Source of the DNA: Pirellulales bacterium
GTDB lineage: Bacteria > Planctomycetota > Planctomycetia > Pirellulales > Thermoguttaceae
Direction: 5' to 3'
NCBI GenBank assembly: GCA_016931995.1
Contig: JAFGDS010000017.1
Span: forward strand, 1 to 64,000
DNA: 64,000 nucleotides
Shown here one piece after another: positions 1-64,000 of the stretch. The position numbers and the translations under genes were made by a program. The notes below the pieces were generated by a model. That model saw only the letters and a program-made list of their open reading frames with translations. It did not search any database and had not been told where the DNA came from. How positions within the stretch are numbered: position 1 is the stretch's first letter; each line of letters opens with the position of its first letter.

Positions 1-103
1 CCACCGAGAAGCAACGCCTTCTCGCCCAACAACTAACGCCCATAATGCCCAACCATTAGTAGACGGCGTTGCGTGGCACTCAAGCGAAGCCGCGAGCGGC
101 CCA

Positions 104-454
104 TCACTCGGCCGTTTCGATGGTGGCCCACATCGACCCGCGGCACGAGGTCACAAACGCGTCCTTGCCGAAGGCGTGGATCTGATCGCGTTTGAGCTCG
201 GCGCGTTCGAGCGTCGTGGTCAGGACGACCGCGCGGCCCTGGGTGTCGATCTGCTTGGCCAGCAAGAAGCCTTTCTCCGGCGAATGCCCAAAAAGATCGC
301 GGAGCATCCAGACGACGTACTCGTAGGTGTGCTCCTCGTCGTTCCAGAGGACGACGTGATAGCGGGGCTGCTGCTTGGGCCGCTCGCGGGACTCAGGCCG
401 TCGATCGGGCCGTGCACAAGGCGTTTGGACGGCAACAGAGAGGGAATCGGCCAT
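104..454 (-). CDS. clpS: ATP-dependent Clp protease adaptor ClpS
   Basis: ClpS binds the N-domain of ClpA/ClpC and delivers N-degron substrates to the Clp protease in the cytoplasm. The 116-residue protein has a disordered, Arg/Pro-rich N-terminal tail of about 30 residues. The ClpS core follows: YHVVLWNDEEHTYEYVV (substrate-pocket N-D pair), a helix ending LFGHSPEKGFLLAKQID, then TLERAELKRDQIHAFG near the C-terminus. Length and motif order match the family. The ATG at 454 has a GGAG 8 bases upstream. The gene is divergent from the M20 dipeptidase and no partner Clp ATPase is present in the window. Confidence 0.95.
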   Translation of the reverse strand: MADSLSVAVQTPCARPDRRPESRERPKQQPRYHVVLWNDEEHTYEYVVWMLRDLFGHSPEKGFLLAKQIDTQGRAVVLTTTLERAELKRDQIHAFGKDAFVTSCRGSMWATIETAE

Positions 455-616
455 CAGAAGATCTCCATTCGGGGGTCGCCCCCCCGATGGTCAGACGAAC
501 GGGATTGAGATATATTGTACACCCATCCTATCAAGCGTCGTCAAGTCAGGGGTTTTCCGCCGGGCCCCGTGCCGGGCGTGCGGTTCGCGTGTCACCCTAA
601 CCGGAGGTCTCGCCCG

Positions 617-1990
617 ATGGCAACGATCGACCAGTACCTGGAAACCCACGCCCAGCGGTTCGAGCAGGAGCTTTTCGACCTGCTGCGGATCCCGAGCATC
701 AGCGCCGACACCACCCGAAAGGCGGACCTTCGCCGCGCCGCGGAGGCCCTGGCAGGACATTTCCGGCGGATTGGGCTCGCGGTCGAGATCATCGAGGGGG
801 ACGGTCCCGCCCTCGTCTATGCCCAAAGCCCGCGCCAGGAAGGATTGCCCACGGTCCTGGTCTACGGCCACTACGACGTGCAGCCGGTCGAACCGCTGGA
901 TAAGTGGACGACGCCGCCGTTTGAGCCCACCGTCCGCGACGGCAAGGTCTTCGCCCGCGGCGCGGCCGACGACAAGGGCCAGCTCCTCACCCACGTCAAG
1001 AGCGCGGAAGCCTGGATGGCCGTCGAGGGCCGGCTGCCGGTCAACCTGAAATTCATTCTCGAAGGCGAGGAGGAGGTCGGCAGCTCGTACCTGGCCAAGT
1101 TCATCGGCGAGAACCGCGAAAAGCTCGCTTGCGATTGCATCGTCATCAGCGATGGAAACCAGTTCGCCCCCGGACAGCCGGCGATCACCTGCGGGCTGCG
1201 GGGTATCGCCTGCTTCGAGTTGATCCTTAAAGGGCCGAATCGCGATCTGCACTCCGGCTCGTTCGGCGGCACGGTCACCAACCCCGCCAACGCCCTGGCA
1301 CGGATACTCGCGGCGTTGATCGACGCGGACGGGGTCATTCAGTTGCCCGGCTTCCACGACGACGTTCTGCCGCTCTCGCCCGCCGAGCGCGAGCAGCTTG
1401 CCGGACTGCCGTTTGACGAAGACCACTACATGCGCGATCTGGGCCTGACCGCTTTGGCGGGCGAGCGGGGCTTCACGACGCTCGAACGGCGCTGGGCCCG
1501 GCCGACGTTCGACGTGTGCGGACTCACGAGCGGCTACCAGGGCGAAGGGGCCAAAACCATCATCCCGGCCGTGGCTAGCGCGAAGCTGAGCTTCCGCCTG
1601 GTGCCCCGGCAGGATCCCCACAAGATCGGCCCGGCCTTGCGCGAGAAGCTCGCCGAGGTCTGCCCGCCAGGCATCGCGATGGAGCTGGTCGATATGCACG
1701 GCACGGCGGCGGTGCACCTGTCGCAGGACAATCCGTTCATGCAGGCGGCGGCCAAGGCCCTGGAGCACGCGTTCGGCGCGCCGCCGGTCTTCACCCGCGA
1801 GGGCGGGTCGATTCCCATCGTGTCGAAGTTTGCCCAAGGGCTGGGCGTGGACGCGCTCCTGTTGGGCTGGGGGCAGGACGACGACAACGCCCACAGCCCG
1901 AACGAAAAGTTCTCCCTGTCCGACTTCCACCGCGCCATCCGCGCCAGTGTCCGGCTTTGGGAGGAGTTCGGGCGGTTGGCCGGGGCATAG
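617..1990 (+). CDS. M20 family metallopeptidase (dipeptidase)
   Basis: A zinc-dependent M20/ArgE-DapE-type dipeptidase of 457 residues, probably cytoplasmic because no signal peptide is seen. Metal-ligand motifs are in family order: GHYDVQP (about residue 84), GAADDKGQ (about 115), the catalytic ILEGEEEVGS (about 150) and a C-terminal HSPNEKF. A lid/dimerisation domain (DLHSGSFGGTVTNPANAL onward) separates the two halves of the catalytic domain. The frame is open further upstream, but the ATG at 617 is chosen because GGAGG lies at 603-607 and the homologous sequence starts there. Which dipeptide it cleaves cannot be read from the sequence. Confidence 0.92.
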   Translation: MATIDQYLETHAQRFEQELFDLLRIPSISADTTRKADLRRAAEALAGHFRRIGLAVEIIEGDGPALVYAQSPRQEGLPTVLVYGHYDVQPVEPLDKWTTPPFEPTVRDGKVFARGAADDKGQLLTHVKSAEAWMAVEGRLPVNLKFILEGEEEVGSSYLAKFIGENREKLACDCIVISDGNQFAPGQPAITCGLRGIACFELILKGPNRDLHSGSFGGTVTNPANALARILAALIDADGVIQLPGFHDDVLPLSPAEREQLAGLPFDEDHYMRDLGLTALAGERGFTTLERRWARPTFDVCGLTSGYQGEGAKTIIPAVASAKLSFRLVPRQDPHKIGPALREKLAEVCPPGIAMELVDMHGTAAVHLSQDNPFMQAAAKALEHAFGAPPVFTREGGSIPIVSKFAQGLGVDALLLGWGQDDDNAHSPNEKFSLSDFHRAIRASVRLWEEFGRLAGA

Positions 1991-2001
1991 CGTCGCCGTA
2001 C

Positions 2002-2022
2002 TCTTCACGCTCCGCGTGAAGA
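2002..2022. repeat. Short perfect palindrome with GC-TCC-GC core
   Basis: A 9-bp perfect stem (TCTTCACGC/GCGTGAAGA) with a TCC loop lies 11 bases after the dipeptidase stop. There is no T-run, so it is not a canonical intrinsic terminator. The GC-TCC-GC centre recurs in other palindromes of this window (3555-3620 left arm, 17057-17071). Confidence 0.6.
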
Positions 2023-2066
2023 AACGGGGCGGGGCGGGCAAAGCCGCGTCCTCATGTTGCCGCGGA

Positions 2067-2136
2067 GTGTGCCACTGGCTCTGCCAGTGATTTGTGGGAC
2101 GGACGGGCCTCTGCGCTGGCAAAGCCAGTGGCACAC
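2067..2136. repeat. Double-hairpin inverted repeat, family A copy 1
   Basis: The left arm GTGTGCCACTGGC-TCT-GCCAGTG and right arm GCTGGC-AAA-GCCAGTGGCACAC are each self-complementary, and they are reverse complements of each other. A 24-base unrelated spacer separates them. The same structure recurs at 2577 and 3555, so this is a dispersed REP/BIME-like element and not part of a gene. Confidence 0.85.
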
Positions 2137-2148
2137 GGCGTCACGCGC

Positions 2149-2544
2149 TCACGTCGCCGCCGGCCGGTCGCGGACGGCGACGAAGGCCATGCGCAGCTCG
2201 TAAAGCGTCTCTTCGAACATCGAGCTTTCCTCAGGGCCGCGATTGCCCTCGGTCTTGCGCTGGAGCATTTCGATCGTGTCGATGAAATGCCGCGCCTGCG
2301 GGAGGTCGATGTTCGTTTTGCCGCTGACCGGATGGGGAAAGAGCCCCAGCGCGGCCATCGCCTGCGTGGCCAAGGTTGTGACAAGAAGCGGCAGCGACGG
2401 CTCCGGCCAGCGGACCTCGTCCTTCGGTTGGGCCGATGGCTCCGGCTCGGACGTCTGCGGCCCGGCGTCTCGCTCCGCCTCGACCTGCGATTTCCAATCC
2501 TCGTCGATGATGATCTTTTTGTCGTCGTTGGGTTGGTCGGACAT
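2149..2544 (-). CDS. DUF1844 domain protein
   Basis: A 131-residue cytoplasmic protein. The first 45 residues are acidic and probably disordered (starting MSDQPNDDKKIIIDEDWKSQ). The conserved DUF1844 core follows: LPLLVTTLATQAMAALGLFP, then ARHFIDTIEMLQRKTEGN and a C-terminal helix LYELRMAFVAVRD. The family is common in Planctomycetes, Acidobacteria and Deltaproteobacteria, and its function is not established. The ATG at 2544 has GGAG 8 bases upstream. The gene is flanked on both sides by family A palindromic repeats, so it appears to be a single transcription unit. Confidence 0.85.
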   Translation of the reverse strand: MSDQPNDDKKIIIDEDWKSQVEAERDAGPQTSEPEPSAQPKDEVRWPEPSLPLLVTTLATQAMAALGLFPHPVSGKTNIDLPQARHFIDTIEMLQRKTEGNRGPEESSMFEETLYELRMAFVAVRDRPAAT

Positions 2545-2576
2545 GAATCGGACTCCAAACTCACGTGGCGCCGCTC

Positions 2577-2644
2577 GTGTGCCACTGGCTCTGCCAGTGC
2601 CGCGTTCCTTGTGTTACAAGACACTGGCAAAGCCAGTGGCACAC
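2577..2644. repeat. Double-hairpin inverted repeat, family A copy 2
   Basis: Same structure as the copy at 2067-2136: GTGTGCCACTGGC-TCT-GCCAGTG, a 22-base spacer, then CACTGGC-AAA-GCCAGTGGCACAC. The terminal 23 bases are perfect inverted repeats except in the loop. It lies between the DUF1844 and nitrilase-family genes. Confidence 0.85.
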
Positions 2645-2657
2645 GCGTAACGATCAT

Positions 2658-3536
2658 TCACTTCGCGACTCCGGCTGCAATGACGCCTTTCCCTCGCGCC
2701 GGCTCGATCGTAACGATACACACGCGCGCCTCGCCTCGCTCGATCCGCTCGTCCGTCTCGATCGCCCCCGCCGCCGTGCAATAGACGGTTTGCCGTGGAT
2801 GCACGAACAGGATGGGCACGCCGGTCTCCTTCGCCCGAGCGGACAGATAACGCCGGTTGCAGTCGCCCGACATGCCGAACGACGGGTTGACGATGAATTG
2901 CGCCCCGCCGGCCGCCAGCCGCTGGGCGACTTCCGGCACGCGCCGATCGTAACAGATCATGATCCCCATCTTCCAGGACCCGAGGGGAAACACGGGATAT
3001 TCCTTGCCCGGGAGGTATCCTGGCGGATTGTCCCCCTTCCGGTCGCCGATGCCGTGGCCTTGCGCGAAATGGGTCTTGCGGTATTTGCCCACGATCGCTC
3101 CAGCCGGATCGATGAGAATCGCGGAATTGTGGACAAAGCCGCCGTCCCTTTCGAGAAAAGCAAGCACGAGAAAAACGTCAAGCTCGTCGCAGAGCTTCGT
3201 GAATCGCCCGATGCGAGGCCCGTCGCACGGCTCGGCCAGGGCGTTGAATCGCGCGACCAGCTCCCGCCTTTGCTCGCCCGGGGCGCGGATCACTTCGTTC
3301 TCGACGTAGCCGTCAATCGCGCCCTCGGGCGTGACGACGAGCTGGGCCCCCTGCCGCCGGGCTTCCCGAATGCGGACCATCAGCCGCCGCTCGTTCTCGT
3401 CCTTGTCCCACTTCACCGGCTCGAGCATGAGACTCGCCACGGCGATCGACCGCGGAGCGTCCGGCGCGACCTCGGCCGCTGCGCACGGCCGGCAGGCTGC
3501 GCCCAGGAATATCAGACAGCACAACAGGACTCGCAT
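2658..3536 (-). CDS. Exported carbon-nitrogen hydrolase (nitrilase superfamily)
   Basis: The 292-residue protein has an N-terminal signal sequence (MRVLLCCLIFLGAACRPCAAA), so it probably acts outside the cytoplasmic membrane. The nitrilase Glu-Lys-Cys triad is visible: Glu in VVTPEGAIDGY, Lys in GKYRKTHFAQG, Cys in GIMICYDRRVPE. The substrate is unknown; the superfamily cleaves nitriles, amides and carbamoyl groups. The frame stays open to 3620, but that extension is translation of a palindromic repeat, so the ATG at 3536 in front of the signal peptide is preferred. FLGAAC is a poor lipobox, so lipoprotein status is uncertain. Confidence 0.88.
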   Translation of the reverse strand: MRVLLCCLIFLGAACRPCAAAEVAPDAPRSIAVASLMLEPVKWDKDENERRLMVRIREARRQGAQLVVTPEGAIDGYVENEVIRAPGEQRRELVARFNALAEPCDGPRIGRFTKLCDELDVFLVLAFLERDGGFVHNSAILIDPAGAIVGKYRKTHFAQGHGIGDRKGDNPPGYLPGKEYPVFPLGSWKMGIMICYDRRVPEVAQRLAAGGAQFIVNPSFGMSGDCNRRYLSARAKETGVPILFVHPRQTVYCTAAGAIETDERIERGEARVCIVTIEPARGKGVIAAGVAK

Positions 3537-3554
3537 GGTGTTTGTCCCTCGCAC

Positions 3555-3620
3555 GTGTGCCACTGGCTCCGCCAGTGCGTGAATTCCGCCATACGACAGC
3601 ACTGGCGAAGCCAGTGGCAC
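3555..3620. repeat. Double-hairpin inverted repeat, family A copy 3
   Basis: Third copy of family A, with left arm GTGTGCCACTGGC-TCC-GCCAGTG and right arm CACTGGC-GAA-GCCAGTGGCAC. The changed loop bases (TCT to TCC, AAA to GAA) sit opposite each other, so arm complementarity is kept. It lies between the nitrilase-family gene and pyrG and falsely extends the nitrilase frame. Confidence 0.85.
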
Positions 3621-3658
3621 TCACACAACGGCACTGCCCCCCCCTATTCACCACGCTC

Positions 3659-5347
<1,689 letters not shown>

Positions 5348-5527
5348 CTAGCGGAAAGCCCAAGGAGATAAAGCCGGCGGAACTTTTCCTTTTCTCCATT
5401 CGTCCTAACCCTAACGGCAGCTACAATTTCCAGGGGTATTGTGTACCCGCCGGATTGGTCGTATTCTCGGACCGGCGCCGTGGATCCCTTCAATAACCGC
5501 GAACCGCGCGAGCGCGAGGAGCTGAGC

Positions 5528-8500
5528 ATGAACGTCCGTCTGGGATCGTTTTGGTTGGCCAGCCTGCTGGGCTGCCTGGTTGTGATGGGAGGGCAAAGGG
5601 CCCTGGCGCAGGAGCCCACGCCGCCGCCGGCCGCGCCGGACGACGCGCCCGAGGCCCGGGTGATCCGCGAGCAGTCGATCTACATCCCGTACGAAAAGCT
5701 CCGCAACGTCTTCGAGAAGGAAGGCCGCGGCGTCTTCATCCCCTACGAAAAATTCCAGGAGCTGTGGAAGGCCGCCCGCGACAAGACCCAGCCCACGCCC
5801 GACGGCAAGCCGCCCGTCGGCGCGCTGGTGAGCGAGTCGGAGAACGAAGCCACCGTGGCCAAGGACGTGGTCCGTGTCGCCGCGAAGCTCAAGATCGAAG
5901 TGCTCGCCGAGGGTTGGCACGAGATCCCGCTGCGGCTGGCCGATGCGGCGATCACCCGAGCGACGATCGGCGACGTGCCCGCGCGGATCGTGGCTGATCC
6001 CGCGGGCTACAAGCTCCTTGTGGAGAAGAAAGGCAAGGAGCCGGAGTTGATCGAACTGGCGCTCGAATACGCCAAGGCGATCACGAGCACGCCGGGCCGC
6101 AATCAAGTCTCGCTCCAGGCGCCGCAGGCCCCGGTGAGCCGGTGGCGGGTGCGGATTCCCGAGGCGGGCGTGAAGGTGAGCATTCAGCCGATGATCGCCG
6201 CCTCCGAGGTGACCGGCGACGAGGTCAAGCCGGACGAAACCGTGCTCCTGGCGTTCGTCGGCGCCGCCCCGGCCGTCGAAATCGCCTGGACGCCCAAGGC
6301 CGAAGGCGCCACGGGCCTTGCCGCCCTGGCCGGCGTCGAAGCCCATCAACAGGTCCGCATCCACGAGGGCCTGACCCGAACCCAGGCCGTTCTGCAATAC
6401 ACCATCAGCCGCGCGAAGCTAGCCGCGCTCGAAATCGAAGCGCCGGCCGATCAGAAAGTGGTCAACGTCTTCGATCCGAACGTTCGGCAATGGAAGGTCG
6501 AGACGACCGACGCCGTGCAGAAGATCACGGCCGAGCTGTACGAACCCGCCGAGGGCCGGCAGTCGGTCACGGTCGAACTCGAGAAGTTCACCGACGAGAA
6601 AGCCGCCGGCTCGATCGACGTGCCCGTGGTCCGCGCGCTGGGCGTGGGCCGGCAACAGGGCGTGGTGGTGGTCGAGGTGGCCCAGGGTCTGCGGGCGGAA
6701 GCCAAGACGACGACCGGCCTCATGCAGGTTGACGCCGCGGAATTGCCCGAGGCCCTGCGCCAGGGCAAGTGGGACTTCTCCTACCGCTACGCGACCGTGC
6801 CGTACCGGCTGGCGTTGGCCGTCGAGAAGGTCGAGCCGCGGATCCTGGTCGATTCGGCGGTCTTGGTCCGGCTTCGGCCCGAGCGGCTCGAAATGGACGT
6901 GCTGGCGACCTACACGATCGAGCGGGCCGGCGTGTTCCGGCTCGAATGGGACGTGCCCGAAGGGTACGACGTCCGGTTGGTCCGCGGGGTGGGCGAGCTG
7001 CAGGTCGATTCGCACCACCTCACGGGCGAGAAGAAGACGCGGCTCGTGGTCAACTTGGCCCGCAAGGCGCTCGGCAGCGTGATGCTCGACGTGCGTCTGG
7101 CCCGCGACCTTGCCGAACCCGACCTTTTGACGCCAACCGGCAAGGCGGCGAAGATCCCGCTGGTGATCCCGCGGGTCGTGCCCGAGGGGATCGAACGCGA
7201 GACGGGCCGGCTCATCGTCTTCGCGCCGGAGAGTCTGCGGGTGAACCCGGAGGGCGACGCGGGCTTGCGGCCCATCTCGCTGGCCGAGGCCCTGGGCAGC
7301 CTGGCGGGCCGAATCGAGATGCCCGGCGGCATCCCCGCGTTTGGCATCGAATTTTCCGGCGGCGTGAAACCCATCCTGACCTTCGGCTTCGACCGCGAGC
7401 CGGTCAAGCTCTCGCTTTCCGCTGAGCGGCGCCGGCCGCAGGTGAGCGTGAGCCAATTGCTCGTCGCGCGGATCGAGGACGACGCGGTCAAGTATGAAGC
7501 GACGTTCTTTCTCGACGTGCTTTACAGCGGCATCAAGACGCTGCGGATCGACGTGCCGGAGAGCCTGGCGGACAAGCTTCGCACCCAGACGCCGGGCGTC
7601 CGCGACAAGCGGCTGGACCCGTCGCCCGAGGACGTGCCGGCCGGCTACCACGCCTGGCAGTTCAGCGGCACGAGCGAATGGGTCGGTCGTGCCGAAATCA
7701 AACTCGCGTGGGAGGAGAAGATCGACAAGCTGGACCTGGGGAAGTCGGTGCCCCTGGTGGTTCCGCGGCTCGTGCCCGCCATGGCCGACGCCGCGCCGGT
7801 GGATCGCTCCTGGGGTCAGATCGTCGCGGTGAAGGCCGAGACGATCGACGTTCAGCCGGAGGGCGAACCCAAGGCCCTGCGCCCCATCGACCCCCAACAC
7901 GACCTCATGCCGGGCGTCCAAGTGGCCGACGCCGCCGGCGCGTGGGAGTTCCACGGCGATTGGGATCTGACGCTGGAGGCGACCCGCTACGAGCTTGAAG
8001 AAGTGAAGACCACGAGCATCGAGCTGGCCGTCGCCCGAATGGTCGTGACGCGGGCCGACCAGGTGGCCGTGCAGTTTCTCGCCCGCGTGCGCAGCGCCGG
8101 GCAACGACTTGAAGTGACGTTGCCCGCGGATGTCGAGTTCGACAGCGAGCCGCTACGGATCAACGGCCGCGCGGTCACGCTCGAACGGGGCGCGGCCGGC
8201 ACGGTCTTCATCCCGCTGGTGGGCGCGGAGCCGGACAAGCCCTTTGTGATCGACCTCCGCTACGCCGCGCCCGGCAACGGCGGCACGCTCGAACTACCCG
8301 TCTTTCCCGAAAATCCCGCCGTGCTCAAGGTCCAGCTCTGCGCGTATCTGCCCGAGGAGTTGGCCCTGGTCGGCGTGACCGGTCCGTGGACCAACGAGAT
8401 TGCATGGCGGCCCAGCGGTGATGCCTGTTTGACCTGGGAACCCACGTTCCCCCTGAGCGACGCCGAGTTGTTCGCGGCCGTGTGCCAAGGGGTGAACGTG

Positions 8501-8965
8501 TCGCCGGAGGAGGCCATCAAGGGCTTCCAAACCGACGGGCGGCGCTACGTCTTCGCGACGCTCCGCCCCACGGGACCGCTTCATCTCTGGACGATCAACG
8601 AAAAACTGCTCACCGGCATCGTGTTGGTCGTCGTGGTGCTGGGCGGGATTCTGCTGGTGCCTTGCGGATGGGGATCGCGGGTGCTGGCCGTCGGGGCGCT
8701 CGTCGCCGCGATTGTGTTGTGCGGCACGTTCTGGCCGATTCTGGCCATGCAGGTGCTCGATGGGTATCTTGTGCTGGCACTCGTGCTGGTCCTGGTGGTG
8801 TGGATCATCGCCTGCGCCCGCCGCGTGAGCTGCCGCCGTCCCGCGGCGTCTTGGGCGTCCGGCGGCCCGTCTCCAAGCGAGGCAAACGGCGCGCCGCCGC
8901 CCTCGCCGGAAGCCCCCGCGGCTCCGCCCGCCGACGACCAGGAAGGAGGCCCCAGCCATGCGTGA
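5528..8965 (+). CDS. Large exported membrane-anchored protein with IPYEK motifs, function unknown
   Basis: Not assignable to a characterised family. The 1145-residue protein starts with a signal peptide (MNVRLGSFWLASLLGCLVVM, cleavage near ALAQ-EP). Two tandem strands follow, SIYIPYEKLRNVF and GVFIPYEKFQELWK (about residues 50-80). The rest is a long beta-rich extracytoplasmic region with a GVGRQQGVVVVEV segment near residue 375. Three membrane segments lie at about residues 1024-1097, followed by a Pro/Ala-rich tail. The ATG at 5528 has GAGGAG 6 bases upstream, whereas the upstream ATG at 5441 precedes no signal peptide. It overlaps the start of the next gene by 8 bases, and both share the same motifs, so they probably work together at the envelope. 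Confidence 0.8.
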   Translation: MNVRLGSFWLASLLGCLVVMGGQRALAQEPTPPPAAPDDAPEARVIREQSIYIPYEKLRNVFEKEGRGVFIPYEKFQELWKAARDKTQPTPDGKPPVGALVSESENEATVAKDVVRVAAKLKIEVLAEGWHEIPLRLADAAITRATIGDVPARIVADPAGYKLLVEKKGKEPELIELALEYAKAITSTPGRNQVSLQAPQAPVSRWRVRIPEAGVKVSIQPMIAASEVTGDEVKPDETVLLAFVGAAPAVEIAWTPKAEGATGLAALAGVEAHQQVRIHEGLTRTQAVLQYTISRAKLAALEIEAPADQKVVNVFDPNVRQWKVETTDAVQKITAELYEPAEGRQSVTVELEKFTDEKAAGSIDVPVVRALGVGRQQGVVVVEVAQGLRAEAKTTTGLMQVDAAELPEALRQGKWDFSYRYATVPYRLALAVEKVEPRILVDSAVLVRLRPERLEMDVLATYTIERAGVFRLEWDVPEGYDVRLVRGVGELQVDSHHLTGEKKTRLVVNLARKALGSVMLDVRLARDLAEPDLLTPTGKAAKIPLVIPRVVPEGIERETGRLIVFAPESLRVNPEGDAGLRPISLAEALGSLAGRIEMPGGIPAFGIEFSGGVKPILTFGFDREPVKLSLSAERRRPQVSVSQLLVARIEDDAVKYEATFFLDVLYSGIKTLRIDVPESLADKLRTQTPGVRDKRLDPSPEDVPAGYHAWQFSGTSEWVGRAEIKLAWEEKIDKLDLGKSVPLVVPRLVPAMADAAPVDRSWGQIVAVKAETIDVQPEGEPKALRPIDPQHDLMPGVQVADAAGAWEFHGDWDLTLEATRYELEEVKTTSIELAVARMVVTRADQVAVQFLARVRSAGQRLEVTLPADVEFDSEPLRINGRAVTLERGAAGTVFIPLVGAEPDKPFVIDLRYAAPGNGGTLELPVFPENPAVLKVQLCAYLPEELALVGVTGPWTNEIAWRPSGDACLTWEPTFPLSDAELFAAVCQGVNVSPEEAIKGFQTDGRRYVFATLRPTGPLHLWTINEKLLTGIVLVVVVLGGILLVPCGWGSRVLAVGALVAAIVLCGTFWPILAMQVLDGYLVLALVLVLVVWIIACARRVSCRRPAASWASGGPSPSEANGAPPPSPEAPAAPPADDQEGGPSHA

Positions 8966-11900
8966 CGCGCACCTCCAAACCCCTCGCCCCCAACCCCTCT
9001 CCCGCAAGCGGGAGAGGGGAGCCGTGGGTGCCATGCCCACGCTTGCCGTGGGCATGTGCCCGCGAGTTGTCCCCTTCAGGGCCCCGCGCCTCCTTCTCCT
9101 TCTCGCTCTCGCCTGGATCGTTCTCCCCGCCGTGGCCTTCGCCGCCGAGCTGGCGGAACAGCGCGTGCGGGAGATCTACGTCCCGGCCGAGGACCTGCAC
9201 GTCCTCTTGGAAGGTCAGCCTCAGCGGGTGCTGCTGCCGCGCGACGAATACGAAGACCTCCTGGCCAAGGCCCAGAAAGCGGCCGAAACCAAGCCGCCGC
9301 GGACATGCCTGTGGACCGGCGCCGAGTACGCAATCACGCTCGAGGAAGAGCGGGCTCGCCTGGAGGGCGTCCTCCAGATCGAATCGCTCGACGATGCGCT
9401 GGTGGCCTTGCCGCTGGATCTGGGCGGAGTCGGCTTGCGCCGCGCGACGCTTGACGAGAAGTCCGCGGCGATCGGTCGGGGGCCCGACGGCAAGTGGATC
9501 CTCTTCGTCCAGGGCAAGGGTCCGCACAAGCTTGTTCTCGAGATGGTCGCGCCGCTCGAGACGACCGCGGCGACGCAGACGCTGCGTTTCCGCTTGCCGC
9601 CATCGCCGGCCGCGTCGATCCGCATGACCGTGCCCGGCGACGTCGAAGTGAAAAGCGGCCTCGACGTGGCCCGGCGCGAGGTGGACGCGACGGCCGGGAT
9701 GACGCGATTCGAGTTGCTCCCGCGCGCCGGCGACGTGACGCTGGTGATGACGCTCAACAGCCACCTCGCCCGCACGAGCCGCGTGGTCGTGGCCCGCGGC
9801 GTCCAGATTGGCGAGGTGACCCAAGCCTACGAGGCCCTGCACGCCACCACGTCGCTTGCCGTGCTGCACCAGGCGATCGACCAGTGCCGGTTCCTCGTGC
9901 CCGAAGGGTTCGAGGTTACCGAAGTCCACTCGCCGGCCATGGCCAGTTGGGCCGTGACCGACGCGCCCGAGGGCCGGGTGCTCGCGGTGAAGCTCCGCGA
10001 GGCGACCACCGGCACGGTCGTGCTCCAGATGATGGCCGTCCGCGCGCCGGCGCGATTGGACAATTGGACGATGCCGCGGCTCGCGCCGCTGGACGTCGTG
10101 GGCGAGACGTCCGAATTGGGCCTGCTGGTCGAGGATCGGCTCGAGACGCATTCGATACGCGCCGAGGGGCCCATCGCCATCGACGTGGACGTGCTCGACG
10201 CGGCGCTGCCCGAGTCGGTCCGCCGGGGCGGCGAGGGCCGCGTGCCGCTGCGCACGGTGGCCGCCTTCTATGTGCCCAGCGGCGACTACACGCTGACCGC
10301 GGCCTTCCGCAAGCCGCCCGCCGCCGTGAGCGCCACCACCGCGCTGCTGCTGACGCTGGGCGATGCGGGCCAAGCCGTCCGCGGCGCGCTCGTCCTGCGG
10401 CCCGAGCACGAGAAGCTCTTTTCGTTTAATCTGGCCGTGCCCGCCGGTTGGCGGGTGGATCGGGCCATGGGCGCCGATGGACAAGCATTGACCATCGAGC
10501 GCTTCACGGGCGAGGACGGCGCGAGCCGCGTGCTCGTGCGCCTGCCCCGGGGTATTCCGGCCGGCGGCCAGGGCGCCGTGCGTTTCGACGCCTCGCGGAC
10601 CCCACCCGGCTGGCTCGATGAGTGGAAATCGCAAAAGATCGAGTTCCCCGCCTTCTCGATCGCCGGCGACGTCCGCCAGTCGGGCGCGATCGCCGTGGCC
10701 GTGACCGACGATTTGGACGTGCGGCCCGAAACACTTGTGGGGCTCGTTCCCTTGGACGACGCCCAGAAGGCGCCGTTGGGCCTGGGCGGCACGGCCGCGC
10801 CGCTAGCCTACCGATTCGACGACCTGCCCTTCGAGGCGGCCCTGACCGTCCGCCGCAATGATCCCCGGATCACCGCGCGGACGTTTTCGTTCCTCCGCGT
10901 CGAGCCGGGGGCGCTGGTGGGCCACTGCGAAGTGGTCTACCGCGTCGAGCAGGCGCGAACCCGCTCGCTCGAGCTGATTCTCCCGGTCGACACGCCGCCG
11001 GATGTGGCGCTGCGCGGCGCGGACGGCGTCGAGGTCGAGTATTCCGCCCGCGAGGTCGAAGGCCAACGCCACTGGACCGTGAAGCTGGCCGACGCCCGCC
11101 GGGGCGACGTGCGCCTGCTGGTCGATTTCCTCAAACGGCTGGACGACGAGACCTCGCAGGAGTTGGACGCGCCGGTGGTCCGCGCCGGCGGCGTGGCGTA
11201 TCAGTCCGGTCTGGTCGCGATCGAAGGCAGCGCGGAGCTCGACGTGCAAGTGACCGCCAAGGCCCGCCGCGTGGACGTCGGCGAGCTGGTCGACGCGCGG
11301 TATCAGCCGGGCCGGCGGCTGTTGGGCGTGTACGGATTCGTGGGCGAGCCGGAGACCGTGAAGCTCGCGGTGTTTCACCGCCCGGCGTATCCGCTCGATC
11401 CGGCCGTGGTCCAGCACGCCCGGTTGCTCACGCGGCTTTCGGCCCAGGGCACGGCGCAGACCGAGGCGCGATTCGATCTGGCCACGAAGGCCCTGTTCCT
11501 CGAGCTGAAGCTGCCCCCAGAGGCGTCGCTCTGGTCGGTGTGGGTGGACGACCGGCCGGTCAAACCGCAGCGCGAGGGCCAAAGCGTGTTGGTGAGCCTG
11601 CCGGCCGCGCCGGACAAGCCGATCCGCCGGTTGCAGTTCTTCTACGAAACGCCCGCCGCGGCCGTGGGCATCCTCGGCCGCGTGGGCGTGGACGCGCCGA
11701 CGTTGCGGCTGGCGGCCGACGCGAAGTCGGAGGCGGTCGACGTGCCGCTGGTGGATCTCCAATGGGACCTGTACCTGCCCGGCCGGTACGACGTCGTCCG
11801 CAGCCGCGGCAGCGTGGTCACCAACGACATCGAGCGTCCGACGCCGGCCTTATTGAACGTGGCCGGGGCGCTGTGGTATCTGGCCGGCGGCGTTCGGACC

Positions 11901-14900
11901 CCGTTGGCTTGGCTTCCGCACGGCGAAGCGAAGACGAAGAGTGCGATGCCCATGTACCTTCGCGACGACGCCAAAATCGAAGCCCTCGCCGAGACCGCGC
12001 CGGCCGAGGACGCCCGGAGGGAGGACTATGAGCCAAATATGACCCTCATCGTTCCGCAGCACGAGCACGAGACAGGCGTCGAAGAGCCAGAAGCCGCGGA
12101 GCCGGCCCTTCCGGCGCCCGCGTTCAGGCCCGCCGATCCGTTCGCTGCCGAGGCAACTGTCCCACCGCCCACCGAGGCCCCGCTCGCCCCGCCACAGCCC
12201 GCCCAGCAACAGCCTGCCCAGGTCGCCGGCGGACAGCCGGTGGTCGGCAAGCCGGTCTGGGAAACGAGCAAGGCCAGCGCCTGGGCACGAGGTCATCGCA
12301 GTCTCAAGATCCAATTGGCGGACGAAAACGCCCCGACCGCCGCCACCGGCGAAGAGGCCACGCCAGTCGTCTTCCGCAGCTTCGGCGTGGACCCGACGCT
12401 CGACGTGACGCTGGCCGATCGCGGCCGGCTCGACACGTTTGGCTGGGGCGCGGCCCTGGTGGTCGCCGTGGTCGGCGCGGCCCTCACGCGCCGGCGGATC
12501 GGCGCGCGGGCGCGGTACGTGCTGGGCGTACTCGTTCTGGGCACGGTCGTGCCGGTCATCCCCGGCTTCCTGTGGCTGGCCGAGCCCTGCAACATGGCCG
12601 TCTACGCGGCGGCGCTCTTGGTGCCCTATTACCTGCTGGCCGGCCTCGCGCGGTGGCTGGTCTGCTGGGCGGCCGGTTGGTGTCCGATCCGCCGTTGGAT
12701 CGCCACGACGGCCACTGGCGTTGCGTTGCTGAGCGTGGCGCTCGCAGCGACGGCTGCGACCGCCGACGAGCCCGCGCCGCCGGCCGGGCCAATCACCGTG
12801 CAGATCGTTCCGCCGCCGGCGCCGGTGGCCGTGCCGGCCGACGCGATCCTGATTCCCTACAATCCCGAGTCGGAAACCGGCATCGAGGACGCCCGGCGAC
12901 GGCTGATTCCCTATGACAAATACGTCGAGCTATGGAATCGGGCGTATCCGGACAAGAAGCTCACCGCCACGGCCCCGCCCGCGCCCTTTGGCCTGGCCGG
13001 CGCGGCGTACACCGCGCGGCTGGAGGGCACGGACGATCTCTTGGTCGAAGGCCAAATCGAGTTGGACGTGTACGTAACGGAGCCGGTGAGCGTGCCGCTG
13101 GGGCTTGCTGGCGGCGTGTTGGCCCGGGCGGAAGAAGACGGCAAGCCGGCCCGACTGAGCGTCGTCGCCCCCGAGCAGCAACCGGTCCAACAGCCCGCGC
13201 AGCAGAAGGCCGGACCGCCGACCGATGCCGCGCGTCCGCTCGTGCTTTGGCACGTCTCGGGCAAGGGTCGGCACGCGCTGGCCGTGGCCGTGCGGATGCG
13301 GCTTGCACGGCAAGGCGGCTGGCGCGTGGCCGAGGGCGCACTGCCCGCCGCGCCCGCCACCGCGCTGGCCATCACCGTGCCCGCGGCGCAAACCGAGGTC
13401 CGTCTGGGCCAGCTTGCCGATCGGGCGAGCTACGACACGCGCGAGGCGGATCAGAAGATCGAGACCGCTCTGGGCGCGGAAGGCGCCTTGCGGATCCAAT
13501 GGCGGCCCAAGGTGGCCGAGGGCGAAGTGGACCGGAGCCTGACCGTGGCCAGCGACGCCGCGCTGGACGTCCGCGAGGACGGCCTCGCCCTGGCCTGGCA
13601 GTTGGCCCTCAGCTTCCCCCGCGGCCACCGCGAGCAATTCACGCTGGCCGTGCCCGAGGGCTACCTCGTCAAACGCGTCGAGGGCGAAAACGTCCGCGGC
13701 TGGGAGGTCTCGCCGGGCGAGAAGTCGCGGAAGCTGGCCGTGTCGCTGTTGAAGCCGGCCGCCGACGCCGAGCGATTCACCGTGCGGCTGTGGCGCGCGG
13801 GCGTGCCGGCCGAGTTCGACGCGCCCGTGGTCGAGGCGCCGGAAGCCGCGTTGCACAAGGGCCGGCTCGTGATCTCGCGCAGTCCGCTTCTGGACGTGCA
13901 AACCCGCGGCGCTCGGGGCGCGGAGCGGACCGATTTGCCCGCCCAACAAGGGCCTGCCGGCGAGGAAGCGGCCAGCCCGCTGGGCACGCGGCCCTATCAG
14001 GCGTACGCCTTCGCCACGACGCCGTTTGCCGTCCAACTGAGCGCCGCGCCGCTTGCGCCCAAGACCACGGCCGCGTGGCAGACGATCTTGCGGATCGCCC
14101 AGGAGGAGCGGACGGTCGAGGCCCGGCTGCGGCTCGGCGTCGAGGACCGGCCGATCCACCGCGCGGAGATCCGCCTGCCGGAAGGATTCACGCTCGAAAG
14201 CGTCCAGGCCCCCGGTGCGTTTCATTGGGCGGTAACGGACGAGGGCGCCGAAGCGCAGTCGCGGCTCTTGACGGTCTACTTTGGCCAAGGACACGTGGGC
14301 AACGTCGATATCGTCCTCGAGGGCAAGCTACCCAAGGCCCCGCTCGACAAGCCGCTGACGCTGCCGCGATGGGAAGCGTTGGGCGTCGCCCGGCAACAGG
14401 GTGACGTCGCCGTCCAGGCCGATCCGTCCATCCGCGTTCAGGCCGGAGACCTCAAGAACTGTCAGAGCGTGCTCGTTGGCCAGGTCCACGCGTGGCTCGA
14501 CGAGCCGCAGCGCCGGCTGGTTCAGGCCGCGCTGCACCACGTTGGGACGGACTACGCCGCGACGCTCTCGTTCGCCAGGCGAACACCGGACGTGACTTGC
14601 TCGACCATTTCCAACGTTCGCGTCACGGAACGGGCGGTCGAGGAGACGATTCTTTTGGACTTTACGATCCGCCAGGCCGGCGTCCGCAAGATCGCGTTCC
14701 TGCTACCGGCGTGGATGGCCGACTCCCGCGTGAGCGCGCCACTCATGCGGCAGAAGCCGTCGATCGAGCCGGCCGCCGCGGGCGACAATGCCCCGGTGCG
14801 GGTCACCGTTGAATTGCAGGACGAAGTGATGGACGAGCTGCGGGTGCTTGTGGAGAATGACCGTCTGCTGGCTGCCGGAGCGCGGCAGGCGCCTATCCCG

Positions 14901-17039
14901 ATCGTCGAGACGGGTCGCACCACGCGGCGCTACGTCACGCTCGAAAGCGCCGGCCGCGACGAGGTCGTGGTCGATCCGGCGAAGCTCGCGGGCATGGAAC
15001 CGCTGGGCCGGAAGCTCCGCGAGTGGCAAGCCCTGCGCGCGGCGCTCGGCGGCGACATCACCCAGGCGTACTTGGTCGCGCCCGACGCGGCCGAAGCGCG
15101 GCTGGAATTCCAAACCCGCACCCGCGAAGCCGTCGAAACCGCCGGCGCGCGGATCGGTCTGGCCGTGACGGGCCTGATGCTCGACGCCCAGGGCGCGTAC
15201 CGGGGGCAGGTCGAGTATCGCGTCGATAACCAGACCGCGCAGTTTCTTCAGATCGAATTGCCGCACGGAGCCCGCCTCTGGGCGGCCGTCGTGGCGGGCG
15301 AACCGGTCAAGCCGATCAAGGACCCCGACGCGGCCGACGACCGGCACGTGTGCATCCCGCTGGTGAAGACCGCCACGGGCGACGTGGCCTACCCGGTCGT
15401 CCTGGTCTACGGCGGCAAGCTGCCGGCCTTGGCCCGATGGGGCTCGACCGTGGATTTCCCCGTGGTCCGCACGGTGAAGATCGAGCCCGAGCAGAGCCAG
15501 GTGAGGCTCTACCTGCCCAAGACGCACCGCTGGTTCGATTTCGGCGGGACGATGAGCCGCGTGGACGAAGAGGCCGAGCTTGCGGCCCAGCAGGTGGCGT
15601 TCAAGACGAAGGAAGCCGGGCGGCTGATGGACGCGATGAAGAGCGACAATCCCTACGCCCAGGCCCGCGCGGCGTACAACTTCCAGCAACTCGCGCTCGA
15701 GCAAGGCGGCCAGACGGAGGAGGAGATGCTTTCGTATTCCGGAAACAAGTCGCTCCAGAAGCAGCTTGCCCAGCAGAGCGAGGTCTTCTCGCAAGCGCAA
15801 CGGCAAGCCCAACAGATCGACGCCGCGCCCGCGCGGGCCGCCCAAACCGACAATCGGGGCGAGCTGAACGACTTCTACGCCAATCAGCGCAACGCCCGCG
15901 CGGCCAACGTCGTCGACAGCGTGGGCGCGAACTGGCGATTGTCGGAAGAGTCGTCGAAACCCGCGCCGGACGACTCCAAGCCGGCAACGTACCAGATGAA
16001 CCAGACGTGGCTGGACGCGAACCGTCTGGCCAACCCGGCGGCCGCGCCGGGCAAGGAGAAGAAGGCCGGAGAAGTCCGCGGCGATCGCGCCGCGGGCAGG
16101 GTCATCGTCAAGGGGAGCAAGCCCTCGCCGAAGATGCCCGCCGTGAGCGGGTGGCTCGAAAGCGGCGTAACGTCGTCGACAATGGTTCCCCAGCAGCAAG
16201 GCCAGCGGTTCATCCAACCGATGGACCAACCGCAGGCCGCTCCGGGGGGCGTGCCCTCCAGTTCCGCCGAACCGGCCGACAAGGTGGCCCGGTACAAGAG
16301 TCAGTTGCGGCAAGGCCAAACGGGACAGAAGGCGTATGGCCTGTATGACCGTGGCAGAGGCGTAACCCACGACGATGCCAACCCCCTTGCGGAATCCCAA
16401 CGCCGCGCGACCGTCGGCATGTCCGCCCCCAGCGCGTTCGGCGGGGACCCCAATGATCCGAGCAGGTCCATCCCCCGCCGGCCACAACTCGCGGGGACGC
16501 AGACCGGAAGGCTGCAATTCGGTGTCGGCGTGCAAAGCGACATGGGTCTGTATGGCCCGGTCGTGGTCGATGGCCAACCCGTCCCTCCGGGCATGGGCGG
16601 GATGGGCGGCATGGGGGGCGGCATGGGCATGGGCGGCATGGCGCCGGGCGGCGCGCAGGGACCCGCCGCGCCGGCGGGGCTGGCCAGCCTGATCGTCCAA
16701 CTGCCCGAGCCCAACGCGGCCTTCTACGACGCCTATCTGTTCACCACGCCGCGCGGTCGGATCGATCTGACCGCCCGCGCCGTGGACGACCAATGGGCCG
16801 GCGAACTTGCCCGGCTCGTGCTGGTCGTCGCCGCGCTCGCGCTGGCCGTGATGGCGTTCCGCCGGATCGGCCGGCCGCTGGGTGGGTGGCTCGCCTCGCC
16901 GGCGGGCTCGACTGCCCTCCTGGTCCTGGGCGTCCTCGGCCTAGCAAGCTGCATCTTTCCCGTCGCCGGCGCGGCGCTCCTCCTGGCCGGCGTGGCGCTG
17001 AAGATCCGCCGAAGGCGCATCGCGTCCGCCGCGGCGTGA
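8958..17039 (+). CDS. Giant exported multidomain protein, function unknown
   Basis: A 2693-residue protein translationally coupled to the preceding gene. GGAAGGAGG at 8941-8949 is well placed for the ATG at 8958. A hydrophobic signal segment (FRAPRLLLLLALAWIVLPAV) begins near residue 41, after a stretch encoded by palindromic repeats. It looks like an internal duplication. The N-half starts with EIYVPAEDLHVLLEG and RVLLPRDEYEDLL (about 72-100). Membrane segments follow at about 1161-1272. The C-half restarts with AILIPYNPESE and RLIPYDKYVELWN (about 1295-1325), the motif seen twice in the upstream gene. Segments such as GVARQQGDVAV (about 1810) also recur. Near the C-terminus come a Gln/Ala-rich stretch, a Gly/Met-rich run (about 2544-2565) and two membrane segments. 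No enzyme motif was recognised. Confidence 0.8.
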   Translation: MRDAHLQTPRPQPLSRKRERGAVGAMPTLAVGMCPRVVPFRAPRLLLLLALAWIVLPAVAFAAELAEQRVREIYVPAEDLHVLLEGQPQRVLLPRDEYEDLLAKAQKAAETKPPRTCLWTGAEYAITLEEERARLEGVLQIESLDDALVALPLDLGGVGLRRATLDEKSAAIGRGPDGKWILFVQGKGPHKLVLEMVAPLETTAATQTLRFRLPPSPAASIRMTVPGDVEVKSGLDVARREVDATAGMTRFELLPRAGDVTLVMTLNSHLARTSRVVVARGVQIGEVTQAYEALHATTSLAVLHQAIDQCRFLVPEGFEVTEVHSPAMASWAVTDAPEGRVLAVKLREATTGTVVLQMMAVRAPARLDNWTMPRLAPLDVVGETSELGLLVEDRLETHSIRAEGPIAIDVDVLDAALPESVRRGGEGRVPLRTVAAFYVPSGDYTLTAAFRKPPAAVSATTALLLTLGDAGQAVRGALVLRPEHEKLFSFNLAVPAGWRVDRAMGADGQALTIERFTGEDGASRVLVRLPRGIPAGGQGAVRFDASRTPPGWLDEWKSQKIEFPAFSIAGDVRQSGAIAVAVTDDLDVRPETLVGLVPLDDAQKAPLGLGGTAAPLAYRFDDLPFEAALTVRRNDPRITARTFSFLRVEPGALVGHCEVVYRVEQARTRSLELILPVDTPPDVALRGADGVEVEYSAREVEGQRHWTVKLADARRGDVRLLVDFLKRLDDETSQELDAPVVRAGGVAYQSGLVAIEGSAELDVQVTAKARRVDVGELVDARYQPGRRLLGVYGFVGEPETVKLAVFHRPAYPLDPAVVQHARLLTRLSAQGTAQTEARFDLATKALFLELKLPPEASLWSVWVDDRPVKPQREGQSVLVSLPAAPDKPIRRLQFFYETPAAAVGILGRVGVDAPTLRLAADAKSEAVDVPLVDLQWDLYLPGRYDVVRSRGSVVTNDIERPTPALLNVAGALWYLAGGVRTPLAWLPHGEAKTKSAMPMYLRDDAKIEALAETAPAEDARREDYEPNMTLIVPQHEHETGVEEPEAAEPALPAPAFRPADPFAAEATVPPPTEAPLAPPQPAQQQPAQVAGGQPVVGKPVWETSKASAWARGHRSLKIQLADENAPTAATGEEATPVVFRSFGVDPTLDVTLADRGRLDTFGWGAALVVAVVGAALTRRRIGARARYVLGVLVLGTVVPVIPGFLWLAEPCNMAVYAAALLVPYYLLAGLARWLVCWAAGWCPIRRWIATTATGVALLSVALAATAATADEPAPPAGPITVQIVPPPAPVAVPADAILIPYNPESETGIEDARRRLIPYDKYVELWNRAYPDKKLTATAPPAPFGLAGAAYTARLEGTDDLLVEGQIELDVYVTEPVSVPLGLAGGVLARAEEDGKPARLSVVAPEQQPVQQPAQQKAGPPTDAARPLVLWHVSGKGRHALAVAVRMRLARQGGWRVAEGALPAAPATALAITVPAAQTEVRLGQLADRASYDTREADQKIETALGAEGALRIQWRPKVAEGEVDRSLTVASDAALDVREDGLALAWQLALSFPRGHREQFTLAVPEGYLVKRVEGENVRGWEVSPGEKSRKLAVSLLKPAADAERFTVRLWRAGVPAEFDAPVVEAPEAALHKGRLVISRSPLLDVQTRGARGAERTDLPAQQGPAGEEAASPLGTRPYQAYAFATTPFAVQLSAAPLAPKTTAAWQTILRIAQEERTVEARLRLGVEDRPIHRAEIRLPEGFTLESVQAPGAFHWAVTDEGAEAQSRLLTVYFGQGHVGNVDIVLEGKLPKAPLDKPLTLPRWEALGVARQQGDVAVQADPSIRVQAGDLKNCQSVLVGQVHAWLDEPQRRLVQAALHHVGTDYAATLSFARRTPDVTCSTISNVRVTERAVEETILLDFTIRQAGVRKIAFLLPAWMADSRVSAPLMRQKPSIEPAAAGDNAPVRVTVELQDEVMDELRVLVENDRLLAAGARQAPIPIVETGRTTRRYVTLESAGRDEVVVDPAKLAGMEPLGRKLREWQALRAALGGDITQAYLVAPDAAEARLEFQTRTREAVETAGARIGLAVTGLMLDAQGAYRGQVEYRVDNQTAQFLQIELPHGARLWAAVVAGEPVKPIKDPDAADDRHVCIPLVKTATGDVAYPVVLVYGGKLPALARWGSTVDFPVVRTVKIEPEQSQVRLYLPKTHRWFDFGGTMSRVDEEAELAAQQVAFKTKEAGRLMDAMKSDNPYAQARAAYNFQQLALEQGGQTEEEMLSYSGNKSLQKQLAQQSEVFSQAQRQAQQIDAAPARAAQTDNRGELNDFYANQRNARAANVVDSVGANWRLSEESSKPAPDDSKPATYQMNQTWLDANRLANPAAAPGKEKKAGEVRGDRAAGRVIVKGSKPSPKMPAVSGWLESGVTSSTMVPQQQGQRFIQPMDQPQAAPGGVPSSSAEPADKVARYKSQLRQGQTGQKAYGLYDRGRGVTHDDANPLAESQRRATVGMSAPSAFGGDPNDPSRSIPRRPQLAGTQTGRLQFGVGVQSDMGLYGPVVVDGQPVPPGMGGMGGMGGGMGMGGMAPGGAQGPAAPAGLASLIVQLPEPNAAFYDAYLFTTPRGRIDLTARAVDDQWAGELARLVLVVAALALAVMAFRRIGRPLGGWLASPAGSTALLVLGVLGLASCIFPVAGAALLLAGVALKIRRRRIASAAA
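8994..9019. repeat. Perfect palindrome, family B copy 1, inside a coding region
   Basis: CCCCTCTCCCGC, loop AA, then GCGGGAGAGGGG form a perfect 12-bp stem. It lies about 36 bases inside the giant gene, between its start codon and the hydrophobic signal segment. A near-identical copy with the same flanks (CCCTCGCC before, AG after) is at 22408-22433. Sequences of this CCCTCTCCCGC type are widespread REP-like elements in GC-rich bacteria. Confidence 0.85.
9033..9055. repeat. Palindrome ATGCCCACG / CGTGGGCAT inside a coding region
   Basis: A 9-bp perfect stem with a CTTGC loop, 14 bases after the family B palindrome, still upstream of the signal-peptide hydrophobic core of the giant gene. It encodes MPTLAVGM in frame. 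Its ATG is an alternative start for the giant protein. Confidence 0.7.
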
Positions 17040-17056
17040 CGCGGGGAAAGCGTAAG

Positions 17057-17071
17057 TCAGGCTCCGCCTGA
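17057..17071. repeat. Small palindrome TCAGGC-TCC-GCCTGA
   Basis: A 6-bp stem with a TCC loop, 18 bases after the stop of the giant gene. No T-run follows. The GC-TCC-GC centre is the same as at 2002-2022. Confidence 0.5.
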
Positions 17072-17097
17072 TCTTCGGGCTTCGAGAACGACAAGTA

Positions 17098-17211
17098 AAC
17101 CACGAAAGACACGAAACACACGAAAGACGCATAATGGTACGTCTTCCGGCGGGAACGATTCGATAGGTCGTTGCCGCCTCGCCTTTCGTCTATTTCATGT
17201 TTTTCGTGGTT
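17098..17211. repeat. MITE-like element with about 32-base imperfect terminal inverted repeats
   Basis: The left end AACCACGAAAGACACGAAAC... (17098-17129) matches the reverse complement of the right end (17180-17211, ...TTTTTCGTGGTT) over about 32 bases with roughly six mismatches. About 50 unrelated bases lie between. The left end is internally repetitive (ACACGAAA units). It sits between the giant gene and the nucleotidyltransferase. No transposase is encoded, so it would be non-autonomous if mobile. Confidence 0.6.
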
Positions 17212-17328
17212 CTCACTTATCTCTCAGACGCCAACGGCCCCCCGGCCCATTGGCTCCCCCGCGACCGCGTGTTAAGATGGCTCGTGGGGTGGGTCGGCCA
17301 CTTCGCCAGGTTGTTTTCGGAGTCCTCC

Positions 17329-18150
17329 ATGACGGCGCCTTTGACGGACAAAGCGGTGATTCTCGCCCGCGGACTGGGCAAGCGGATGCGCAAACAAGAC
17401 GACTCCGGCGCGCTCGACGCGCGGCAAGCGGCCGTCGCCGAGATGGGCGTCAAGGCCCTCATGCCCATCGACCGGCCCTTTCTGGACTACGTCCTTTCCG
17501 CCCTGGCCGACGCGGGCTATCGCCGCGTTTGCCTGGTGATCGGGCCGGATCACGACCTCATCCGCGACTACTACACCCGCGAGGTCGAGCTGGACCGCGT
17601 CAGCGTCGATTTCGCCGTGCAGCGGGAACCCCGCGGCACCGCCGACGCCGTGGCCGCGGCCGAGCCCTTCGCCGACGGCGACGACTTCGCCGTGTTCAAC
17701 TCGGACAACTACTATCCGATCGAAGCCCTGCGCCGCCTGCGCGAGCAGGGCGGCGCGGGCGTCGGCCTGTTCGATTGGCAGACCATGCTCGCCGAGAGCA
17801 ACGTCTCCGAAGCGAGGCTCCGCTCGTTCGCCGTCGCGCAACTGGAAGGCGGCTGCCTCGTCGACGTGCTCGAGAAGCCGGACGAGGCCACGTGGAACGC
17901 CCTGCCGCGGCCCATCTGGATGAGCATGAACTGCTGGCAGTTCCGCCCCACTATTTTCGAGTCCTGCCGGTTGATCGAGCCGTCGCCCCGCGGCGAGTTC
18001 GAGGTGACCGACGCCGTGCGCCACTCGATCAACGTCCTGGGCGAACGGTTCCGCGCCGTGACCGTGCGGGCGCCCGTGCTCGACCTGACCAGCCGGCAAG
18101 ACGTGGCCAGCATTGCCCAGCGCCTCGCGGGCACCGAGGTGCGGCTTTGA
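17329..18150 (+). CDS. Sugar-phosphate nucleotidyltransferase (NTP_transferase family)
   Basis: A 273-residue Rossmann-like nucleotidyltransferase expected to make an NDP-sugar from a sugar-1-phosphate and an NTP. The N-terminal signature is AVILARGLGKRMRK, the substrate loop MGVKALMPIDRPFLDY, and the metal-binding Asp lies in FAVFNSDNYYPIEAL. The C-terminal part is short, with no hexapeptide acetyltransferase domain. The upstream open frame (from 17197) lies in a repeat, so the ATG at 17329 before MTAPLTDKAVIL is used. The next gene, a GHMP sugar kinase, overlaps its stop, so the pair looks like a kinase plus nucleotidyltransferase salvage or activation module. The sugar and the nucleotide are not identifiable. 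Confidence 0.85.
   Translation: MTAPLTDKAVILARGLGKRMRKQDDSGALDARQAAVAEMGVKALMPIDRPFLDYVLSALADAGYRRVCLVIGPDHDLIRDYYTREVELDRVSVDFAVQREPRGTADAVAAAEPFADGDDFAVFNSDNYYPIEALRRLREQGGAGVGLFDWQTMLAESNVSEARLRSFAVAQLEGGCLVDVLEKPDEATWNALPRPIWMSMNCWQFRPTIFESCRLIEPSPRGEFEVTDAVRHSINVLGERFRAVTVRAPVLDLTSRQDVASIAQRLAGTEVRL
18136..18141 (+). promoter_or_regulatory. Ribosome binding site deciding a TTG start
   Basis: GAGGTG, 5 bases before the TTG at 18147, lies inside the last codons of the nucleotidyltransferase. It supports reinitiation at the overlapping TTGA. Confidence 0.6.
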
Positions 18151-19526
18151 ACTCGTTGGACTATCGCGGTTCGCTGGAAGACGAAGCCGCGCTGGCCGCG
18201 GCGCTTAGCCAGGCGGGCGACGAGCCCGACGCGGCCTCGGCCCGCGCCGCCCTGCTGGCCCAAGCCGCCGCCCTCGTGCCCGAAGCGTCCGCCCGCCGCG
18301 CCTTTTGCGTGCCCGGGCGGATCGAGGTATTCGGCAAACACACCGACTACGCCGGCGGGCGGACGATGGTCGTCGCCGCCCAGCGCGGGCTGGCCCTGGT
18401 CGCCGCGCCCCGCGGCGATCGCGCCGTGCGGATCAGCTCCGTCACGATGGGCCAAACCGTCGCGTTCGACCTGGAGCCGGACCTCGTGCCCCAGCCGGGC
18501 CACTGGTCGAACTACCCCATGACCGTCGCCCGGCGTATCGCCCGAAACTTCCCCGGCCCGCTGGCCGGCGCCGATGTCGCCTTCGCCAGCGACCTGCCGC
18601 TGGCCGCCGGCATGAGCAGCTCCAGCGCCCTGGTCGTCGGCGTGTTCCTCGTCCTGGCCGAGATCAACCGCCTGGAAGAACGGCCCGAGTTTAAGGCCGC
18701 CATCGCCGACCCGACCGATCTGGCCGGCTACCTGGGCACGATCGAAAACGGGCAATCGTTCGGGCCCCTGGCGGGCGATCGGGGCGTCGGCACGTTCGGC
18801 GGGAGCGAGGACCACACGGCCATTCTCCACGGCCAGCCCGGCCGCATCAGCCAGTACTCGTACTGCCCCGTGCGATTCGAGCGGACCGTGGACCTGCCGC
18901 GGACGCACGTGTTCGCGGTGGCCGCAAGCGGCGTCATCGCCGAAAAAACCGGCGCGGCCAAGGACCTGTACAACGCCGTCTCCGCCCGGGCCGCGGCCTT
19001 GCTCGACGTGTGGCGCGGCGCGACCGGCCAGACCGCCCGCCACCTGGCCGAGATCCTGGCCACCGGACCCGGCGCGGCCGAGCGGCTCGCCCGGCACGTG
19101 GCGGCCTCGCGCCGCGACGATTTCGACGCCGACTCGCTCGCCCGGCGACTCGCGCATTTTCAGGCGGAAAGCCACGAGATCATCCCCGCGGCGGGCGACG
19201 CCCTGGTCCGGGGTGACCTGGCCGCCTTCGGCCGCGAGGCGGCTCGCTCGCAAGACCTCGCCGAGCGGCTCCTGGGCAACCAGGTGCCCGAAACCTCGGC
19301 CCTAGCCGCCCTGGCCCTGCAGTGCGGGGCCGACGCCGCCAGCAGCTTCGGCGCCGGCTTCGGCGGCAGCGTCTGGGCCTTGGTCGCGCGCACCCGGGCC
19401 GACTCGTTCCTGGACCAATGGCGCGAGGCTTACGCCTCCGCCTTTCCCCACCGCGCCCCGATGGCCGCCTTCTTCACCACCTCCGCTGGCCCCGGCGCGT
19501 TGCGCGTCGTCCATCGCCTCTTCTGA
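18147..19526 (+). CDS. GHMP-family sugar kinase (galactokinase-like)
   Basis: Phosphorylates a sugar at C1 by homology. The 459-residue protein has the galactokinase-type signature PGRIEVFGKHTDYAGGRT (about residue 55), the GHMP ATP-binding loop DLPLAAGMSSSSALV (about 150) and a C-terminal Gly-rich motif SSFGAGFGGSVWALV. HTDYAGG in place of the classical EHTDYNGG and other deviations leave the actual sugar open. The start is inferred to be TTG at 18147, which overlaps the previous stop (TTGA) and has GAGGTG 5 bases upstream; no ATG fits the N-terminus. This argues for translational coupling with the nucleotidyltransferase. Confidence 0.85.
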   Translation: MNSLDYRGSLEDEAALAAALSQAGDEPDAASARAALLAQAAALVPEASARRAFCVPGRIEVFGKHTDYAGGRTMVVAAQRGLALVAAPRGDRAVRISSVTMGQTVAFDLEPDLVPQPGHWSNYPMTVARRIARNFPGPLAGADVAFASDLPLAAGMSSSSALVVGVFLVLAEINRLEERPEFKAAIADPTDLAGYLGTIENGQSFGPLAGDRGVGTFGGSEDHTAILHGQPGRISQYSYCPVRFERTVDLPRTHVFAVAASGVIAEKTGAAKDLYNAVSARAAALLDVWRGATGQTARHLAEILATGPGAAERLARHVAASRRDDFDADSLARRLAHFQAESHEIIPAAGDALVRGDLAAFGREAARSQDLAERLLGNQVPETSALAALALQCGADAASSFGAGFGGSVWALVARTRADSFLDQWREAYASAFPHRAPMAAFFTTSAGPGALRVVHRLF

Positions 19527-19882
19527 AGACGACGACCGCCGCTCCGACGACGCCGCTGCCGGTCTGTCCAGAAGGCATTTCTCAAGGGATCGCCCCATTA
19601 CCCCCTTGCGAAGCCATCTGCCCTTGCCGGGCAACACTCCACGCCGATCGCCGATATGTTGCCTTTGGTCTCCCCTCCCGGCCGCCCCAGGATAGGCTGT
19701 TCGCGTTGAATCGTCTTTGCTAGGATGAATCACCCACGCGTGACCTCGCCGGGCGCCCGCGGCTTCGCGTTGGGTGTCCCGGTTCAGCGGTGCGAATACC
19801 ACCCACAATTGTGGTGGATACGGCCAGGTGAAATGGCCAACGTCCAATCGCAGCACGCGAACACGGGATTAAAACCACACAC
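19527..19882. other. Intergenic region upstream of tRNA-Arg
   Basis: No convincing coding frame. It contains an imperfect palindrome around CCACCCACAATTGTGGTGG (about 19799-19818) and GGCCA-N7-TGGCC just after it. The promoter of the downstream tRNA should lie here, but no clear -35/-10 pair was recognised. Confidence 0.4.
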
Positions 19883-19955
<73 letters not shown>

Positions 19956-20220
19956 CTGATTCCTCTTGCCCGTGACCGTGGGAACGGGATGGGTGTGGGG
20001 TTCACGCGTGGGCAAGACCGGGACGGCTCCCCGATGCGGGCAACGTCGTTTCGCGGTTGCCACGCGACGCGAGGGGGTGCCTCTCCACGTGCGTCGCGGT
20101 GGTGGCGGGTCGCACTCAAGGTCCAGGCCCAGCCGGCGTCCTGACCGGGCTCATCTTTGTCGCGCGTTCGCGCGAGGGTAACCCCGGTGTTACCCCGCGA
20201 CCACCCCCCGCCCAGGTAGT
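19956..20220. other. Spacer between two convergent tRNA genes
   Basis: No supported gene. A GC-rich hairpin region is present around 20165-20205 (CGCGCGTTCGCGCG, then GGGTAAC-N6-GTTACCC). That may end transcription of tRNA-Arg, but it has no T-run. Confidence 0.35.
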
Positions 20221-20260
20221 AGAAAAAGCCCCGGCGTAACTCTTTGTTACGTCGGGGCTT
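20221..20260 (-). terminator. Intrinsic terminator of tRNA-Gln
   Basis: Read on the minus strand, AAGCCCCGACGTAAC, a short loop and GTTACGCCGGGGCTT form a 15-bp stem with one G-U pair. It is followed directly by TTTTTCT. It lies a few bases after the 3' end of tRNA-Gln, in the right orientation. Confidence 0.85.
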
Positions 20261-20265
20261 AGGAA

Positions 20266-20336
20266 CTGGGGAACGAGGATTTGAACCTCGACTAACTGAT
20301 CCAGAGTCAGTCGTGCTGCCGTTACACTATTCCCCA
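20266..20336 (-). tRNA. tRNA-Gln (anticodon CTG)
   Basis: A 71-base cloverleaf on the minus strand. The acceptor stem is TGGGGAA/TTCCCCA and the D-arm contains AGTGTAACGGCAGCAC. The anticodon stem is ACTGA/TCAGT with loop CTCTGGA (anticodon CTG, reading CAG). The T-arm is CGAGGTTCAAATCCTCG and the discriminator base is G. CCA is not encoded. Confidence 0.95.
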
Positions 20337-20534
20337 AAAGTGGCAGTAAAACGCCGAGGATGTCTTCAAACATATAGGGTTAAGGGGACCCGGCGTCAAG
20401 GGGGGCCGGGAGTTGCGGCTGGAAGAGGGTGGCTCTAGAATGGGGCTCGGCCCGCTGCATATGGCGACATGGGGACACGCGGGGCGCGGTCGTGCGCCGT
20501 CGCCGAGGTGGCGCGGCCACGAGGGTTCGCGGAT

Positions 20535-22223
20535 ATGGCACTATTGCGTGCGGTTGTCGGTCTTGAGCCGGGACAGGTCTTTGCGCTGGAGGGCGAGTCA
20601 ACGATCCTCGGGCGTAGCCCCGACTGCGACATCGTTCTGGACGTCGGCGCGGTCAGCCGCCAACACGCGCGGGTGTCGTATGTGGACGGCGGGTACTACA
20701 TCGAGGATCTCAACAGCCGTAACGGCACGTATCTGAACGATCGGCTGGTGAGCGGCCGCCAGCGGCTGGCCGACAACGATCGGGTGCGGATTTGCGACCT
20801 GGTGTTCGCGTTTCGCGCGGGGCCGGGCGAGGCGGACCCGATCGAGGGCGGCACGGTCACTCTCGAGCAGCGCGAGGCCATGCTGGTCGACGATGGGCGA
20901 TCGACCACCGGGTCCACGGTCATGTCGAAGCTGGACGCCTCGGCCGGTCAGACCGGCGCGAGGCTTCGGCTTCAGCCCGAGGCCAAGCTCAAGGCTCTCG
21001 TCGAGATCGGGCAGAGCCTTGGCCGAGCGCTTGCCCCGGCCGAGGTTCTTCCGCGGATTTTGGACGGGCTGTTCTCGATCTTCCCGCAGGCGGATCGGGG
21101 TTTCATCGTGCTCAGGGCGCCGGACTCCGGCCGGCTGGTACCCATGGCGCTGAAGCATCGCCGGGATTCCGAGGCCGACACCATACGGCTGAGCCGCACG
21201 ATCGTCAACGAGGTGATGCATCGGCGCGAGGCGATTCTCTCGGCGGACGCGACGACCGACGCGCGGTTTGACATGGCGGAGAGCATCGTCGACTTTCACA
21301 TACGCTCGATGATGTGCGCGCCGCTGGTCGGCACGAACGGCGAGGCGCTCGGGGTGATCCAGATCGACACGCTCGATCAGCACAGCCGGTTCAGCAAGGA
21401 GGATCTGGACGTGCTGGTGAGCGTGGCTGGTCAGGCCGCCTTCGCGGTGGAGAACGCCCAGCTCCACGAGGCGGCGCTGCGCGAGCGGGCGCTCGCGCAC
21501 GAACTGGCGATCGCCCACGAAGTGCAGCAGGGTTTCTTGCCCGACGGGCATCCCGCCATCCCCGGCTACGGCTTTTTCGATTTCTACGAGCCGGCCAACC
21601 AGCTCGGCGGCGACTATTACGATTACGTGTGGCTGGGCGACGGACGCTGGGCCGTGGTGTTGGCCGACGTGTCGGGCAAGGGCATCTCCGCCGCGCTGTT
21701 GATGGCGCGGCTGTCGGCCGAGGTCCGCTACAATCTGGCCAGCCAGGCGTCGCTGCCCGAGGCCGTGCGGGAAATCAACCGCGTGCTGTGCCAGAATCGC
21801 TGGGAAGATCGGTTCATCACGATGATCCTGGGCGTGCTCGATCCACGGTCGCATCGGGTGTCGTTCGTCAACGCGGGGCACATGCCGCCGCTTCTGCACG
21901 GGCAGCGCGCCACGTGCGAGGCGGTGACCCACGCCCAGACGGGCCTGCCGCTGGGCGTCGATCGGGACGTGACCTACGTGGAGACGACCGTGCCCCTGCG
22001 GCCGGGCGACTCCCTTACGCTGTATTCCGACGGCATCACGGAAGCGATGAACGACGCGGGCGACCTCTACGGCCGGTCGCGCTTGTGGGCCCGGGTGGAC
22101 GGAGTGGACGAGCCGGACGTGGCCGTGCTGGGGCGCACGATCCTCGACGACGTCAAACGGTTCGTCGGCAACCGGCCGCAAAGCGACGACATGTGCATGA
22201 CGTGCTTCGGACGGCTTGCGTGA
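20535..22223 (+). CDS. FHA-GAF-SpoIIE (PP2C-type) serine phosphatase
   Basis: A 562-residue cytoplasmic signalling protein. An N-terminal FHA phosphothreonine-binding domain (GRSPDCDIVL, SRQHARV, LNSRNGTYLND; about residues 10-90) is followed by a GAF sensor domain (about 160-320). A C-terminal PP2C/SpoIIE phosphatase domain (about 340-560) carries metal-binding Asp residues in GGDYYDYV, LADVSGKGISA and LYSDGITEA. Such proteins dephosphorylate anti-sigma antagonists or other Ser/Thr phosphoproteins, with the FHA domain targeting partners. The ATG at 20535 begins the FHA domain directly; the open frame upstream of it has no recognisable domain. The downstream gene is convergent, so this is probably monocistronic. 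Confidence 0.92.
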   Translation: MALLRAVVGLEPGQVFALEGESTILGRSPDCDIVLDVGAVSRQHARVSYVDGGYYIEDLNSRNGTYLNDRLVSGRQRLADNDRVRICDLVFAFRAGPGEADPIEGGTVTLEQREAMLVDDGRSTTGSTVMSKLDASAGQTGARLRLQPEAKLKALVEIGQSLGRALAPAEVLPRILDGLFSIFPQADRGFIVLRAPDSGRLVPMALKHRRDSEADTIRLSRTIVNEVMHRREAILSADATTDARFDMAESIVDFHIRSMMCAPLVGTNGEALGVIQIDTLDQHSRFSKEDLDVLVSVAGQAAFAVENAQLHEAALRERALAHELAIAHEVQQGFLPDGHPAIPGYGFFDFYEPANQLGGDYYDYVWLGDGRWAVVLADVSGKGISAALLMARLSAEVRYNLASQASLPEAVREINRVLCQNRWEDRFITMILGVLDPRSHRVSFVNAGHMPPLLHGQRATCEAVTHAQTGLPLGVDRDVTYVETTVPLRPGDSLTLYSDGITEAMNDAGDLYGRSRLWARVDGVDEPDVAVLGRTILDDVKRFVGNRPQSDDMCMTCFGRLA

Positions 22224-22251
22224 CGCAACGCGCCGGGAGCGCCGGCAGTGC

Positions 22252-22336
22252 GCGCCATTTGGCTTTGCCCGTGTCCTAGGCTGCCGGAATACGCGCACTG
22301 GCGGAGCCAGTGGCACGCGCGCGGAGCCAGTGGTAT
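22252..22336. repeat. Degenerate family A repeat
   Basis: An intact right arm CACTGGC-GGA-GCCAGTGGCAC at 22296-22316 is preceded by a decayed left arm (GCCATTTGGCTTTGCCCGTG). A partial duplicate, GGAGCCAGTGGTAT, follows at 22323-22336. The region lies between two convergent genes. Confidence 0.65.
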
Positions 22337-22407
22337 GCGCGCGCCGCCGCGCTTTCGGAGCCGATGGCAGACGCGAACGAGAGGAGGGCGGATCCCCTCG
22401 CCTCTGG

Positions 22408-22433
22408 CCCCTTTCCCGCGGGCGGGAGAGGGG
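22408..22433. repeat. Palindrome, family B copy 2
   Basis: CCCCTTTCCCGC, loop GG, then GCGGGAGAGGGG. It differs from the copy at 8994-9019 by one stem base and the loop, and shares the flanking CCCTCGCC and AG. It ends 4 bases from the stop of the glycosyltransferase at 22437. Confidence 0.8.
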
Positions 22434-22436
22434 AGG

Positions 22437-23576
22437 TTACGCGCGGCCGAGCAGGTCGTCGTAGAGGGCGGCCATCTTCTCCATTCGGCGGGCGAAGGAG
22501 AAGTCGGCCTCGATCCTCGCGCGGGCGGATTGGGCCAATGCGCGCCGCAGCGCGGCGTCGCCGAGCATCCGTCCCAACGCGTCGGCCAACGCCGGGACGT
22601 CGCCCGGCTCGACCAAAAGGCCCTGCTCGTCCGATACAACTAGATGCTCCACGCCGACCAGCCGCGTGGCGACGACGGGCACCTCCATGGCCATGGCTTC
22701 GAGGAGGACGTTGGGCAGTCCCTCGCGGATGCTGCTCAAGACGAACACGTCCATGGCCTCGAAAAGATCGAAGGCGTCGCCGCGCTGTCCGAGCAGCCGG
22801 ACGCGGTCCGACCGGCCCAACTCGGCCAGCATGGACTCGAGCCGGGCGCGATCCGCGCCGTCGCCGACGACGATCAGATCGAAATCGAGCCCGCGGCTCA
22901 GCAGCGAATCGGCCGCGCGGACGAGGCCCTCGAAATTCTTCTCGTCGGAGAGGCGGCCCATGGCGCCGACCAGAAGCCGGTCGGGCGCGAAGCCCAGGCG
23001 TCGTTTGGCCTCCGGCGGCCTGGTGCGCCGCGTCCAGCGTTCCGTGTCGATCGCGTTGTGGACGACGACGCACCGGTCGGCGGGCATGCGGGTGTCCAGG
23101 CACCGACGACGCAGATCCTCCGAGACGCACACAACGCGTTCATAGTGGCGAAGGCAGAGCCGGTCGATGGCGTAATATAATGGCGTCCGACGCGTGTATT
23201 GGACCCATCCGTGCACGGTGCTCATCAGCCGCATCGGATGGAACCACCGCAGCACGAGCCCAATGGCGTTGGTCTTGTAGTCGTGGCTGTGCCAGATGGC
23301 CACGTTTTCGCGGCGGCACACGGCCAGAAGGCGGCGGACGACGCGGAAATCGAACGGCCCCCGATCGTCGATCTCGTCCAGCGGCGCGTCGAGATCCCGC
23401 GCCCTGGCGCGAATCGACCCGAAACCCGGATCGCCGGGCGGACGGAGATAGGCGCATCGAGCCCGGTAGCCCAGCGGCGGCAAATAGCGCGGCGAATGGA
23501 GGATCGTTTTCTCGGGTCCGCCACCCGCGCCGGTGACCATGCGGGCGTGGAGCACGCAGGGCAGTTCACTCGGCAT
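22437..23576 (-). CDS. Glycosyltransferase family 4
   Basis: A 379-residue GT-B retaining glycosyltransferase, last gene of the exopolysaccharide cluster. The C-terminal nucleotide-sugar-binding half shows VGAMGRLSDEKNFEGLVRA, VVGDGADRARLE and the E-x7-E motif in SSIREGLPNVLLEAMAMEVP. The N-terminal acceptor domain includes an HSHDYKTNAIG stretch. The ATG at 23576 (MPSELPCVLHARMV) is chosen because the upstream frame runs into the preceding gene; the overlap with that gene is 11 bases. Donor and acceptor sugars are unknown. Confidence 0.88.
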   Translation of the reverse strand: MPSELPCVLHARMVTGAGGGPEKTILHSPRYLPPLGYRARCAYLRPPGDPGFGSIRARARDLDAPLDEIDDRGPFDFRVVRRLLAVCRRENVAIWHSHDYKTNAIGLVLRWFHPMRLMSTVHGWVQYTRRTPLYYAIDRLCLRHYERVVCVSEDLRRRCLDTRMPADRCVVVHNAIDTERWTRRTRPPEAKRRLGFAPDRLLVGAMGRLSDEKNFEGLVRAADSLLSRGLDFDLIVVGDGADRARLESMLAELGRSDRVRLLGQRGDAFDLFEAMDVFVLSSIREGLPNVLLEAMAMEVPVVATRLVGVEHLVVSDEQGLLVEPGDVPALADALGRMLGDAALRRALAQSARARIEADFSFARRMEKMAALYDDLLGRA

Positions 23577-24771
23577 GTGCCACCTCGTCGTCGCGGTGAG
23601 AGTCAATCGGTTGGAACACCGCCAGTTGCTCGAATCGGGCAGCCTTATCGGTCCAGTCTTCCCCGGCCAAACGCCGCCGCGCAACGGCTTGCGCGGTGGG
23701 AAGCCCTTCGGCCAGGCGTTGCCGCACGCGGGCGGAGAACTCCTCCGGCGTGGCCACCAGGTCGAGCGCGTCCGCCCAGGCGCGGTTGGCCGGCAGATCG
23801 CGCACGACGGCGGGTTTGCCGCTGGCCAGATATTCCTTGAGCTTCAACGGCTGCGACTCGCGCAAGCCCGGGGCGTCCAGATAGGGCATCACCAACACGT
23901 CGGCCTCGCGGGCGAAGGCCGGCAGCCGCGCGTAGGGCACCGCCGGCACGTGAACGACTCGTGGGATCGCGAATAGCTCGGCCGGTTCGTCGGACCGCGG
24001 TCCGACGAACGCCATCGTGCCGCGCGACAGATCATCGGCAAGCCGACGGACGAAGCCAACGTCCATTTGCCAGTCAATCGAGCCCCAAAAGAGGACCAGC
24101 GGTCGCGCGAGCCTCGCCAACTCGGCCGGCGACTCGTCGGCCACGTCGCGCCAACGCGCCAAATCCACTCCGTGCGTGAGCAACTCCGACGCGCGGCCCC
24201 AGGCGGCCAATCGGTCCTGGAGCTTCTCGCTCACCGCGATCAGCACGTCGGCCCGGCGGGCCAATCGCTCCTCCATGGGCTCGATCGCCGACCGGTCCAG
24301 GCTGGGCCATTTGCTGAAGTCGTCGACGCAGTAGTACACCCAGCGATCGACCGGCAGCCGGCCCACCAGATCCGCCACGATCGGCACCGTGGTGACGGCC
24401 ACAACCGGGCGGCGGGCGGCTTGGAGAATCGGCGCGAGCTGGCGGCAGAGGAGCCGGGCGTTTAGCCGGCGGCCCACCACTGGGCCAAACGTCGGCCACA
24501 TGCGCGGATTGAGCACCCGGGGATTGTCGGCGGCCGGTTCGTCGGCCGGTCGCGGCACGCGCGGCGACGCCCAACTTCGTAGCTTTTGGATTCCGCGACA
24601 GAACGTTATGTGATCCAGGGCCAGCCGCCGCATCCCGATCGTGTTTACCCAGAGCACCGGATACCGCGGCAACAGGCGGCGGACGAGGTGTTGGCAGCTC
24701 GATGGGTGCCGTCCCCAGTCATCGGAGAAGACCAGCAGCGTCGCGGGCGCGGCTTCTTTGGGCTCACTCAC
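23566..24771 (-). CDS. Glycosyltransferase, TuaH-like
   Basis: A 401-residue GT-B-type transferase resembling those in teichuronic-acid and exosortase-linked polysaccharide loci. Visible features are LLVFSDDWGRHPSSCQH at the N-terminus, YYCVDDFSKWPSLD near residue 165, LLTHGVDLARW near 215 and a C-terminal VLVMPYLDAPGLRESQPLK donor-site region. Two starts are possible: ATG at 24786 without a ribosome site, or GTG at 24771 with GAGGAA 7 bases upstream. The GTG is preferred. It overlaps the preceding gene by 8 bases, which points to translational coupling. Confidence 0.82.
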   Translation of the reverse strand: MSEPKEAAPATLLVFSDDWGRHPSSCQHLVRRLLPRYPVLWVNTIGMRRLALDHITFCRGIQKLRSWASPRVPRPADEPAADNPRVLNPRMWPTFGPVVGRRLNARLLCRQLAPILQAARRPVVAVTTVPIVADLVGRLPVDRWVYYCVDDFSKWPSLDRSAIEPMEERLARRADVLIAVSEKLQDRLAAWGRASELLTHGVDLARWRDVADESPAELARLARPLVLFWGSIDWQMDVGFVRRLADDLSRGTMAFVGPRSDEPAELFAIPRVVHVPAVPYARLPAFAREADVLVMPYLDAPGLRESQPLKLKEYLASGKPAVVRDLPANRAWADALDLVATPEEFSARVRQRLAEGLPTAQAVARRRLAGEDWTDKAARFEQLAVFQPIDSHRDDEVAHAE

Positions 24772-25885
24772 CGAGCATTTCCTCATAGCAGGCTTCGTAG
24801 GCCGCGTGCATGGCCCGCTCGGAAAACACCGCCTCGGCCTTGGCGCGGGCTTGCCGACGGATCGTCTCGCGCAGGGCCGCGTCGTCGGCCAGCCGGAGGA
24901 TGGCCTCGGCCAGGGCCTCGTCGTTGCCGGAAGACGCCAGAAGGCCGGTCTCGCCCGGCTCGATCATTTCGGACAGCCCGCCGACGGAGGTGGCCACCAC
25001 GGGCACGCCGGCGGCCATGGCCTCAATCACCGTGACGGGTATGCCCTCGCTGATGCTCGTCAACAGAAAGAGATCGGCGGCGGACAAGAGCCGGGCGACG
25101 TCGTGCCGAAGGCCCAGCAGGCGGACGTGCCGGCCGACGCCGCGGGTCTCGATCTCGGACATAATGGTTTGTCGTTCCGGGCCTTCGCCCACCAGGAGAA
25201 GCCGCAGTCGGTCCTGGACTTTGGCCACGCGCTGGGCAGTCCGCACGGCGGTGCAATGGTCCTTGAGATGGTCGAGCCGGGCCACCTGAATGACCACCAG
25301 GTCGTTTTCGTCGAGGCCAAGCTCGCGGCGGATGGCCGCGCGGTCGGCATCGTGCGGGGCAAACGCGCCGCCGTCGACGCCGTTGTAAACAATAGCGACG
25401 CGATCCGGGCGGATGCCTTCGTTGTGAATTAGCGCCTGGCGAACCGACTCGCCCACCGCCACGACCCTATCGCGATGGCGGAGCATGAGCCGGTTGAAGA
25501 CGATGCGGCGCCGCCTGGGGTAGTCCGGAAACCACCGGCCGTGCTCGGTGAAGAGAACGGGAGGCCGGGTCGTGCCCAGCCGGGCGGCCAAGGCGTAGAA
25601 GAACGGCGTGTATTGATGGGCGTGGACCAGCGCGACGCGATGTTGGCGCCACAGCCGGGCGAGACGCCTCATGCACCGCGGGTCGATGCCCGGATGACGC
25701 CCCACCACCTCGACCGGGAATCCCTCGTCGCGGAGTTCCTCGCCGAGAGGTCCCCGCTCCTCAAGACAGAAAAACACAAACTGGTAGCGGTCCCGCAACC
25801 GTCGCGCCAGCCGCGCGGCGAGCACCTCGGCCCCACCGACGGTGAGGCCATGAAGGAGTTGGCAGACTGTGGGATTGGCTTTCAT
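24764..25885 (-). CDS. Glycosyltransferase family 4
   Basis: A 373-residue GT-B glycosyltransferase. The N-terminus LLHGLTVGGAEVLAARLARR is typical of GT4 enzymes. The C-terminal donor domain shows VARLDHLKDHCTAVRTAQRV, LLVGEGPERQTI and SISEGIPVTVIEAMAAGVPV, which contains the catalytic E-x7-E. The start is ATG at 25885; GTG two codons upstream (25891) is also possible. It lies 15 bases after the asparagine-synthetase-like gene, in the same operon. The sugar is not identifiable. Confidence 0.88.
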   Translation of the reverse strand: MKANPTVCQLLHGLTVGGAEVLAARLARRLRDRYQFVFFCLEERGPLGEELRDEGFPVEVVGRHPGIDPRCMRRLARLWRQHRVALVHAHQYTPFFYALAARLGTTRPPVLFTEHGRWFPDYPRRRRIVFNRLMLRHRDRVVAVGESVRQALIHNEGIRPDRVAIVYNGVDGGAFAPHDADRAAIRRELGLDENDLVVIQVARLDHLKDHCTAVRTAQRVAKVQDRLRLLLVGEGPERQTIMSEIETRGVGRHVRLLGLRHDVARLLSAADLFLLTSISEGIPVTVIEAMAAGVPVVATSVGGLSEMIEPGETGLLASSGNDEALAEAILRLADDAALRETIRRQARAKAEAVFSERAMHAAYEACYEEMLGE

Positions 25886-25900
25886 GTGCACGAGCGCGAT

Positions 25901-27757
25901 TCACGCCTCATCGACCAGGAGGCGTTGTCCTCGTTCGAGGACGAGCATGGCCAGAAGCAGGTAGGTGTGATTCCTGCGGCGTTCGAGGTGTTCCCGGACG
26001 ACGGTCCGAACCGTTCCGGGATGGAGCAGGCCGCGATCCAGGCAGCGGTCGTCCAAGAGAGTCCGTTCGACCAGCGGTCGAAGCTCGCGGCGAAGCCAAA
26101 GGCCCGGCCGCTCGTAGGGTTGGTGCCCCCGCGCGCCGAGCTTGGCCAGAACCCGCTGACGGAAGTGGGCTGCCCGTCGCACTAAATGGCTGGCGCCGAT
26201 GCGCGTGCCCGTGTTGACGTTCGTCACCCCGAGAAACTCCGGCCGGCGCCGCTTGAGGATAAACTCCTGGGCCTCTTCGTGCAGCTTCAACTCCGGCGGC
26301 GCGGCCAATACGACCTCGATCAGGTCGTTGTCGAGATAAGGCAGCCGCGTCTCGACGAGCGATCCGAACTTCGCCAAGGACAACGTGATCTCGCGGCGCA
26401 CGCGCTGCGCGAGGAAAAGATGGGAGATCCGTTGAAGAGGCGGCGCGACACTTGCGGACTCGACCAGGCACTCGTCCAGACTCCGACGGGCCATCTCGTC
26501 GAATTCGTCTCGTCCCACGCCCGCCAAAAGGGGTTCGCGCACGCCGTCGAGCATGTAGGCTTGGAGGCGCGAAAACGCCCAATGCCGCAGCGACGCGTCG
26601 TCCCGGACGGTCAAGGCCGAGTCGTCAAACGAGTAGTTGTAGGCCTTGGTCATGTGCAACAGCTCGCCGACGTGGCCTCGCAGCAGCACGCGAATCCCCA
26701 TGTCCCGATAGAGAGGCAACGTCGGCATCACAACGCACGACGAGACGTATTGCCCGTCGGTCAGGCTGACCATGCGATCGAGATACGCCTCGAAATCGGC
26801 GATGAACGCCGTGTCCAGGACGTGGTTGGCGTGGCGGCAACCGACCAACGCGGCCAGTTGGGCCGCCAGTTTGTGGTCGGCGCACCCGTCGATTCCCAGA
26901 GCCACGGATCGGATGGGCGCGCGGTCGTGGTCCATCACGGCGAGAATGGCGCGGCCGTCCAGCCCGCCGGACAAGGCAATGCCCAAGTCGGGCGTGTCGT
27001 GCGTGCGCGCGTCCACCGCCCGCTTGAAGGCCGCGTCGATCCGCTCGAGCCACTGTTCGGGCGTCCGCGCGTCCACCTTGGTCTCGCCGGGAACGACGTA
27101 ACGATCCACCGAAAGGCTAGCGTGTTCTTGCTCGAAAGCGAGCCACCCGGCGGCAGGCAAAATCTGGATCGACTCGAAGGACGTGTCGTTGGCCAGATAC
27201 TGTCCGAAGGTGAAAAACTGCGCGAGCCCGCGAAGGTTTGGCCCCCGCGGGACGGTTGAATCGGTCAGGAGAGACTTGATTTCGGAGGCAATGAGCAAGC
27301 GGCGTTCGTCGGCGTGGAAGTAGAGCGGCCTCATGCCGAAGCGGTCGTTGACGGCCACAAGCCGACCGCGCGGCACGTCCCACACGGCGGCGACGAACTT
27401 GCCGGACAATCCGGCGAAGAACGCCCTTCCGCAGCGCTGGTAGCCGCGGAGCAGGAGTTCGGCGTGGCCCGTCCCCGCGAAGCGAACGCCGGCGGCTTCG
27501 AGCGCGCGGCGTTGTTGGGCGGCGTCGTACAACTCGCCGTCCATGACGAGGATCGAGCCGTCCGCGTCCGAGAACATCTGGAGTCCCTCGGGCCCGACGT
27601 CGAGTCCGAGGCGGCCCAAGGCGACGCCCGTCGCCGGCTCGACGCGCGACTCGACGCGATACCACGGGTGGTGCGTGGCGCGGCGCAGCATCCGCGTCAG
27701 GCGGTCGGGCAGTCCGCCCGATCCCGGCCGATCGACGATTCCAAAGACGCCTGGCAT
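25901..27757 (-). CDS. Asparagine-synthetase-like protein lacking the glutaminase cysteine
   Basis: The 618-residue protein has the two-domain AsnB layout but starts MPGVFGIVDR, where active enzymes start MCGI. The catalytic N-terminal Cys is therefore absent, and NGEIYN is changed to DGELYD in the ammonia-tunnel/oxyanion region. The C-terminal synthetase domain keeps a PPi-loop-like ALSGGLDGRAI, with G replacing the usual second S. By family logic it may activate a carboxylate with ATP but not use glutamine, or use another nucleophile. It is the second AsnB-type gene in this cluster (the other is at 32987-34945), so it may transfer an amino or amide group onto the polysaccharide. Confidence 0.8.
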   Translation of the reverse strand: MPGVFGIVDRPGSGGLPDRLTRMLRRATHHPWYRVESRVEPATGVALGRLGLDVGPEGLQMFSDADGSILVMDGELYDAAQQRRALEAAGVRFAGTGHAELLLRGYQRCGRAFFAGLSGKFVAAVWDVPRGRLVAVNDRFGMRPLYFHADERRLLIASEIKSLLTDSTVPRGPNLRGLAQFFTFGQYLANDTSFESIQILPAAGWLAFEQEHASLSVDRYVVPGETKVDARTPEQWLERIDAAFKRAVDARTHDTPDLGIALSGGLDGRAILAVMDHDRAPIRSVALGIDGCADHKLAAQLAALVGCRHANHVLDTAFIADFEAYLDRMVSLTDGQYVSSCVVMPTLPLYRDMGIRVLLRGHVGELLHMTKAYNYSFDDSALTVRDDASLRHWAFSRLQAYMLDGVREPLLAGVGRDEFDEMARRSLDECLVESASVAPPLQRISHLFLAQRVRREITLSLAKFGSLVETRLPYLDNDLIEVVLAAPPELKLHEEAQEFILKRRRPEFLGVTNVNTGTRIGASHLVRRAAHFRQRVLAKLGARGHQPYERPGLWLRRELRPLVERTLLDDRCLDRGLLHPGTVRTVVREHLERRRNHTYLLLAMLVLERGQRLLVDEA

Positions 27758-27797
27758 GTGGTCCTTTGCCTTGGGAGACGCCGCCTTGACCGCGTCC

Positions 27798-29225
27798 CTA
27801 CATCTGTCCCTTCAACCGCGGTAATTCGACGAAGAACGTCTCCCAGATCCAACTGGCAACCAAGCCGCACGCGATCGCCGAGGCGATCCAGAACGCCCAA
27901 CGGCACCGGCGGCGCGCGATCTCGCCAAGCTGCGACAAAGCCGCGCCGGAATAGACGAACACCAGCGGCATCAGGGCCAAATGATAGCGGGAATGGCCAA
28001 AAACCACCGTGTGCACGGCGCAGACGTGCCCGATCAACAACAATAGGAACCAGTGCATCCGCCGATCTTGCGGCGGGAGCACGACGAATCCGAACACGCC
28101 GCTCACAATCGCCAAGGCGTAGCCGCCGAAGATCGCCGCCGTCGCGGCCAACATGGCGGCGCGGCCATGGGTTCCCCAGAAGCCGCGGGTCATCCCCGCG
28201 ATCACGGTCCGTTCAAGCTGCCAAAAGTTCAAGAATTTGATGAAGCACCGCTTCGCCGTCAACGCCGGATTGGCCAGGGCAAACGCTAGTCCGCGTCGCA
28301 TGGCGAGCTTGTCCCGCTGTCCCTGGGTCAACTGCTCGTAGCCGGGCGTCTCCGACGCCAGGACCGCGTGCCAGCTTTTTTCGCCGACAACGCCGATGGC
28401 GTCCCACGTGCGGTAGAGCGGCGTGTGCTCGTAGTTGCCCATCATGAAGTTCCGCCCGCCCGCGTCTTCAATCACGGTGAACGTCTCTTGAAGCCGGGTG
28501 TTGCGCACGGCCCAGGGAGTCAGGATTACGGCGAAGGCAACGGCCGGCACGACGGCTAGCCCGAGGCGACAACGCCAGCTTGGCGACGGCGCCGCGAAGA
28601 ACACGAATCCCACCAGAAACGGCACGAAAAGCCACAAGACGCTCCGCGTCAGCGCCGCCAGGCCCAACAGGACGCCGACCAAAAGGACGTCCGCGACCCG
28701 CCCCGTCCGAAGGAATCGCCGCATCGCCAGGCACGCCAGGCAGACCAGCACGGCGAAGAGGACCTCCGTCAGCAGGAGGTTGGAAAACACCAGAAGCGAC
28801 GGGTAGAGGAAACAGATAGCCGCCGCCCAGCGTCCCACGCGGGGCGAGTACATGCCCTTGGCCAACTGGTGGACCAATCCCGTCAAGACCAACCCAAGCC
28901 CCAATTGCGCGACGCGCACGGCATTGTGATTGCCGACGCCGCACGCGGCGTACACGCCGGCGAGGAACGCGGGATACAGCGGAGGCCGTTCGGACGTTCG
29001 GATGCCCTGGGCGTCGCAAAAGTCGTGCCGCGTGAGGATGTTCGTCGCCAACGCGTCGAAGGACATCTCGTCGCCGATGTGGAGCGGCTGATCCCAAAAG
29101 CACCCCAACAGCCACAACCGCGCGGCCGCGCCCACGAGGATCACCGCCGCGATGGCGACAGTCTCTCGCCGGGTCGTCCGCGCGGCTTCGTCGGGTTTGC
29201 CGTTGATACCGACCGCGTTGTTCAT
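27798..29225 (-). CDS. GT39/ArnT-like polyprenyl-phosphate-dependent membrane glycosyltransferase
   Basis: A 475-residue integral membrane protein with about 10-12 hydrophobic segments. After the first segment, the acidic pair DEMSFDALATNILTRHDF and ERPPLYPAFLAGVY correspond to the conserved first periplasmic loop and PPLYP motif of PMT/ArnT-like GT-C enzymes. These use a polyprenyl-phosphate sugar as donor and act on the outer face of the membrane. The neighbouring UbiA-type prenyltransferase ends 5 bases upstream of this start and could supply such a lipid-linked sugar. Acceptor and sugar are unknown. Confidence 0.8.
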   Translation of the reverse strand: MNNAVGINGKPDEAARTTRRETVAIAAVILVGAAARLWLLGCFWDQPLHIGDEMSFDALATNILTRHDFCDAQGIRTSERPPLYPAFLAGVYAACGVGNHNAVRVAQLGLGLVLTGLVHQLAKGMYSPRVGRWAAAICFLYPSLLVFSNLLLTEVLFAVLVCLACLAMRRFLRTGRVADVLLVGVLLGLAALTRSVLWLFVPFLVGFVFFAAPSPSWRCRLGLAVVPAVAFAVILTPWAVRNTRLQETFTVIEDAGGRNFMMGNYEHTPLYRTWDAIGVVGEKSWHAVLASETPGYEQLTQGQRDKLAMRRGLAFALANPALTAKRCFIKFLNFWQLERTVIAGMTRGFWGTHGRAAMLAATAAIFGGYALAIVSGVFGFVVLPPQDRRMHWFLLLLIGHVCAVHTVVFGHSRYHLALMPLVFVYSGAALSQLGEIARRRCRWAFWIASAIACGLVASWIWETFFVELPRLKGQM

Positions 29226-29229
29226 GTGG

Positions 29230-30258
29230 CTACAGCTCCCAAAGAGTCTGCACGGTGGAGGGCGGAACGTTGAACCATGTATAGAGGATCGAAATCCGCA
29301 CGAACAACAAGCCCACGAACACGGCCAGACACACGACGAGATACAGCATCAGGCCCCGCTCGCGGTAGAGCCGCTCGGGCGCCTGCGCCGCGCTTTCGTC
29401 CTTCAAGGAAATCCAGAAATAGTAGCTGAAAAACCCCGCGATGAGCGGGACGCTAAGAAGAAGCTCCAAATGATAACGGATGATGAACACGCCCAAAAAG
29501 AGCGCGGCCGCCGTGGCGTAGAAAAACATCGACAGAAGCAGCTTGTTTTCGTCGTAGTGGCCGAACGAGGACCGATACGCCGCCGCGCGCGCCGGGTCGC
29601 GGATCTGGCGGTATTCCGCGAACCGCTTCGCGGCCATGAAAAAGCCGCCGGCCATCCAATAGGATATCAAAAGCGACAACGGCGGAACGGCCGCCGCCGT
29701 CACCGCGAACCAGCCAAGCGCCAGGCGGATGGGATTGTTCACCGACTCCGAAAGCGTGTCCAGATACGGCAGCTCCTTCGTCCGGAGAGGCCGTACGTTG
29801 TACACGATCCCCATCACCCAAAGGAGTCCTGCCGCGGCGGCGAACGGCAAGTTGACCGCCCAGGCCATCCCCAAACCCGCGACGGCCAAAACGATCCACT
29901 GCCCGTATGCGACCGGCAGCCGAACGCGTCCGGAAGGGATGGGTCGGTTCCGCTTGATGGGATGGGCGCGATCGGTCGGCGCGTCCAGGATCTCGTTGAG
30001 CACGTAGTTGCTCGACGCCACCAGGCACGTCGCGGCAAACGCCCAGCCAAGCGTTCCCACGCGCACCGGCGTGCCTTCGCCGAAGTGGCAAAAGTACGCC
30101 AGCGCCGCGCCCAACAACATAAAGACGTTCTTGAACCAATGGTCCGGTCGAGCCACGGCCACGTAGGCGGCCAGAACCGACGGCCGCGCGTCGCCGTCGG
30201 AGGACATACCCGACGATTGTTGGCGGCTCGATTTCGTCTCGTCTCCGGAACGCGTCAC
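29230..30258 (-). CDS. UbiA-family prenyltransferase (decaprenyl-phosphate phosphoribosyltransferase-like)
   Basis: A 342-residue polytopic membrane protein with about eight or nine segments. The first Asp-rich motif is NYVLNEILDAPTDRAHP, followed by KRNRPIPSG. A second conserved loop contains YNVRPLRTKELPYLDTLSES. This pattern is closest to the DPPR-synthase branch of UbiA, which transfers phosphoribose to polyprenyl phosphate. The start is taken as GTG at 30258, overlapping the previous stop (GTGA) with GGAGGAGG 7 bases upstream; ATG at 30207 lacks such a site. It lies just upstream of the GT39-like transferase, suggesting joint use of a lipid-linked sugar. Confidence 0.82.
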   Translation of the reverse strand: MTRSGDETKSSRQQSSGMSSDGDARPSVLAAYVAVARPDHWFKNVFMLLGAALAYFCHFGEGTPVRVGTLGWAFAATCLVASSNYVLNEILDAPTDRAHPIKRNRPIPSGRVRLPVAYGQWIVLAVAGLGMAWAVNLPFAAAAGLLWVMGIVYNVRPLRTKELPYLDTLSESVNNPIRLALGWFAVTAAAVPPLSLLISYWMAGGFFMAAKRFAEYRQIRDPARAAAYRSSFGHYDENKLLLSMFFYATAAALFLGVFIIRYHLELLLSVPLIAGFFSYYFWISLKDESAAQAPERLYRERGLMLYLVVCLAVFVGLLFVRISILYTWFNVPPSTVQTLWEL

Positions 30259-32990
30259 GAGTCTTCCTCCTCCGCCGTCCATCGACCCAAATATCCCCGC
30301 GACCGCGCCAACGCCAGAAGCCGGCGCCACGCGGCCGGCCTCAGGGCGCGCGCCCCCAGACGCAGCCAACCCCGAAAACTCCTGCCTTGCGCGCGGATGC
30401 GCGCCTTTTGGCCGGCGAAGGGGATAGGTGCGCCAAAGTCGCTCGGCGCCGTGGGCACCGGCGCGCGGCCACCCGACGACCCGCGAAGGAACGCCGCGCG
30501 CGCGCCCTCGGTCATCACCAGCGCCGCCGCCCGCGCGACGTGCCGCGTCGCGAAGCCCGCCAGATCGCGCCATGCCCGCTCGTGCAATTGCTCCGCCTTC
30601 TCCCGCATGGCGATGGCCGCCGTTTCCTCCTCGTGTCGCGCCGCCAGGAGGAGCACGTTCGCTTTTCGGAATTCCTGAGCCGCCCAGGTTTCCGTCGGAT
30701 ACTCCAGGCGCTCCGGGTGATCCAGATACGGACGCTCGTGCTCGACCATCCACGCGGCATAGGTCAAAAGGCTTGCCCGCGCATAGACGTAGCCATCATC
30801 AAGATGCCCCCGCTCCGCCTCGATATCCAGGTATCTGGTCAAGGCGACCAGAAACATCGTGTAGGACCAGCGGCGCTCGGCGTCGAGCAGATCGAGCTTC
30901 GCCGGATCGTCCGCGGGATGGACGCACCGCCGAATCAAATCGCGGACCTTGGCCATGTATCGCTCGTCGCGGACGAGCAGCCACGCGTCCAGCAGGGCCT
31001 CGATCGAGTTGGCAGACGCCCGGGCGGGACCGGCTCGATCGGCCGCGACGAACATGCTGACCAAGCCGGTGGGACCATCGTCGACGAGGCCCAGGACGTT
31101 GCGGGCCCCGTCATCCGCGCGGAGCACCCACTCGGCCAGCCCGACGACGGCGTCCCGCGCGTCCGGATCTCCGGTCAGAAGATGGTAGTACCGCAACCCC
31201 GTCGCGTAATTGTGTTCGCTGCCCGGTCCTCCGCCGTATGGGGTTCGGTTATCGGGAACGTTGGATCCTGAGTAGGTGCGATGCGTGGCCGTGGACGCGT
31301 CGACGTAGTGATCCGTGTGCCAGAACAGCCCGCCGTTGTAGGCCGCCTTGTCGCGGCTGGTGTGATAGATGTCGATGTCCATCACGTGCCGCGCGAGCGG
31401 GTCGGCCAACTCGAACCAGCGGCGATCGCCCGTTCGCATCATCTGCAGCAGGGCACCCCCGAGAAGGTCGAACTGGTTGTTGTAGTGGGAAATGACCGGC
31501 CGGGGACTGCGGCAATATACGTCCTCGTGATCGGCCCATACGTCGCCGTAGTTCCGCCAGCCGTACTCGTCAATCACGTCGCGCTTGGCATAAAACGAGG
31601 TCGAGCCGGCAACAACGCCCTCGAGGTAGTCGGCCAACCGCGGGTCGTCGTCCTTGGCGGCCGGCGACAAATAGGCGACGGCGCCGCTGGCCGCGTACCA
31701 GCGGGGCGCGGCGGACGCGAATACCGGCTCGTGCGCCCAATCCAGCGCGTCCCCGCCCCGATCCTCTCCCGCGTCGAATCGAAGCCACACTGTATGCGTC
31801 TTCCGTTCGCCGGGCTGAAGCTCGAACTCGTCGTCCCATTGGCCCGGAAACAAACCGATGGCGACGCCTCGTTCGTCCGCTTCGATCGCCTTGGGAAACT
31901 GTTGCCAGAACTCGGGCACGGCCACCGTCAGGCTCGTCGCTCCATCGTCGCACGTCACGATCGGGCTGGCGCGAAGGCCCTCGCGCTCGGCGCCGTCGAC
32001 GCGCATCCGATAACCCCGGAAGCGGCAAGGCACGCGGCCGTGGCGGTTGACGTGATTGCGGCTCTGCCAGTTCTCGCCGCCGCTGGAGTCCTGGTGGATC
32101 TCGACCGCGCCGTCGTCCGACTCCCGCGCCGGCTGATCCGGCTCGGCCTTGATCGCGAGCGTGCGGCGTCGGCCCTCGGGCAGATCCACGATCAGACGCA
32201 GCGCGTCAAATAAAAACGCGTTGGGATCGCCCATGTCCCATAACCCGCCGCGATGCCGGGCCGAGAGCGGATTGTGGATCGCCAGCGACAGCCGCGCCAG
32301 GCTCGTCCCGGCGTACAGGCTGATCCGGGCGTAAAACCGCAACGGCCGCCCGTGCGTCAAACGGCCGTCCAGCCGGATCGTCGTTCGGACCGGGCCAGTC
32401 GTCTCGACGCGGACGCCGCGGATCGTCGCGGGATGGGACCGGCCGTCCTTGTCGAGCACGACCCGGGCGGTGGCCGCGTCGCCCGAGGCGCTCCCGCCGC
32501 CGGGCCGGCACCGAAACAAAACGTGTTCTTCCCCGCCGAACTCGAACACGAACCCTCCCGTGTCCACGGCTATCGTCTTCCCCTCTCGACGCAGCGACAT
32601 GCCTCGCGCGCCGTTCTCCTCACTCGCCGGCGCCGGGCCTTCCTCGCTCGGGACAATCGCCACGACACATTCCGTCGCGCCGGCCTGCAATTCGGGCGCC
32701 ATGTAATCCAGCAGTAGCCAACGGACGCTTCCGTCCGACCACCGATCGAGCACCTGGGTTTGCGCGGGCTGTCGCGATCCTTGCGGCGCGGCTAGCCACG
32801 CGTCAGTCGCATCACGCAGCATCCCCTTGGCGAAGGGAAGCCCCACGGTGACCGGTTGACACCCGGCGCGGACGTCGATTCGGCTGTGCAGACGCAGCGG
32901 AACCTGGATGGCCTCGCGGTTGCGTCGTTCGCAAGACGCGGCCGGTTTCGGCTCGGCGCGGGGAGGATCGTGTGGCCGCGGGCGATTCAT
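30255..32990 (-). CDS. Exo-rhamnogalacturonan-lyase-like (PcRGLX/YetA-type) protein
   Basis: The 911-residue protein resembles the three-domain PcRGLX/YetA family: an N-terminal RIFT-like barrel (VGLPFAKGMLRD, then DRWSDGSVRWLLLDY; about residues 48-95), a beta-rich middle domain, and a large alpha-helical toroid (about 420-800, with HYNNQFDLLGGALLQMM, GLFWHTDHYVDAST, GSEHNYATGLRYYHL). Family members cleave rhamnogalacturonan-type polysaccharides. There is no recognisable signal peptide, which is odd for a lyase acting on exported glycan. The ATG at 32990 overlaps the asparagine-synthetase stop (ATGA). In this operon it may trim or edit the polysaccharide. The family call is from motif memory and is moderate. 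Confidence 0.65.
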   Translation of the reverse strand: MNRPRPHDPPRAEPKPAASCERRNREAIQVPLRLHSRIDVRAGCQPVTVGLPFAKGMLRDATDAWLAAPQGSRQPAQTQVLDRWSDGSVRWLLLDYMAPELQAGATECVVAIVPSEEGPAPASEENGARGMSLRREGKTIAVDTGGFVFEFGGEEHVLFRCRPGGGSASGDAATARVVLDKDGRSHPATIRGVRVETTGPVRTTIRLDGRLTHGRPLRFYARISLYAGTSLARLSLAIHNPLSARHRGGLWDMGDPNAFLFDALRLIVDLPEGRRRTLAIKAEPDQPARESDDGAVEIHQDSSGGENWQSRNHVNRHGRVPCRFRGYRMRVDGAEREGLRASPIVTCDDGATSLTVAVPEFWQQFPKAIEADERGVAIGLFPGQWDDEFELQPGERKTHTVWLRFDAGEDRGGDALDWAHEPVFASAAPRWYAASGAVAYLSPAAKDDDPRLADYLEGVVAGSTSFYAKRDVIDEYGWRNYGDVWADHEDVYCRSPRPVISHYNNQFDLLGGALLQMMRTGDRRWFELADPLARHVMDIDIYHTSRDKAAYNGGLFWHTDHYVDASTATHRTYSGSNVPDNRTPYGGGPGSEHNYATGLRYYHLLTGDPDARDAVVGLAEWVLRADDGARNVLGLVDDGPTGLVSMFVAADRAGPARASANSIEALLDAWLLVRDERYMAKVRDLIRRCVHPADDPAKLDLLDAERRWSYTMFLVALTRYLDIEAERGHLDDGYVYARASLLTYAAWMVEHERPYLDHPERLEYPTETWAAQEFRKANVLLLAARHEEETAAIAMREKAEQLHERAWRDLAGFATRHVARAAALVMTEGARAAFLRGSSGGRAPVPTAPSDFGAPIPFAGQKARIRAQGRSFRGWLRLGARALRPAAWRRLLALARSRGYLGRWTAEEEDS
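30266..30273 (-). promoter_or_regulatory. Ribosome binding site deciding a GTG start
   Basis: On the minus strand GGAGGAGG stands 7 bases before GTG at 30258, within the last codons of the lyase-like gene. It supports coupled translation of the UbiA-type gene. Confidence 0.65.
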
Positions 32991-34945
32991 CCGACGTCAC
33001 CTCCCGATCGCGACGCGGCCGCCGGAGCCGAAGACGCCCCGCCGTCCACGCGCGACGGCGGCAAGTAGGTATCCGCCCAACGGGCCAGCACGAGCAGCGA
33101 CCAAAGCACGTTGCCGTGGCGACCCACCTTTGCCACGTGCGCGCGGTACACGCGGCGCACGGCCTGCTGGTTGACCAACTCGGCCACGCGGCTGGTGGGC
33201 GAGAGGACCGTTGACTCAAACACGTCGCGAAGCGGCCCGCGCAGCCACCGGTCGATGGGCATCTCGAAGCCTTGTTTGGCCCGATCGGCGATGCCCTCGG
33301 GCAACCGGTCGCGGAAAAGCCGTTTCATGAGCCACTTCGTCTGGCCGCGGCGGACCTTGTATTGCGAGGGGATCGTGGCGGCCAATTCGAGCAACTCGTG
33401 GTCCACCAGCGGAGGTCGCACCTCGAGGCCGCAGGACATGCTCGCCCGGTCCACCTTCGTCAAAAAATCGTCGGGCAGCAGCGTGGCCACGTCGGCGGCG
33501 ATCATGCCGGCCAGCGGATCGTCGGCCGGCGCCGCGCCGTACGGCTCGGCAATCCACCGCGACGGATCCCGGCCGTCCAGCGCCGCCCACACGTCTTCGG
33601 CCAATAGCTCGTGCCGCAGCGGCAGCCGGCACAGCGCGAGCGTGTTGGCATACGCCTGCGCCGGCTCGCTCGCGAGGTTCGCCAGCAGCGTCTTGGCCCG
33701 AAGCAGCCGCGGGAGCCAGTCGGCCTTGGGCCACCAGCGGGCCGCCGCCGCCACCGGCCCGCGACGCAACCACCGCGGCAGCCGGCGCCGCAGCCACGCC
33801 TCGCCCAGATCGTGCGCGTAGCGGCGGTATCCGCCAAACGCCTCGTCGCCGCCGTCGCCCGAGAGAACCACCTTGACCTCTTGCCTGGCCAGGCGCGAGA
33901 CGAGAAGCGTTGGCACGGCCGAGGCGTCGGCAAACGGCTCGTCGTAGTAGTGAACCAGGTCTTCGAGCGACTGCACCGCCTCGGGCGTCACCACCTGCTC
34001 GCGATGCAACGTGCCGAACCGCCGGGCGACCGCCCGGGCCTGGGGCAACTCGCTGAAGGCCGCCTCGCGAAACCCGATCGAGAACGTCCGCACCGGCTCG
34101 TCGTCCAAGCCCGACTGCACGGCCACCATGGCGCTCGAATCGAGTCCCCCGCTCAAAAACGCCCCCACCGGCACGTCGGCGATGCGGTGGGCGCGCACGG
34201 TCTCGGTGATCTTCGCGTCGACCGCCTCGCACCACGCCGCCAGCGACCGAGCCGGGTCCGCCTGGACGCGGAATTGCCAAAAGCGCCGCGGGCCGCGGTC
34301 GAGCGAGTCCGCCGTGACGGAAAGCACGTGGGCCGCGGGCAGCTTCCGCACGCGGCGGAAGATCGACCGGTCGCCGCCGATCATGCCCAGGGCCAGGTAC
34401 TCGTCCACGGCCGCGGGGTCGATCGCGCGGTCGATCTCGGGATGCGCCAGAATCGCCTTCAGCTCGGAGCCAAACACGAGCTTCTCGGCGTCGCGGTAGA
34501 CATATAGCGGCTTCAGCCCCACGCGGTCGCGGGCCAGCAGGAGCCGGCGCTTGCGCGCGTCCCACAGGGCAAAGGCGAACATCCCCCGCAGCCGCGAGAC
34601 CAGCTCCTCGCCCTCGTCTTCGTACAGGTGAACGAGCACCTCGGTATCGCTGCGGGTGCGGAAACGATGTCCCCGGGCTTCGAGCCCTTGCCGGACCTCC
34701 TGGAAGTTGTAGATCTCGCCGTTGAGGACCACCTGGACGGAGCCGTCCTCATTGCCCATCGGCTGGGCCCCGCCGTCCAGGTCGATAATGGCCAGCCGCC
34801 GGTGCGCCATGCCGAACCCATCCGCGCGGAAGAACCCCTCCCCATCCGGCCCCCGATGCGCGATCGCCCGCCCCATCGCCTCGAGCACCCCCGGGGCGAC
34901 CGGCCGCGCAACGTCGCGATACAAAACTCCGGCTATGCCGCACAT
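32987..34945 (-). CDS. asnB: Asparagine synthetase (glutamine-hydrolysing), exosortase-locus type
   Basis: The 652-residue protein has an intact class II glutamine amidotransferase domain (MCGIAGV with nucleophile Cys2, AHRGPDGEG, NGEIYNFQEV) and a synthetase domain with the PPi loop FLSGGLDSSAMV and LSGDGGDEAFGGYRRY. Paralogs of AsnB are regular members of exosortase-linked polysaccharide loci, where they are thought to amidate a sugar acid or modify the glycan instead of supplying asparagine. The start is ATG at 34945. Its stop overlaps the next start by 4 bases. It is the active-site-intact counterpart of the gene at 25901-27757. Confidence 0.92.
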   Translation of the reverse strand: MCGIAGVLYRDVARPVAPGVLEAMGRAIAHRGPDGEGFFRADGFGMAHRRLAIIDLDGGAQPMGNEDGSVQVVLNGEIYNFQEVRQGLEARGHRFRTRSDTEVLVHLYEDEGEELVSRLRGMFAFALWDARKRRLLLARDRVGLKPLYVYRDAEKLVFGSELKAILAHPEIDRAIDPAAVDEYLALGMIGGDRSIFRRVRKLPAAHVLSVTADSLDRGPRRFWQFRVQADPARSLAAWCEAVDAKITETVRAHRIADVPVGAFLSGGLDSSAMVAVQSGLDDEPVRTFSIGFREAAFSELPQARAVARRFGTLHREQVVTPEAVQSLEDLVHYYDEPFADASAVPTLLVSRLARQEVKVVLSGDGGDEAFGGYRRYAHDLGEAWLRRRLPRWLRRGPVAAAARWWPKADWLPRLLRAKTLLANLASEPAQAYANTLALCRLPLRHELLAEDVWAALDGRDPSRWIAEPYGAAPADDPLAGMIAADVATLLPDDFLTKVDRASMSCGLEVRPPLVDHELLELAATIPSQYKVRRGQTKWLMKRLFRDRLPEGIADRAKQGFEMPIDRWLRGPLRDVFESTVLSPTSRVAELVNQQAVRRVYRAHVAKVGRHGNVLWSLLVLARWADTYLPPSRVDGGASSAPAAASRSGGDVG

Positions 34946-34992
34946 GGGGTCACGAAAGACACGATTCTAATTCACCCGAGCCTATTGAAGCG

Positions 34993-35964
34993 TCACACAC
35001 GATCTTGGCGCGACTCCAACTTCGCGCAGTCCATGACGGCAAACGCGAGAAACGAATACGCGGCAAGGCACTCGAATATCTCGTCATCCATTTGATTGTA
35101 GTACCGTTCGGCAAGAAAGCTGTACGGGTGGAAACCCAACGTCCCGAAGCGGATTCCCACGAACAGCCACACGGCCAGCGTAATCAGAAACACCCACACG
35201 GCGAATCGATTTGGCGTTGGGACGCCGTAATGGCGAAGGTAGTTGCCCAGCGACGGCCATCGTTTGATCCCGAGCGGTGGAAGCAGGAAGAACGTCGCCG
35301 CAATCAGGAAGAAGGCATTGGAGAATACGCTGATGGAGCCGATGTTGTGAATGGTTATCTCCTGCTGCACGTTGACGGCTCGGATAGCCTCCGGTGTTTC
35401 GACATCCAGCACACGTTGCCCCCAGCTAATCTCCTCTCCGCCGCACGTGATGAAGAAGGCGATGATCGGCGAGTAAAGCCATATCATGCGGCCGCGAACG
35501 GTGCGTTGCGCGCCCTTCCATCGAACGGCCACGCTGATGACCAGAACGGCCGCGGCCAGAAACCAAAGGATGGCCGATACGTTTTCCACCACGCCATCCT
35601 CGCGAATCAACGCGGAATACGCCTCCACGTCGGCTACCGAGAGGATCGCGACATAGAGGCCCCCGACAGCGGCAATCGCGACCAGAATTCCCCCAATGAC
35701 GCGTTCGCGCCTGTATCTGGTTTGAACCCGTTCGCTCGCGGGCAACACGTTGACCCTATCGATATCAGCCGCGACCGCCGTCAGCACGCGATCGATTCGC
35801 CGTCGAAACGACACCGCAAGGAGCAGCAGTACAAGGCTCGCCGACAACAGCATCAAAAAGAAGGCCTTCGCCACGTCGAAGACGACGCACGCCACGGAAG
35901 CGAGCGCCAATGCGCCGGTCAACGCCGCCCATGCAACCAAGAGCCTTCGAACAACGTTCTTCAT
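34993..35964 (-). CDS. Conserved membrane protein with GGEEISWGQR motif, function unknown
   Basis: A 323-residue membrane protein with about eight hydrophobic segments and short loops. The most conserved-looking part is ITCGGEEISWGQRVLDV (about residue 175) followed by NVQQEITIHNIGS. Polar, charged residues inside membrane segments suggest an active or ligand site, but I do not recognise a characterised function. It appears less GC-rich than its neighbours and has about 108 non-coding bases upstream, unlike the tight packing elsewhere in the cluster. This might mark later insertion. The start is ATG at 35964. Confidence 0.75.
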   Translation of the reverse strand: MKNVVRRLLVAWAALTGALALASVACVVFDVAKAFFLMLLSASLVLLLLAVSFRRRIDRVLTAVAADIDRVNVLPASERVQTRYRRERVIGGILVAIAAVGGLYVAILSVADVEAYSALIREDGVVENVSAILWFLAAAVLVISVAVRWKGAQRTVRGRMIWLYSPIIAFFITCGGEEISWGQRVLDVETPEAIRAVNVQQEITIHNIGSISVFSNAFFLIAATFFLLPPLGIKRWPSLGNYLRHYGVPTPNRFAVWVFLITLAVWLFVGIRFGTLGFHPYSFLAERYYNQMDDEIFECLAAYSFLAFAVMDCAKLESRQDRV

Positions 35965-36072
35965 CTATGCCCCTCCAGCGACAAATGGGACGCCGACCGA
36001 ATCCACCGGACAGCGCATCCGCACTTCGCATCTACCCCAAAAGCGGGTCGGCATTCAAGCGTCGTCGGGACG

Positions 36073-36678
36073 TTATTCATTGCGAAGCCGCACCACCCTC
36101 GCCGGGTTGCCCACGGCGACGGCGTAGTCGGGCAGGGGTTTGACGACGACCGAGCCGGCGCCGACCACGCAGTGCCGGCCCACGTCGGCCAGGACGACCG
36201 CGCGGTCGCCGATCCAACTGTCCTCGCCGATGGTCACCCGCGGCCACTCGCCCGGCTGTTCGCGGATGGGCACGTCCAGCCGGTCGATGCCGTGCTGCCG
36301 GCCGCCGTTGGCCACGGAGACGTGGGAGCCCAAGAGGACGTCGTCCTCGAGCGTCACGTCGCCCAGGCAGCAAAACGCCCCGACGTAGACGCCGCGCCCG
36401 ATCCGCGCGGTCCGGTGGGAGATGATCGTGCCGAACGACACGCACGAGTCTTGCCCGCATTGCGACAGCACGCACCAATAAAAAGCCCTCCGTAAATACG
36501 CGCCGGTGAGCCCAGGCGCCAACGCCAGGAGCTGGGAAAACCCGGGAAAGGCCCGACTGGCTCCCAGGCACAGCGCCGCGACGGCGTAACCCGCCACGGC
36601 CGGCAATACCACGACGACGGCGGCGCCGTGGAGGATTTGTTTCGCGAGCCTTCGCGCGCGGCGTTCAGTCCTGGACAT
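36073..36678 (-). CDS. Hexapeptide-repeat acyltransferase (left-handed beta-helix)
   Basis: A 201-residue O- or N-acetyltransferase-like protein. An N-terminal hydrophobic, amphipathic region (about residues 15-60) may associate with the membrane. The hexapeptide repeat domain follows: SFGTIISHRTARIGRGVYVG, LEDDVLLGSHVSVA, VTIGEDSWIGDRAVV, and the terminal PDYAVAVGNPARVVR typical of LbH acyltransferases. It probably acetylates a sugar of the exopolysaccharide. The start at 36678 lies 14 bases inside the flippase gene, so the two are likely coupled. Confidence 0.88.
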   Translation of the reverse strand: MSRTERRARRLAKQILHGAAVVVVLPAVAGYAVAALCLGASRAFPGFSQLLALAPGLTGAYLRRAFYWCVLSQCGQDSCVSFGTIISHRTARIGRGVYVGAFCCLGDVTLEDDVLLGSHVSVANGGRQHGIDRLDVPIREQPGEWPRVTIGEDSWIGDRAVVLADVGRHCVVGAGSVVVKPLPDYAVAVGNPARVVRLRNE

Positions 36679-38146
36679 GGCGGGGGGTTGCGCTCTCGCG
36701 AGCCGGCCGTCTCAATGTGACAATGACTTTCCAGAGAAGCGGCCCGAAGATGACGGCGCCGGCCGCCGCGCAAAACAGGACTCCTAGCGGATAGAGCGCC
36801 CAGCCGGAGAGACCGCGGGCGTGGAGCCATTCGAAGACCATGAAGACGGCGATGAACGAGGTTCCGATCGCGGCGATCCGTCGGATAGGCAGCTCGATCC
36901 GGTCGATGCGCCGGCAGACGGCCAGCGTGGTCGCGGCCAGCGCGCCGAAGGTGAGCACGCTGGCCCACGCGGCGCCCATCATGCCGAACACCGGGATCAG
37001 GGCAAGATTGCCGACGACGTTGACGGTTGCCCCGACGACATTGCCCGGAACGAGGCTCCCGGTGCGTTTGGCCAGAAGCGCGGGGATCGTGAAGAAAGTC
37101 GTTATGCTGAACAGCAGATAGGCCAAACACACCACGGGAACGACGTCCACGGCCGAGACGTAGTCGGGCGCCGCCATGAGCGTGATGACCGGTCGGGCCA
37201 GAAGCGACACGCCCAGCAGGATGAGCATCAAACCCACGGTGAAGCACTCGAACACGCGTCCGTAGACGCGCCACGCGTCGGGCTGCTGGGCAATCTCGTA
37301 GACCGCCACGTTCCAGATCGACCCAAAGGGGATGACGCACATCATGTACGCCGCCTGGCCGATCATGTAACCCAGCGAGTAGATGCCCACCTCGTCCAGG
37401 TCGAGGTAAATCCGGAGGAAATACCGGTCGGCCTGGTGCATGAGAAGCTGCAACAGCGACGTAACGATCAGCGGACCTCCGAAGGCCCAGAGCTTCTTGG
37501 CCAGTTGCCATTGGAACGCGTAGGGGCCGCGGCTTCGCACGAACGTGGCGAGTCGGGCCGTTACCCCGACCAAACCCGCGATCAGATTGCCCCACAAGAC
37601 GCCGTCGATGCCCAGTTCCATCACCACGAGGAAGAACACGTTCAGCGCGATGTTGACCAGAAGAACGGTCATCGCGAGGCCCACGGACAGGCCGGACCAC
37701 TTGCGGACGCGAAGGTGCCCGTCGGGCAACTGCCCCACGGCCGAGAACCACAAGGTGGGCAGGACCAACGCGAAGTAACGGCCGCCGTCGACGACCGCCG
37801 GCCCAAGGGTCAGCCGGGCAAGCGCGTCGCGAGACACCCACAGCGGCAACACCACCGCCGTGGCGACGACGGCGACGAACGTCAATCCGGTCCACCATAC
37901 CCGATCTCGATCCCGCTCCTGCTCGACCTCGAAATGATAGCGGTTCACGGCCACGGCGATCCCGCTGCCGATGAGGATCCCCAACACCGTGGCGGTGAGG
38001 TCGAGGATGGCGATGCACCCGTAGTCGGCCGGCCGCAGATAGCTGGTGTACAGCGGCAGCAGCAGGAACGACGCCAGCCGCGTGAGAATCTGCCCCAGGC
38101 CGTAGACGGCCGAGTGCTTCAGGATGTCGCGGTAGGCCCGGTTCAT
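36665..38146 (-). CDS. Polysaccharide flippase (Wzx/MVF family)
   Basis: A 493-residue protein with about 12-14 membrane segments and the layout of oligosaccharide flippases of the MVF superfamily. The N-terminus is MNRAYRDILKHSAVYGLGQI followed by LLPLYTSYLRPADYG, a classic Wzx start. It would move lipid-linked repeat units from the cytoplasmic to the outer face of the inner membrane. It lies between the phosphotransferase-like kinase and the acyltransferase in the same operon. ATG at 38146. Confidence 0.92.
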   Translation of the reverse strand: MNRAYRDILKHSAVYGLGQILTRLASFLLLPLYTSYLRPADYGCIAILDLTATVLGILIGSGIAVAVNRYHFEVEQERDRDRVWWTGLTFVAVVATAVVLPLWVSRDALARLTLGPAVVDGGRYFALVLPTLWFSAVGQLPDGHLRVRKWSGLSVGLAMTVLLVNIALNVFFLVVMELGIDGVLWGNLIAGLVGVTARLATFVRSRGPYAFQWQLAKKLWAFGGPLIVTSLLQLLMHQADRYFLRIYLDLDEVGIYSLGYMIGQAAYMMCVIPFGSIWNVAVYEIAQQPDAWRVYGRVFECFTVGLMLILLGVSLLARPVITLMAAPDYVSAVDVVPVVCLAYLLFSITTFFTIPALLAKRTGSLVPGNVVGATVNVVGNLALIPVFGMMGAAWASVLTFGALAATTLAVCRRIDRIELPIRRIAAIGTSFIAVFMVFEWLHARGLSGWALYPLGVLFCAAAGAVIFGPLLWKVIVTLRRPARESATPRHVQD

Positions 38147-38192
38147 GGAGAAAAGCGAAAGATGTGTTGTTGCCGCCGGAGGCGCGACGGAA

Positions 38193-39185
38193 TCACGGCG
38201 TCAACGAATCGAGCCAGGCTTGATTGACTCGCGCAAGCAGCCGGCTGGCCCGTCTACTCGTGAAACCAATGTAGTCGCGGGACACGAGATACGTCGAAAC
38301 GGCCGTAATCGCGTTGAAGCAGCGGAGGAACCGGAAGAGCGGATGCGACACGACGTTCTCCGTTTCGCCGTAGCTCTCCAGAAGAGCCGACAGGCAAGGG
38401 GACAGCGGCGCGGCGCGGCGTCTGCCGACCCGAGAGATGCCCCAAAGCGCGTTCCACACCCGCGCCAAGTCCTCCCAGGGCAACCCCTCCCGCGAATCGC
38501 CGAAATCCAGCACGTACATGTCGCCGTTGGCCTGAATAAGGACGTTGGCGAGATCCATGTCGCGGTGAACCCGAGCGACGCCGGGCGTGGTCCACGCCGA
38601 CGATTGCGCGGCGGCCTCGTTGGCGTAACGGCTGACGCGCGAGAGAGTGTGGCTTGGTAGATGCGACGGATACTCCCGTTGGATCAGATCCAACTTATCG
38701 TGGATCTCGGACACAACGCGCGCAACGTGCGGGGTGATTTCCATCTTCGGACAATGCGTCGCGTCGTGGTAGGCGCGCAGCCACAGTCCGAGGCGTCTAC
38801 CCACCCGATGGAGATCCGCGCCGGCCACGTGCCGCCGGCGCCAGGGGCTCGTGCCGTTCCAGACGTAGTTGAAAAGGCTCTGCGCGGCCGGCACGTGGTG
38901 GGTGACCAACACACCGCGTTGGGAATCGTGGGCCCGCAGCCGCACCGACGCGATTCCCTCGACCGCGCGCGTGGCCGCCGCGGCCCGGCTCAACTCGGCC
39001 GCCTCGCGCGCGATGGCCTCCGGCTCCGCCCGCTTGAAGTGAAAGAGCGACTCGTCCGCCGCCCCCCGCATTGCGACGGTTCCGGAGGTGGATCGCGGAT
39101 TGATGGACACCGAGAGAACGCGGAGGCGATCCGGCCCGCACTGAAGAAGATCCGCGATCCGAAGGCCGTCGAGCACCTCGCTCAT
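38193..39185 (-). CDS. Aminoglycoside-phosphotransferase-like (APH) kinase
   Basis: A 330-residue cytoplasmic protein with the protein-kinase-like fold signature of APH/choline kinases: VARVHRDMDLANVLIQ (catalytic loop, Asp) and MYVLDFGDSREG (metal-binding Asp), about residues 195-225. The N-terminal ATP-binding lobe is divergent. It probably phosphorylates a small molecule or a lipid-linked glycan in this polysaccharide locus; the substrate is unknown. The frame is open beyond 39185, but the ATG at 39185 overlaps the methyltransferase stop (ATGA) and gives a sensible N-terminus, MSEVLDGLRIADLL. Confidence 0.82.
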   Translation of the reverse strand: MSEVLDGLRIADLLQCGPDRLRVLSVSINPRSTSGTVAMRGAADESLFHFKRAEPEAIAREAAELSRAAAATRAVEGIASVRLRAHDSQRGVLVTHHVPAAQSLFNYVWNGTSPWRRRHVAGADLHRVGRRLGLWLRAYHDATHCPKMEITPHVARVVSEIHDKLDLIQREYPSHLPSHTLSRVSRYANEAAAQSSAWTTPGVARVHRDMDLANVLIQANGDMYVLDFGDSREGLPWEDLARVWNALWGISRVGRRRAAPLSPCLSALLESYGETENVVSHPLFRFLRCFNAITAVSTYLVSRDYIGFTSRRASRLLARVNQAWLDSLTP

Positions 39186-39967
39186 GGGCAGTATTCCTGA
39201 AAGAGATGCGGAAGGTAGCTGGCCTTCCGCAGCAATCGTCCGATCGTTCGCTTGGCCAACCCGTAGCGCGGGATGGGGGAACGCTCCGTTCGGCCGACGA
39301 CCACCGGGCGTCCATAGAACCACGGCGCGTCCACCGACACAAAGCGGTAGCCGTGCCTCAGAAGAACGTCTCTTAGATAACGCGGACGGGCACGGCGTTC
39401 GACCTCGCGCCGGCCCGCGTGGTCGGCTCGGATGATGTTCCCCTGCAATAGGCAGCACGATGCCCCGAGTCCGTTCGCGACGTGGCCGATCACCCGGTCG
39501 ATGTCGTGAGGATCGAGGTAGTAGAGGCAGCACAGCGCCACAACCACGTCGAACGCGCCGAGATCCAACGAAGGCAGGTCACGCATGTTGGCCTCGACGA
39601 ACGCGACGTTGTACGACGTGGCGCAGCGCCATTCGAGCACGCGTTTGACGAAGGCCGCCTGCTCTTGCCAACCTGGCCACGTCTTTTCGGAGTCCATCCC
39701 GACGACCTCCCGTGCCCCGCACCGCGCCATGTGGAGCGACATCAGCCCCGCGTTGCAACCCAGATCGAGCACGCGCTTGCCTTGCAGGTCTGGCAGATTG
39801 CGCCGCAGAATGAACTCGAATCGCGCCGGACCCATGTGGGGCGAGTTCACCGGGGCGTCCGGCCAGTTCCAGGGCCGCGTGACGATCCCCGCTCCCAGGC
39901 TGATCGGCGCATACCACTTCATCTCGCCAACGCGCGAACGTATGTAGGCGTCATTGAGTTCTTCCAT
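39182..39967 (-). CDS. SAM-dependent methyltransferase (class I)
   Basis: A 261-residue Rossmann-fold methyltransferase. Motif I is VLDLGCNAG with an acidic strand end VVGMDSE, and a later motif is FDVVVALCCLYYLDPHD. The upstream segment WYAPISLGAGIVTRPW resembles the CmoB/DUF1698 group, which uses SAM derivatives on uridines, but the genomic context argues for sugar methylation. The ATG at 39967 (MEELNDAYIRSRV) is preferred over an earlier frame extension into the spacer. Confidence 0.82.
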   Translation of the reverse strand: MEELNDAYIRSRVGEMKWYAPISLGAGIVTRPWNWPDAPVNSPHMGPARFEFILRRNLPDLQGKRVLDLGCNAGLMSLHMARCGAREVVGMDSEKTWPGWQEQAAFVKRVLEWRCATSYNVAFVEANMRDLPSLDLGAFDVVVALCCLYYLDPHDIDRVIGHVANGLGASCCLLQGNIIRADHAGRREVERRARPRYLRDVLLRHGYRFVSVDAPWFYGRPVVVGRTERSPIPRYGLAKRTIGRLLRKASYLPHLFQEYCP

Positions 39968-40027
39968 CGTAGCCCGTCTGGTCTGGTGGAGAAAAACGCC
40001 GGGAGCAACGCGTCCCGCCAGGCACAA

Positions 40028-41371
40028 TCAGCCGCCGGGACGCAAGACCCGTTCGACGGGCGATAGGTCAACCGAGCCGATAAGGCCCACCGCCCTCCAC
40101 TCGTCGCGCGTCGGGCTGATGCACAACGCGTTTTGGCCGGCCAGTTTCACCGTCCCCGCCCCCAACAGCACCACGTAGAACGGGATCTCCAACCCCGAGA
40201 GCGACACGAACGACACGGACACCCCAAAACCCGCCAGCGCGGCGATGACCATCCGGGCGGAGTCGGTGGCAAAGGGAATGAGCGGTGCTCCGGAGCGAAG
40301 AAGACGCCACAGCATCCACACGGTCGAGAGGTAAAACGCCAACAGGAAGCCCAGGCCGGGGAACCCCAATTCGGCGCCGGTCTCAAACCACAGGCTATGG
40401 GCGTACTCGACCAGATCGGCCCTTTCCGGAATGCTCTCCGGATGCCGCTCGGTGGCCGCGAGGCGGTAGTTGCCCGGTCCCGCGCCCAAGGCCGGCTGTT
40501 CGACCATGATCTCGCAGCAGTAACCCCAGTACTTGATCCGATTCGCGGCGGACGAGTCCCGTTCCTCGGTGTCGGCGAAGACCATGGAGAATCGGTCGAG
40601 CACCTGCGGGCCGGCCAGGCGGATGCCGATCACCAATGCCAGGAGGAACAACGCGTAGTGCTTCGGCTGCTTGGGAATCAGCACGAAGGCCACCACGCCG
40701 AGGACGCACAGGGCCAACATGCCCCCGCGCGACATCGAGATCATGGGTATGTGCGCCATCAGACCGGCGGCGGCAAACGAGCCCCAACGCTTCCACCACA
40801 CGGTCTGGCCCAAACCCAGGAAGAAGGCCAGCCCGCAGCCGGTGACCATCGCGATCGAGACGCAGTTGTTGTCCATCCCTCCAAAACCAGTCTCGACAAC
40901 CCGGTTGCGCCCGGCAAGGTAGGCCAGGTTCATTTCCAGGGCGACCAATCCCTGCGAGAGCATGATGGCCCAGGCGATTTGCTTGAGCTTGGCCACCGAA
41001 TCGACCAGGGTCATTCCGACCAGCACGGGCAGGAGGATCTTCGATTGGCTCTCCACGAAGGCCCAGGCGAGCGTCTGCTCGGGCGCGGCCGCGGCGCTGA
41101 GAACCATCCAGCCCCAGTAGCCCAACAACGCCCAGACAACCGGCCGTGCCCGGCCAAAATTCCAGTTGCCAAACCCCTGCAAAGCCCAGCCAATGAGAAA
41201 CGCGATCGCCAAAATGCGGCTGTAGTTGCCCCGCGGAACGGCCCAGTGCCAGAGCGACTCGGGCTTGATGATGGCGAAGGAGATGTAGATCAATAGCCCA
41301 ATGAACGGGTTGACCAGGGCCACGACGGCCCCGCCGTAGGTCATCACGTAGGTGAAAATCAAACCCTTCAT
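40028..41371 (-). CDS. O-antigen-ligase/polymerase-like protein, exosortase-associated type
   Basis: A 447-residue integral membrane protein with about 11-12 segments. It resembles the exosortase-A-associated putative O-glycosylation ligase group: an N-terminal VNPFIGLLIYISFAIIKPES followed by HWAVPRGNYSRI, and a large Wzy/WaaL-type external loop with GAGPGNYRLAA and EYAHSLWFETGAELGFPGL. It should polymerise repeat units or ligate them to an acceptor on the outer side of the inner membrane. The ATG at 41371 (MKGLIFTYVMTYGG) is chosen over an earlier in-frame start. Confidence 0.88.
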   Translation of the reverse strand: MKGLIFTYVMTYGGAVVALVNPFIGLLIYISFAIIKPESLWHWAVPRGNYSRILAIAFLIGWALQGFGNWNFGRARPVVWALLGYWGWMVLSAAAAPEQTLAWAFVESQSKILLPVLVGMTLVDSVAKLKQIAWAIMLSQGLVALEMNLAYLAGRNRVVETGFGGMDNNCVSIAMVTGCGLAFFLGLGQTVWWKRWGSFAAAGLMAHIPMISMSRGGMLALCVLGVVAFVLIPKQPKHYALFLLALVIGIRLAGPQVLDRFSMVFADTEERDSSAANRIKYWGYCCEIMVEQPALGAGPGNYRLAATERHPESIPERADLVEYAHSLWFETGAELGFPGLGFLLAFYLSTVWMLWRLLRSGAPLIPFATDSARMVIAALAGFGVSVSFVSLSGLEIPFYVVLLGAGTVKLAGQNALCISPTRDEWRAVGLIGSVDLSPVERVLRPGG

Positions 41372-41422
41372 TGGCGTTTCACCGAATCCCGCGGGGGCAA
41401 ACAACGCGTCTGCACGGTCGCC

Positions 41423-43420
41423 TCAGTCATACAGCCAATACCGAATCGTGCACCACAGCGCCTCGAAGGCGTCCTTGAGGCCGATTTTCTTGCCTTCCTC
41501 GTAGGTCCGGCCCGTGTAGCGGATGCCGATCTCGAAAATGCGATAGCGCCGCCGGGCGAATTTCGCGGTCAGCTCCGGCTCAATCCCGAAACGCTCCTGC
41601 TTCAACGTTGGGCGGATCGCCTCGATCACCTCGCGGCGGAACACCTTGTAGCAGGTTTCCATGTCGGTCAGGTTCAGGTCGGTGAACATGTTCGACAGGG
41701 TCGTCAGCATCCGGTTGGCCACGGAGTGCCAGAAATAGAGCACGCGGTGCGGTCCACCCGCCAAAAACCGCGACCCGTAGACCACGTCCGCCACCCCTTC
41801 GACGATCGGCTGGATGAGCTGCGGGTACTGGCTCGGCGAGTACTCCAGATCGGCGTCCTGGATGACGACCACGTCGCCCTGGACGTGCCCGAAGCCCGTC
41901 CGCAGGGCCGCGCCCTTGCCGCGGTTGCGCGGATGGTGGATGATCCGCAAGTCGGGCTCGCCTTCGAGCGCGGCCAGAAGCTCCCGCGTGCCGTCCGTGC
42001 TGCCGTCGTCCACCAGGATGATCTCTTTGGGGATCGGCACGGCGCGGATCTGACGCAGGATCTCCGCCAGCGTGTCGCGCTCGTTGAAGATCGGCACCAC
42101 GACCGACAGCAGGAAGCCTGGCGGGAGGGGAAATATCCCCAGGTGCGAACACGCGGCCGGCCCCAAAAGCCGGCGCAACTCGTCGGTGTTGGACGGCAAG
42201 GCGCCGCGCGGCAATTCATTCACCTCGTCTTCCTCAACTGAAGTAAGGGGCGCCGGGCGATGGTTGCCCGACGCATCGTTCATTATGTTCCCGCTTCGCG
42301 GAATTTCGCGCAGCAGGATATCGACGATCCGCTCGGCCGCCCGGCCGTCGCCAAACGGATTGCTCGTCGGACAGGAGGCCGCATGGCGGGCCGGATCGCC
42401 CAGCAAGGTCATGGCCGCCTCGACGATCGCCTCCGGCGACGTGGCGACCAATTGGGCCGCGCCGGCCTCGACCGCCTCCGGCCGCTCGGTGCATCGTCGC
42501 GTCACGAGCACCGGCTTGCCCAGCGACGGCGCCTCCTCCTGAATCCCGCCCGAGTCCGTCAGAATCAGCTTCGCCCGATCCATCAGCCAGACAAAATCCG
42601 GATACGCCGCCGGCGCGATCAGGTGGACGTTCGGCCGGCCGGCCAGCACGCGCCGAACGGGCTTTTCGACCTCGGGATTCAAATGCACCGGCCACGCAAA
42701 CGCGTGATCGGGCAACCGCGCGGCCAGGATGGCCACTGCCCGGCAAACCGCCTCGATCGGCGGCCCAAAACTCTCGCGCCGGTGGCCGGTCACCAACACC
42801 AACGGGCCCTCTTCGAACGCGGCCAACTCGGCCGGGGGATGATACGCCTGCTCTTGTTGACGTCCGCGCGTCCAAAGCAGAGCGTCAACCACGGTGTTCC
42901 CCGTCACGTGGATGCGGTCGCGGGAAACCCCCTCCGCCGCCAACGCGTCGGCCGCCCGTTGGGTCGGGGTAAAGTGCAACGCGCTTGCCAGACTAACCAC
43001 CCGCCGATTGAACTCCTCCGGCCAGGGCGCGTCGAGGTCGCCGGTTCGCAGGCCGGCCTCGACGTGGGCGACCGGAATCCGCCGGAAGAACGCCGCCAAC
43101 GCCGCGGCCAACGCCGTGGTTGTGTCGCCCTGAACAACCACGGCGTCGGGACGCCAGCGGCAAATCGCCGCGTCAATGCCTTCGACGCACCGGCTGGCGA
43201 GTCCCGCTAGCGTTTGGCCCGGCGTCATCGCGCGCAGGTCCACGTCCGCGCGAATTCCGAAAAACTCCGCGGCCTGCCCAAGCAGTTCCCGATGTTGGCC
43301 CGTCATGCAGACCACCGATTCCATCTCCTCGGCGCGGCTTTGCGCGGCATGGATCACTGGGGCCAGCTTGATCGCCTCTGGACGGGTTCCCAACACGAAG
43401 AGAAGACGCAGTCGGCTCAA
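41423..43420 (-). CDS. Fusion of UDP-GlcNAc 2-epimerase (WecB type) and GT2 glycosyltransferase
   Basis: One uninterrupted 665-residue frame carries two usually separate enzymes. Residues 1 to about 365 are a non-hydrolysing UDP-GlcNAc 2-epimerase: [75 protein letters not shown]. Residues about 380-665 are a dolichyl-phosphate-sugar-synthase-like GT2: [38 protein letters not shown]. The start is TTG at 43420, overlapping the previous stop (TTGA) with GGAG 7 bases upstream. At the junction (42281-42285) TAATG occurs with TAA out of frame, so either a true fusion or a frameshift near the end of the epimerase is possible. The epimerase would make UDP-ManNAc. Confidence 0.88.
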
Positions 43421-44730
43421 CGGTTGACTCCGCTGGTTCCCGGCTCGCGCGCCAAGACGGCGCCGCCTCCGGCCGAAGGCCGTGGCGGCGCCTCGACGCG
43501 GTCGGGCCCGGTCCAGGATAATTCGGACAAACCAGGCAGACGCACAATCGCGGACAACTGGTCGTCCCAACGGTGGTGCGATTCGACGTACGCCCGGCCG
43601 GCGCATCCCAGACGTTCCCGACGTTCCCGATCGCCCAGCAGGCCACAAACCGTCTCGATCCACTCCTCTGGCGCGTGGGCCCGAGACAAGTGTAGCTCGG
43701 GCTGGACGGCGAGGCCTTCGATGGCCTGGGGCGTGGCCACGACCGCCCTGCCCATCGCGAGCCCCTCGAGCACCTTGTTCTGGATGCCCCGAGCCACCCG
43801 AAGCGGCACGACCACCAGCGCCGCGGCCGCCAGCCACGGCCGGACGTCGTCGACCGCGCCGATCAATTCCACGCCGGGCAGCTCGGCCAGCCGCCGCACG
43901 GCCCGCGCGGGATGACTCCCCACCAACTGAAATCGCGCGTCCGGGCGCTCGCGATGGACAACCGGCCAGACGCGCTCGGCGAACCATTGCACCCCGTCCA
44001 CGTTTGCCCGGTAATCCAAAGCGCCGACGAAAACGCACCGTGGGGGAGCGATCGCCGCCGGCGCCTCGCGAGGCTGGAAATAGTCCAGATCCACGCCGTT
44101 GGAGATCGTGAAAATGCGGTCCGATGGACAAAAACCGCGGTACAGGTCGGCCTCCTGCCGGCTCACCACGGTCACGGCGTCGGCCTGCCGCGGCAACGAC
44201 GACTCCAGCCTGCGCAGCCGGCGGCCCTCCAGGGCGAAGAAAAATCGCTTCAGCCCGCGGGACGTCTCCGCGTAGTCGAACCACTTCTGGCTGTCCACGT
44301 CGACCAGATCCACCAGGAGCCGAGCGCCCGTTTGCAGGGCGGGCCCGGCATACTGCATCATGCTCGAGCAAAACACGACGACGGCGTCGAATCGCGTCTC
44401 GCGCGACCAGCCGCGCACGATCTTGTCCAGCCGCGCGGAGCGAAAGAGCCCCTCCGTGGCCGTGCGGCCCGCCGCGCCCGAGCGCGCGGCGTGAAACCAC
44501 CGCGCGCGTCGACCCAACGGCGCCGCTGCCACCCGCCGACACAACCCGCCGAGAACCGCCAGGCTCGCCGGCGGCGCCGGCGCGTCGGTCAGAAACGCCA
44601 GGTGGACGTCCGCCCGCTCGGCCAAAAACCGAACCATATGGAACGACCGGATCCGATCGCCCCGGTTGGGTGGATGGGGGATCCGGTGCGCCAGAAACAG
44701 GATTTGGGGCCGGCCTTGATGCACCTTCAC
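43417..44730 (-). CDS. Exosortase-system-associated glycosyltransferase (TIGR03087-like)
   Basis: A 437-residue GT4-like transferase. The N-terminal signature [20 protein letters not shown] is characteristic of the PEP-CTERM/exosortase-associated glycosyltransferase group. Donor-domain features are [28 protein letters not shown] and [20 protein letters not shown]. The start is GTG at 44730, overlapping the deacetylase stop (GTGA). The stop overlaps the TTG of the epimerase fusion. The sugar transferred is unknown. Confidence 0.88.
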
Positions 44731-45626
44731 ACCGCCACGTCGTCCGAAGCCGCCGCCCGGCTCCGAGGGCGCGCGTCCTCCTCCTCGATGCGTCCGATCA
44801 CGTCCCGAATCCGCCCGAATCGAAACCTCGCCAGAAGGACGCCAAGCTTCCGTTCGGTGGATGCCAGATTGACGTAGTGGCGCGCGCGGGAGAGCAGGCC
44901 GCGCGTGGGAATCCTCGGCTGGTCCGGGTCAATCTCCCAGGGGTGGACGTAAAAGACGAACGGCCGCTCCCGATTCACGCGCGCCAGCCACCGCAACGAC
45001 CAGCCGATCGGATACAGCCGAAAGTACCCTCCCCCACCGACCGGCACGCTCCGTCCCGCCAGGCGCACGGTCGGCATGGGAAACTCCCAGATCGCGCCGG
45101 CCGACGTCGCGACGCGGTGGATGCCGCGCTGGGCGCCGGGGATTCCATATCGATCGTGCAGTACGGGGAAAACGCTGGAATCAACGCGAAAACCCTCTTC
45201 GACGAGAACGTCGAGCGCCCAAAGCGACCGCTTCGTGATCGAGAAGCTCGGCGCGCGGTAGACGTCGATCCGCTCCCCGATCGCGTCGGCGAGCACGTCC
45301 CGCGACTCGACGACGTCGCGGCGGAACTCCTCCGGCGATTGGTCGTACACCAAACGGTGCCAGAAGCCGTGCGAGGCGATTTCGTGCCCGCGGCCGTGAA
45401 TCCGGCGGACCAACTCGGGATGCCGGCGCCCGACCCAACCGAGCACGAAAAAGGTGCCCTTGACCTCATGGCGATCCAAGAGATCGAGGAGGCGGCCGGT
45501 GTTGCCGACGACGCGGCTGGCGTAGTCGTCCCAATCCTCGCGGCGGACGTTCCGCTCGAAGCCGGAGACCTGGAAGTAGTCTTCCACGTCCACCGTGAAG
45601 GCGTTCAAACGGTCGCGGTATGTCAT
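44727..45626 (-). CDS. Polysaccharide deacetylase, exosortase-locus type
   Basis: A 299-residue NodB-type carbohydrate esterase with the exosortase-locus N-terminus [18 protein letters not shown] (catalytic Asp-Asp region). Other motifs are [17 protein letters not shown], the metal-binding [11 protein letters not shown], the RAPSFSI motif, and a C-terminal extension [16 protein letters not shown] as in the DUF3473-containing group. It should N-deacetylate the polysaccharide. No signal peptide is evident. The ATG at 45626 is preferred to the TTG at 45635. Confidence 0.92.
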
Positions 45627-45653
45627 GCCGATCAAACAGCGCGAGCGGAGGGT

Positions 45654-46619
45654 TCAACGCGGCTTGGCCAAGGAGAGCTCTCTGGCCGCCTGGCCATTTC
45701 GGCCGTCGGCGGCGTGGCGGCCGGCTTTGCCGTTGCCGTTGGCGCGATGATCTCGATCGGCGCCGTCCCCGTCGGTTGCCGCCGCGGCGGCGTCGCGCCG
45801 CAGGGCGCTGGCCAGTTCCGCGGCCGCGACGTTGCCCAGACGTTCCAGTCGCACCAGCGTCTCGGGCGCAAGCGCGATTCCGTTGCCCCCGGCCTCGACG
45901 ACCACGTCGCGTTCGAGCCGGAAAAGCCGCATCGCGTGGAGCCCAGGCAAGCCCAGAAGGCGCGCCGCCGTGCACAAGGTCATCCGCAAATCCAACAGGA
46001 GGTTGGCCGTCTCGATATATTCGACGTCGAGAACGACCTTGCGGCGCACGCTGGCCAGATCGGTGTCCGGCGGGAGGTTGATCTGGGCCAAACCGGTGAT
46101 GCCGGGCCGCACCGCCAGACGCCGCCGGTAGCCGGGAATGACGTCGGCCAGGACGTGAACGAATTCGGGGCGCTCCGGCCGCGGCCCCACCAGCGACATC
46201 TCGCCGCGCAGCACGTTAAACAGCTGCGGGAATTCGTCCAGATGCAGCTTGCGGAGCGCCCGGCCCACTAGCGTGATCCGATTGTCGCGCGGGCGCGTCC
46301 ACACCGCGCCGGACGCCATTTCGGCGTCGTGACGCATCGTGCGGATCTTGTACATGCAGAATTCCTTGCCGTCCTTGCCGACCCGCGTCTGACGGTAAAT
46401 CGCCGGACCGCGCGACGTCAACCGAACCAAGACAATCAGGCCGGCGATAATGGGAAGGCTCGGCACGAGCAACACGGCGGCAACCGCGCGGTCGAACGTT
46501 CCCTTCCACTGGCAATAGGCCGAAGGCTTCACCGCCGCGGTCCGCGCTTCGCTTCGGCGCGACGCGGACCGAGCCGCCCTTCTTCGGCGTCTCTTCCGTA
46601 AATCATTCTTGACCGGCAT
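45654..46619 (-). CDS. Undecaprenyl-phosphate sugar-phosphate transferase (initiating glycosyltransferase)
   Basis: A 321-residue bacterial sugar transferase (PF02397 type) that starts repeat-unit synthesis by moving a sugar-1-phosphate to undecaprenyl phosphate. A basic N-terminus (KRRRRR) precedes one membrane-anchoring hydrophobic segment. The core motifs are CMYKIRTMRHDAE, LHLDEFPQLFNVLRGEMS, LVGPRPERPEF and RRRLAVRPGITGLAQIN. Unlike WbaP/PglC-like long forms it has no N-terminal four-helix domain, but it does have a C-terminal extension of about 90 residues rich in Ala, Asp and Gly. The ATG at 46619 has GGAGG 7 bases upstream; an earlier in-frame ATG at 46676 lacks one. Confidence 0.92.
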   Translation of the reverse strand: MPVKNDLRKRRRRRAARSASRRSEARTAAVKPSAYCQWKGTFDRAVAAVLLVPSLPIIAGLIVLVRLTSRGPAIYRQTRVGKDGKEFCMYKIRTMRHDAEMASGAVWTRPRDNRITLVGRALRKLHLDEFPQLFNVLRGEMSLVGPRPERPEFVHVLADVIPGYRRRLAVRPGITGLAQINLPPDTDLASVRRKVVLDVEYIETANLLLDLRMTLCTAARLLGLPGLHAMRLFRLERDVVVEAGGNGIALAPETLVRLERLGNVAAAELASALRRDAAAAATDGDGADRDHRANGNGKAGRHAADGRNGQAARELSLAKPR

Positions 46620-46672
46620 GAGCAAACCTCCAAGGTGTGAAATGGCAAAGGATGCGGCGACGTCGCAAGGAG

Positions 46673-47353
46673 TCACTCTCCGCCCGGCGGCACGAGATAG
46701 TCCCGCGCGACCGGCACGAAATCCTCAAGGAAGCGACGACACGGATCCGATTTTTCGACGTCCGCTCCGACGGGCAACTGGCTGGCCACCTGGATCTTGT
46801 ACAGGTAGGGCTTTCCGGCAAACGACACCCGCGGACTCTCCGCCGCCGACCACGGTCCGCCCAGGCTCCAGCCGTACGCGACCCGGAGCCACTGCGCGCT
46901 GGCCACCGGATTGTTGGCGCGAAAGGTCAATCCCCAAAACGCGTCCCCGTCCTCGCCCACGCGCGCCACCGCGCGCTCGCCCGACAGGGAGAAATCCCGG
47001 CTCGAGTAGCAGATCTCGGGCGTATGCACCGAGACCGGACCGGACGGCCCCAGGATCAACGCCATGTTGACCGACTCGCCCGTCTCCTGGTCCACGTATT
47101 CGCGGACCACGTGGCCCGAACACTGCAAAATCTCCAACGTGTTCGGGTCCATCTCGCCTTGCGACGCGACCTTCCACGGACCGAATTCCCGCGGCAACTC
47201 CGCAAGCCGCGCGGAGATCCGCGCCACGTCGGCGGGCGGACCCCATCGCTGGCTCAACGTGCCCTGCACCAGGCCGGACGCCAGCGTCAGGGCCGCGGCA
47301 ACGGCCGCGCCGAGGACAATCAAGGGTATTCTTTTGGCAAACGTGTTCGTCAT
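46673..47353 (-). CDS. EpsI-domain exosortase-associated protein
   Basis: A 226-residue exported protein with an N-terminal signal anchor (IPLIVLGAAVAAALTLASGL) and an EpsI/DUF3485 domain. Key motif: VSVHTPEICYSSRDF; also REYVDQETGESVNMALIL. EpsI proteins occur next to, or fused to, exosortases and are required for exopolysaccharide or sorting function by an unknown mechanism. Here EpsI is a separate gene about 7 kb from the exosortase, with the TPR and kinase genes between them. Confidence 0.9.
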   Translation of the reverse strand: MTNTFAKRIPLIVLGAAVAAALTLASGLVQGTLSQRWGPPADVARISARLAELPREFGPWKVASQGEMDPNTLEILQCSGHVVREYVDQETGESVNMALILGPSGPVSVHTPEICYSSRDFSLSGERAVARVGEDGDAFWGLTFRANNPVASAQWLRVAYGWSLGGPWSAAESPRVSFAGKPYLYKIQVASQLPVGADVEKSDPCRRFLEDFVPVARDYLVPPGGE

Positions 47354-47370
47354 GTCGTGGCTTGGGGTTT

Positions 47371-50300
47371 CTAGGAACCGTGCTTCGCGACGAGTTCGTC
47401 CAAGAGCTTTCGCTCCGTGGCCGTGAGCACCTGCAACTCGACGCGGCCCCGCTTCGCCCGCCCCAGGGCTTCCTTCGCCTGGGCGGCTTTCCCCAGGCGA
47501 TCGTACGCAAGGGCCAGATGAACGTCAAACCGCGCGTCCGACCCCGCCGGCGCCGTAACCTCCTCCAGAAGAGACGCCGCAACGTCCGCCTTGCCGTCGA
47601 GCAGGGCAATCCACGCCTTCGTGTCCACGAGCATCGGCTGCGGACCGGCGATCGCGATCGCCCGGTCGATTTGCTCCGCCGCCTCCGCGCGACGTTCGGG
47701 GATCTCGGACAGAATCGTGGCGAGATTGTTCATCGCCACCGTGTTATTCGGATATTGGGCGAGCACCCGTCGGTACAGATCCACGGCATCGGCGATTCGA
47801 CCTTGCAGGATCCTGACGGTGCCCAACGTCATCAGAAGGGCCGCGTTGTCCGGATGCGCGGCTTGCGCCTTGGCCAGCAGCGGCTCGGCCCTATCAAGGT
47901 CCTCCGCGCTGGGCGCGCCCGACGTCAACGCGCTGGCCAGCGCCGATGCCGGCCCGACCGAGGCGTCCGACTCCGCGGCCTTCAGGCACAGATCGATCGC
48001 CTCGGGCATCCGGCCCTGCGCGGCCAGATTCGCCGCCAGGAGGGCGTATCCGTTCGGATTCGCCTCCGTCAAACGCCGGTACCACTTCTCCGCCGCCTTG
48101 AACTGCCGCGCGTCCTGGTAGAGCCGGCCGATCCGCGCGGCCAGCGCCGCCTCGCGCTGGGCCCGAAGCGACGCCTCCTTCTCCTCGGACACCTTCGCAA
48201 GCAGTCTCTTGGCCGCCTCCTCCACAAGTGGCTCGATCCGCTCGGCGCGACCCTGCAAATCCAGCAATCGGGCGCGAAGCGCCAGCGCCGCGAACTGGTC
48301 CGGCACGAGTTTCTCGAGCCGGTCGATCTGCCGCGCGGCCTCGTCCAGCTCGCCTTGCCGCAGGAGGAGGTCGGCATACGTCGCCAGGTAGGATGGATCG
48401 GGCTTGTCCCGGTCGACGACCATGGCCAACTGCTGGCGGGCCCGGCTCGCGTTGCCTTGCAGATCGTACAGCTTGGCCAACAAGGTCCGATCCGCGTCCA
48501 ACGGGGCGCGGGCGTCGCCGATGAGCTTCTGGATGATCTGTTGCGCCCGCTCCAGGTTGGCTTTCCCGCCGCGGCCAACGAGCATCCGCGCCAGAAGCCG
48601 TTGATCCGCGGCGCCCGCCTGATCGTCCTCGCCCATCTCGGCCATCAGCGCTTCCGCCCGCTTCCACTCGGCCTCGCCGCCGCGCGTGGCCAGCAGCACG
48701 GCCAAAGTGCGCTGAACGCGCCTGTTGTCCGGCACGCGCCGGAGGAAATCCTCGAGCATCTTCTGGGCGGCGTCCACGTCGTCATTCGCCTGAAGCCGCA
48801 AGAGCCCCAGCGTCGCGTCCGGATCGTCCGGCGCCAGCCGCGCCGCCTCGGTGAAGAACTCCAACGCCTTCTGCCGATCCGTCTCCGCCTGATCGTTCGC
48901 CCGCAAGGAACTGAGCACTTCATGCCCCACGGCCAGCACCAGCGCCCGTTTGGCGTCCGTGAGCGTCACGCGGTCGGCGAGATCCGACAGCGCCTGCCTG
49001 GCCTTCTCCACCTGGCCTTCGCTCAGATAAAACCGCCATAGCACTTCCCGCGCGGCGGCGTTGCCGGGCGCCAGGTCGACCGCCTTCTTGAATTCCGCTT
49101 CCGCCTCGTCGGCGCGGCCGTTGGCCAGCACCATCTGCCCGAGCCAGATCCGCGACAACGCGTCGTCCGGGCGTTCTTTCACGCCGCGTTGGGCCGCTTC
49201 GAGAGCCTTGGTCAGCTCGCCTTGCTTCCACGCCATCTCGATGGCCACGCCCGACAAACCGCGCGACTGCGGCACCAATCCGCGCAGTTGGGCAAGATAC
49301 TCCTCCGCCTTGTCGTACTGCTCCGTGGAATACAGAAGCCGCACCAGGCGGTCAAACACCGCCACCGTGCGGGAGCCGCGTCGAATCGCTTGATCGTACT
49401 CGGCGATCGCCTCGGGAAAACGGCCCTGGGCCTCGTGCAGCATCCCGGCCAACACGTGCGTCCGATCCCAGTCGGCGCGCCGTTTGCGGAGATCGGCCAC
49501 GAGCGGCTCCACCTCCGGCAGCCGATCCGGCTTGCCGGCGGCCGCTTCGGCCAAGAGACGCTGCCCTCGGCAATAGCGCCACAACGCGCCCTCCGCCCCC
49601 TCCAGCCGTTCGAGCTCCCGCTCGCACTCGGCCATCGCCGCCAAATCCTCCAACTGAATCGCCAAATTCGCCCGACGCGCCATCAACATCATATTGTCGG
49701 GCGCCCTGCGGGTGAGCGATTCCAGCTTCGCGTAGGCTTCCTTCTCCGTGATGTTCCCCTGACGCAGATCCAGATCGACCAGCGCGTATTCAAGCTGGGG
49801 CCGCGCCTGCTCGGGCAGCGAGGCCGCGCCCTTTTTTAGCGTCTGTCTCGCCGCGTCCACCTCGCCTCGGCTGAGCTGAAGCGTTGCCCGCAACTGGCAG
49901 ACTCCCAAAGCGTCCTTCGACACCTTTTCGAATTGCCCCAGCGCGCGATCCGCGTCGGCCTTCCTCCCAAGCTGTTCGTAGACGCCGACCAACCGCCGGC
50001 ACAAATCCGGATCCTCGCCGTACGACTCCTCCGCCTTGCGGAGGATTGCGACCGCCGCATCGACGCCTTGCTCGCGGCGACCTTCCTCGATGGCCCGAAC
50101 GTATGCGTAGTCGGCCTCCAGCAACGGCAATCGCCAGGGGGTCACTAGCGGGCGATCCGGACGCGGTTGCCTGGCGCGCTGTAGGGCCGCGAGAAACGGC
50201 CGCCAATCCCGCTGGCCCTGCGGACGCGACACCTGCTGTTGGAACTGCAGCGCGGCCGTGGAGAGCCAGACGTCGGGGCCGTCGAAGGCCGAGTCTTTCG

Positions 50301-51918
50301 GCGCGGCCTCGAGCAGACGTTCAAAATGCGCCAAGGCGGCGGGGCCATCGCCGGCGTCCCGGCGGGCATTGGCCGCCGCCAGACGCAGACCACTCGAGGC
50401 CGGGTCGCGCGCCAGCGCTTCCTCGAAGGCCTCGGCCGCCTCCCTCGGCCGGCGCAACCCCGCGCGGCATGCGCCCAGCCATCGCCATATCACCGCCTCT
50501 TCCGCCGGCGACGACCACCGGCAGGTTGTAAGCCCTTCCAGCAGCGACGCCGCCTCGGCAAGACGGTTGGTCCCCATCAGCAGCCAGGCCCTCAGACGCG
50601 TATTTTCCTGCGCGAGCCCGATGCGAACGGTCGATTGTTGCTCCTTGGAATAAAAGCGAACCAGGCCGGTCACCGACTTCTCGAGCACGGCGATCGCCTT
50701 CTCGGCTTCGTCAAACCGTCCCAGCCGGAGAAGGTTCTCCGCCAGAACGTGGTTCAAGTCGTAGCGCAATTGCGTCTGCTGCGCGGCGCCGCCTTCCGGA
50801 ATCGCGGCAAGGCCCTTGCGCCAGGCGGCCAACGCGCCGTCCGCGTCGCCCTGCGACAGCAGAGAATGCCCCAGGCCGACGCAGGCCCGCGGATCGGACC
50901 GCTCCGACGCGTCCAGAACGTGCTGATAATGTCCCTGCGCCTCCTTGAACTTCGCCTTCGCGGCGTCCGGATCGGGCGGCGAGCCCGTCTCGCCCTGGGC
51001 CAGTCTGTTCCCCTCCGCCAAGGCGGCCCCGCCCGCCAGAAGCCGAGCCTCCGCGTCGTCCGGATCGCACTCCAATGCCTTGGCCAGATCGTCCTCGGCG
51101 CGGGGTAGCTTGTGCTGACGCCGATACGCGTAACGCGCCAACAGCGCCTTGGAATTCTTCGGATCCGACCGGACCATCCCGTCCATGATGGCGTCCGCCT
51201 TCTCGCATCGCTTCTCGGGAGTCAGCGCCTTTTGGGTCTCGTCGAGCAGCCCCGGACGATTCCGGTGGATTTCCGCCAGAAGCCGGGCGAGTTGGATGTT
51301 GCCCGGCTGCAACCGAAGGGCGTCTTCCATCGCCCCGACGACGGTCTTGCCCTCGACCGTCTCGACCGACAGCGTGCCCGACTCGATCTGCCCAAACAGC
51401 GCCAACGCCCGAAGCCGCTTGGCGTCTTTGTCGTTCGGATCGAGTTTCAGGACGCGGTCGGCCTGTTGTTGGGCTTCGGTAAGCCGTCCCACGGCCAGCA
51501 GGACTTCGGCCAGTTGCCCGCGGATCGCCGCCTGCTCCTCGTCCGGCGCGACGCCCGCCACCTCGTAGAGAAGGATGATCGCTTCGTTAACACCATTCGC
51601 GTCGTGGGCGTCGAGCGTCGCGGTGGCAAACGCCCGGGCCATGGAGACCTTGGCCTCGACGTCGTCGGGGTGGACGCGGAGATACCGTTCCCACTGCCGG
51701 GCGGCCTCGCGGTGGTCGCCTTTCGCCTCGAACTCGCGGGCTTGCTCGCCATAGACGACCGCGATCCGCCTTATCTGCCGGCGGTGCCAAGCCCAGGCCG
51801 ACGGCGCCAACACCGCCACCGCGACCAGCGTCACGACGAGAACGCGCACGTTCACCACGCGGTGGCGCAACCGCTCCCGTTTACCATCGGATCGTTGCGC
51901 GTTGGCCGGTTCCGACAT
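47371..51918 (-). CDS. Giant TPR-repeat membrane-anchored protein
   Basis: The 1515-residue protein starts with a short basic cytoplasmic segment, one membrane helix (NVRVLVVTLVAVAVLAPSAW, about residues 23-45) and then tetratricopeptide repeats over nearly the whole length, e.g. GDHREAARQWERYLRVHPDD, with a final ALAYDRLGKAAQAKEALGRA repeat. It is similar in role and position to the TPR proteins of exosortase loci (TIGR02917-like), but it has a membrane anchor and no lipobox. It probably scaffolds secretion or assembly of the polysaccharide in the periplasm. The start is ATG at 51918. Confidence 0.88.
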   Translation of the reverse strand: MSEPANAQRSDGKRERLRHRVVNVRVLVVTLVAVAVLAPSAWAWHRRQIRRIAVVYGEQAREFEAKGDHREAARQWERYLRVHPDDVEAKVSMARAFATATLDAHDANGVNEAIILLYEVAGVAPDEEQAAIRGQLAEVLLAVGRLTEAQQQADRVLKLDPNDKDAKRLRALALFGQIESGTLSVETVEGKTVVGAMEDALRLQPGNIQLARLLAEIHRNRPGLLDETQKALTPEKRCEKADAIMDGMVRSDPKNSKALLARYAYRRQHKLPRAEDDLAKALECDPDDAEARLLAGGAALAEGNRLAQGETGSPPDPDAAKAKFKEAQGHYQHVLDASERSDPRACVGLGHSLLSQGDADGALAAWRKGLAAIPEGGAAQQTQLRYDLNHVLAENLLRLGRFDEAEKAIAVLEKSVTGLVRFYSKEQQSTVRIGLAQENTRLRAWLLMGTNRLAEAASLLEGLTTCRWSSPAEEAVIWRWLGACRAGLRRPREAAEAFEEALARDPASSGLRLAAANARRDAGDGPAALAHFERLLEAAPKDSAFDGPDVWLSTAALQFQQQVSRPQGQRDWRPFLAALQRARQPRPDRPLVTPWRLPLLEADYAYVRAIEEGRREQGVDAAVAILRKAEESYGEDPDLCRRLVGVYEQLGRKADADRALGQFEKVSKDALGVCQLRATLQLSRGEVDAARQTLKKGAASLPEQARPQLEYALVDLDLRQGNITEKEAYAKLESLTRRAPDNMMLMARRANLAIQLEDLAAMAECERELERLEGAEGALWRYCRGQRLLAEAAAGKPDRLPEVEPLVADLRKRRADWDRTHVLAGMLHEAQGRFPEAIAEYDQAIRRGSRTVAVFDRLVRLLYSTEQYDKAEEYLAQLRGLVPQSRGLSGVAIEMAWKQGELTKALEAAQRGVKERPDDALSRIWLGQMVLANGRADEAEAEFKKAVDLAPGNAAAREVLWRFYLSEGQVEKARQALSDLADRVTLTDAKRALVLAVGHEVLSSLRANDQAETDRQKALEFFTEAARLAPDDPDATLGLLRLQANDDVDAAQKMLEDFLRRVPDNRRVQRTLAVLLATRGGEAEWKRAEALMAEMGEDDQAGAADQRLLARMLVGRGGKANLERAQQIIQKLIGDARAPLDADRTLLAKLYDLQGNASRARQQLAMVVDRDKPDPSYLATYADLLLRQGELDEAARQIDRLEKLVPDQFAALALRARLLDLQGRAERIEPLVEEAAKRLLAKVSEEKEASLRAQREAALAARIGRLYQDARQFKAAEKWYRRLTEANPNGYALLAANLAAQGRMPEAIDLCLKAAESDASVGPASALASALTSGAPSAEDLDRAEPLLAKAQAAHPDNAALLMTLGTVRILQGRIADAVDLYRRVLAQYPNNTVAMNNLATILSEIPERRAEAAEQIDRAIAIAGPQPMLVDTKAWIALLDGKADVAASLLEEVTAPAGSDARFDVHLALAYDRLGKAAQAKEALGRAKRGRVELQVLTATERKLLDELVAKHGS

Positions 51919-51968
51919 GAGATCGCTTCCTTCGTCCGCTGTGCGAGGTCAGATGGGCTCGACGCCTT

Positions 51969-54134
51969 TCAGTCGCGAGAGTAAGCGTAACTGCCGTAAC
52001 GATACGCGTAACGGCTGGTGGGAACGGCGTTGAGCACGACGCCCACCATGGGCGTGCCCGCCGCGGTCAGGCGCGACTCGGTCCGCCGGATTTGGTCCAC
52101 GCGGCTAACGTCGCGCATGGCGCAGATGATGGCCGCGTCCGCGGCCTTCGCCAAAACCAACGCTTCGCTGGCCGCGAGAATCGGCGGCGTGTCCACAATC
52201 ACGTACCGATACCGCTGGCGGACGGCCTCGAAGAGCGGGTGGACCGCCCCGTTACCCAGCAGCTTGTGCGGGCTGCATTGCAGGCGGCCGGCCGGAAGCA
52301 AGTGCAGGTAGTTGCTCCAATCCGTCACCAGCGCCTCGTCGAGCGAACACTGCTTCGACAGCACGTCCGCCAGACCCGGCTCGAGCGGAATGTCCAGCTT
52401 CGCGTGGACGTCGGGCGATCGCATGTCGCCGTCGATCAGCAAGGTTGGCTGGCCGCACGCCCTGGCAATGCTCACCGCCAACTGCACCGCCACGCTCGTC
52501 TTCCCCTCGCTATTGACCGAGCTCGTCACGGCCAACACCCGCAAGTCGCGCAGCGATTCGGACAACACAAGATACGTCCGCAGACTGTCGATGCTCTCCT
52601 CGAACAGCGCGATACCCTGGCTGGTCCGGCCCGAGGCGGCGCCCTGGAACACGCCGGTTCGCATCGGCAGCCGGGCGATCTCGCCGATCACCGCCAGCCG
52701 CGACGCCTGCTCGAATTGCGCCGTGTCGCTCACGCGGCCAACCAGCCGCTCCCACACGACCGCCAAAACGAACGGCAGGCAAAACATCGCCAACCCCACC
52801 AACGCCATCTTCGGAACGAGATGCGTCGGAAGCGGCGCGGCCGGCACCGCCGCCGGCCGGAAAAGGCTCACCTGCGCCGGCGCGTTCATTTCCGTCTGCA
52901 TGCGCTCCAGGCGATCGGTGATCAGGTTGTACACCTTTTCCGCCCGCTCCAACTCCGTCCGCTCGAATTCGAGGTCCACCGATCGCCCCGCCGCGGCCGT
53001 GCGATCCTGCTCCTTCACGGTGCACTTTTCCCGGAGCGACGTCTCCATCCGGACGTATTCCTTGATGTTCGCCCGAAGGGCCGTCAGCGCGTCCTTCCGC
53101 TCGTTGAGCATCGAGGCCTTGATGCTCGTCATCAGCTTTTGCGCGGCTTCGTTCCGCATCGCCGTCAGCGTCTTCTCGTCTTCCTCCACCTCGCGGCTAA
53201 GGTCCTGGTACTTCGGATCGTCCTTCCCCTTGGCCGTCTTCGTCTCGTATTCGCCCAGCCGCGCCCGCTTGGCCGACACCGTGGCGGCCAAGGTTTGAAT
53301 CTCCGGGTTGTCGTCCACGGCCCTCTCGAGGAGCACCGCGGGCACGTCGATCTTCTCCGCCTTGATCTCCTCCTCCAGAACGCTCGCCTGCGCTTCGAGA
53401 AACATCCGCTCGACCTCGATGCCGGCCAGCTTGTTCTGGAGGTCGCCCAACGGATCGTTCTGGATGACCTTCTTTTCCGACACGAAGGGATCGTCGCCCG
53501 TTAGGCTCTCGCAAAGTTCCCGATAACGGTCCCGCCTGGCCTCCAGGTTTTTGTATTCCGAACCCTGCTTCTCCTTGAGCATCTTCACGACCTGCTGTTG
53601 ACGCAGGTTGTCGCGTTCCAAGTGGAGCGTCAAATACGCCTCCGTCACGGCGTTGACGATGTCGGCCGCGTTCTGCGGTCGTGGTCCCTTGAACGCCACG
53701 CGAAGGATCTCCGAATCGCCCATCGTCTCGACGAGCAGCGTCTCGCGGAGCTCCTGAAACGGATCGTCCGCCTCCGCGATCTCGGGAAGCTGCGCGATGC
53801 GGGGGTCGCTGATCACGGGACCCAGCACCATCGGACTGCGCAAGATCTGTTTCTGCGTCTCCACGTAGCGCCGCGATCCCTGGCGATCCGGAAAGGCCAC
53901 GTACGGCTTGTCGTCCTCGACCTGCAGCCAGCAGGCCGCCTCGTACGTCGGCTCCGACAACACCAGAACCGTCGATACGGCCGCCGCCGCCAGGATCAAA
54001 CCAAGCGGCAATGCGACCTTCCACCACCTCCGCAGGGCATCCACGACGAACGACAGCGTGATCGACTGCTGCGGCTTCCCGTCCGGAAGGCGGCCTTGGA
54101 TCTCAAACATCGGATTCAGTCTCTCGGCGGACAT
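51969..54134 (-). CDS. Polysaccharide co-polymerase / bacterial tyrosine kinase (Wzc-like)
   Basis: The 721-residue protein has an N-terminal Wzz domain with a first membrane helix (VALPLGLILAAAAVSTVLVL), a long coiled-coil periplasmic region (about residues 160-420), a second membrane helix near 445-465, and a cytoplasmic BY-kinase domain. The kinase has Walker A-like SSVNSEGKTS (the Pro-Gly of the usual SxxPGEGK is changed), Walker A' LLIDGDMRSPDVH and Walker B YVIVDTPPILA. The C-terminal tyrosine cluster SRYAYRYGSYAYSRD is the expected autophosphorylation site. It controls chain length and export. No partner Wza-type protein is in the window. Confidence 0.93.
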   Translation of the reverse strand: MSAERLNPMFEIQGRLPDGKPQQSITLSFVVDALRRWWKVALPLGLILAAAAVSTVLVLSEPTYEAACWLQVEDDKPYVAFPDRQGSRRYVETQKQILRSPMVLGPVISDPRIAQLPEIAEADDPFQELRETLLVETMGDSEILRVAFKGPRPQNAADIVNAVTEAYLTLHLERDNLRQQQVVKMLKEKQGSEYKNLEARRDRYRELCESLTGDDPFVSEKKVIQNDPLGDLQNKLAGIEVERMFLEAQASVLEEEIKAEKIDVPAVLLERAVDDNPEIQTLAATVSAKRARLGEYETKTAKGKDDPKYQDLSREVEEDEKTLTAMRNEAAQKLMTSIKASMLNERKDALTALRANIKEYVRMETSLREKCTVKEQDRTAAAGRSVDLEFERTELERAEKVYNLITDRLERMQTEMNAPAQVSLFRPAAVPAAPLPTHLVPKMALVGLAMFCLPFVLAVVWERLVGRVSDTAQFEQASRLAVIGEIARLPMRTGVFQGAASGRTSQGIALFEESIDSLRTYLVLSESLRDLRVLAVTSSVNSEGKTSVAVQLAVSIARACGQPTLLIDGDMRSPDVHAKLDIPLEPGLADVLSKQCSLDEALVTDWSNYLHLLPAGRLQCSPHKLLGNGAVHPLFEAVRQRYRYVIVDTPPILAASEALVLAKAADAAIICAMRDVSRVDQIRRTESRLTAAGTPMVGVVLNAVPTSRYAYRYGSYAYSRD

Positions 54135-54254
54135 GCCTCGTGGGCCTCATACTCTTCAAACCGAAGGTGCCGTGTCAAATCGGATCGCTCAATCCACAAA
54201 CGGGGCACGCGCCAAATCGGCCGCGCCGCGCTACGCTTCCCCAACCTCGCGCCG

Positions 54255-55253
54255 TCAAACGCCCTCGCGACGCACCACCGCGCCAACGTCCCACTGCTCC
54301 ACGTCCGGCGCCAGACGGCCCAAATACCACAACACCAAAAAGAACAACAACGCCGCGTACGGTATCATCAGGTATCCCGCCACGTCGTGCGTGAACTGGT
54401 GCGCGGCCTCGCCGGACACCCACTGGTTCAAAAGCGCCGTGACGACGATCCGCGTCATGTTGGCCACCAGCGCCACGGGAATCACGCTCAAAATCAAGAT
54501 CGCCCGCTCCCACCAGGCCTTGCGGATCACGATCACGTACGCGAACGCGATCGCGATAACGCCCATGAATATCCGCAAGCCCGAGCACGCGTCGCTTACG
54601 TCCAGCGTTTCCGACCCGATCAAAATCGTGTTTCCCTCCACCAACGCCGGCTGGCCAAACGACTGAAGGACCCAACCGCTCATCTGCGTGACCGTCCGTT
54701 GCAGCCGCCAACTGAGCATGTATTCCGCCGAGTACGGAAGCGGCACCATGAAGATAAGGAACGCAACCGCGGGCAAGGCCCAACGCATGACGCGCCACCC
54801 CCCCAACAGCCACAACACGCCGGCCAGCCACACGAGCATCGACCAACCGTCGACGGCGTCGACGTAGAACAACGCCCCGGCCGCCCGAAAAACAATGCTC
54901 AGAACCACCAGCACCAGCCCCCCCCAGGCGAATCCCTTCCCCCAGCCCGGAAACGTGGCGCGACGGACCCAAAGTAAAATCGCCGCGAACGGCGCGACGA
55001 GGAATCCGTGCGAATAGTCCGGCTGGTTCTCCCAGGCCTGCACCAAAATCACGAGCGTCGGCCAGTACGCCCAAGCGAATGCGACCGCCAATAGCGCGGC
55101 AATACCCGCCTTGACAAACCGGTTCGGCGCCGGGCCTGATGCCCCACCCCCTGACGATGCCGTCCCCGAACCCGTCGCGCCGCGGGCATCCTCTCGGTGG
55201 GGTTCGGCGCCACGGGGTGACGTTGCGGGCGTGTCCGGATGGTTCGCGCTCAT
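54255..55253 (-). CDS. Exosortase/archaeosortase family transpeptidase
   Basis: A 332-residue polytopic membrane protein with about eight segments and the exosortase catalytic set: Cys in DVSDACSGLRIF (about 223), Arg in VANMTRIVVT (about 268) and His in HQFTHDVAGYLMIP (about 289). The first 45 residues are an unusual low-complexity, Ala/Gly/Pro-rich cytoplasmic extension. Exosortases cleave C-terminal PEP-CTERM-like signals and couple the protein to an envelope acceptor. It is the first gene of the 33-kb minus-strand exopolysaccharide cluster. No fused EpsI domain; EpsI is encoded separately. Confidence 0.92.
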   Translation of the reverse strand: MSANHPDTPATSPRGAEPHREDARGATGSGTASSGGGASGPAPNRFVKAGIAALLAVAFAWAYWPTLVILVQAWENQPDYSHGFLVAPFAAILLWVRRATFPGWGKGFAWGGLVLVVLSIVFRAAGALFYVDAVDGWSMLVWLAGVLWLLGGWRVMRWALPAVAFLIFMVPLPYSAEYMLSWRLQRTVTQMSGWVLQSFGQPALVEGNTILIGSETLDVSDACSGLRIFMGVIAIAFAYVIVIRKAWWERAILILSVIPVALVANMTRIVVTALLNQWVSGEAAHQFTHDVAGYLMIPYAALLFFLVLWYLGRLAPDVEQWDVGAVVRREGV

Positions 55254-56499
55254 CTGCGTTCAAAAAAAAGAGTACGTGGCCGTGTGAAGGTGGGGACCGG
55301 CGGGGCGCGACTGCCTAATTATTCGCGGTTTGGGCTTCGCAACATTCCGGAAGCACAAAAGCGTTCGGCTTCCCGTCGCCCGCCGATACTGCCGACCACC
55401 CCTGGAAGGAACCTCGCGCGCCGGGCGAAACGCAGGAAGCCCCGCCCACGGCACTCGGGCAAAAGAAAATGCGACTTAACACCATTAAGGCTCAGGGGAC
55501 CCCGTTTGCCTTCCGGTCGGCACACCGCCGTCACGCGATCGTCCCAAAGGCTTGAACCGCGGAGCCCCCCATGCCGAACCACCTTCCTCGAGATAAGTGC
55601 CCTGGGAAAAGAAGGTGAAAGCAATTTTTCCACGTCAACAAAATAAGGCAACGCGGGTGGGCGCGCACTCCGTGCTCTTGGGTTGCATGCATTTCCCTTC
55701 GCACGGCCCCCTGCCGTTGCTCTTGGTCAGTCGCGTTGGACGCGTTGTTGGCATCCATGCACCTGGCTAGAACCTGATCTAGGTCACCAAGCCTTGCCAA
55801 TCGTTCGCCCGGTAGTCGCGTGGCTGGCGAGCTTCCGTTCCCTCGGAATGCTCGGCTTTGGGCCAATTATCATGGTTTTCGACTGGGGCGATATCGAGCT
55901 GCCGCGCGGACGACCAGGGTCGCCAACCGCGACATCCCACATAGCTTGCCATCATACTTGCGGCCATCGACGTGTCAACACCCCCCAAATGATTAGGGCG
56001 TTCGGCGACCGCGACCCCCCCTGCCAACCGTCGCCACCGGCGCAACGCAACGCCTCGCAACAAAATAGGATAGTGCCCGTCCTTCCATGCCACACTCAAC
56101 ATCCCCACACCCCACGTCGCAACCCGAACAATCCACAACCAACGCGAAACCTCCATTCGGGGGTATTGACACCTTGGTGTCGCGTGGCCACGCTAAAATA
56201 AAGGTCGCCCATCGTTCGCGAATCGTTTCGTTTCTCACAACTCGCCGAGCGGTGCGCTAATACTCCCATGGGCGTTCGCGCTGGCGGCTCGTTGTCCGAC
56301 CACCGCGACGCTTTGAGGTAATCGTAGACGGCAAGGCCAGCGGTGTCCAAGCGCGCCGGAACCGCGGGCCTTGTCCCGCCGCGTTCGCGGCGTACAATTT
56401 CCCGCAAACGAGTCACTCCGAAACCACGCGTTGATTTGCTCACCGGTGAAAGAGCCCCATCGTCAAGTTGAACGCTTCGCCGACGCCGACAGCCCCTCG
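55254..56499. other. 1.25-kb region without a supported gene, between divergent genes
   Basis: Lower GC than the neighbours. The frames present have no recognisable domain, no ribosome site and atypical composition. It must hold promoters for the exopolysaccharide operon (minus) and the sigma factor (plus), but I could not identify a convincing sigma-70 or sigma-54 site. Two adjacent palindromes at 56168-56193 are the clearest signals. Confidence 0.5.
56168..56193. promoter_or_regulatory. Two adjacent palindromes, possible operator
   Basis: GACACC-TT-GGTGTC (56168-56181) is directly followed by the perfect 12-base palindrome GCGTGGCCACGC (56182-56193) and an A/T-rich CTAAAATAAA. The arrangement resembles a double operator beside a -10-like element, but no regulator can be named. 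It lies 306 bases before the sigma-factor start. Confidence 0.4.
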
Positions 56500-57099
56500 A
56501 TGAACAAGGCGCGCGGCCAGCAGGATGTCACGGCGCCCTCGCGAGCTCAAGAGGACCGCCGCTTGATCGACCGCTGCCTGCGGGGCGAAGAGACGGCCTG
56601 GGAGAAGCTCTATTACCGATGCCATCCCGGACTGATCCGCGCGGTCCGATACCTGCTCGGCGTCACGGAGATTCGCGACCCTAACCTCGTCGAAGAGATC
56701 GCCGCCCGAGTCTGGTATCTGCTCCTGCGCGACGACGCCAGGCTCCTGTCCCGATTTGACCCCGAACGCGACTGCCGCCTGCAGGCGTTCCTCGTCGGGT
56801 TCGCGCGGAACGAAATCCTGCAATATCTCCGGGCGGAACGCCGGCGCCGGTCGCACGAAGCCACCGGCGGCCGCCTGCTCCTGGCCGGCCAGCGGTCTTC
56901 CCAAACGCCGGTCGATTCCCTTCTGGACGAGTTCGCCTCCACGCTCAGCCAGCGCGAGCAAGAATTCCTTGCGCAGTACCTGCTGTCGCCGCCGGAGGAA
57001 GAATCCGCGCCGCCCGACCAGGACCTCTCGCCCACCAACGTCTGGCAGCGCCGCCATCGCCTCCGCTTCAAGCTCAAAGCGTTCATGCGCGGCGGGTAA
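56500..57099 (+). CDS. ECF-type RNA polymerase sigma factor
   Basis: A 199-residue sigma-70 family protein. Region 2 is visible: LIDRCLRGEETAWEKLYYRC, then DPNLVEEIAARVWYLLLRD and the helix LQAFLVGFARNEILQYLRAE, typical of sigma-2 core binding and -10 recognition. Region 4 is divergent (LSQREQEFLAQYLLSPPEEE, then TNVWQRRHRLRFKLKAFM). The ATG at 56500 is chosen because residues before it are not conserved-looking. No anti-sigma factor is adjacent. Being divergent from the exosortase operon, it is a candidate regulator of it. Confidence 0.8.
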   Translation: MNKARGQQDVTAPSRAQEDRRLIDRCLRGEETAWEKLYYRCHPGLIRAVRYLLGVTEIRDPNLVEEIAARVWYLLLRDDARLLSRFDPERDCRLQAFLVGFARNEILQYLRAERRRRSHEATGGRLLLAGQRSSQTPVDSLLDEFASTLSQREQEFLAQYLLSPPEEESAPPDQDLSPTNVWQRRHRLRFKLKAFMRGG

Positions 57100-57130
57100 C
57101 GGGCGAAGACGTCGGTGTCCGGCCGTCCCC

Positions 57131-57202
57131 GTCATGCTGGGCGGAGCGAAGCATCGCAACGGGTTTGGCGTTTGCCAGATCCTTCGCTCCGCTCAGGATG
57201 AC
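57131..57202. repeat. Inverted repeat GTCATGCTGGGCGGAGCGAAGC / GTCATCCTGAGCGGAGCGAAGG
   Basis: A 25-base left arm and the reverse complement of the right arm (57178-57202) match at 22 positions, separated by about 22 bases. Repeats of the GTCATCCTGAGC-GGAGCGAAGGATC type are frequent between genes in many environmental bacteria. It separates the convergent sigma-factor and membrane-protein genes. Confidence 0.7.
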
Positions 57203-57220
57203 TTTCCCTAGCGCGCTGTC

Positions 57221-57871
57221 CTACCGCGTGAACATGTCCAACATGGACTGCGCGACCCGTTGCGGATCGCGCACAACCGCGGCGCCCAAAAGAACCAGCA
57301 GGACCACGCCCGCGCTCAACAGGCTCAGACAGGCCACGTTGCGCGCCGCGGTGAAACCGCCGAGGGCCTCCGCCAGAGCCAGCTCGAGCTTGCGCCAGCC
57401 GACGTAGTCCTGCCGCGGGCCGCTGGAGGCCAGCGTGACGTTGCGCAGCGAGGGCACGGCCTCGACGTGCAGATGGACGCCCAAGTTGGGCAACGACAGG
57501 CTGTCGCCGGCCCAACGGCCCTCCCCATCCAGCTTCTCGACGAGTTCGGCCAGGATGGGCCGCAGCTCGTCGACCGAGACGTTGTACACCACGAGCCGCG
57601 GCCGCAACGTCAGAAGCACAAACGTGACGCACAGCCCATAAAGCGCCACGAGAAATGCCCAAACCCCCACACCGAACCGGATGGCCGCCGTCTCGGGAAA
57701 GAACAGTTCGATCGGTCCGACGAACACCAACCCGGCCACCGCCAAGCTCAGCGCCGCCGCGTCGCGCGCGCCGGAAACCACCAGCGGCCGCCGCCCCAGG
57801 TTCACCAACCCCAGCAACACCAAATACACGGCCACCGGCCCGATCGCCAAACACAGCCGGAAAGGATCCAT
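57221..57871 (-). CDS. Hypothetical membrane protein
   Basis: A 216-residue protein not recognised as a known family. Four hydrophobic segments are visible: residues 5-24, about 42-60 and 68-88, and near the C-terminus ACLSLLSAGVVLLVLLGAAV. Between segments three and four lies a soluble domain (about 90-175; SVDELRPILAELVEKLDGEG, then LGVHLHVEAVPSLRNVTLAS). ATG at 57871. It may be in one operon with the small membrane protein 53 bases upstream. Confidence 0.65.
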   Translation of the reverse strand: MDPFRLCLAIGPVAVYLVLLGLVNLGRRPLVVSGARDAAALSLAVAGLVFVGPIELFFPETAAIRFGVGVWAFLVALYGLCVTFVLLTLRPRLVVYNVSVDELRPILAELVEKLDGEGRWAGDSLSLPNLGVHLHVEAVPSLRNVTLASSGPRQDYVGWRKLELALAEALGGFTAARNVACLSLLSAGVVLLVLLGAAVVRDPQRVAQSMLDMFTR

Positions 57872-57924
57872 CGGGGCCTCTCACAACAAGAGTCTTATCC
57901 AAAACGTCCGCCGGTCGCGCGGGG

Positions 57925-58374
57925 TCAATGGGGCGATTGATCCTTGTCGCCGGTCGGCTCGGCCCCGGCTTGCCCGTTGCCGCCCAGACCGCTCAGCCGC
58001 CGGACCTCGCGTTCCAGCTTCGCCTGCTCCACGGCGCACCGGCTGGCCAGCCGCTCGTAATGGTGCCGCGAAACCACAAGGTCGCCCAGGGCCAACAGCC
58101 CCAGCCAAACCACCAGAAGGAGCATGGCCAATCCCAGGACGAGCCGCATCCGCGGCACGGGAATATGCGGGCCGGCCAGCATGCCCACCGCCAACAGCGC
58201 CAGCATCGCGCTGCACTGCACGCGACGCCGGCATTGCCCCCAGTAAAACCGCGTCTCCTCCGGCGGAAGCTCCTGCCGCCGAACGCCCCGCCACACCCGA
58301 ACGTGCCAGACCGCCATGCCCGCCGCCGCGAACAGCACGAAGATCGGAAATACCCACTGCCCTGCGCCGCTCAC
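57925..58374 (-). CDS. Hypothetical small membrane protein
   Basis: A 149-residue protein of unknown function. Three membrane segments (about residues 7-25, 55-70 and 78-98) are followed by a charged cytoplasmic helix (HHYERLASRCAVEQAKLERE) and a Gly/Asp-rich tail. The start is GTG at 58374, with GGAAGGA 6-7 bases upstream. It precedes the 57221-57871 gene on the same strand; both may form an envelope unit. Confidence 0.6.
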   Translation of the reverse strand: MSGAGQWVFPIFVLFAAAGMAVWHVRVWRGVRRQELPPEETRFYWGQCRRRVQCSAMLALLAVGMLAGPHIPVPRMRLVLGLAMLLLVVWLGLLALGDLVVSRHHYERLASRCAVEQAKLEREVRRLSGLGGNGQAGAEPTGDKDQSPH

Positions 58375-58419
58375 AAGTCGTCCTTCCTGTATTCAATGGG
58401 CGTGCGCCACGCGGGGCGC

Positions 58420-58442
58420 CACTGCTGGCTTGTCCAGCAGTG
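58420..58442. repeat. Palindrome CACTGCTGG-CTTGT-CCAGCAGTG
   Basis: A 9-bp perfect stem with a 5-base loop, preceded by GCGC. It is related in its outer bases to family A (CACTGGC) but distinct. It lies between the small membrane-protein gene and the M28 peptidase stop. Confidence 0.65.
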
Positions 58443-58482
58443 CTGTCGCGGACCCGAATGACGCCGGCCCATGGACCAACCC

Positions 58483-59499
58483 TCACTGCGCGGTCCGCAG
58501 CCACTCGCGCACGACCCAGCCCACCTTGGCCAGACTCAGCGGCGAGCAACGCTCGGGCGTGTCGGCCTGGGTGTGCCACGCCGGGTAGTCAAAATCGATC
58601 ACGTCGCACGCCGGTATGCCCGCGATGTCGTGCAGCGCCAAATGGTCGTCGTTTACCTGGTGTTTGGGCCGCGGAATGAACTCGCGCACGCCCAGCCGCG
58701 CCGCCGTCGCCCAAATGCCCAAAACCAGTGGCCGCGAATCCCGCCACCACACGCTGTTGCGCTCCTGGAAGATCTGCAAATCCGCGTCGCCGATCATGTC
58801 CAACAACACCGCGCAGCGATACCGGTAGTCCGCCGGCGGATTGGCCCGATACGCCCGGGCGAAATACTCCGACCCAAGAAAAAACCGGTCCGTCTCGCGG
58901 AAGATGTACTCCTCGCCGTCGAAAAACACGAAGTCGATTCCGTATCGGCACTCCAGTTGGGCCATCTCGTTGCCCAACTCCATCAGCAAAGCCACGCCGC
59001 TGGCCCCGTCGTTCGCCCCCACGAACAAGCCCCGCGGGTTGTATCGGTCCAGCATCGGAAACGGCAGCGTGTCGTAATGCGCGCAAAGCAGAATCCGATC
59101 CGGTCGCTCGGGCTTCCAATGCACGATCAAATTGGCCATGGGCACCGGCCCGCCCGTGAGTGGATCGGGCGCGGTGAACGACTGCGGCTCGACCGTCGCG
59201 CCAAGCTTCTCGAAGTGCTCCTTAAGCAGCTTCCGCTGCGCGGCCATGCCTTCCGATCCGCTCGGACGCCGGCCCAGCGCGCAGATCTGCTTCAGATAGC
59301 CGTACGCCCGGGCGCCGTCAAACGGAATCTGATCCAGCCGCGGCCCCGGCGCGGCCGCCGCGGCGTTGCCGTTGTTGCCGCGATCGAGAAACAATAGAAG
59401 ATAGCCGATCGCGCACACCCCCACCACCAGCGTGGTTGCGAGAAACCACCGCTGCTGCCTGGCGGAAAGGGTTGGTTGCCTGTGATTGCGAACGGTCAT
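58483..59499 (-). CDS. M28 family zinc peptidase (glutaminyl-cyclase-like), membrane-anchored
   Basis: A 338-residue protein with one N-terminal signal anchor (WFLATTLVVGVCAIGYLLLF) and an extracytoplasmic M28 domain. Metal and catalytic motifs: ILLCAHYDTLPF, GANDGASGVALLMELG, FVFFDGEEYIF, and a C-terminal VNDDHLALHDIAGIPACDVI. The NDDHL-type region and the Trp-rich EFIPRP segment resemble the glutaminyl-peptide cyclotransferase branch, so it may be a cyclase or an aminopeptidase. ATG at 59499. Confidence 0.85.
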   Translation of the reverse strand: MTVRNHRQPTLSARQQRWFLATTLVVGVCAIGYLLLFLDRGNNGNAAAAAPGPRLDQIPFDGARAYGYLKQICALGRRPSGSEGMAAQRKLLKEHFEKLGATVEPQSFTAPDPLTGGPVPMANLIVHWKPERPDRILLCAHYDTLPFPMLDRYNPRGLFVGANDGASGVALLMELGNEMAQLECRYGIDFVFFDGEEYIFRETDRFFLGSEYFARAYRANPPADYRYRCAVLLDMIGDADLQIFQERNSVWWRDSRPLVLGIWATAARLGVREFIPRPKHQVNDDHLALHDIAGIPACDVIDFDYPAWHTQADTPERCSPLSLAKVGWVVREWLRTAQ

Positions 59500-59616
59500 A
59501 CCCCAATTGTAGCGGCGCCCCCGGCCCGGGGGCCATACCAGCCGCTCTTGACTCGCCCGATCCGAACGCCTAACGTCTGGCTGAACGCCTTATCCCGTCA
59601 ACCAGGATGACCAACC

Positions 59617-60855
59617 ATGACGACCGCGCCCGACCACCCGGAATCTGAAAAGCCCCCCATCACGGGGGTGCCCCTGCTCGACCTGGCCCGGCAGCACGGA
59701 CCGCTCTTGGACGAGATCACCGTGGCCCTGGCCCGGGTGTGCCGCTCGGGCCAGTTCATCCTCGGCCCAGACGTCGTCGAGTTGGAACAGCGCGTGGCGG
59801 CCTATTGCCAGGCCAAGCATGCCATCGCCTGCGCCTCGGGCAGCGACGCCCTGTTGTTGGCCATGATGGCCTGCGGCGTCGGCCCACGCGACGAGGTCAT
59901 CGTCCCCAGCTTCACGTTCTTCGCCACGGCCAGCGCGGTCACCCGCCTGGGCGCCACGCCCGTCTTCGCCGAAATCGACCCCGTCACCTTCAACCTCGAT
60001 CCCGCGTCCGTCCAGTCGCGCATCAGCCCCGACACCAAGGCGATCCTCCCAGTCCACCTCTTCGGCCAATGCGCTGACGTGGACGCCCTGGGCCGCATCG
60101 CCGCGTCGATCGACGTGCCCCTCGTCGAGGACGCCGCCCAAGCCATCGGCGCGGAATGGGCCAGTCGTCGGGCGGGCTCCCTCGGCGCGATCGGATGCCT
60201 GAGCTTCTACCCCACCAAAAACCTCGGCGGCGCCGGCGACGGCGGCATGATCACCACCAACAACGACGATCTGGCCGACCGCCTCCGCCTTCTACGCGGA
60301 CACGGAATGCGGCCCCGCTACTACCACGAGGTCGTCGGCATCAACAGCCGGCTCGATTCCTTCCAGGCCGCCGTGCTCAACGTCAAAATGCCCCACCTGG
60401 ACGCCTTCACCCAGATGCGCCAGACCAACGCCCAGCGCTACACCGACCTGTTCGCCGCGGCGGGACTCGCCGAGCGAATCGCCCTGCCCCGGGCGGTGCC
60501 CGACGGACGGCACGTCTGGAATCAATACGTCGTCCGCGTGCCCCACGGCCAGCGCGACGCCCTGCGGGCGTATCTCGCCGAGGCGAAGATCGGCACGGAG
60601 ATCTACTATCCGCTGGGCCTGCACGAGCAAAAGTGCTTCGCCTACCTGGGCTACCAGCCCGAGGACCTGCCCGAAACCTACCGCGCCAGTCGCGAGGTCC
60701 TCGCGCTTCCCATCTTTCCCGAGCTGACCGCCGCCGAGCAGGAGCAAGTCGTCGACCACGTCGCCCGTTTCTTCGCTCAGCTCGACAGTCGAGCCCCTCT
60801 CGCGCCCCCCCAATTTCTCAAGCACCACCCCGCTGGCACGCCCCGCGTGCCCTAA
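59617..60855 (+). CDS. DegT/DnrJ/EryC1/StrS family sugar aminotransferase
   Basis: A 412-residue PLP enzyme that aminates a keto NDP-sugar. Conserved features: GQFILGPDVVELEQRVAAY, ACASGSDALLLAMMACG, DEVIVPSFTFFATASAV, and the PLP-Lys motif SFYPTKNLGGAGDGG with its Lys near residue 200. The C-terminus has ALPIFPELTAAEQEQVVDHV. Family length and fold order are normal. The start is ATG at 59617. It is not in the exopolysaccharide operon but could supply an amino sugar for it. Confidence 0.92.
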   Translation: MTTAPDHPESEKPPITGVPLLDLARQHGPLLDEITVALARVCRSGQFILGPDVVELEQRVAAYCQAKHAIACASGSDALLLAMMACGVGPRDEVIVPSFTFFATASAVTRLGATPVFAEIDPVTFNLDPASVQSRISPDTKAILPVHLFGQCADVDALGRIAASIDVPLVEDAAQAIGAEWASRRAGSLGAIGCLSFYPTKNLGGAGDGGMITTNNDDLADRLRLLRGHGMRPRYYHEVVGINSRLDSFQAAVLNVKMPHLDAFTQMRQTNAQRYTDLFAAAGLAERIALPRAVPDGRHVWNQYVVRVPHGQRDALRAYLAEAKIGTEIYYPLGLHEQKCFAYLGYQPEDLPETYRASREVLALPIFPELTAAEQEQVVDHVARFFAQLDSRAPLAPPQFLKHHPAGTPRVP

Positions 60856-61166
60856 GGAGAATGCCCCCCTTGGCCCCCCACCACTTCGTCGGTCTTTTGA
60901 AGACCGACATCGCCGACTGACTGCTGGAGCACATCGAGGTCCGTGACCGAGAGGTTTTGCGCACTTCGACTCCCGCCAGCCCCAAACGCCGTGGCGAAAT
61001 GGTAAACGTGCGGGAAGCCCTGTTCGCCGCCGCCATGCTGATCACTGCCGCTGGAGCGTGGACAATGAGACCATGTTGTGCTGCCCGCATCGTTCGCGCG
61101 CTGGCCTGGCGCGACTCGCCGCCCGTCACACCGACGAACCAACAGAATCGATGGGGAGGGGGATCC
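60856..61166. other. Intergenic region with a short perfect hairpin
   Basis: No gene is supported. A 9-bp perfect stem GTCGGTCTT/AAGACCGAC with loop TTG lies at 60888-60908, 33 bases after the aminotransferase stop. It may help end transcription, but no T-run follows. The end of the region carries a strong ribosome site (GGGGAGGGGG) for the next gene. Confidence 0.5.
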
Positions 61167-64000
61167 ATGCTTCGTCGCGCCTGGGTGTTTGGTCTGACGA
61201 CGCTCCTGCTCGCGGCATCCGTCGCTGGCGCCGTTGACGGGCCCGCGGGCCGTTGGCCGGACCAATGGGGCAGCCAACGCGCGCTGGTGCGCGTCGAGCA
61301 GAAGGCAGATGCGGTCCGCGTCCACCTGCCCTGGCGCCGTCCCGACCAGAACCCGCGGCAAAAGGCCGTCCTCGTGGTTGACGCGACGACCGGCAAACAA
61401 CTCCAGAACGTCGTGGCCGTCTCGGTCGGCCGGGAGTCTGGCGATCTGGTCTTCGAGCCGGTTACCGCGCCGGGCGACTACCACGTCTATTACCTGCCGG
61501 CCAAGCCACTGGCGACCGGCAATCCGCACTCCGGCGGCTACGTCGAGCCCAAGGAAACGGCCGACGAGGCGTGGCGAATCCAGGCGGGCGTGGCCGCGGA
61601 CGAACTGGCCGCGAACCGTTGGCGGAAGCTGCCCGAAGCTCGGTTCGTCGAATTCCAGGCGATCCGCGACTTCGATCGGTTCACGGAGATGGAACAGATT
61701 GCGACCCGCGCGGAGACGGACGCCTTGTTGGCCAGATTTCCCGACGAAAAGTACTTATTGTTCGTGGAGGATCGGCAACACCCGATTCGCATGACGAGGG
61801 ACCTGCCGCGGCGTTGGATCGAGCGAGACGGGCTTCGCACGTTAAGGGGACAGGCACACCGGGGTGAGTTCCATGCGTGGCAGGTGGGCGTGTTCGCCGC
61901 CCGGGTGGCGATCGAGGACGTCGAGGTCGCTTTCGAGGACCTTCGGCCCGCCTCCGGCCAGGGCCCCTCGATTCCCGCCTCGGCAATTCGCTGCTTCAAC
62001 CAGGGCGGGGTCGACTGGCAGGGGCATCGGTTCACCAGGACGTTCGACGTTGAGCGGGGGCGTGTGCGGGCGTTGTGGTTTGGCGCGGCGGTGCCGCGCG
62101 ACCTGCCGCCCGGACGCTACGACGGCGCGGTGACGATCGCGCCCAAGGGTATGCCCGCTGGCCGCGTCGAGGTCTCGCTCGACGTGGACGACCAGCTCCT
62201 CGAGGACGGCGGCGACAGCGAGCCGTGGCGCCACGCGCGTCTGCGCTGGCTCGACTCGACGATCGCGCTGGACGACGAGCCCGTCGCGCCGTACCCCCCG
62301 CTTCAGGTGACGGAAAACACGATCGCCTGCCTGGGCCGGCGGGTCTCGCTCGACGAGAACGGCCTTCCCGAATCGGTCCGCAACTACTTTGCCCCCGAGA
62401 TGACCCACCTGGTCGACCGCGCCCGGGAGTTGCTGGCCGCGCCGATCCGATTTGCCGTCCAGCGGGCGGATGGGACGGTCGAGCCGTTTTCGGGCGGGAA
62501 GTTGACCTGGACGATGCGCGGCGACGGCGCCGTGGCGTGGCATGCCGAGAGCACGGTGGACGCGCTGCGCCTTCGTTGCGACGGCCGGATGGAGTTCGAC
62601 GGCTGCGTGGAATACCGGCTCCGGCTCACGGCCGACGAGCCGACCGACGTCAAGGACCTTCGGCTGGAGATCCCGCTGCGGCGCGACGTCGCGCGGTACA
62701 TGATGGGCCTGGGGCGGCCCGGCGGGCTCCGTCCGGCGCGGTTCACGTGGAAGTGGGACCGGGCGAAGCACCAGGACTGCGTCTGGGTGGGCGACGTCAA
62801 CGCCGGCGTGCAATGCCGCCTGTTCGGCGAAAACTACGTCCACCCCCTGATGAATCAATACTACGCCGAGCGGCCTCTCAACCTGCCCCCCGCTTGGTTC
62901 AACGACGGCCAAGGGTCCGTGACGATCGCCGAGGAAGGCCAAGCGGTGGTGCTCCGGGCAAGCGGCGGCCCGCGCTCGCTGGGACCGGGCCAAACACTGC
63001 ACTTCCACTTCCGCCTGCTCCTGACGCCCTTCCGTCCCATCGATCCCGACGGCCACTGGGCCCGGCGCTATTACCACCGCTATCGCTGGCCCAACCGCGG
63101 CGACGACGATCTGCGTCCCGTCGTCCACGGCGGCGCCAATGTCGTGAACATCCACCAGGGCAACCAGCTCAATCCGTACATCAACTACCCCTTCCTCACG
63201 GTCGCCCCCCTGAGCGAGTTTGTCCGCCGGGCGCACGAGCAAGGGCTGCGCGTGAAGATCTACTACACCGTCCGCGAGTTGACCACGCACCTGCCGGAGC
63301 TTTGGGCCCTGCGGAGCCTCGGCGACGAGGTCCTCGCCGGGGGCGACGGCGGCGGCCCCGCCTGGCTCCGCGAACACCTCGTCGACGACTACCGCCCCGC
63401 GTGGTACGACGCTCCCGTCGACGATGCCTCGATTCTCACGGTCGGCATGTCGCGGTGGCACAACTTCTACCTCGAAGGGCTCGACTGGCTCGTTCGCAAC
63501 GTCGAGATCGACGGGCTGTACCTCGACGACGTCGCCTACGACCGGACCGTCATGAAGCGGGTCCGAAAAATCCTGAACCGGGGACGGCCCGATCCTCTGA
63601 TCGATCTGCACTCGTGGAACCACTTCTGCCCCCGCGCCGGCTTTGCCTGCTGCGCGAACCTGTACATGGAAAGCCTGCCCTACGTCGACCGGATCTGGTT
63701 CGGCGAAGGCCGCGACTACAACACCCCGCCCGATTATTGGCTCGTCGAAATTTCCGGCATTCCGTTCGGCGTCATGGGTGAGATGCTCCAAGGGGGCGGC
63801 AACCCGTGGCGCGGCATGGTCTATGGGATGACCAATCGCTGGGGATGGGGCGGCGATCCACGGCCTCTCTGGAGGCTGTGGGACGAGTTCGGGATGGCCG
63901 GCAGCCGGATGATCGGCTACTGGTCGCCCGCCTGTCCGGTCGCGACCGACCAGGAATCGGTCCTGGCCACCGTCTACCACCGCCCGGACAAGACGCTCGT
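61167..64000 (+). CDS. Secreted glycoside-hydrolase-like protein (DUF6067-type), 3' end outside window
   Basis: The frame is open without a stop from ATG 61167 to the window end (944 codons seen). A signal peptide (MLRRAWVFGLTTLLLAASVA) precedes the mature protein. The first half is beta-sandwich-like (WQGHRFTRTFDVERGRVRA, then a two-domain-like region to about residue 600). A TIM-barrel-like region follows: RRAHEQGLRVKIYYTVREL, IDGLYLDDVAYDRTVMKRV and PLIDLHSWNHFC. The YLDDVAYDR strand end probably carries a catalytic or ligand Asp pair. This matches the glycoside-hydrolase-domain (GH123-like/DUF6067) group of planctomycetes. The substrate is unknown. GGGGAGGGGG stands 4-5 bases before the ATG. 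Confidence 0.8.
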   Translation, partial: MLRRAWVFGLTTLLLAASVAGAVDGPAGRWPDQWGSQRALVRVEQKADAVRVHLPWRRPDQNPRQKAVLVVDATTGKQLQNVVAVSVGRESGDLVFEPVTAPGDYHVYYLPAKPLATGNPHSGGYVEPKETADEAWRIQAGVAADELAANRWRKLPEARFVEFQAIRDFDRFTEMEQIATRAETDALLARFPDEKYLLFVEDRQHPIRMTRDLPRRWIERDGLRTLRGQAHRGEFHAWQVGVFAARVAIEDVEVAFEDLRPASGQGPSIPASAIRCFNQGGVDWQGHRFTRTFDVERGRVRALWFGAAVPRDLPPGRYDGAVTIAPKGMPAGRVEVSLDVDDQLLEDGGDSEPWRHARLRWLDSTIALDDEPVAPYPPLQVTENTIACLGRRVSLDENGLPESVRNYFAPEMTHLVDRARELLAAPIRFAVQRADGTVEPFSGGKLTWTMRGDGAVAWHAESTVDALRLRCDGRMEFDGCVEYRLRLTADEPTDVKDLRLEIPLRRDVARYMMGLGRPGGLRPARFTWKWDRAKHQDCVWVGDVNAGVQCRLFGENYVHPLMNQYYAERPLNLPPAWFNDGQGSVTIAEEGQAVVLRASGGPRSLGPGQTLHFHFRLLLTPFRPIDPDGHWARRYYHRYRWPNRGDDDLRPVVHGGANVVNIHQGNQLNPYINYPFLTVAPLSEFVRRAHEQGLRVKIYYTVRELTTHLPELWALRSLGDEVLAGGDGGGPAWLREHLVDDYRPAWYDAPVDDASILTVGMSRWHNFYLEGLDWLVRNVEIDGLYLDDVAYDRTVMKRVRKILNRGRPDPLIDLHSWNHFCPRAGFACCANLYMESLPYVDRIWFGEGRDYNTPPDYWLVEISGIPFGVMGEMLQGGGNPWRGMVYGMTNRWGWGGDPRPLWRLWDEFGMAGSRMIGYWSPACPVATDQESVLATVYHRPDKTL

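What the first reader, a model, noticed from the sequence alone, without database searches (positions are those of the whole stretch)
5528..17039. Two-gene operon of giant exported proteins built from repeated IPYEK modules
The 1145- and 2693-residue proteins share a paired strand motif: IPYEKLRNVF plus IPYEKFQELW in the first, VPAEDLHVLL plus LPRDEYEDLL at the start of the second, and IPYNPESE plus IPYDKYVELW in its middle after a membrane block. A second shared segment (GVGRQQGVVVVEV, GVAYQSGLVAIEG, LHKGRLVISRS, GVARQQGDVAVQA) recurs in all three parts. The simplest reading is that the giant gene arose by fusion of two copies of an ancestor like the first. I know of no function for it; the operon could be an undescribed planctomycete envelope system.
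Basis: partly seen in the sequence, partly recalled or inferred. Interest (0 to 1): 0.65.

Follow-up and report, generated by a model that had tools for sequence, protein, structure and literature searches.

The report
Bacterial giant protein, likely cut apart
A two-gene operon in what looks like a planctomycete encodes three related, membrane-anchored rod-like proteins built from repeated domains of a known fold; two of them are strung together in one giant chain that carries a signal-peptide-like stretch in its middle and may be cut there, and no described protein family tested here fits.

Summary
The 1145-aa P1 and the 2693-aa P2 contain three homologous modules of about 860 aligned residues (profile E 4e-64, 9e-62, 5e-67; reversed and shuffled controls E 0.08 or worse). 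Each module is itself a string of ~185-residue repeats. Two AlphaFold models, of P1 and of a P2 part, resemble the N-domain of M1 aminopeptidases and an oligosaccharyltransferase subunit (OST1 by recall); no sequence family matches. The gene pair is conserved (70 of 71 testable loci), occurs in Planctomycetota and in the phylum of Oligosphaera, and has a second, paralogous operon whose first gene is found in 53 of 57 genomes of the window's order. New here: the fused P2 keeps a signal-peptide-like segment with an AxA cleavage motif just before module B (strict motif in 31 of 47 P2 proteins; eight membrane-helix regions 1-17%). P2 may therefore be a precursor that signal peptidase cuts into two P1-like proteins. 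The paralogous S2 proteins do not show this excess. The function, a non-catalytic envelope scaffold, is inferred. Cleavage was not tested.

The parts
5528..8965 (+). P1, 1145 aa: signal peptide, paired IPYxx motif, N-domain, tandem repeats, three C-terminal membrane helices
5678..5773 (+). P1 residues 51-82, paired motif IYIPYEKL..VFIPYEKFQELW; conserved in the 68-row alignment, low model confidence
5810..6298 (+). P1 residues 95-257, domain with the M1-aminopeptidase N-domain fold
6329..8560 (+). P1 residues 268-1011, tandem ~185-residue beta-domain repeats (about 268-436, 438-634, 638-800, 802-1011; boundaries from strands, approximate)
8585..8836 (+). P1 residues 1020-1103, three membrane helices
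8958..17039 (+). P2, 2693 aa as opened; likely real start ATG 9033 or 9054
9084..9146 (+). P2 N-terminal signal peptide (by hydropathy, about residues 43-63)
9174..11897 (+). P2 module A (residues 73-980) with motif IYVPAEDL..LLPRDEYEDLL
12429..12665 (+). P2 residues 1158-1236, three membrane helices that end module A (by hydropathy)
12699..12764 (+). P2 residues 1248-1269, internal signal-peptide-like segment IATTATGVALLSVALAATAATA; predicted cut after residue 1269
12840..15533 (+). P2 module B (residues 1295-2192) with motif DAILIPY..LIPYDKYVELW
13803..14945 (+). P2 residues 1616-1996, modelled alone: tandem domains of OST1/M1 N-domain type
15534..16676 (+). P2 residues 2193-2573, linker, low-complexity in its later part
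   Evidence: by eye
16677..17027 (+). P2 residues 2574-2690, juxtamembrane hairpin (LFTTPRG..) and C-terminal membrane helices

Best explanation
The operon makes three homologous, membrane-anchored, exported rod proteins: P1, P2-A and P2-B. Each is a signal peptide, a conserved N-terminal motif, about five tandem beta-sandwich domains of M1 N-domain/OST1 type, and membrane helices. P2 is translated as one chain because two genes fused. The internal signal peptide (N-side in the cytoplasm after three membrane helices) re-starts export of module B and is probably cut by signal peptidase, so the mature products would equal those of the unfused three-gene operons. The three rods most likely work together as a non-catalytic scaffold that organises other proteins or polymers at the envelope. 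Shown: homology, repeats, predicted fold, conserved gene order, unfused forms, signal-peptide character of the internal segment in P2 proteins. Inferred: cleavage, assembly of the three products with each other, scaffold role, cellular location, number of domains in the P2 modules.
For: Module homology 34-36 with controls 101. Repeats 39, 108. Models: P1 pLDDT 85.3, pTM 0.51; P2 1616-1996 pLDDT 92.9, pTM 0.79. The first five Foldseek rows for the P2 model are chains of oligosaccharyltransferase complexes that I take as OST1 by recall; VIA Z 12.5, rmsd 3.0 over 164 residues to 8pn9_E, and Z 13.7 over 156 residues for the P1 N-domain to LTA4 hydrolase. Gene pair in 70 of 71 testable loci, 80 examined; paralogous S1-S2 pair in 20 of 20 loci fetched out of 53 genomes with a match. 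Three-gene forms L210 and L215. Internal segment: strict [AVS]xA[AQED] 31 of 47, against real N-terminal signal peptides 23 of 55 (P1) and 20 of 46 (P2), and eight membrane-helix regions 1-17%; the count stays 30-31 when the search starts at or after the core end; composition-shuffled null 13.3 +/- 2.6, maximum 22 of 2000 draws. Net charge before the core positive in 45 of 47. Non-catalytic: the 18 invariant columns of the 68-row P1 alignment contain no H, C, S or K.
Against: No experiment. In the paralogous S2 proteins the strict motif is in only 7 of 18 internal segments, no more than shuffled tails give (mean 7.7), against 3 of 19 and 3 of 18 at control helices. The motif test is my own crude pattern; signal peptides and helices were called by hydropathy or eye, not by SignalP. 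The positive N-side would also fit an ordinary helix. The N-terminal motif region is modelled at mean pLDDT of about 47-65, so an interface role is a guess. Three invariant polar residues (R295, E352, D788) and near-invariant K and S columns exist, so an activity is not excluded. Whole-chain TM-scores to the OST chains are low (0.12-0.17 for P1, 0.25-0.31 for the P2 part): single domains superpose well, whole chains do not. For P1, integrin alpha ranks above them. Neighbouring genes are not conserved and give no functional hint. One locus has P1 without a detectable P2 (L115).
Confidence: 0.43

Rival explanations
1. Same anatomy, but P2 stays one uncut polytopic protein: the internal segment is an ordinary fourth membrane helix, and the two ectodomains act as linked arms.
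For: The segment is hydrophobic enough for a helix. The S2 paralogs show no excess of the cleavage motif over shuffled tails. Fusion alone can fix a 1:1 stoichiometry without cleavage.
Against: AxA motif in 31 of 47 internal segments, more often than in the N-terminal signal peptides of the same family, against 1-17% in eight membrane-helix regions; shuffled null never above 22.
Confidence: 0.37
2. It is part of, or a substrate handler for, a pilin/secretin-type export machine (type II secretion / type IV pili).
For: Two lineages carry domains of such machines in the linker after module A: STN (secretin/TonB N-terminal domain) in L215 gene 2, whole-protein E 9e-9, over the cut-off although no single stretch passes alone; a pilin-like DUF1559 domain in L130 (E 2e-52) and, by eye, L129; 2 of 18 scanned P2 proteins match DUF1559.
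Against: No such domain in the window's P2 or in the 19 scanned S2 proteins; no pilus or secretion gene was seen recurring beside the operons (not every neighbour family was identified). DUF1559 is very common in planctomycetes (recalled), so an insertion may be chance.
Confidence: 0.12
3. Surface adhesins: long beta-sandwich ectodomains that bind other cells or surfaces, integrin-like.
For: Integrin alpha chains are the top Foldseek rows for the P1 model (E 2.7e-9); tandem beta-sandwiches.
Against: TM-score 0.14 only. In the P2 model the OST chains rank above integrin. Near-universal presence of the sister gene in the order (53 of 57) fits a housekeeping envelope role better than a variable adhesin.
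Confidence: 0.12
4. A bacterial oligosaccharyltransferase accessory subunit, that is, a true ribophorin I.
For: Fold match of tandem domains to chains of OST complexes; exported domains before membrane helices.
Against: Ribophorin_I HMM finds nothing in the genome at E 1 (its 14 controls hold no match over cut-off, so there is no positive control). STT3 is not found in the genome. The OST1 cytosolic domain is missing. No PDB sequence match to the P1 or P2-part profiles.
Confidence: 0.02

Closest known systems
OST1 / ribophorin I (PF04597)
   Same: Tandem beta domains in the exported part, membrane anchor; fold match Z 12.5-13.2 to 8pn9_E (chain identity as OST1 recalled)
   Different: No sequence match; about five domains per module instead of two; three membrane helices instead of one; no cytosolic domain; no STT3 found in the genome
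M1 aminopeptidases (LTA4 hydrolase, PepN, ERAP1), N-terminal domain
   Same: Single-domain fold, best Z 13.7, rmsd 3.4 over 156 residues
   Different: No catalytic domain found (no Pfam M1 hit), domain in tandem arrays, membrane anchored
Integrin alpha ectodomain
   Same: Tandem beta-sandwiches in a membrane-anchored rod
   Different: TM-score 0.14; probably a generic likeness
Bacterial precursor cut at an internal signal peptide (Bradyrhizobium fbcH, cytochrome b/c1; recalled, no paper seen)
   Same: Two exported membrane proteins in one chain with a signal peptide between them
   Different: Unrelated proteins; cleavage known there by recall, only predicted here

Membership tests
Ribophorin I / OST1 | Sequence match to PF04597 | tested here: not met
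   0 matches in the own genome at E 1 (no control genome over cut-off); no such Pfam hit for P1 or P2 at E 1 (4)
Ribophorin I / OST1 | Tandem lumenal beta domains of the OST1 fold | tested here: met
   Two models, of P1 and of P2 1616-1996: 57, 58, 79, 80; the tool names the OST complexes, the chains are OST1 by recall
Ribophorin I / OST1 | C-terminal cytosolic domain that binds ribosomes (PMC11417166, passages) | tested here: not met
   Only about 43 low-confidence residues follow the last helix of P1 (52)
Ribophorin I / OST1 | Works with STT3 | tested here: not met
   PF02516 finds nothing in the own genome at E 0.01; the search rings in 4 of 14 control genomes
M1 aminopeptidase | N-terminal beta domain | tested here: met
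   Z 13.7 (58), 12.0 (80)
M1 aminopeptidase | Catalytic domain | tested here: not met
   Pfam at E 1: only Lipocalin_9 at 0.068 for P1, nothing for P2 (4)
Integrin alpha | Whole ectodomain fold | tested here: inconclusive
   Foldseek E 2.7e-9 but TM-score 0.14 (57)
Precursor with internal signal peptide | Signal peptide with signal peptidase I motif inside the chain, N-side in the cytoplasm | tested here: met
   By a crude pattern and hydropathy in P2 proteins: 31 of 47 strict motif, positive N-side in 45 of 47, three helices before it in the window's P2. Not met in the S2 paralogs (7 of 18, shuffled mean 7.7)
Precursor with internal signal peptide | Cleavage in the cell | not testable with these tools
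   Needs protein data
Anti-phage defence system | Match to a PADLOC model | tested here: not met
   0 families for P1 and P2 at E 0.01 (109)

The most novel reading that the evidence does not exclude
A PVC-bacterial envelope system of three paralogous rods, built from OST1-type domains. In most lineages seen two of the rods are made as one polyprotein that signal peptidase I cuts at a conserved internal signal peptide; in others they are encoded by separate genes. The three mature rods assemble into a pseudo-threefold complex.
Probability: 0.33. Interest if true: 0.78.

Novelty: categorically new. Interest (0 to 1): 0.63.

Why it matters
A large, conserved membrane-protein family covering about 11.5 kb per operon, with a sister gene in nearly every sampled genome of the order (53 of 57), matches no model in Pfam or NCBIfam over its cut-off (four sister or relative proteins in 110). 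Planctomycete cell envelopes are unusual and poorly understood, so this is a concrete handle on them. If the internal signal peptide is cut, it is a rare bacterial case of a large polyprotein, and the mixed fused/unfused lineages make it testable. The OST1-like tandem fold in bacteria also bears on where that eukaryotic and archaeal domain pairing comes from; PMC11417166 (passages) states that its searches place OST1 in eukaryotes, TACK and Asgard archaea.

Tried and rejected
OST/N-glycosylation role: rejected. Defence system: no PADLOC hit. Operon partners: all-against-all of ORFs in 80 loci (many with short flanks) gave no partner shared widely beyond P1 and P2; the largest real neighbour family was in 7 of 80. 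Eight lineage-specific neighbours were scanned: DUF1501, a planctomycete cytochrome/DUF1553 protein, GDSL lipase, FG-GAP, GntP, PQQ, EamA and sulfatase. The sister operon is preceded by an inositol-monophosphatase family gene in 12 of 20 loci and followed by a GNAT-like gene in 9 of 20; one member of each family was scanned. No clear hint.

Order of fusion and duplication: FastTree pairs P1+S1 (0.913), P2-A+S2-A (0.884), P2-B+S2-B (0.810) on 54 sequences that I chose. The IQ-TREE AU test does not reject independent fusions (p 0.15) or type-wise monophyly (p 0.087); it was run with 5000 replicates, which the program itself calls too few.

Literature: no description of this family was seen in the rows listed by searches (up to 15 rows each, titles and abstract starts; 136, 230, 1 and 27 papers held the terms), nor in passages of PMC10632474, PMC8567305, PMC4973528 and PMC3444138. 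Further passages: PMC7226087, PMC11417166. No paper was read whole, and supplements were not open. One search found no paper; the rows of 118 showed no bacterial polyprotein with an internal signal peptide; the fbcH precedent is recalled. The library is open-access only. In the structure look-ups, families not listed are not excluded.

Full report
What is there. P1 (5528-8965) and P2 (8958-17039) are two large ORFs on the + strand, with a CTP synthase gene divergent on the left (3659-5296, -) and a nucleotidyl transferase and a GHMP kinase on the right. Neither matches a Pfam, NCBIfam or PADLOC model over its cut-off, and P1 has no PDB sequence match at E 1; the best rows were Lipocalin_9 at E 0.068 and CCC_membrane at E 0.43, both below cut-off.

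Three modules. BLASTP and then profile comparisons of 68 P1, 47 P2-A and 47 P2-B sequences show that P1, P2 60-1060 and P2 1282-2345 are homologous over 858-861 columns, E 4e-64 to 5e-67. Two reversed and ten column-shuffled controls gave E 0.08-0.94.

Repeats within modules. Windows of the P1 profile match the P1 profile again at a spacing of about 185 residues (372-554, 555-742, 743-915 and, more weakly, before 372), with E from 1e-19 to 4e-5. The same holds in both P2 modules and across to P1 for most windows; the last window of each P2 module matches its own module only at E 0.001-0.002 but P1 at 3e-8 and 2e-10. The N-domain (90-260) does not match the repeats by sequence (best E 0.044), only by fold.

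Fold. The P1 model has mean pLDDT 85.3 and pTM 0.51. The P2 part 1616-1996 has pLDDT 92.9 and pTM 0.79. For P1, Foldseek lists integrin alpha first (E 2.7e-9) and an OST chain fourth (6s7o_E, 1.0e-8); VIA gives LTA4 hydrolase N-domain Z 13.7 (156 residues, rmsd 3.4) and 8pn9_E Z 13.2 (307 residues, rmsd 8.4 over two domains). For the P2 part, the first five Foldseek rows are chains of human and yeast OST complexes (E 2.5e-7 to 3.7e-6), and VIA puts 8pn9_E first (Z 12.5, 164 residues, rmsd 3.0) with LTA4 hydrolase tied at 12.0. The tool names the complexes; that these chains are OST1/ribophorin I is my recall. Sequence tests do not support membership: no Ribophorin_I match in the genome (without a positive control), no STT3, no PDB match of the P1 profile below E 0.65 and none at E 10 for the P2 part.

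Distribution. Counts include the window's own genome where it was searched. The P1 sequence matches 17 of 40 relatives. The P1 profile matches 97 of 294 genomes of the phylum and 13 of 115 genomes of the phylum of Oligosphaera ethanolica, itself included (NCBI phylum Lentisphaerota). The genome-contig scan found 84 relatives and kept 80 loci, mostly planctomycete MAGs, with single Kiritimatiellia, Lentisphaeria and Verrucomicrobia MAGs and the non-MAG records Oligosphaera ethanolica DSM 24202 and SV_7m_r. Of these 80, 70 have a P2-type ORF within 1 kb after P1, 9 end within 500 bases, and 1 (L115) has none. In L114, L118 and L119 only module A was detected after P1.

A second operon. A profile of three distant single hits (A2) found a paralogous gene S1 in 53 of 57 genomes of the order (49 of 52 good ones): 52 at E below 1e-60, G311 at 9.5e-36; P-type genes score only about 1e-27 to 1e-29 in that search. 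One copy is on contig C92 of the window's own genome. In the phylum A2 matches 52 of 199 genomes, P-type genes among them. In the 20 loci that I fetched, S1 is followed by a giant S2 each time, once cut by a contig end; S2 is homologous to P2 over 1945 columns, E 1e-90. Oligosphaera shows one operon only.

Fusion. L210 (a planctomycete genome) and L215 (a genome of the Oligosphaera phylum) encode P1, P2-A and P2-B as three adjacent genes. All six show the N-terminal motif and, by eye, a signal-peptide-like start; the hydropathy threshold flags three of the six starts. Five of the six have C-terminal hydrophobic segments above threshold, the sixth (L215 third gene) does not. Each of the six matches its corresponding module best (L210: 671, 477, 428 bits; L215: 405, 182, 163 bits). 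The tree favours one ancient fusion before the P/S duplication but the topology test is not significant.

Internal signal peptide. P2 has three membrane helices after module A (1158-1236), the same number as at the end of P1, so the next segment starts in the cytoplasm. That segment (1248-1269) ends in ATA followed by DE. In 47 of 47 aligned P2 proteins a hydrophobic core lies there, and the strict pattern [AVS]xA[AQED] follows in 31. In the N-terminal signal peptides it follows in 23 of 55 (P1) and 20 of 46 (P2); in eight membrane-helix regions it follows in 1-17% (the 17% region overlaps the internal segment, and gives 6 of 46 when trimmed). Shuffling the tails gives 13.3 +/- 2.6, maximum 22 in 2000 draws. 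The count stays at 31 and 30 when the search starts at or two residues after the core end. The side before the core is net positive in 45 of 47, which an ordinary helix in this orientation would also show. Sequence identity in the segment is low (0.22), like the N-terminal signal peptides (0.20) but also near the membrane helices (0.25), against 0.37 in module B. In S2 the motif is in 7 of 18, which equals the shuffled expectation (7.7). I conclude that P2 is probably, not certainly, a precursor of two proteins, and that the S type gives no support for this.

Function. The 18 invariant columns of the P1 alignment contain no H, C, S or K, and the matched domains are non-catalytic ones (recalled), so a structural or binding role is most likely. 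Linker insertions of an STN domain (L215) and of pilin-like DUF1559 domains (L130, L129) hint at contact with export or pilus machines, but they are rare. OST1 has two similar beta-sheet lumenal domains and is reported to bind glycosylated peptides (PMC7226087, passages); by analogy the rods may hold exported substrates or partner enzymes. This last step is inference.

Novelty. The fold is known. The family, its three-module organisation, its sister operon and the internal signal peptide were not seen described in the listed rows of searches. I rate the system as categorically new, with the caveat that its function is unknown and that 'membrane-anchored beta-domain rod' is a familiar architecture.

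Noticed in passing
window 8994-9019: A perfect palindrome (CCCCTCTCCCGC AA GCGGGAGAGGGG) lies in the P1-P2 junction, inside the annotated N-terminus of P2.
   Followed up: partly
L129:4072-12519 and L130:3244-12591: A pilin-like DUF1559 domain is inserted in P2 between module A and its membrane helices (Pfam for L130, by eye for L129).
   Followed up: partly
L215:8172-12581 (-) and L215:4264-8190 (-): The module A gene carries an STN (secretin/TonB N-terminal) domain in its linker; the module B gene has TPR-like matches just below the cut-offs.
   Followed up: partly
L114, L118, L119: Three planctomycete MAG loci have P1 followed by a shorter gene with module A only.
   Followed up: partly
L115:826-4527: P1 without a detectable P2 in 6 kb downstream.
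   Followed up: no
G000:C92 (L170:7940-18025): Second, paralogous S1-S2 operon in the window's own genome.
   Followed up: yes
S-type loci: An inositol monophosphatase family gene precedes S1 in 12 of 20 loci.
   Followed up: no
window 20469-22223: FHA-GAF-SpoIIE phosphatase gene downstream of the operon.
   Followed up: no
window 17197-19526: Nucleotidyl transferase and galactokinase-like GHMP kinase after P2, a possible nucleotide-sugar pair.
   Followed up: no
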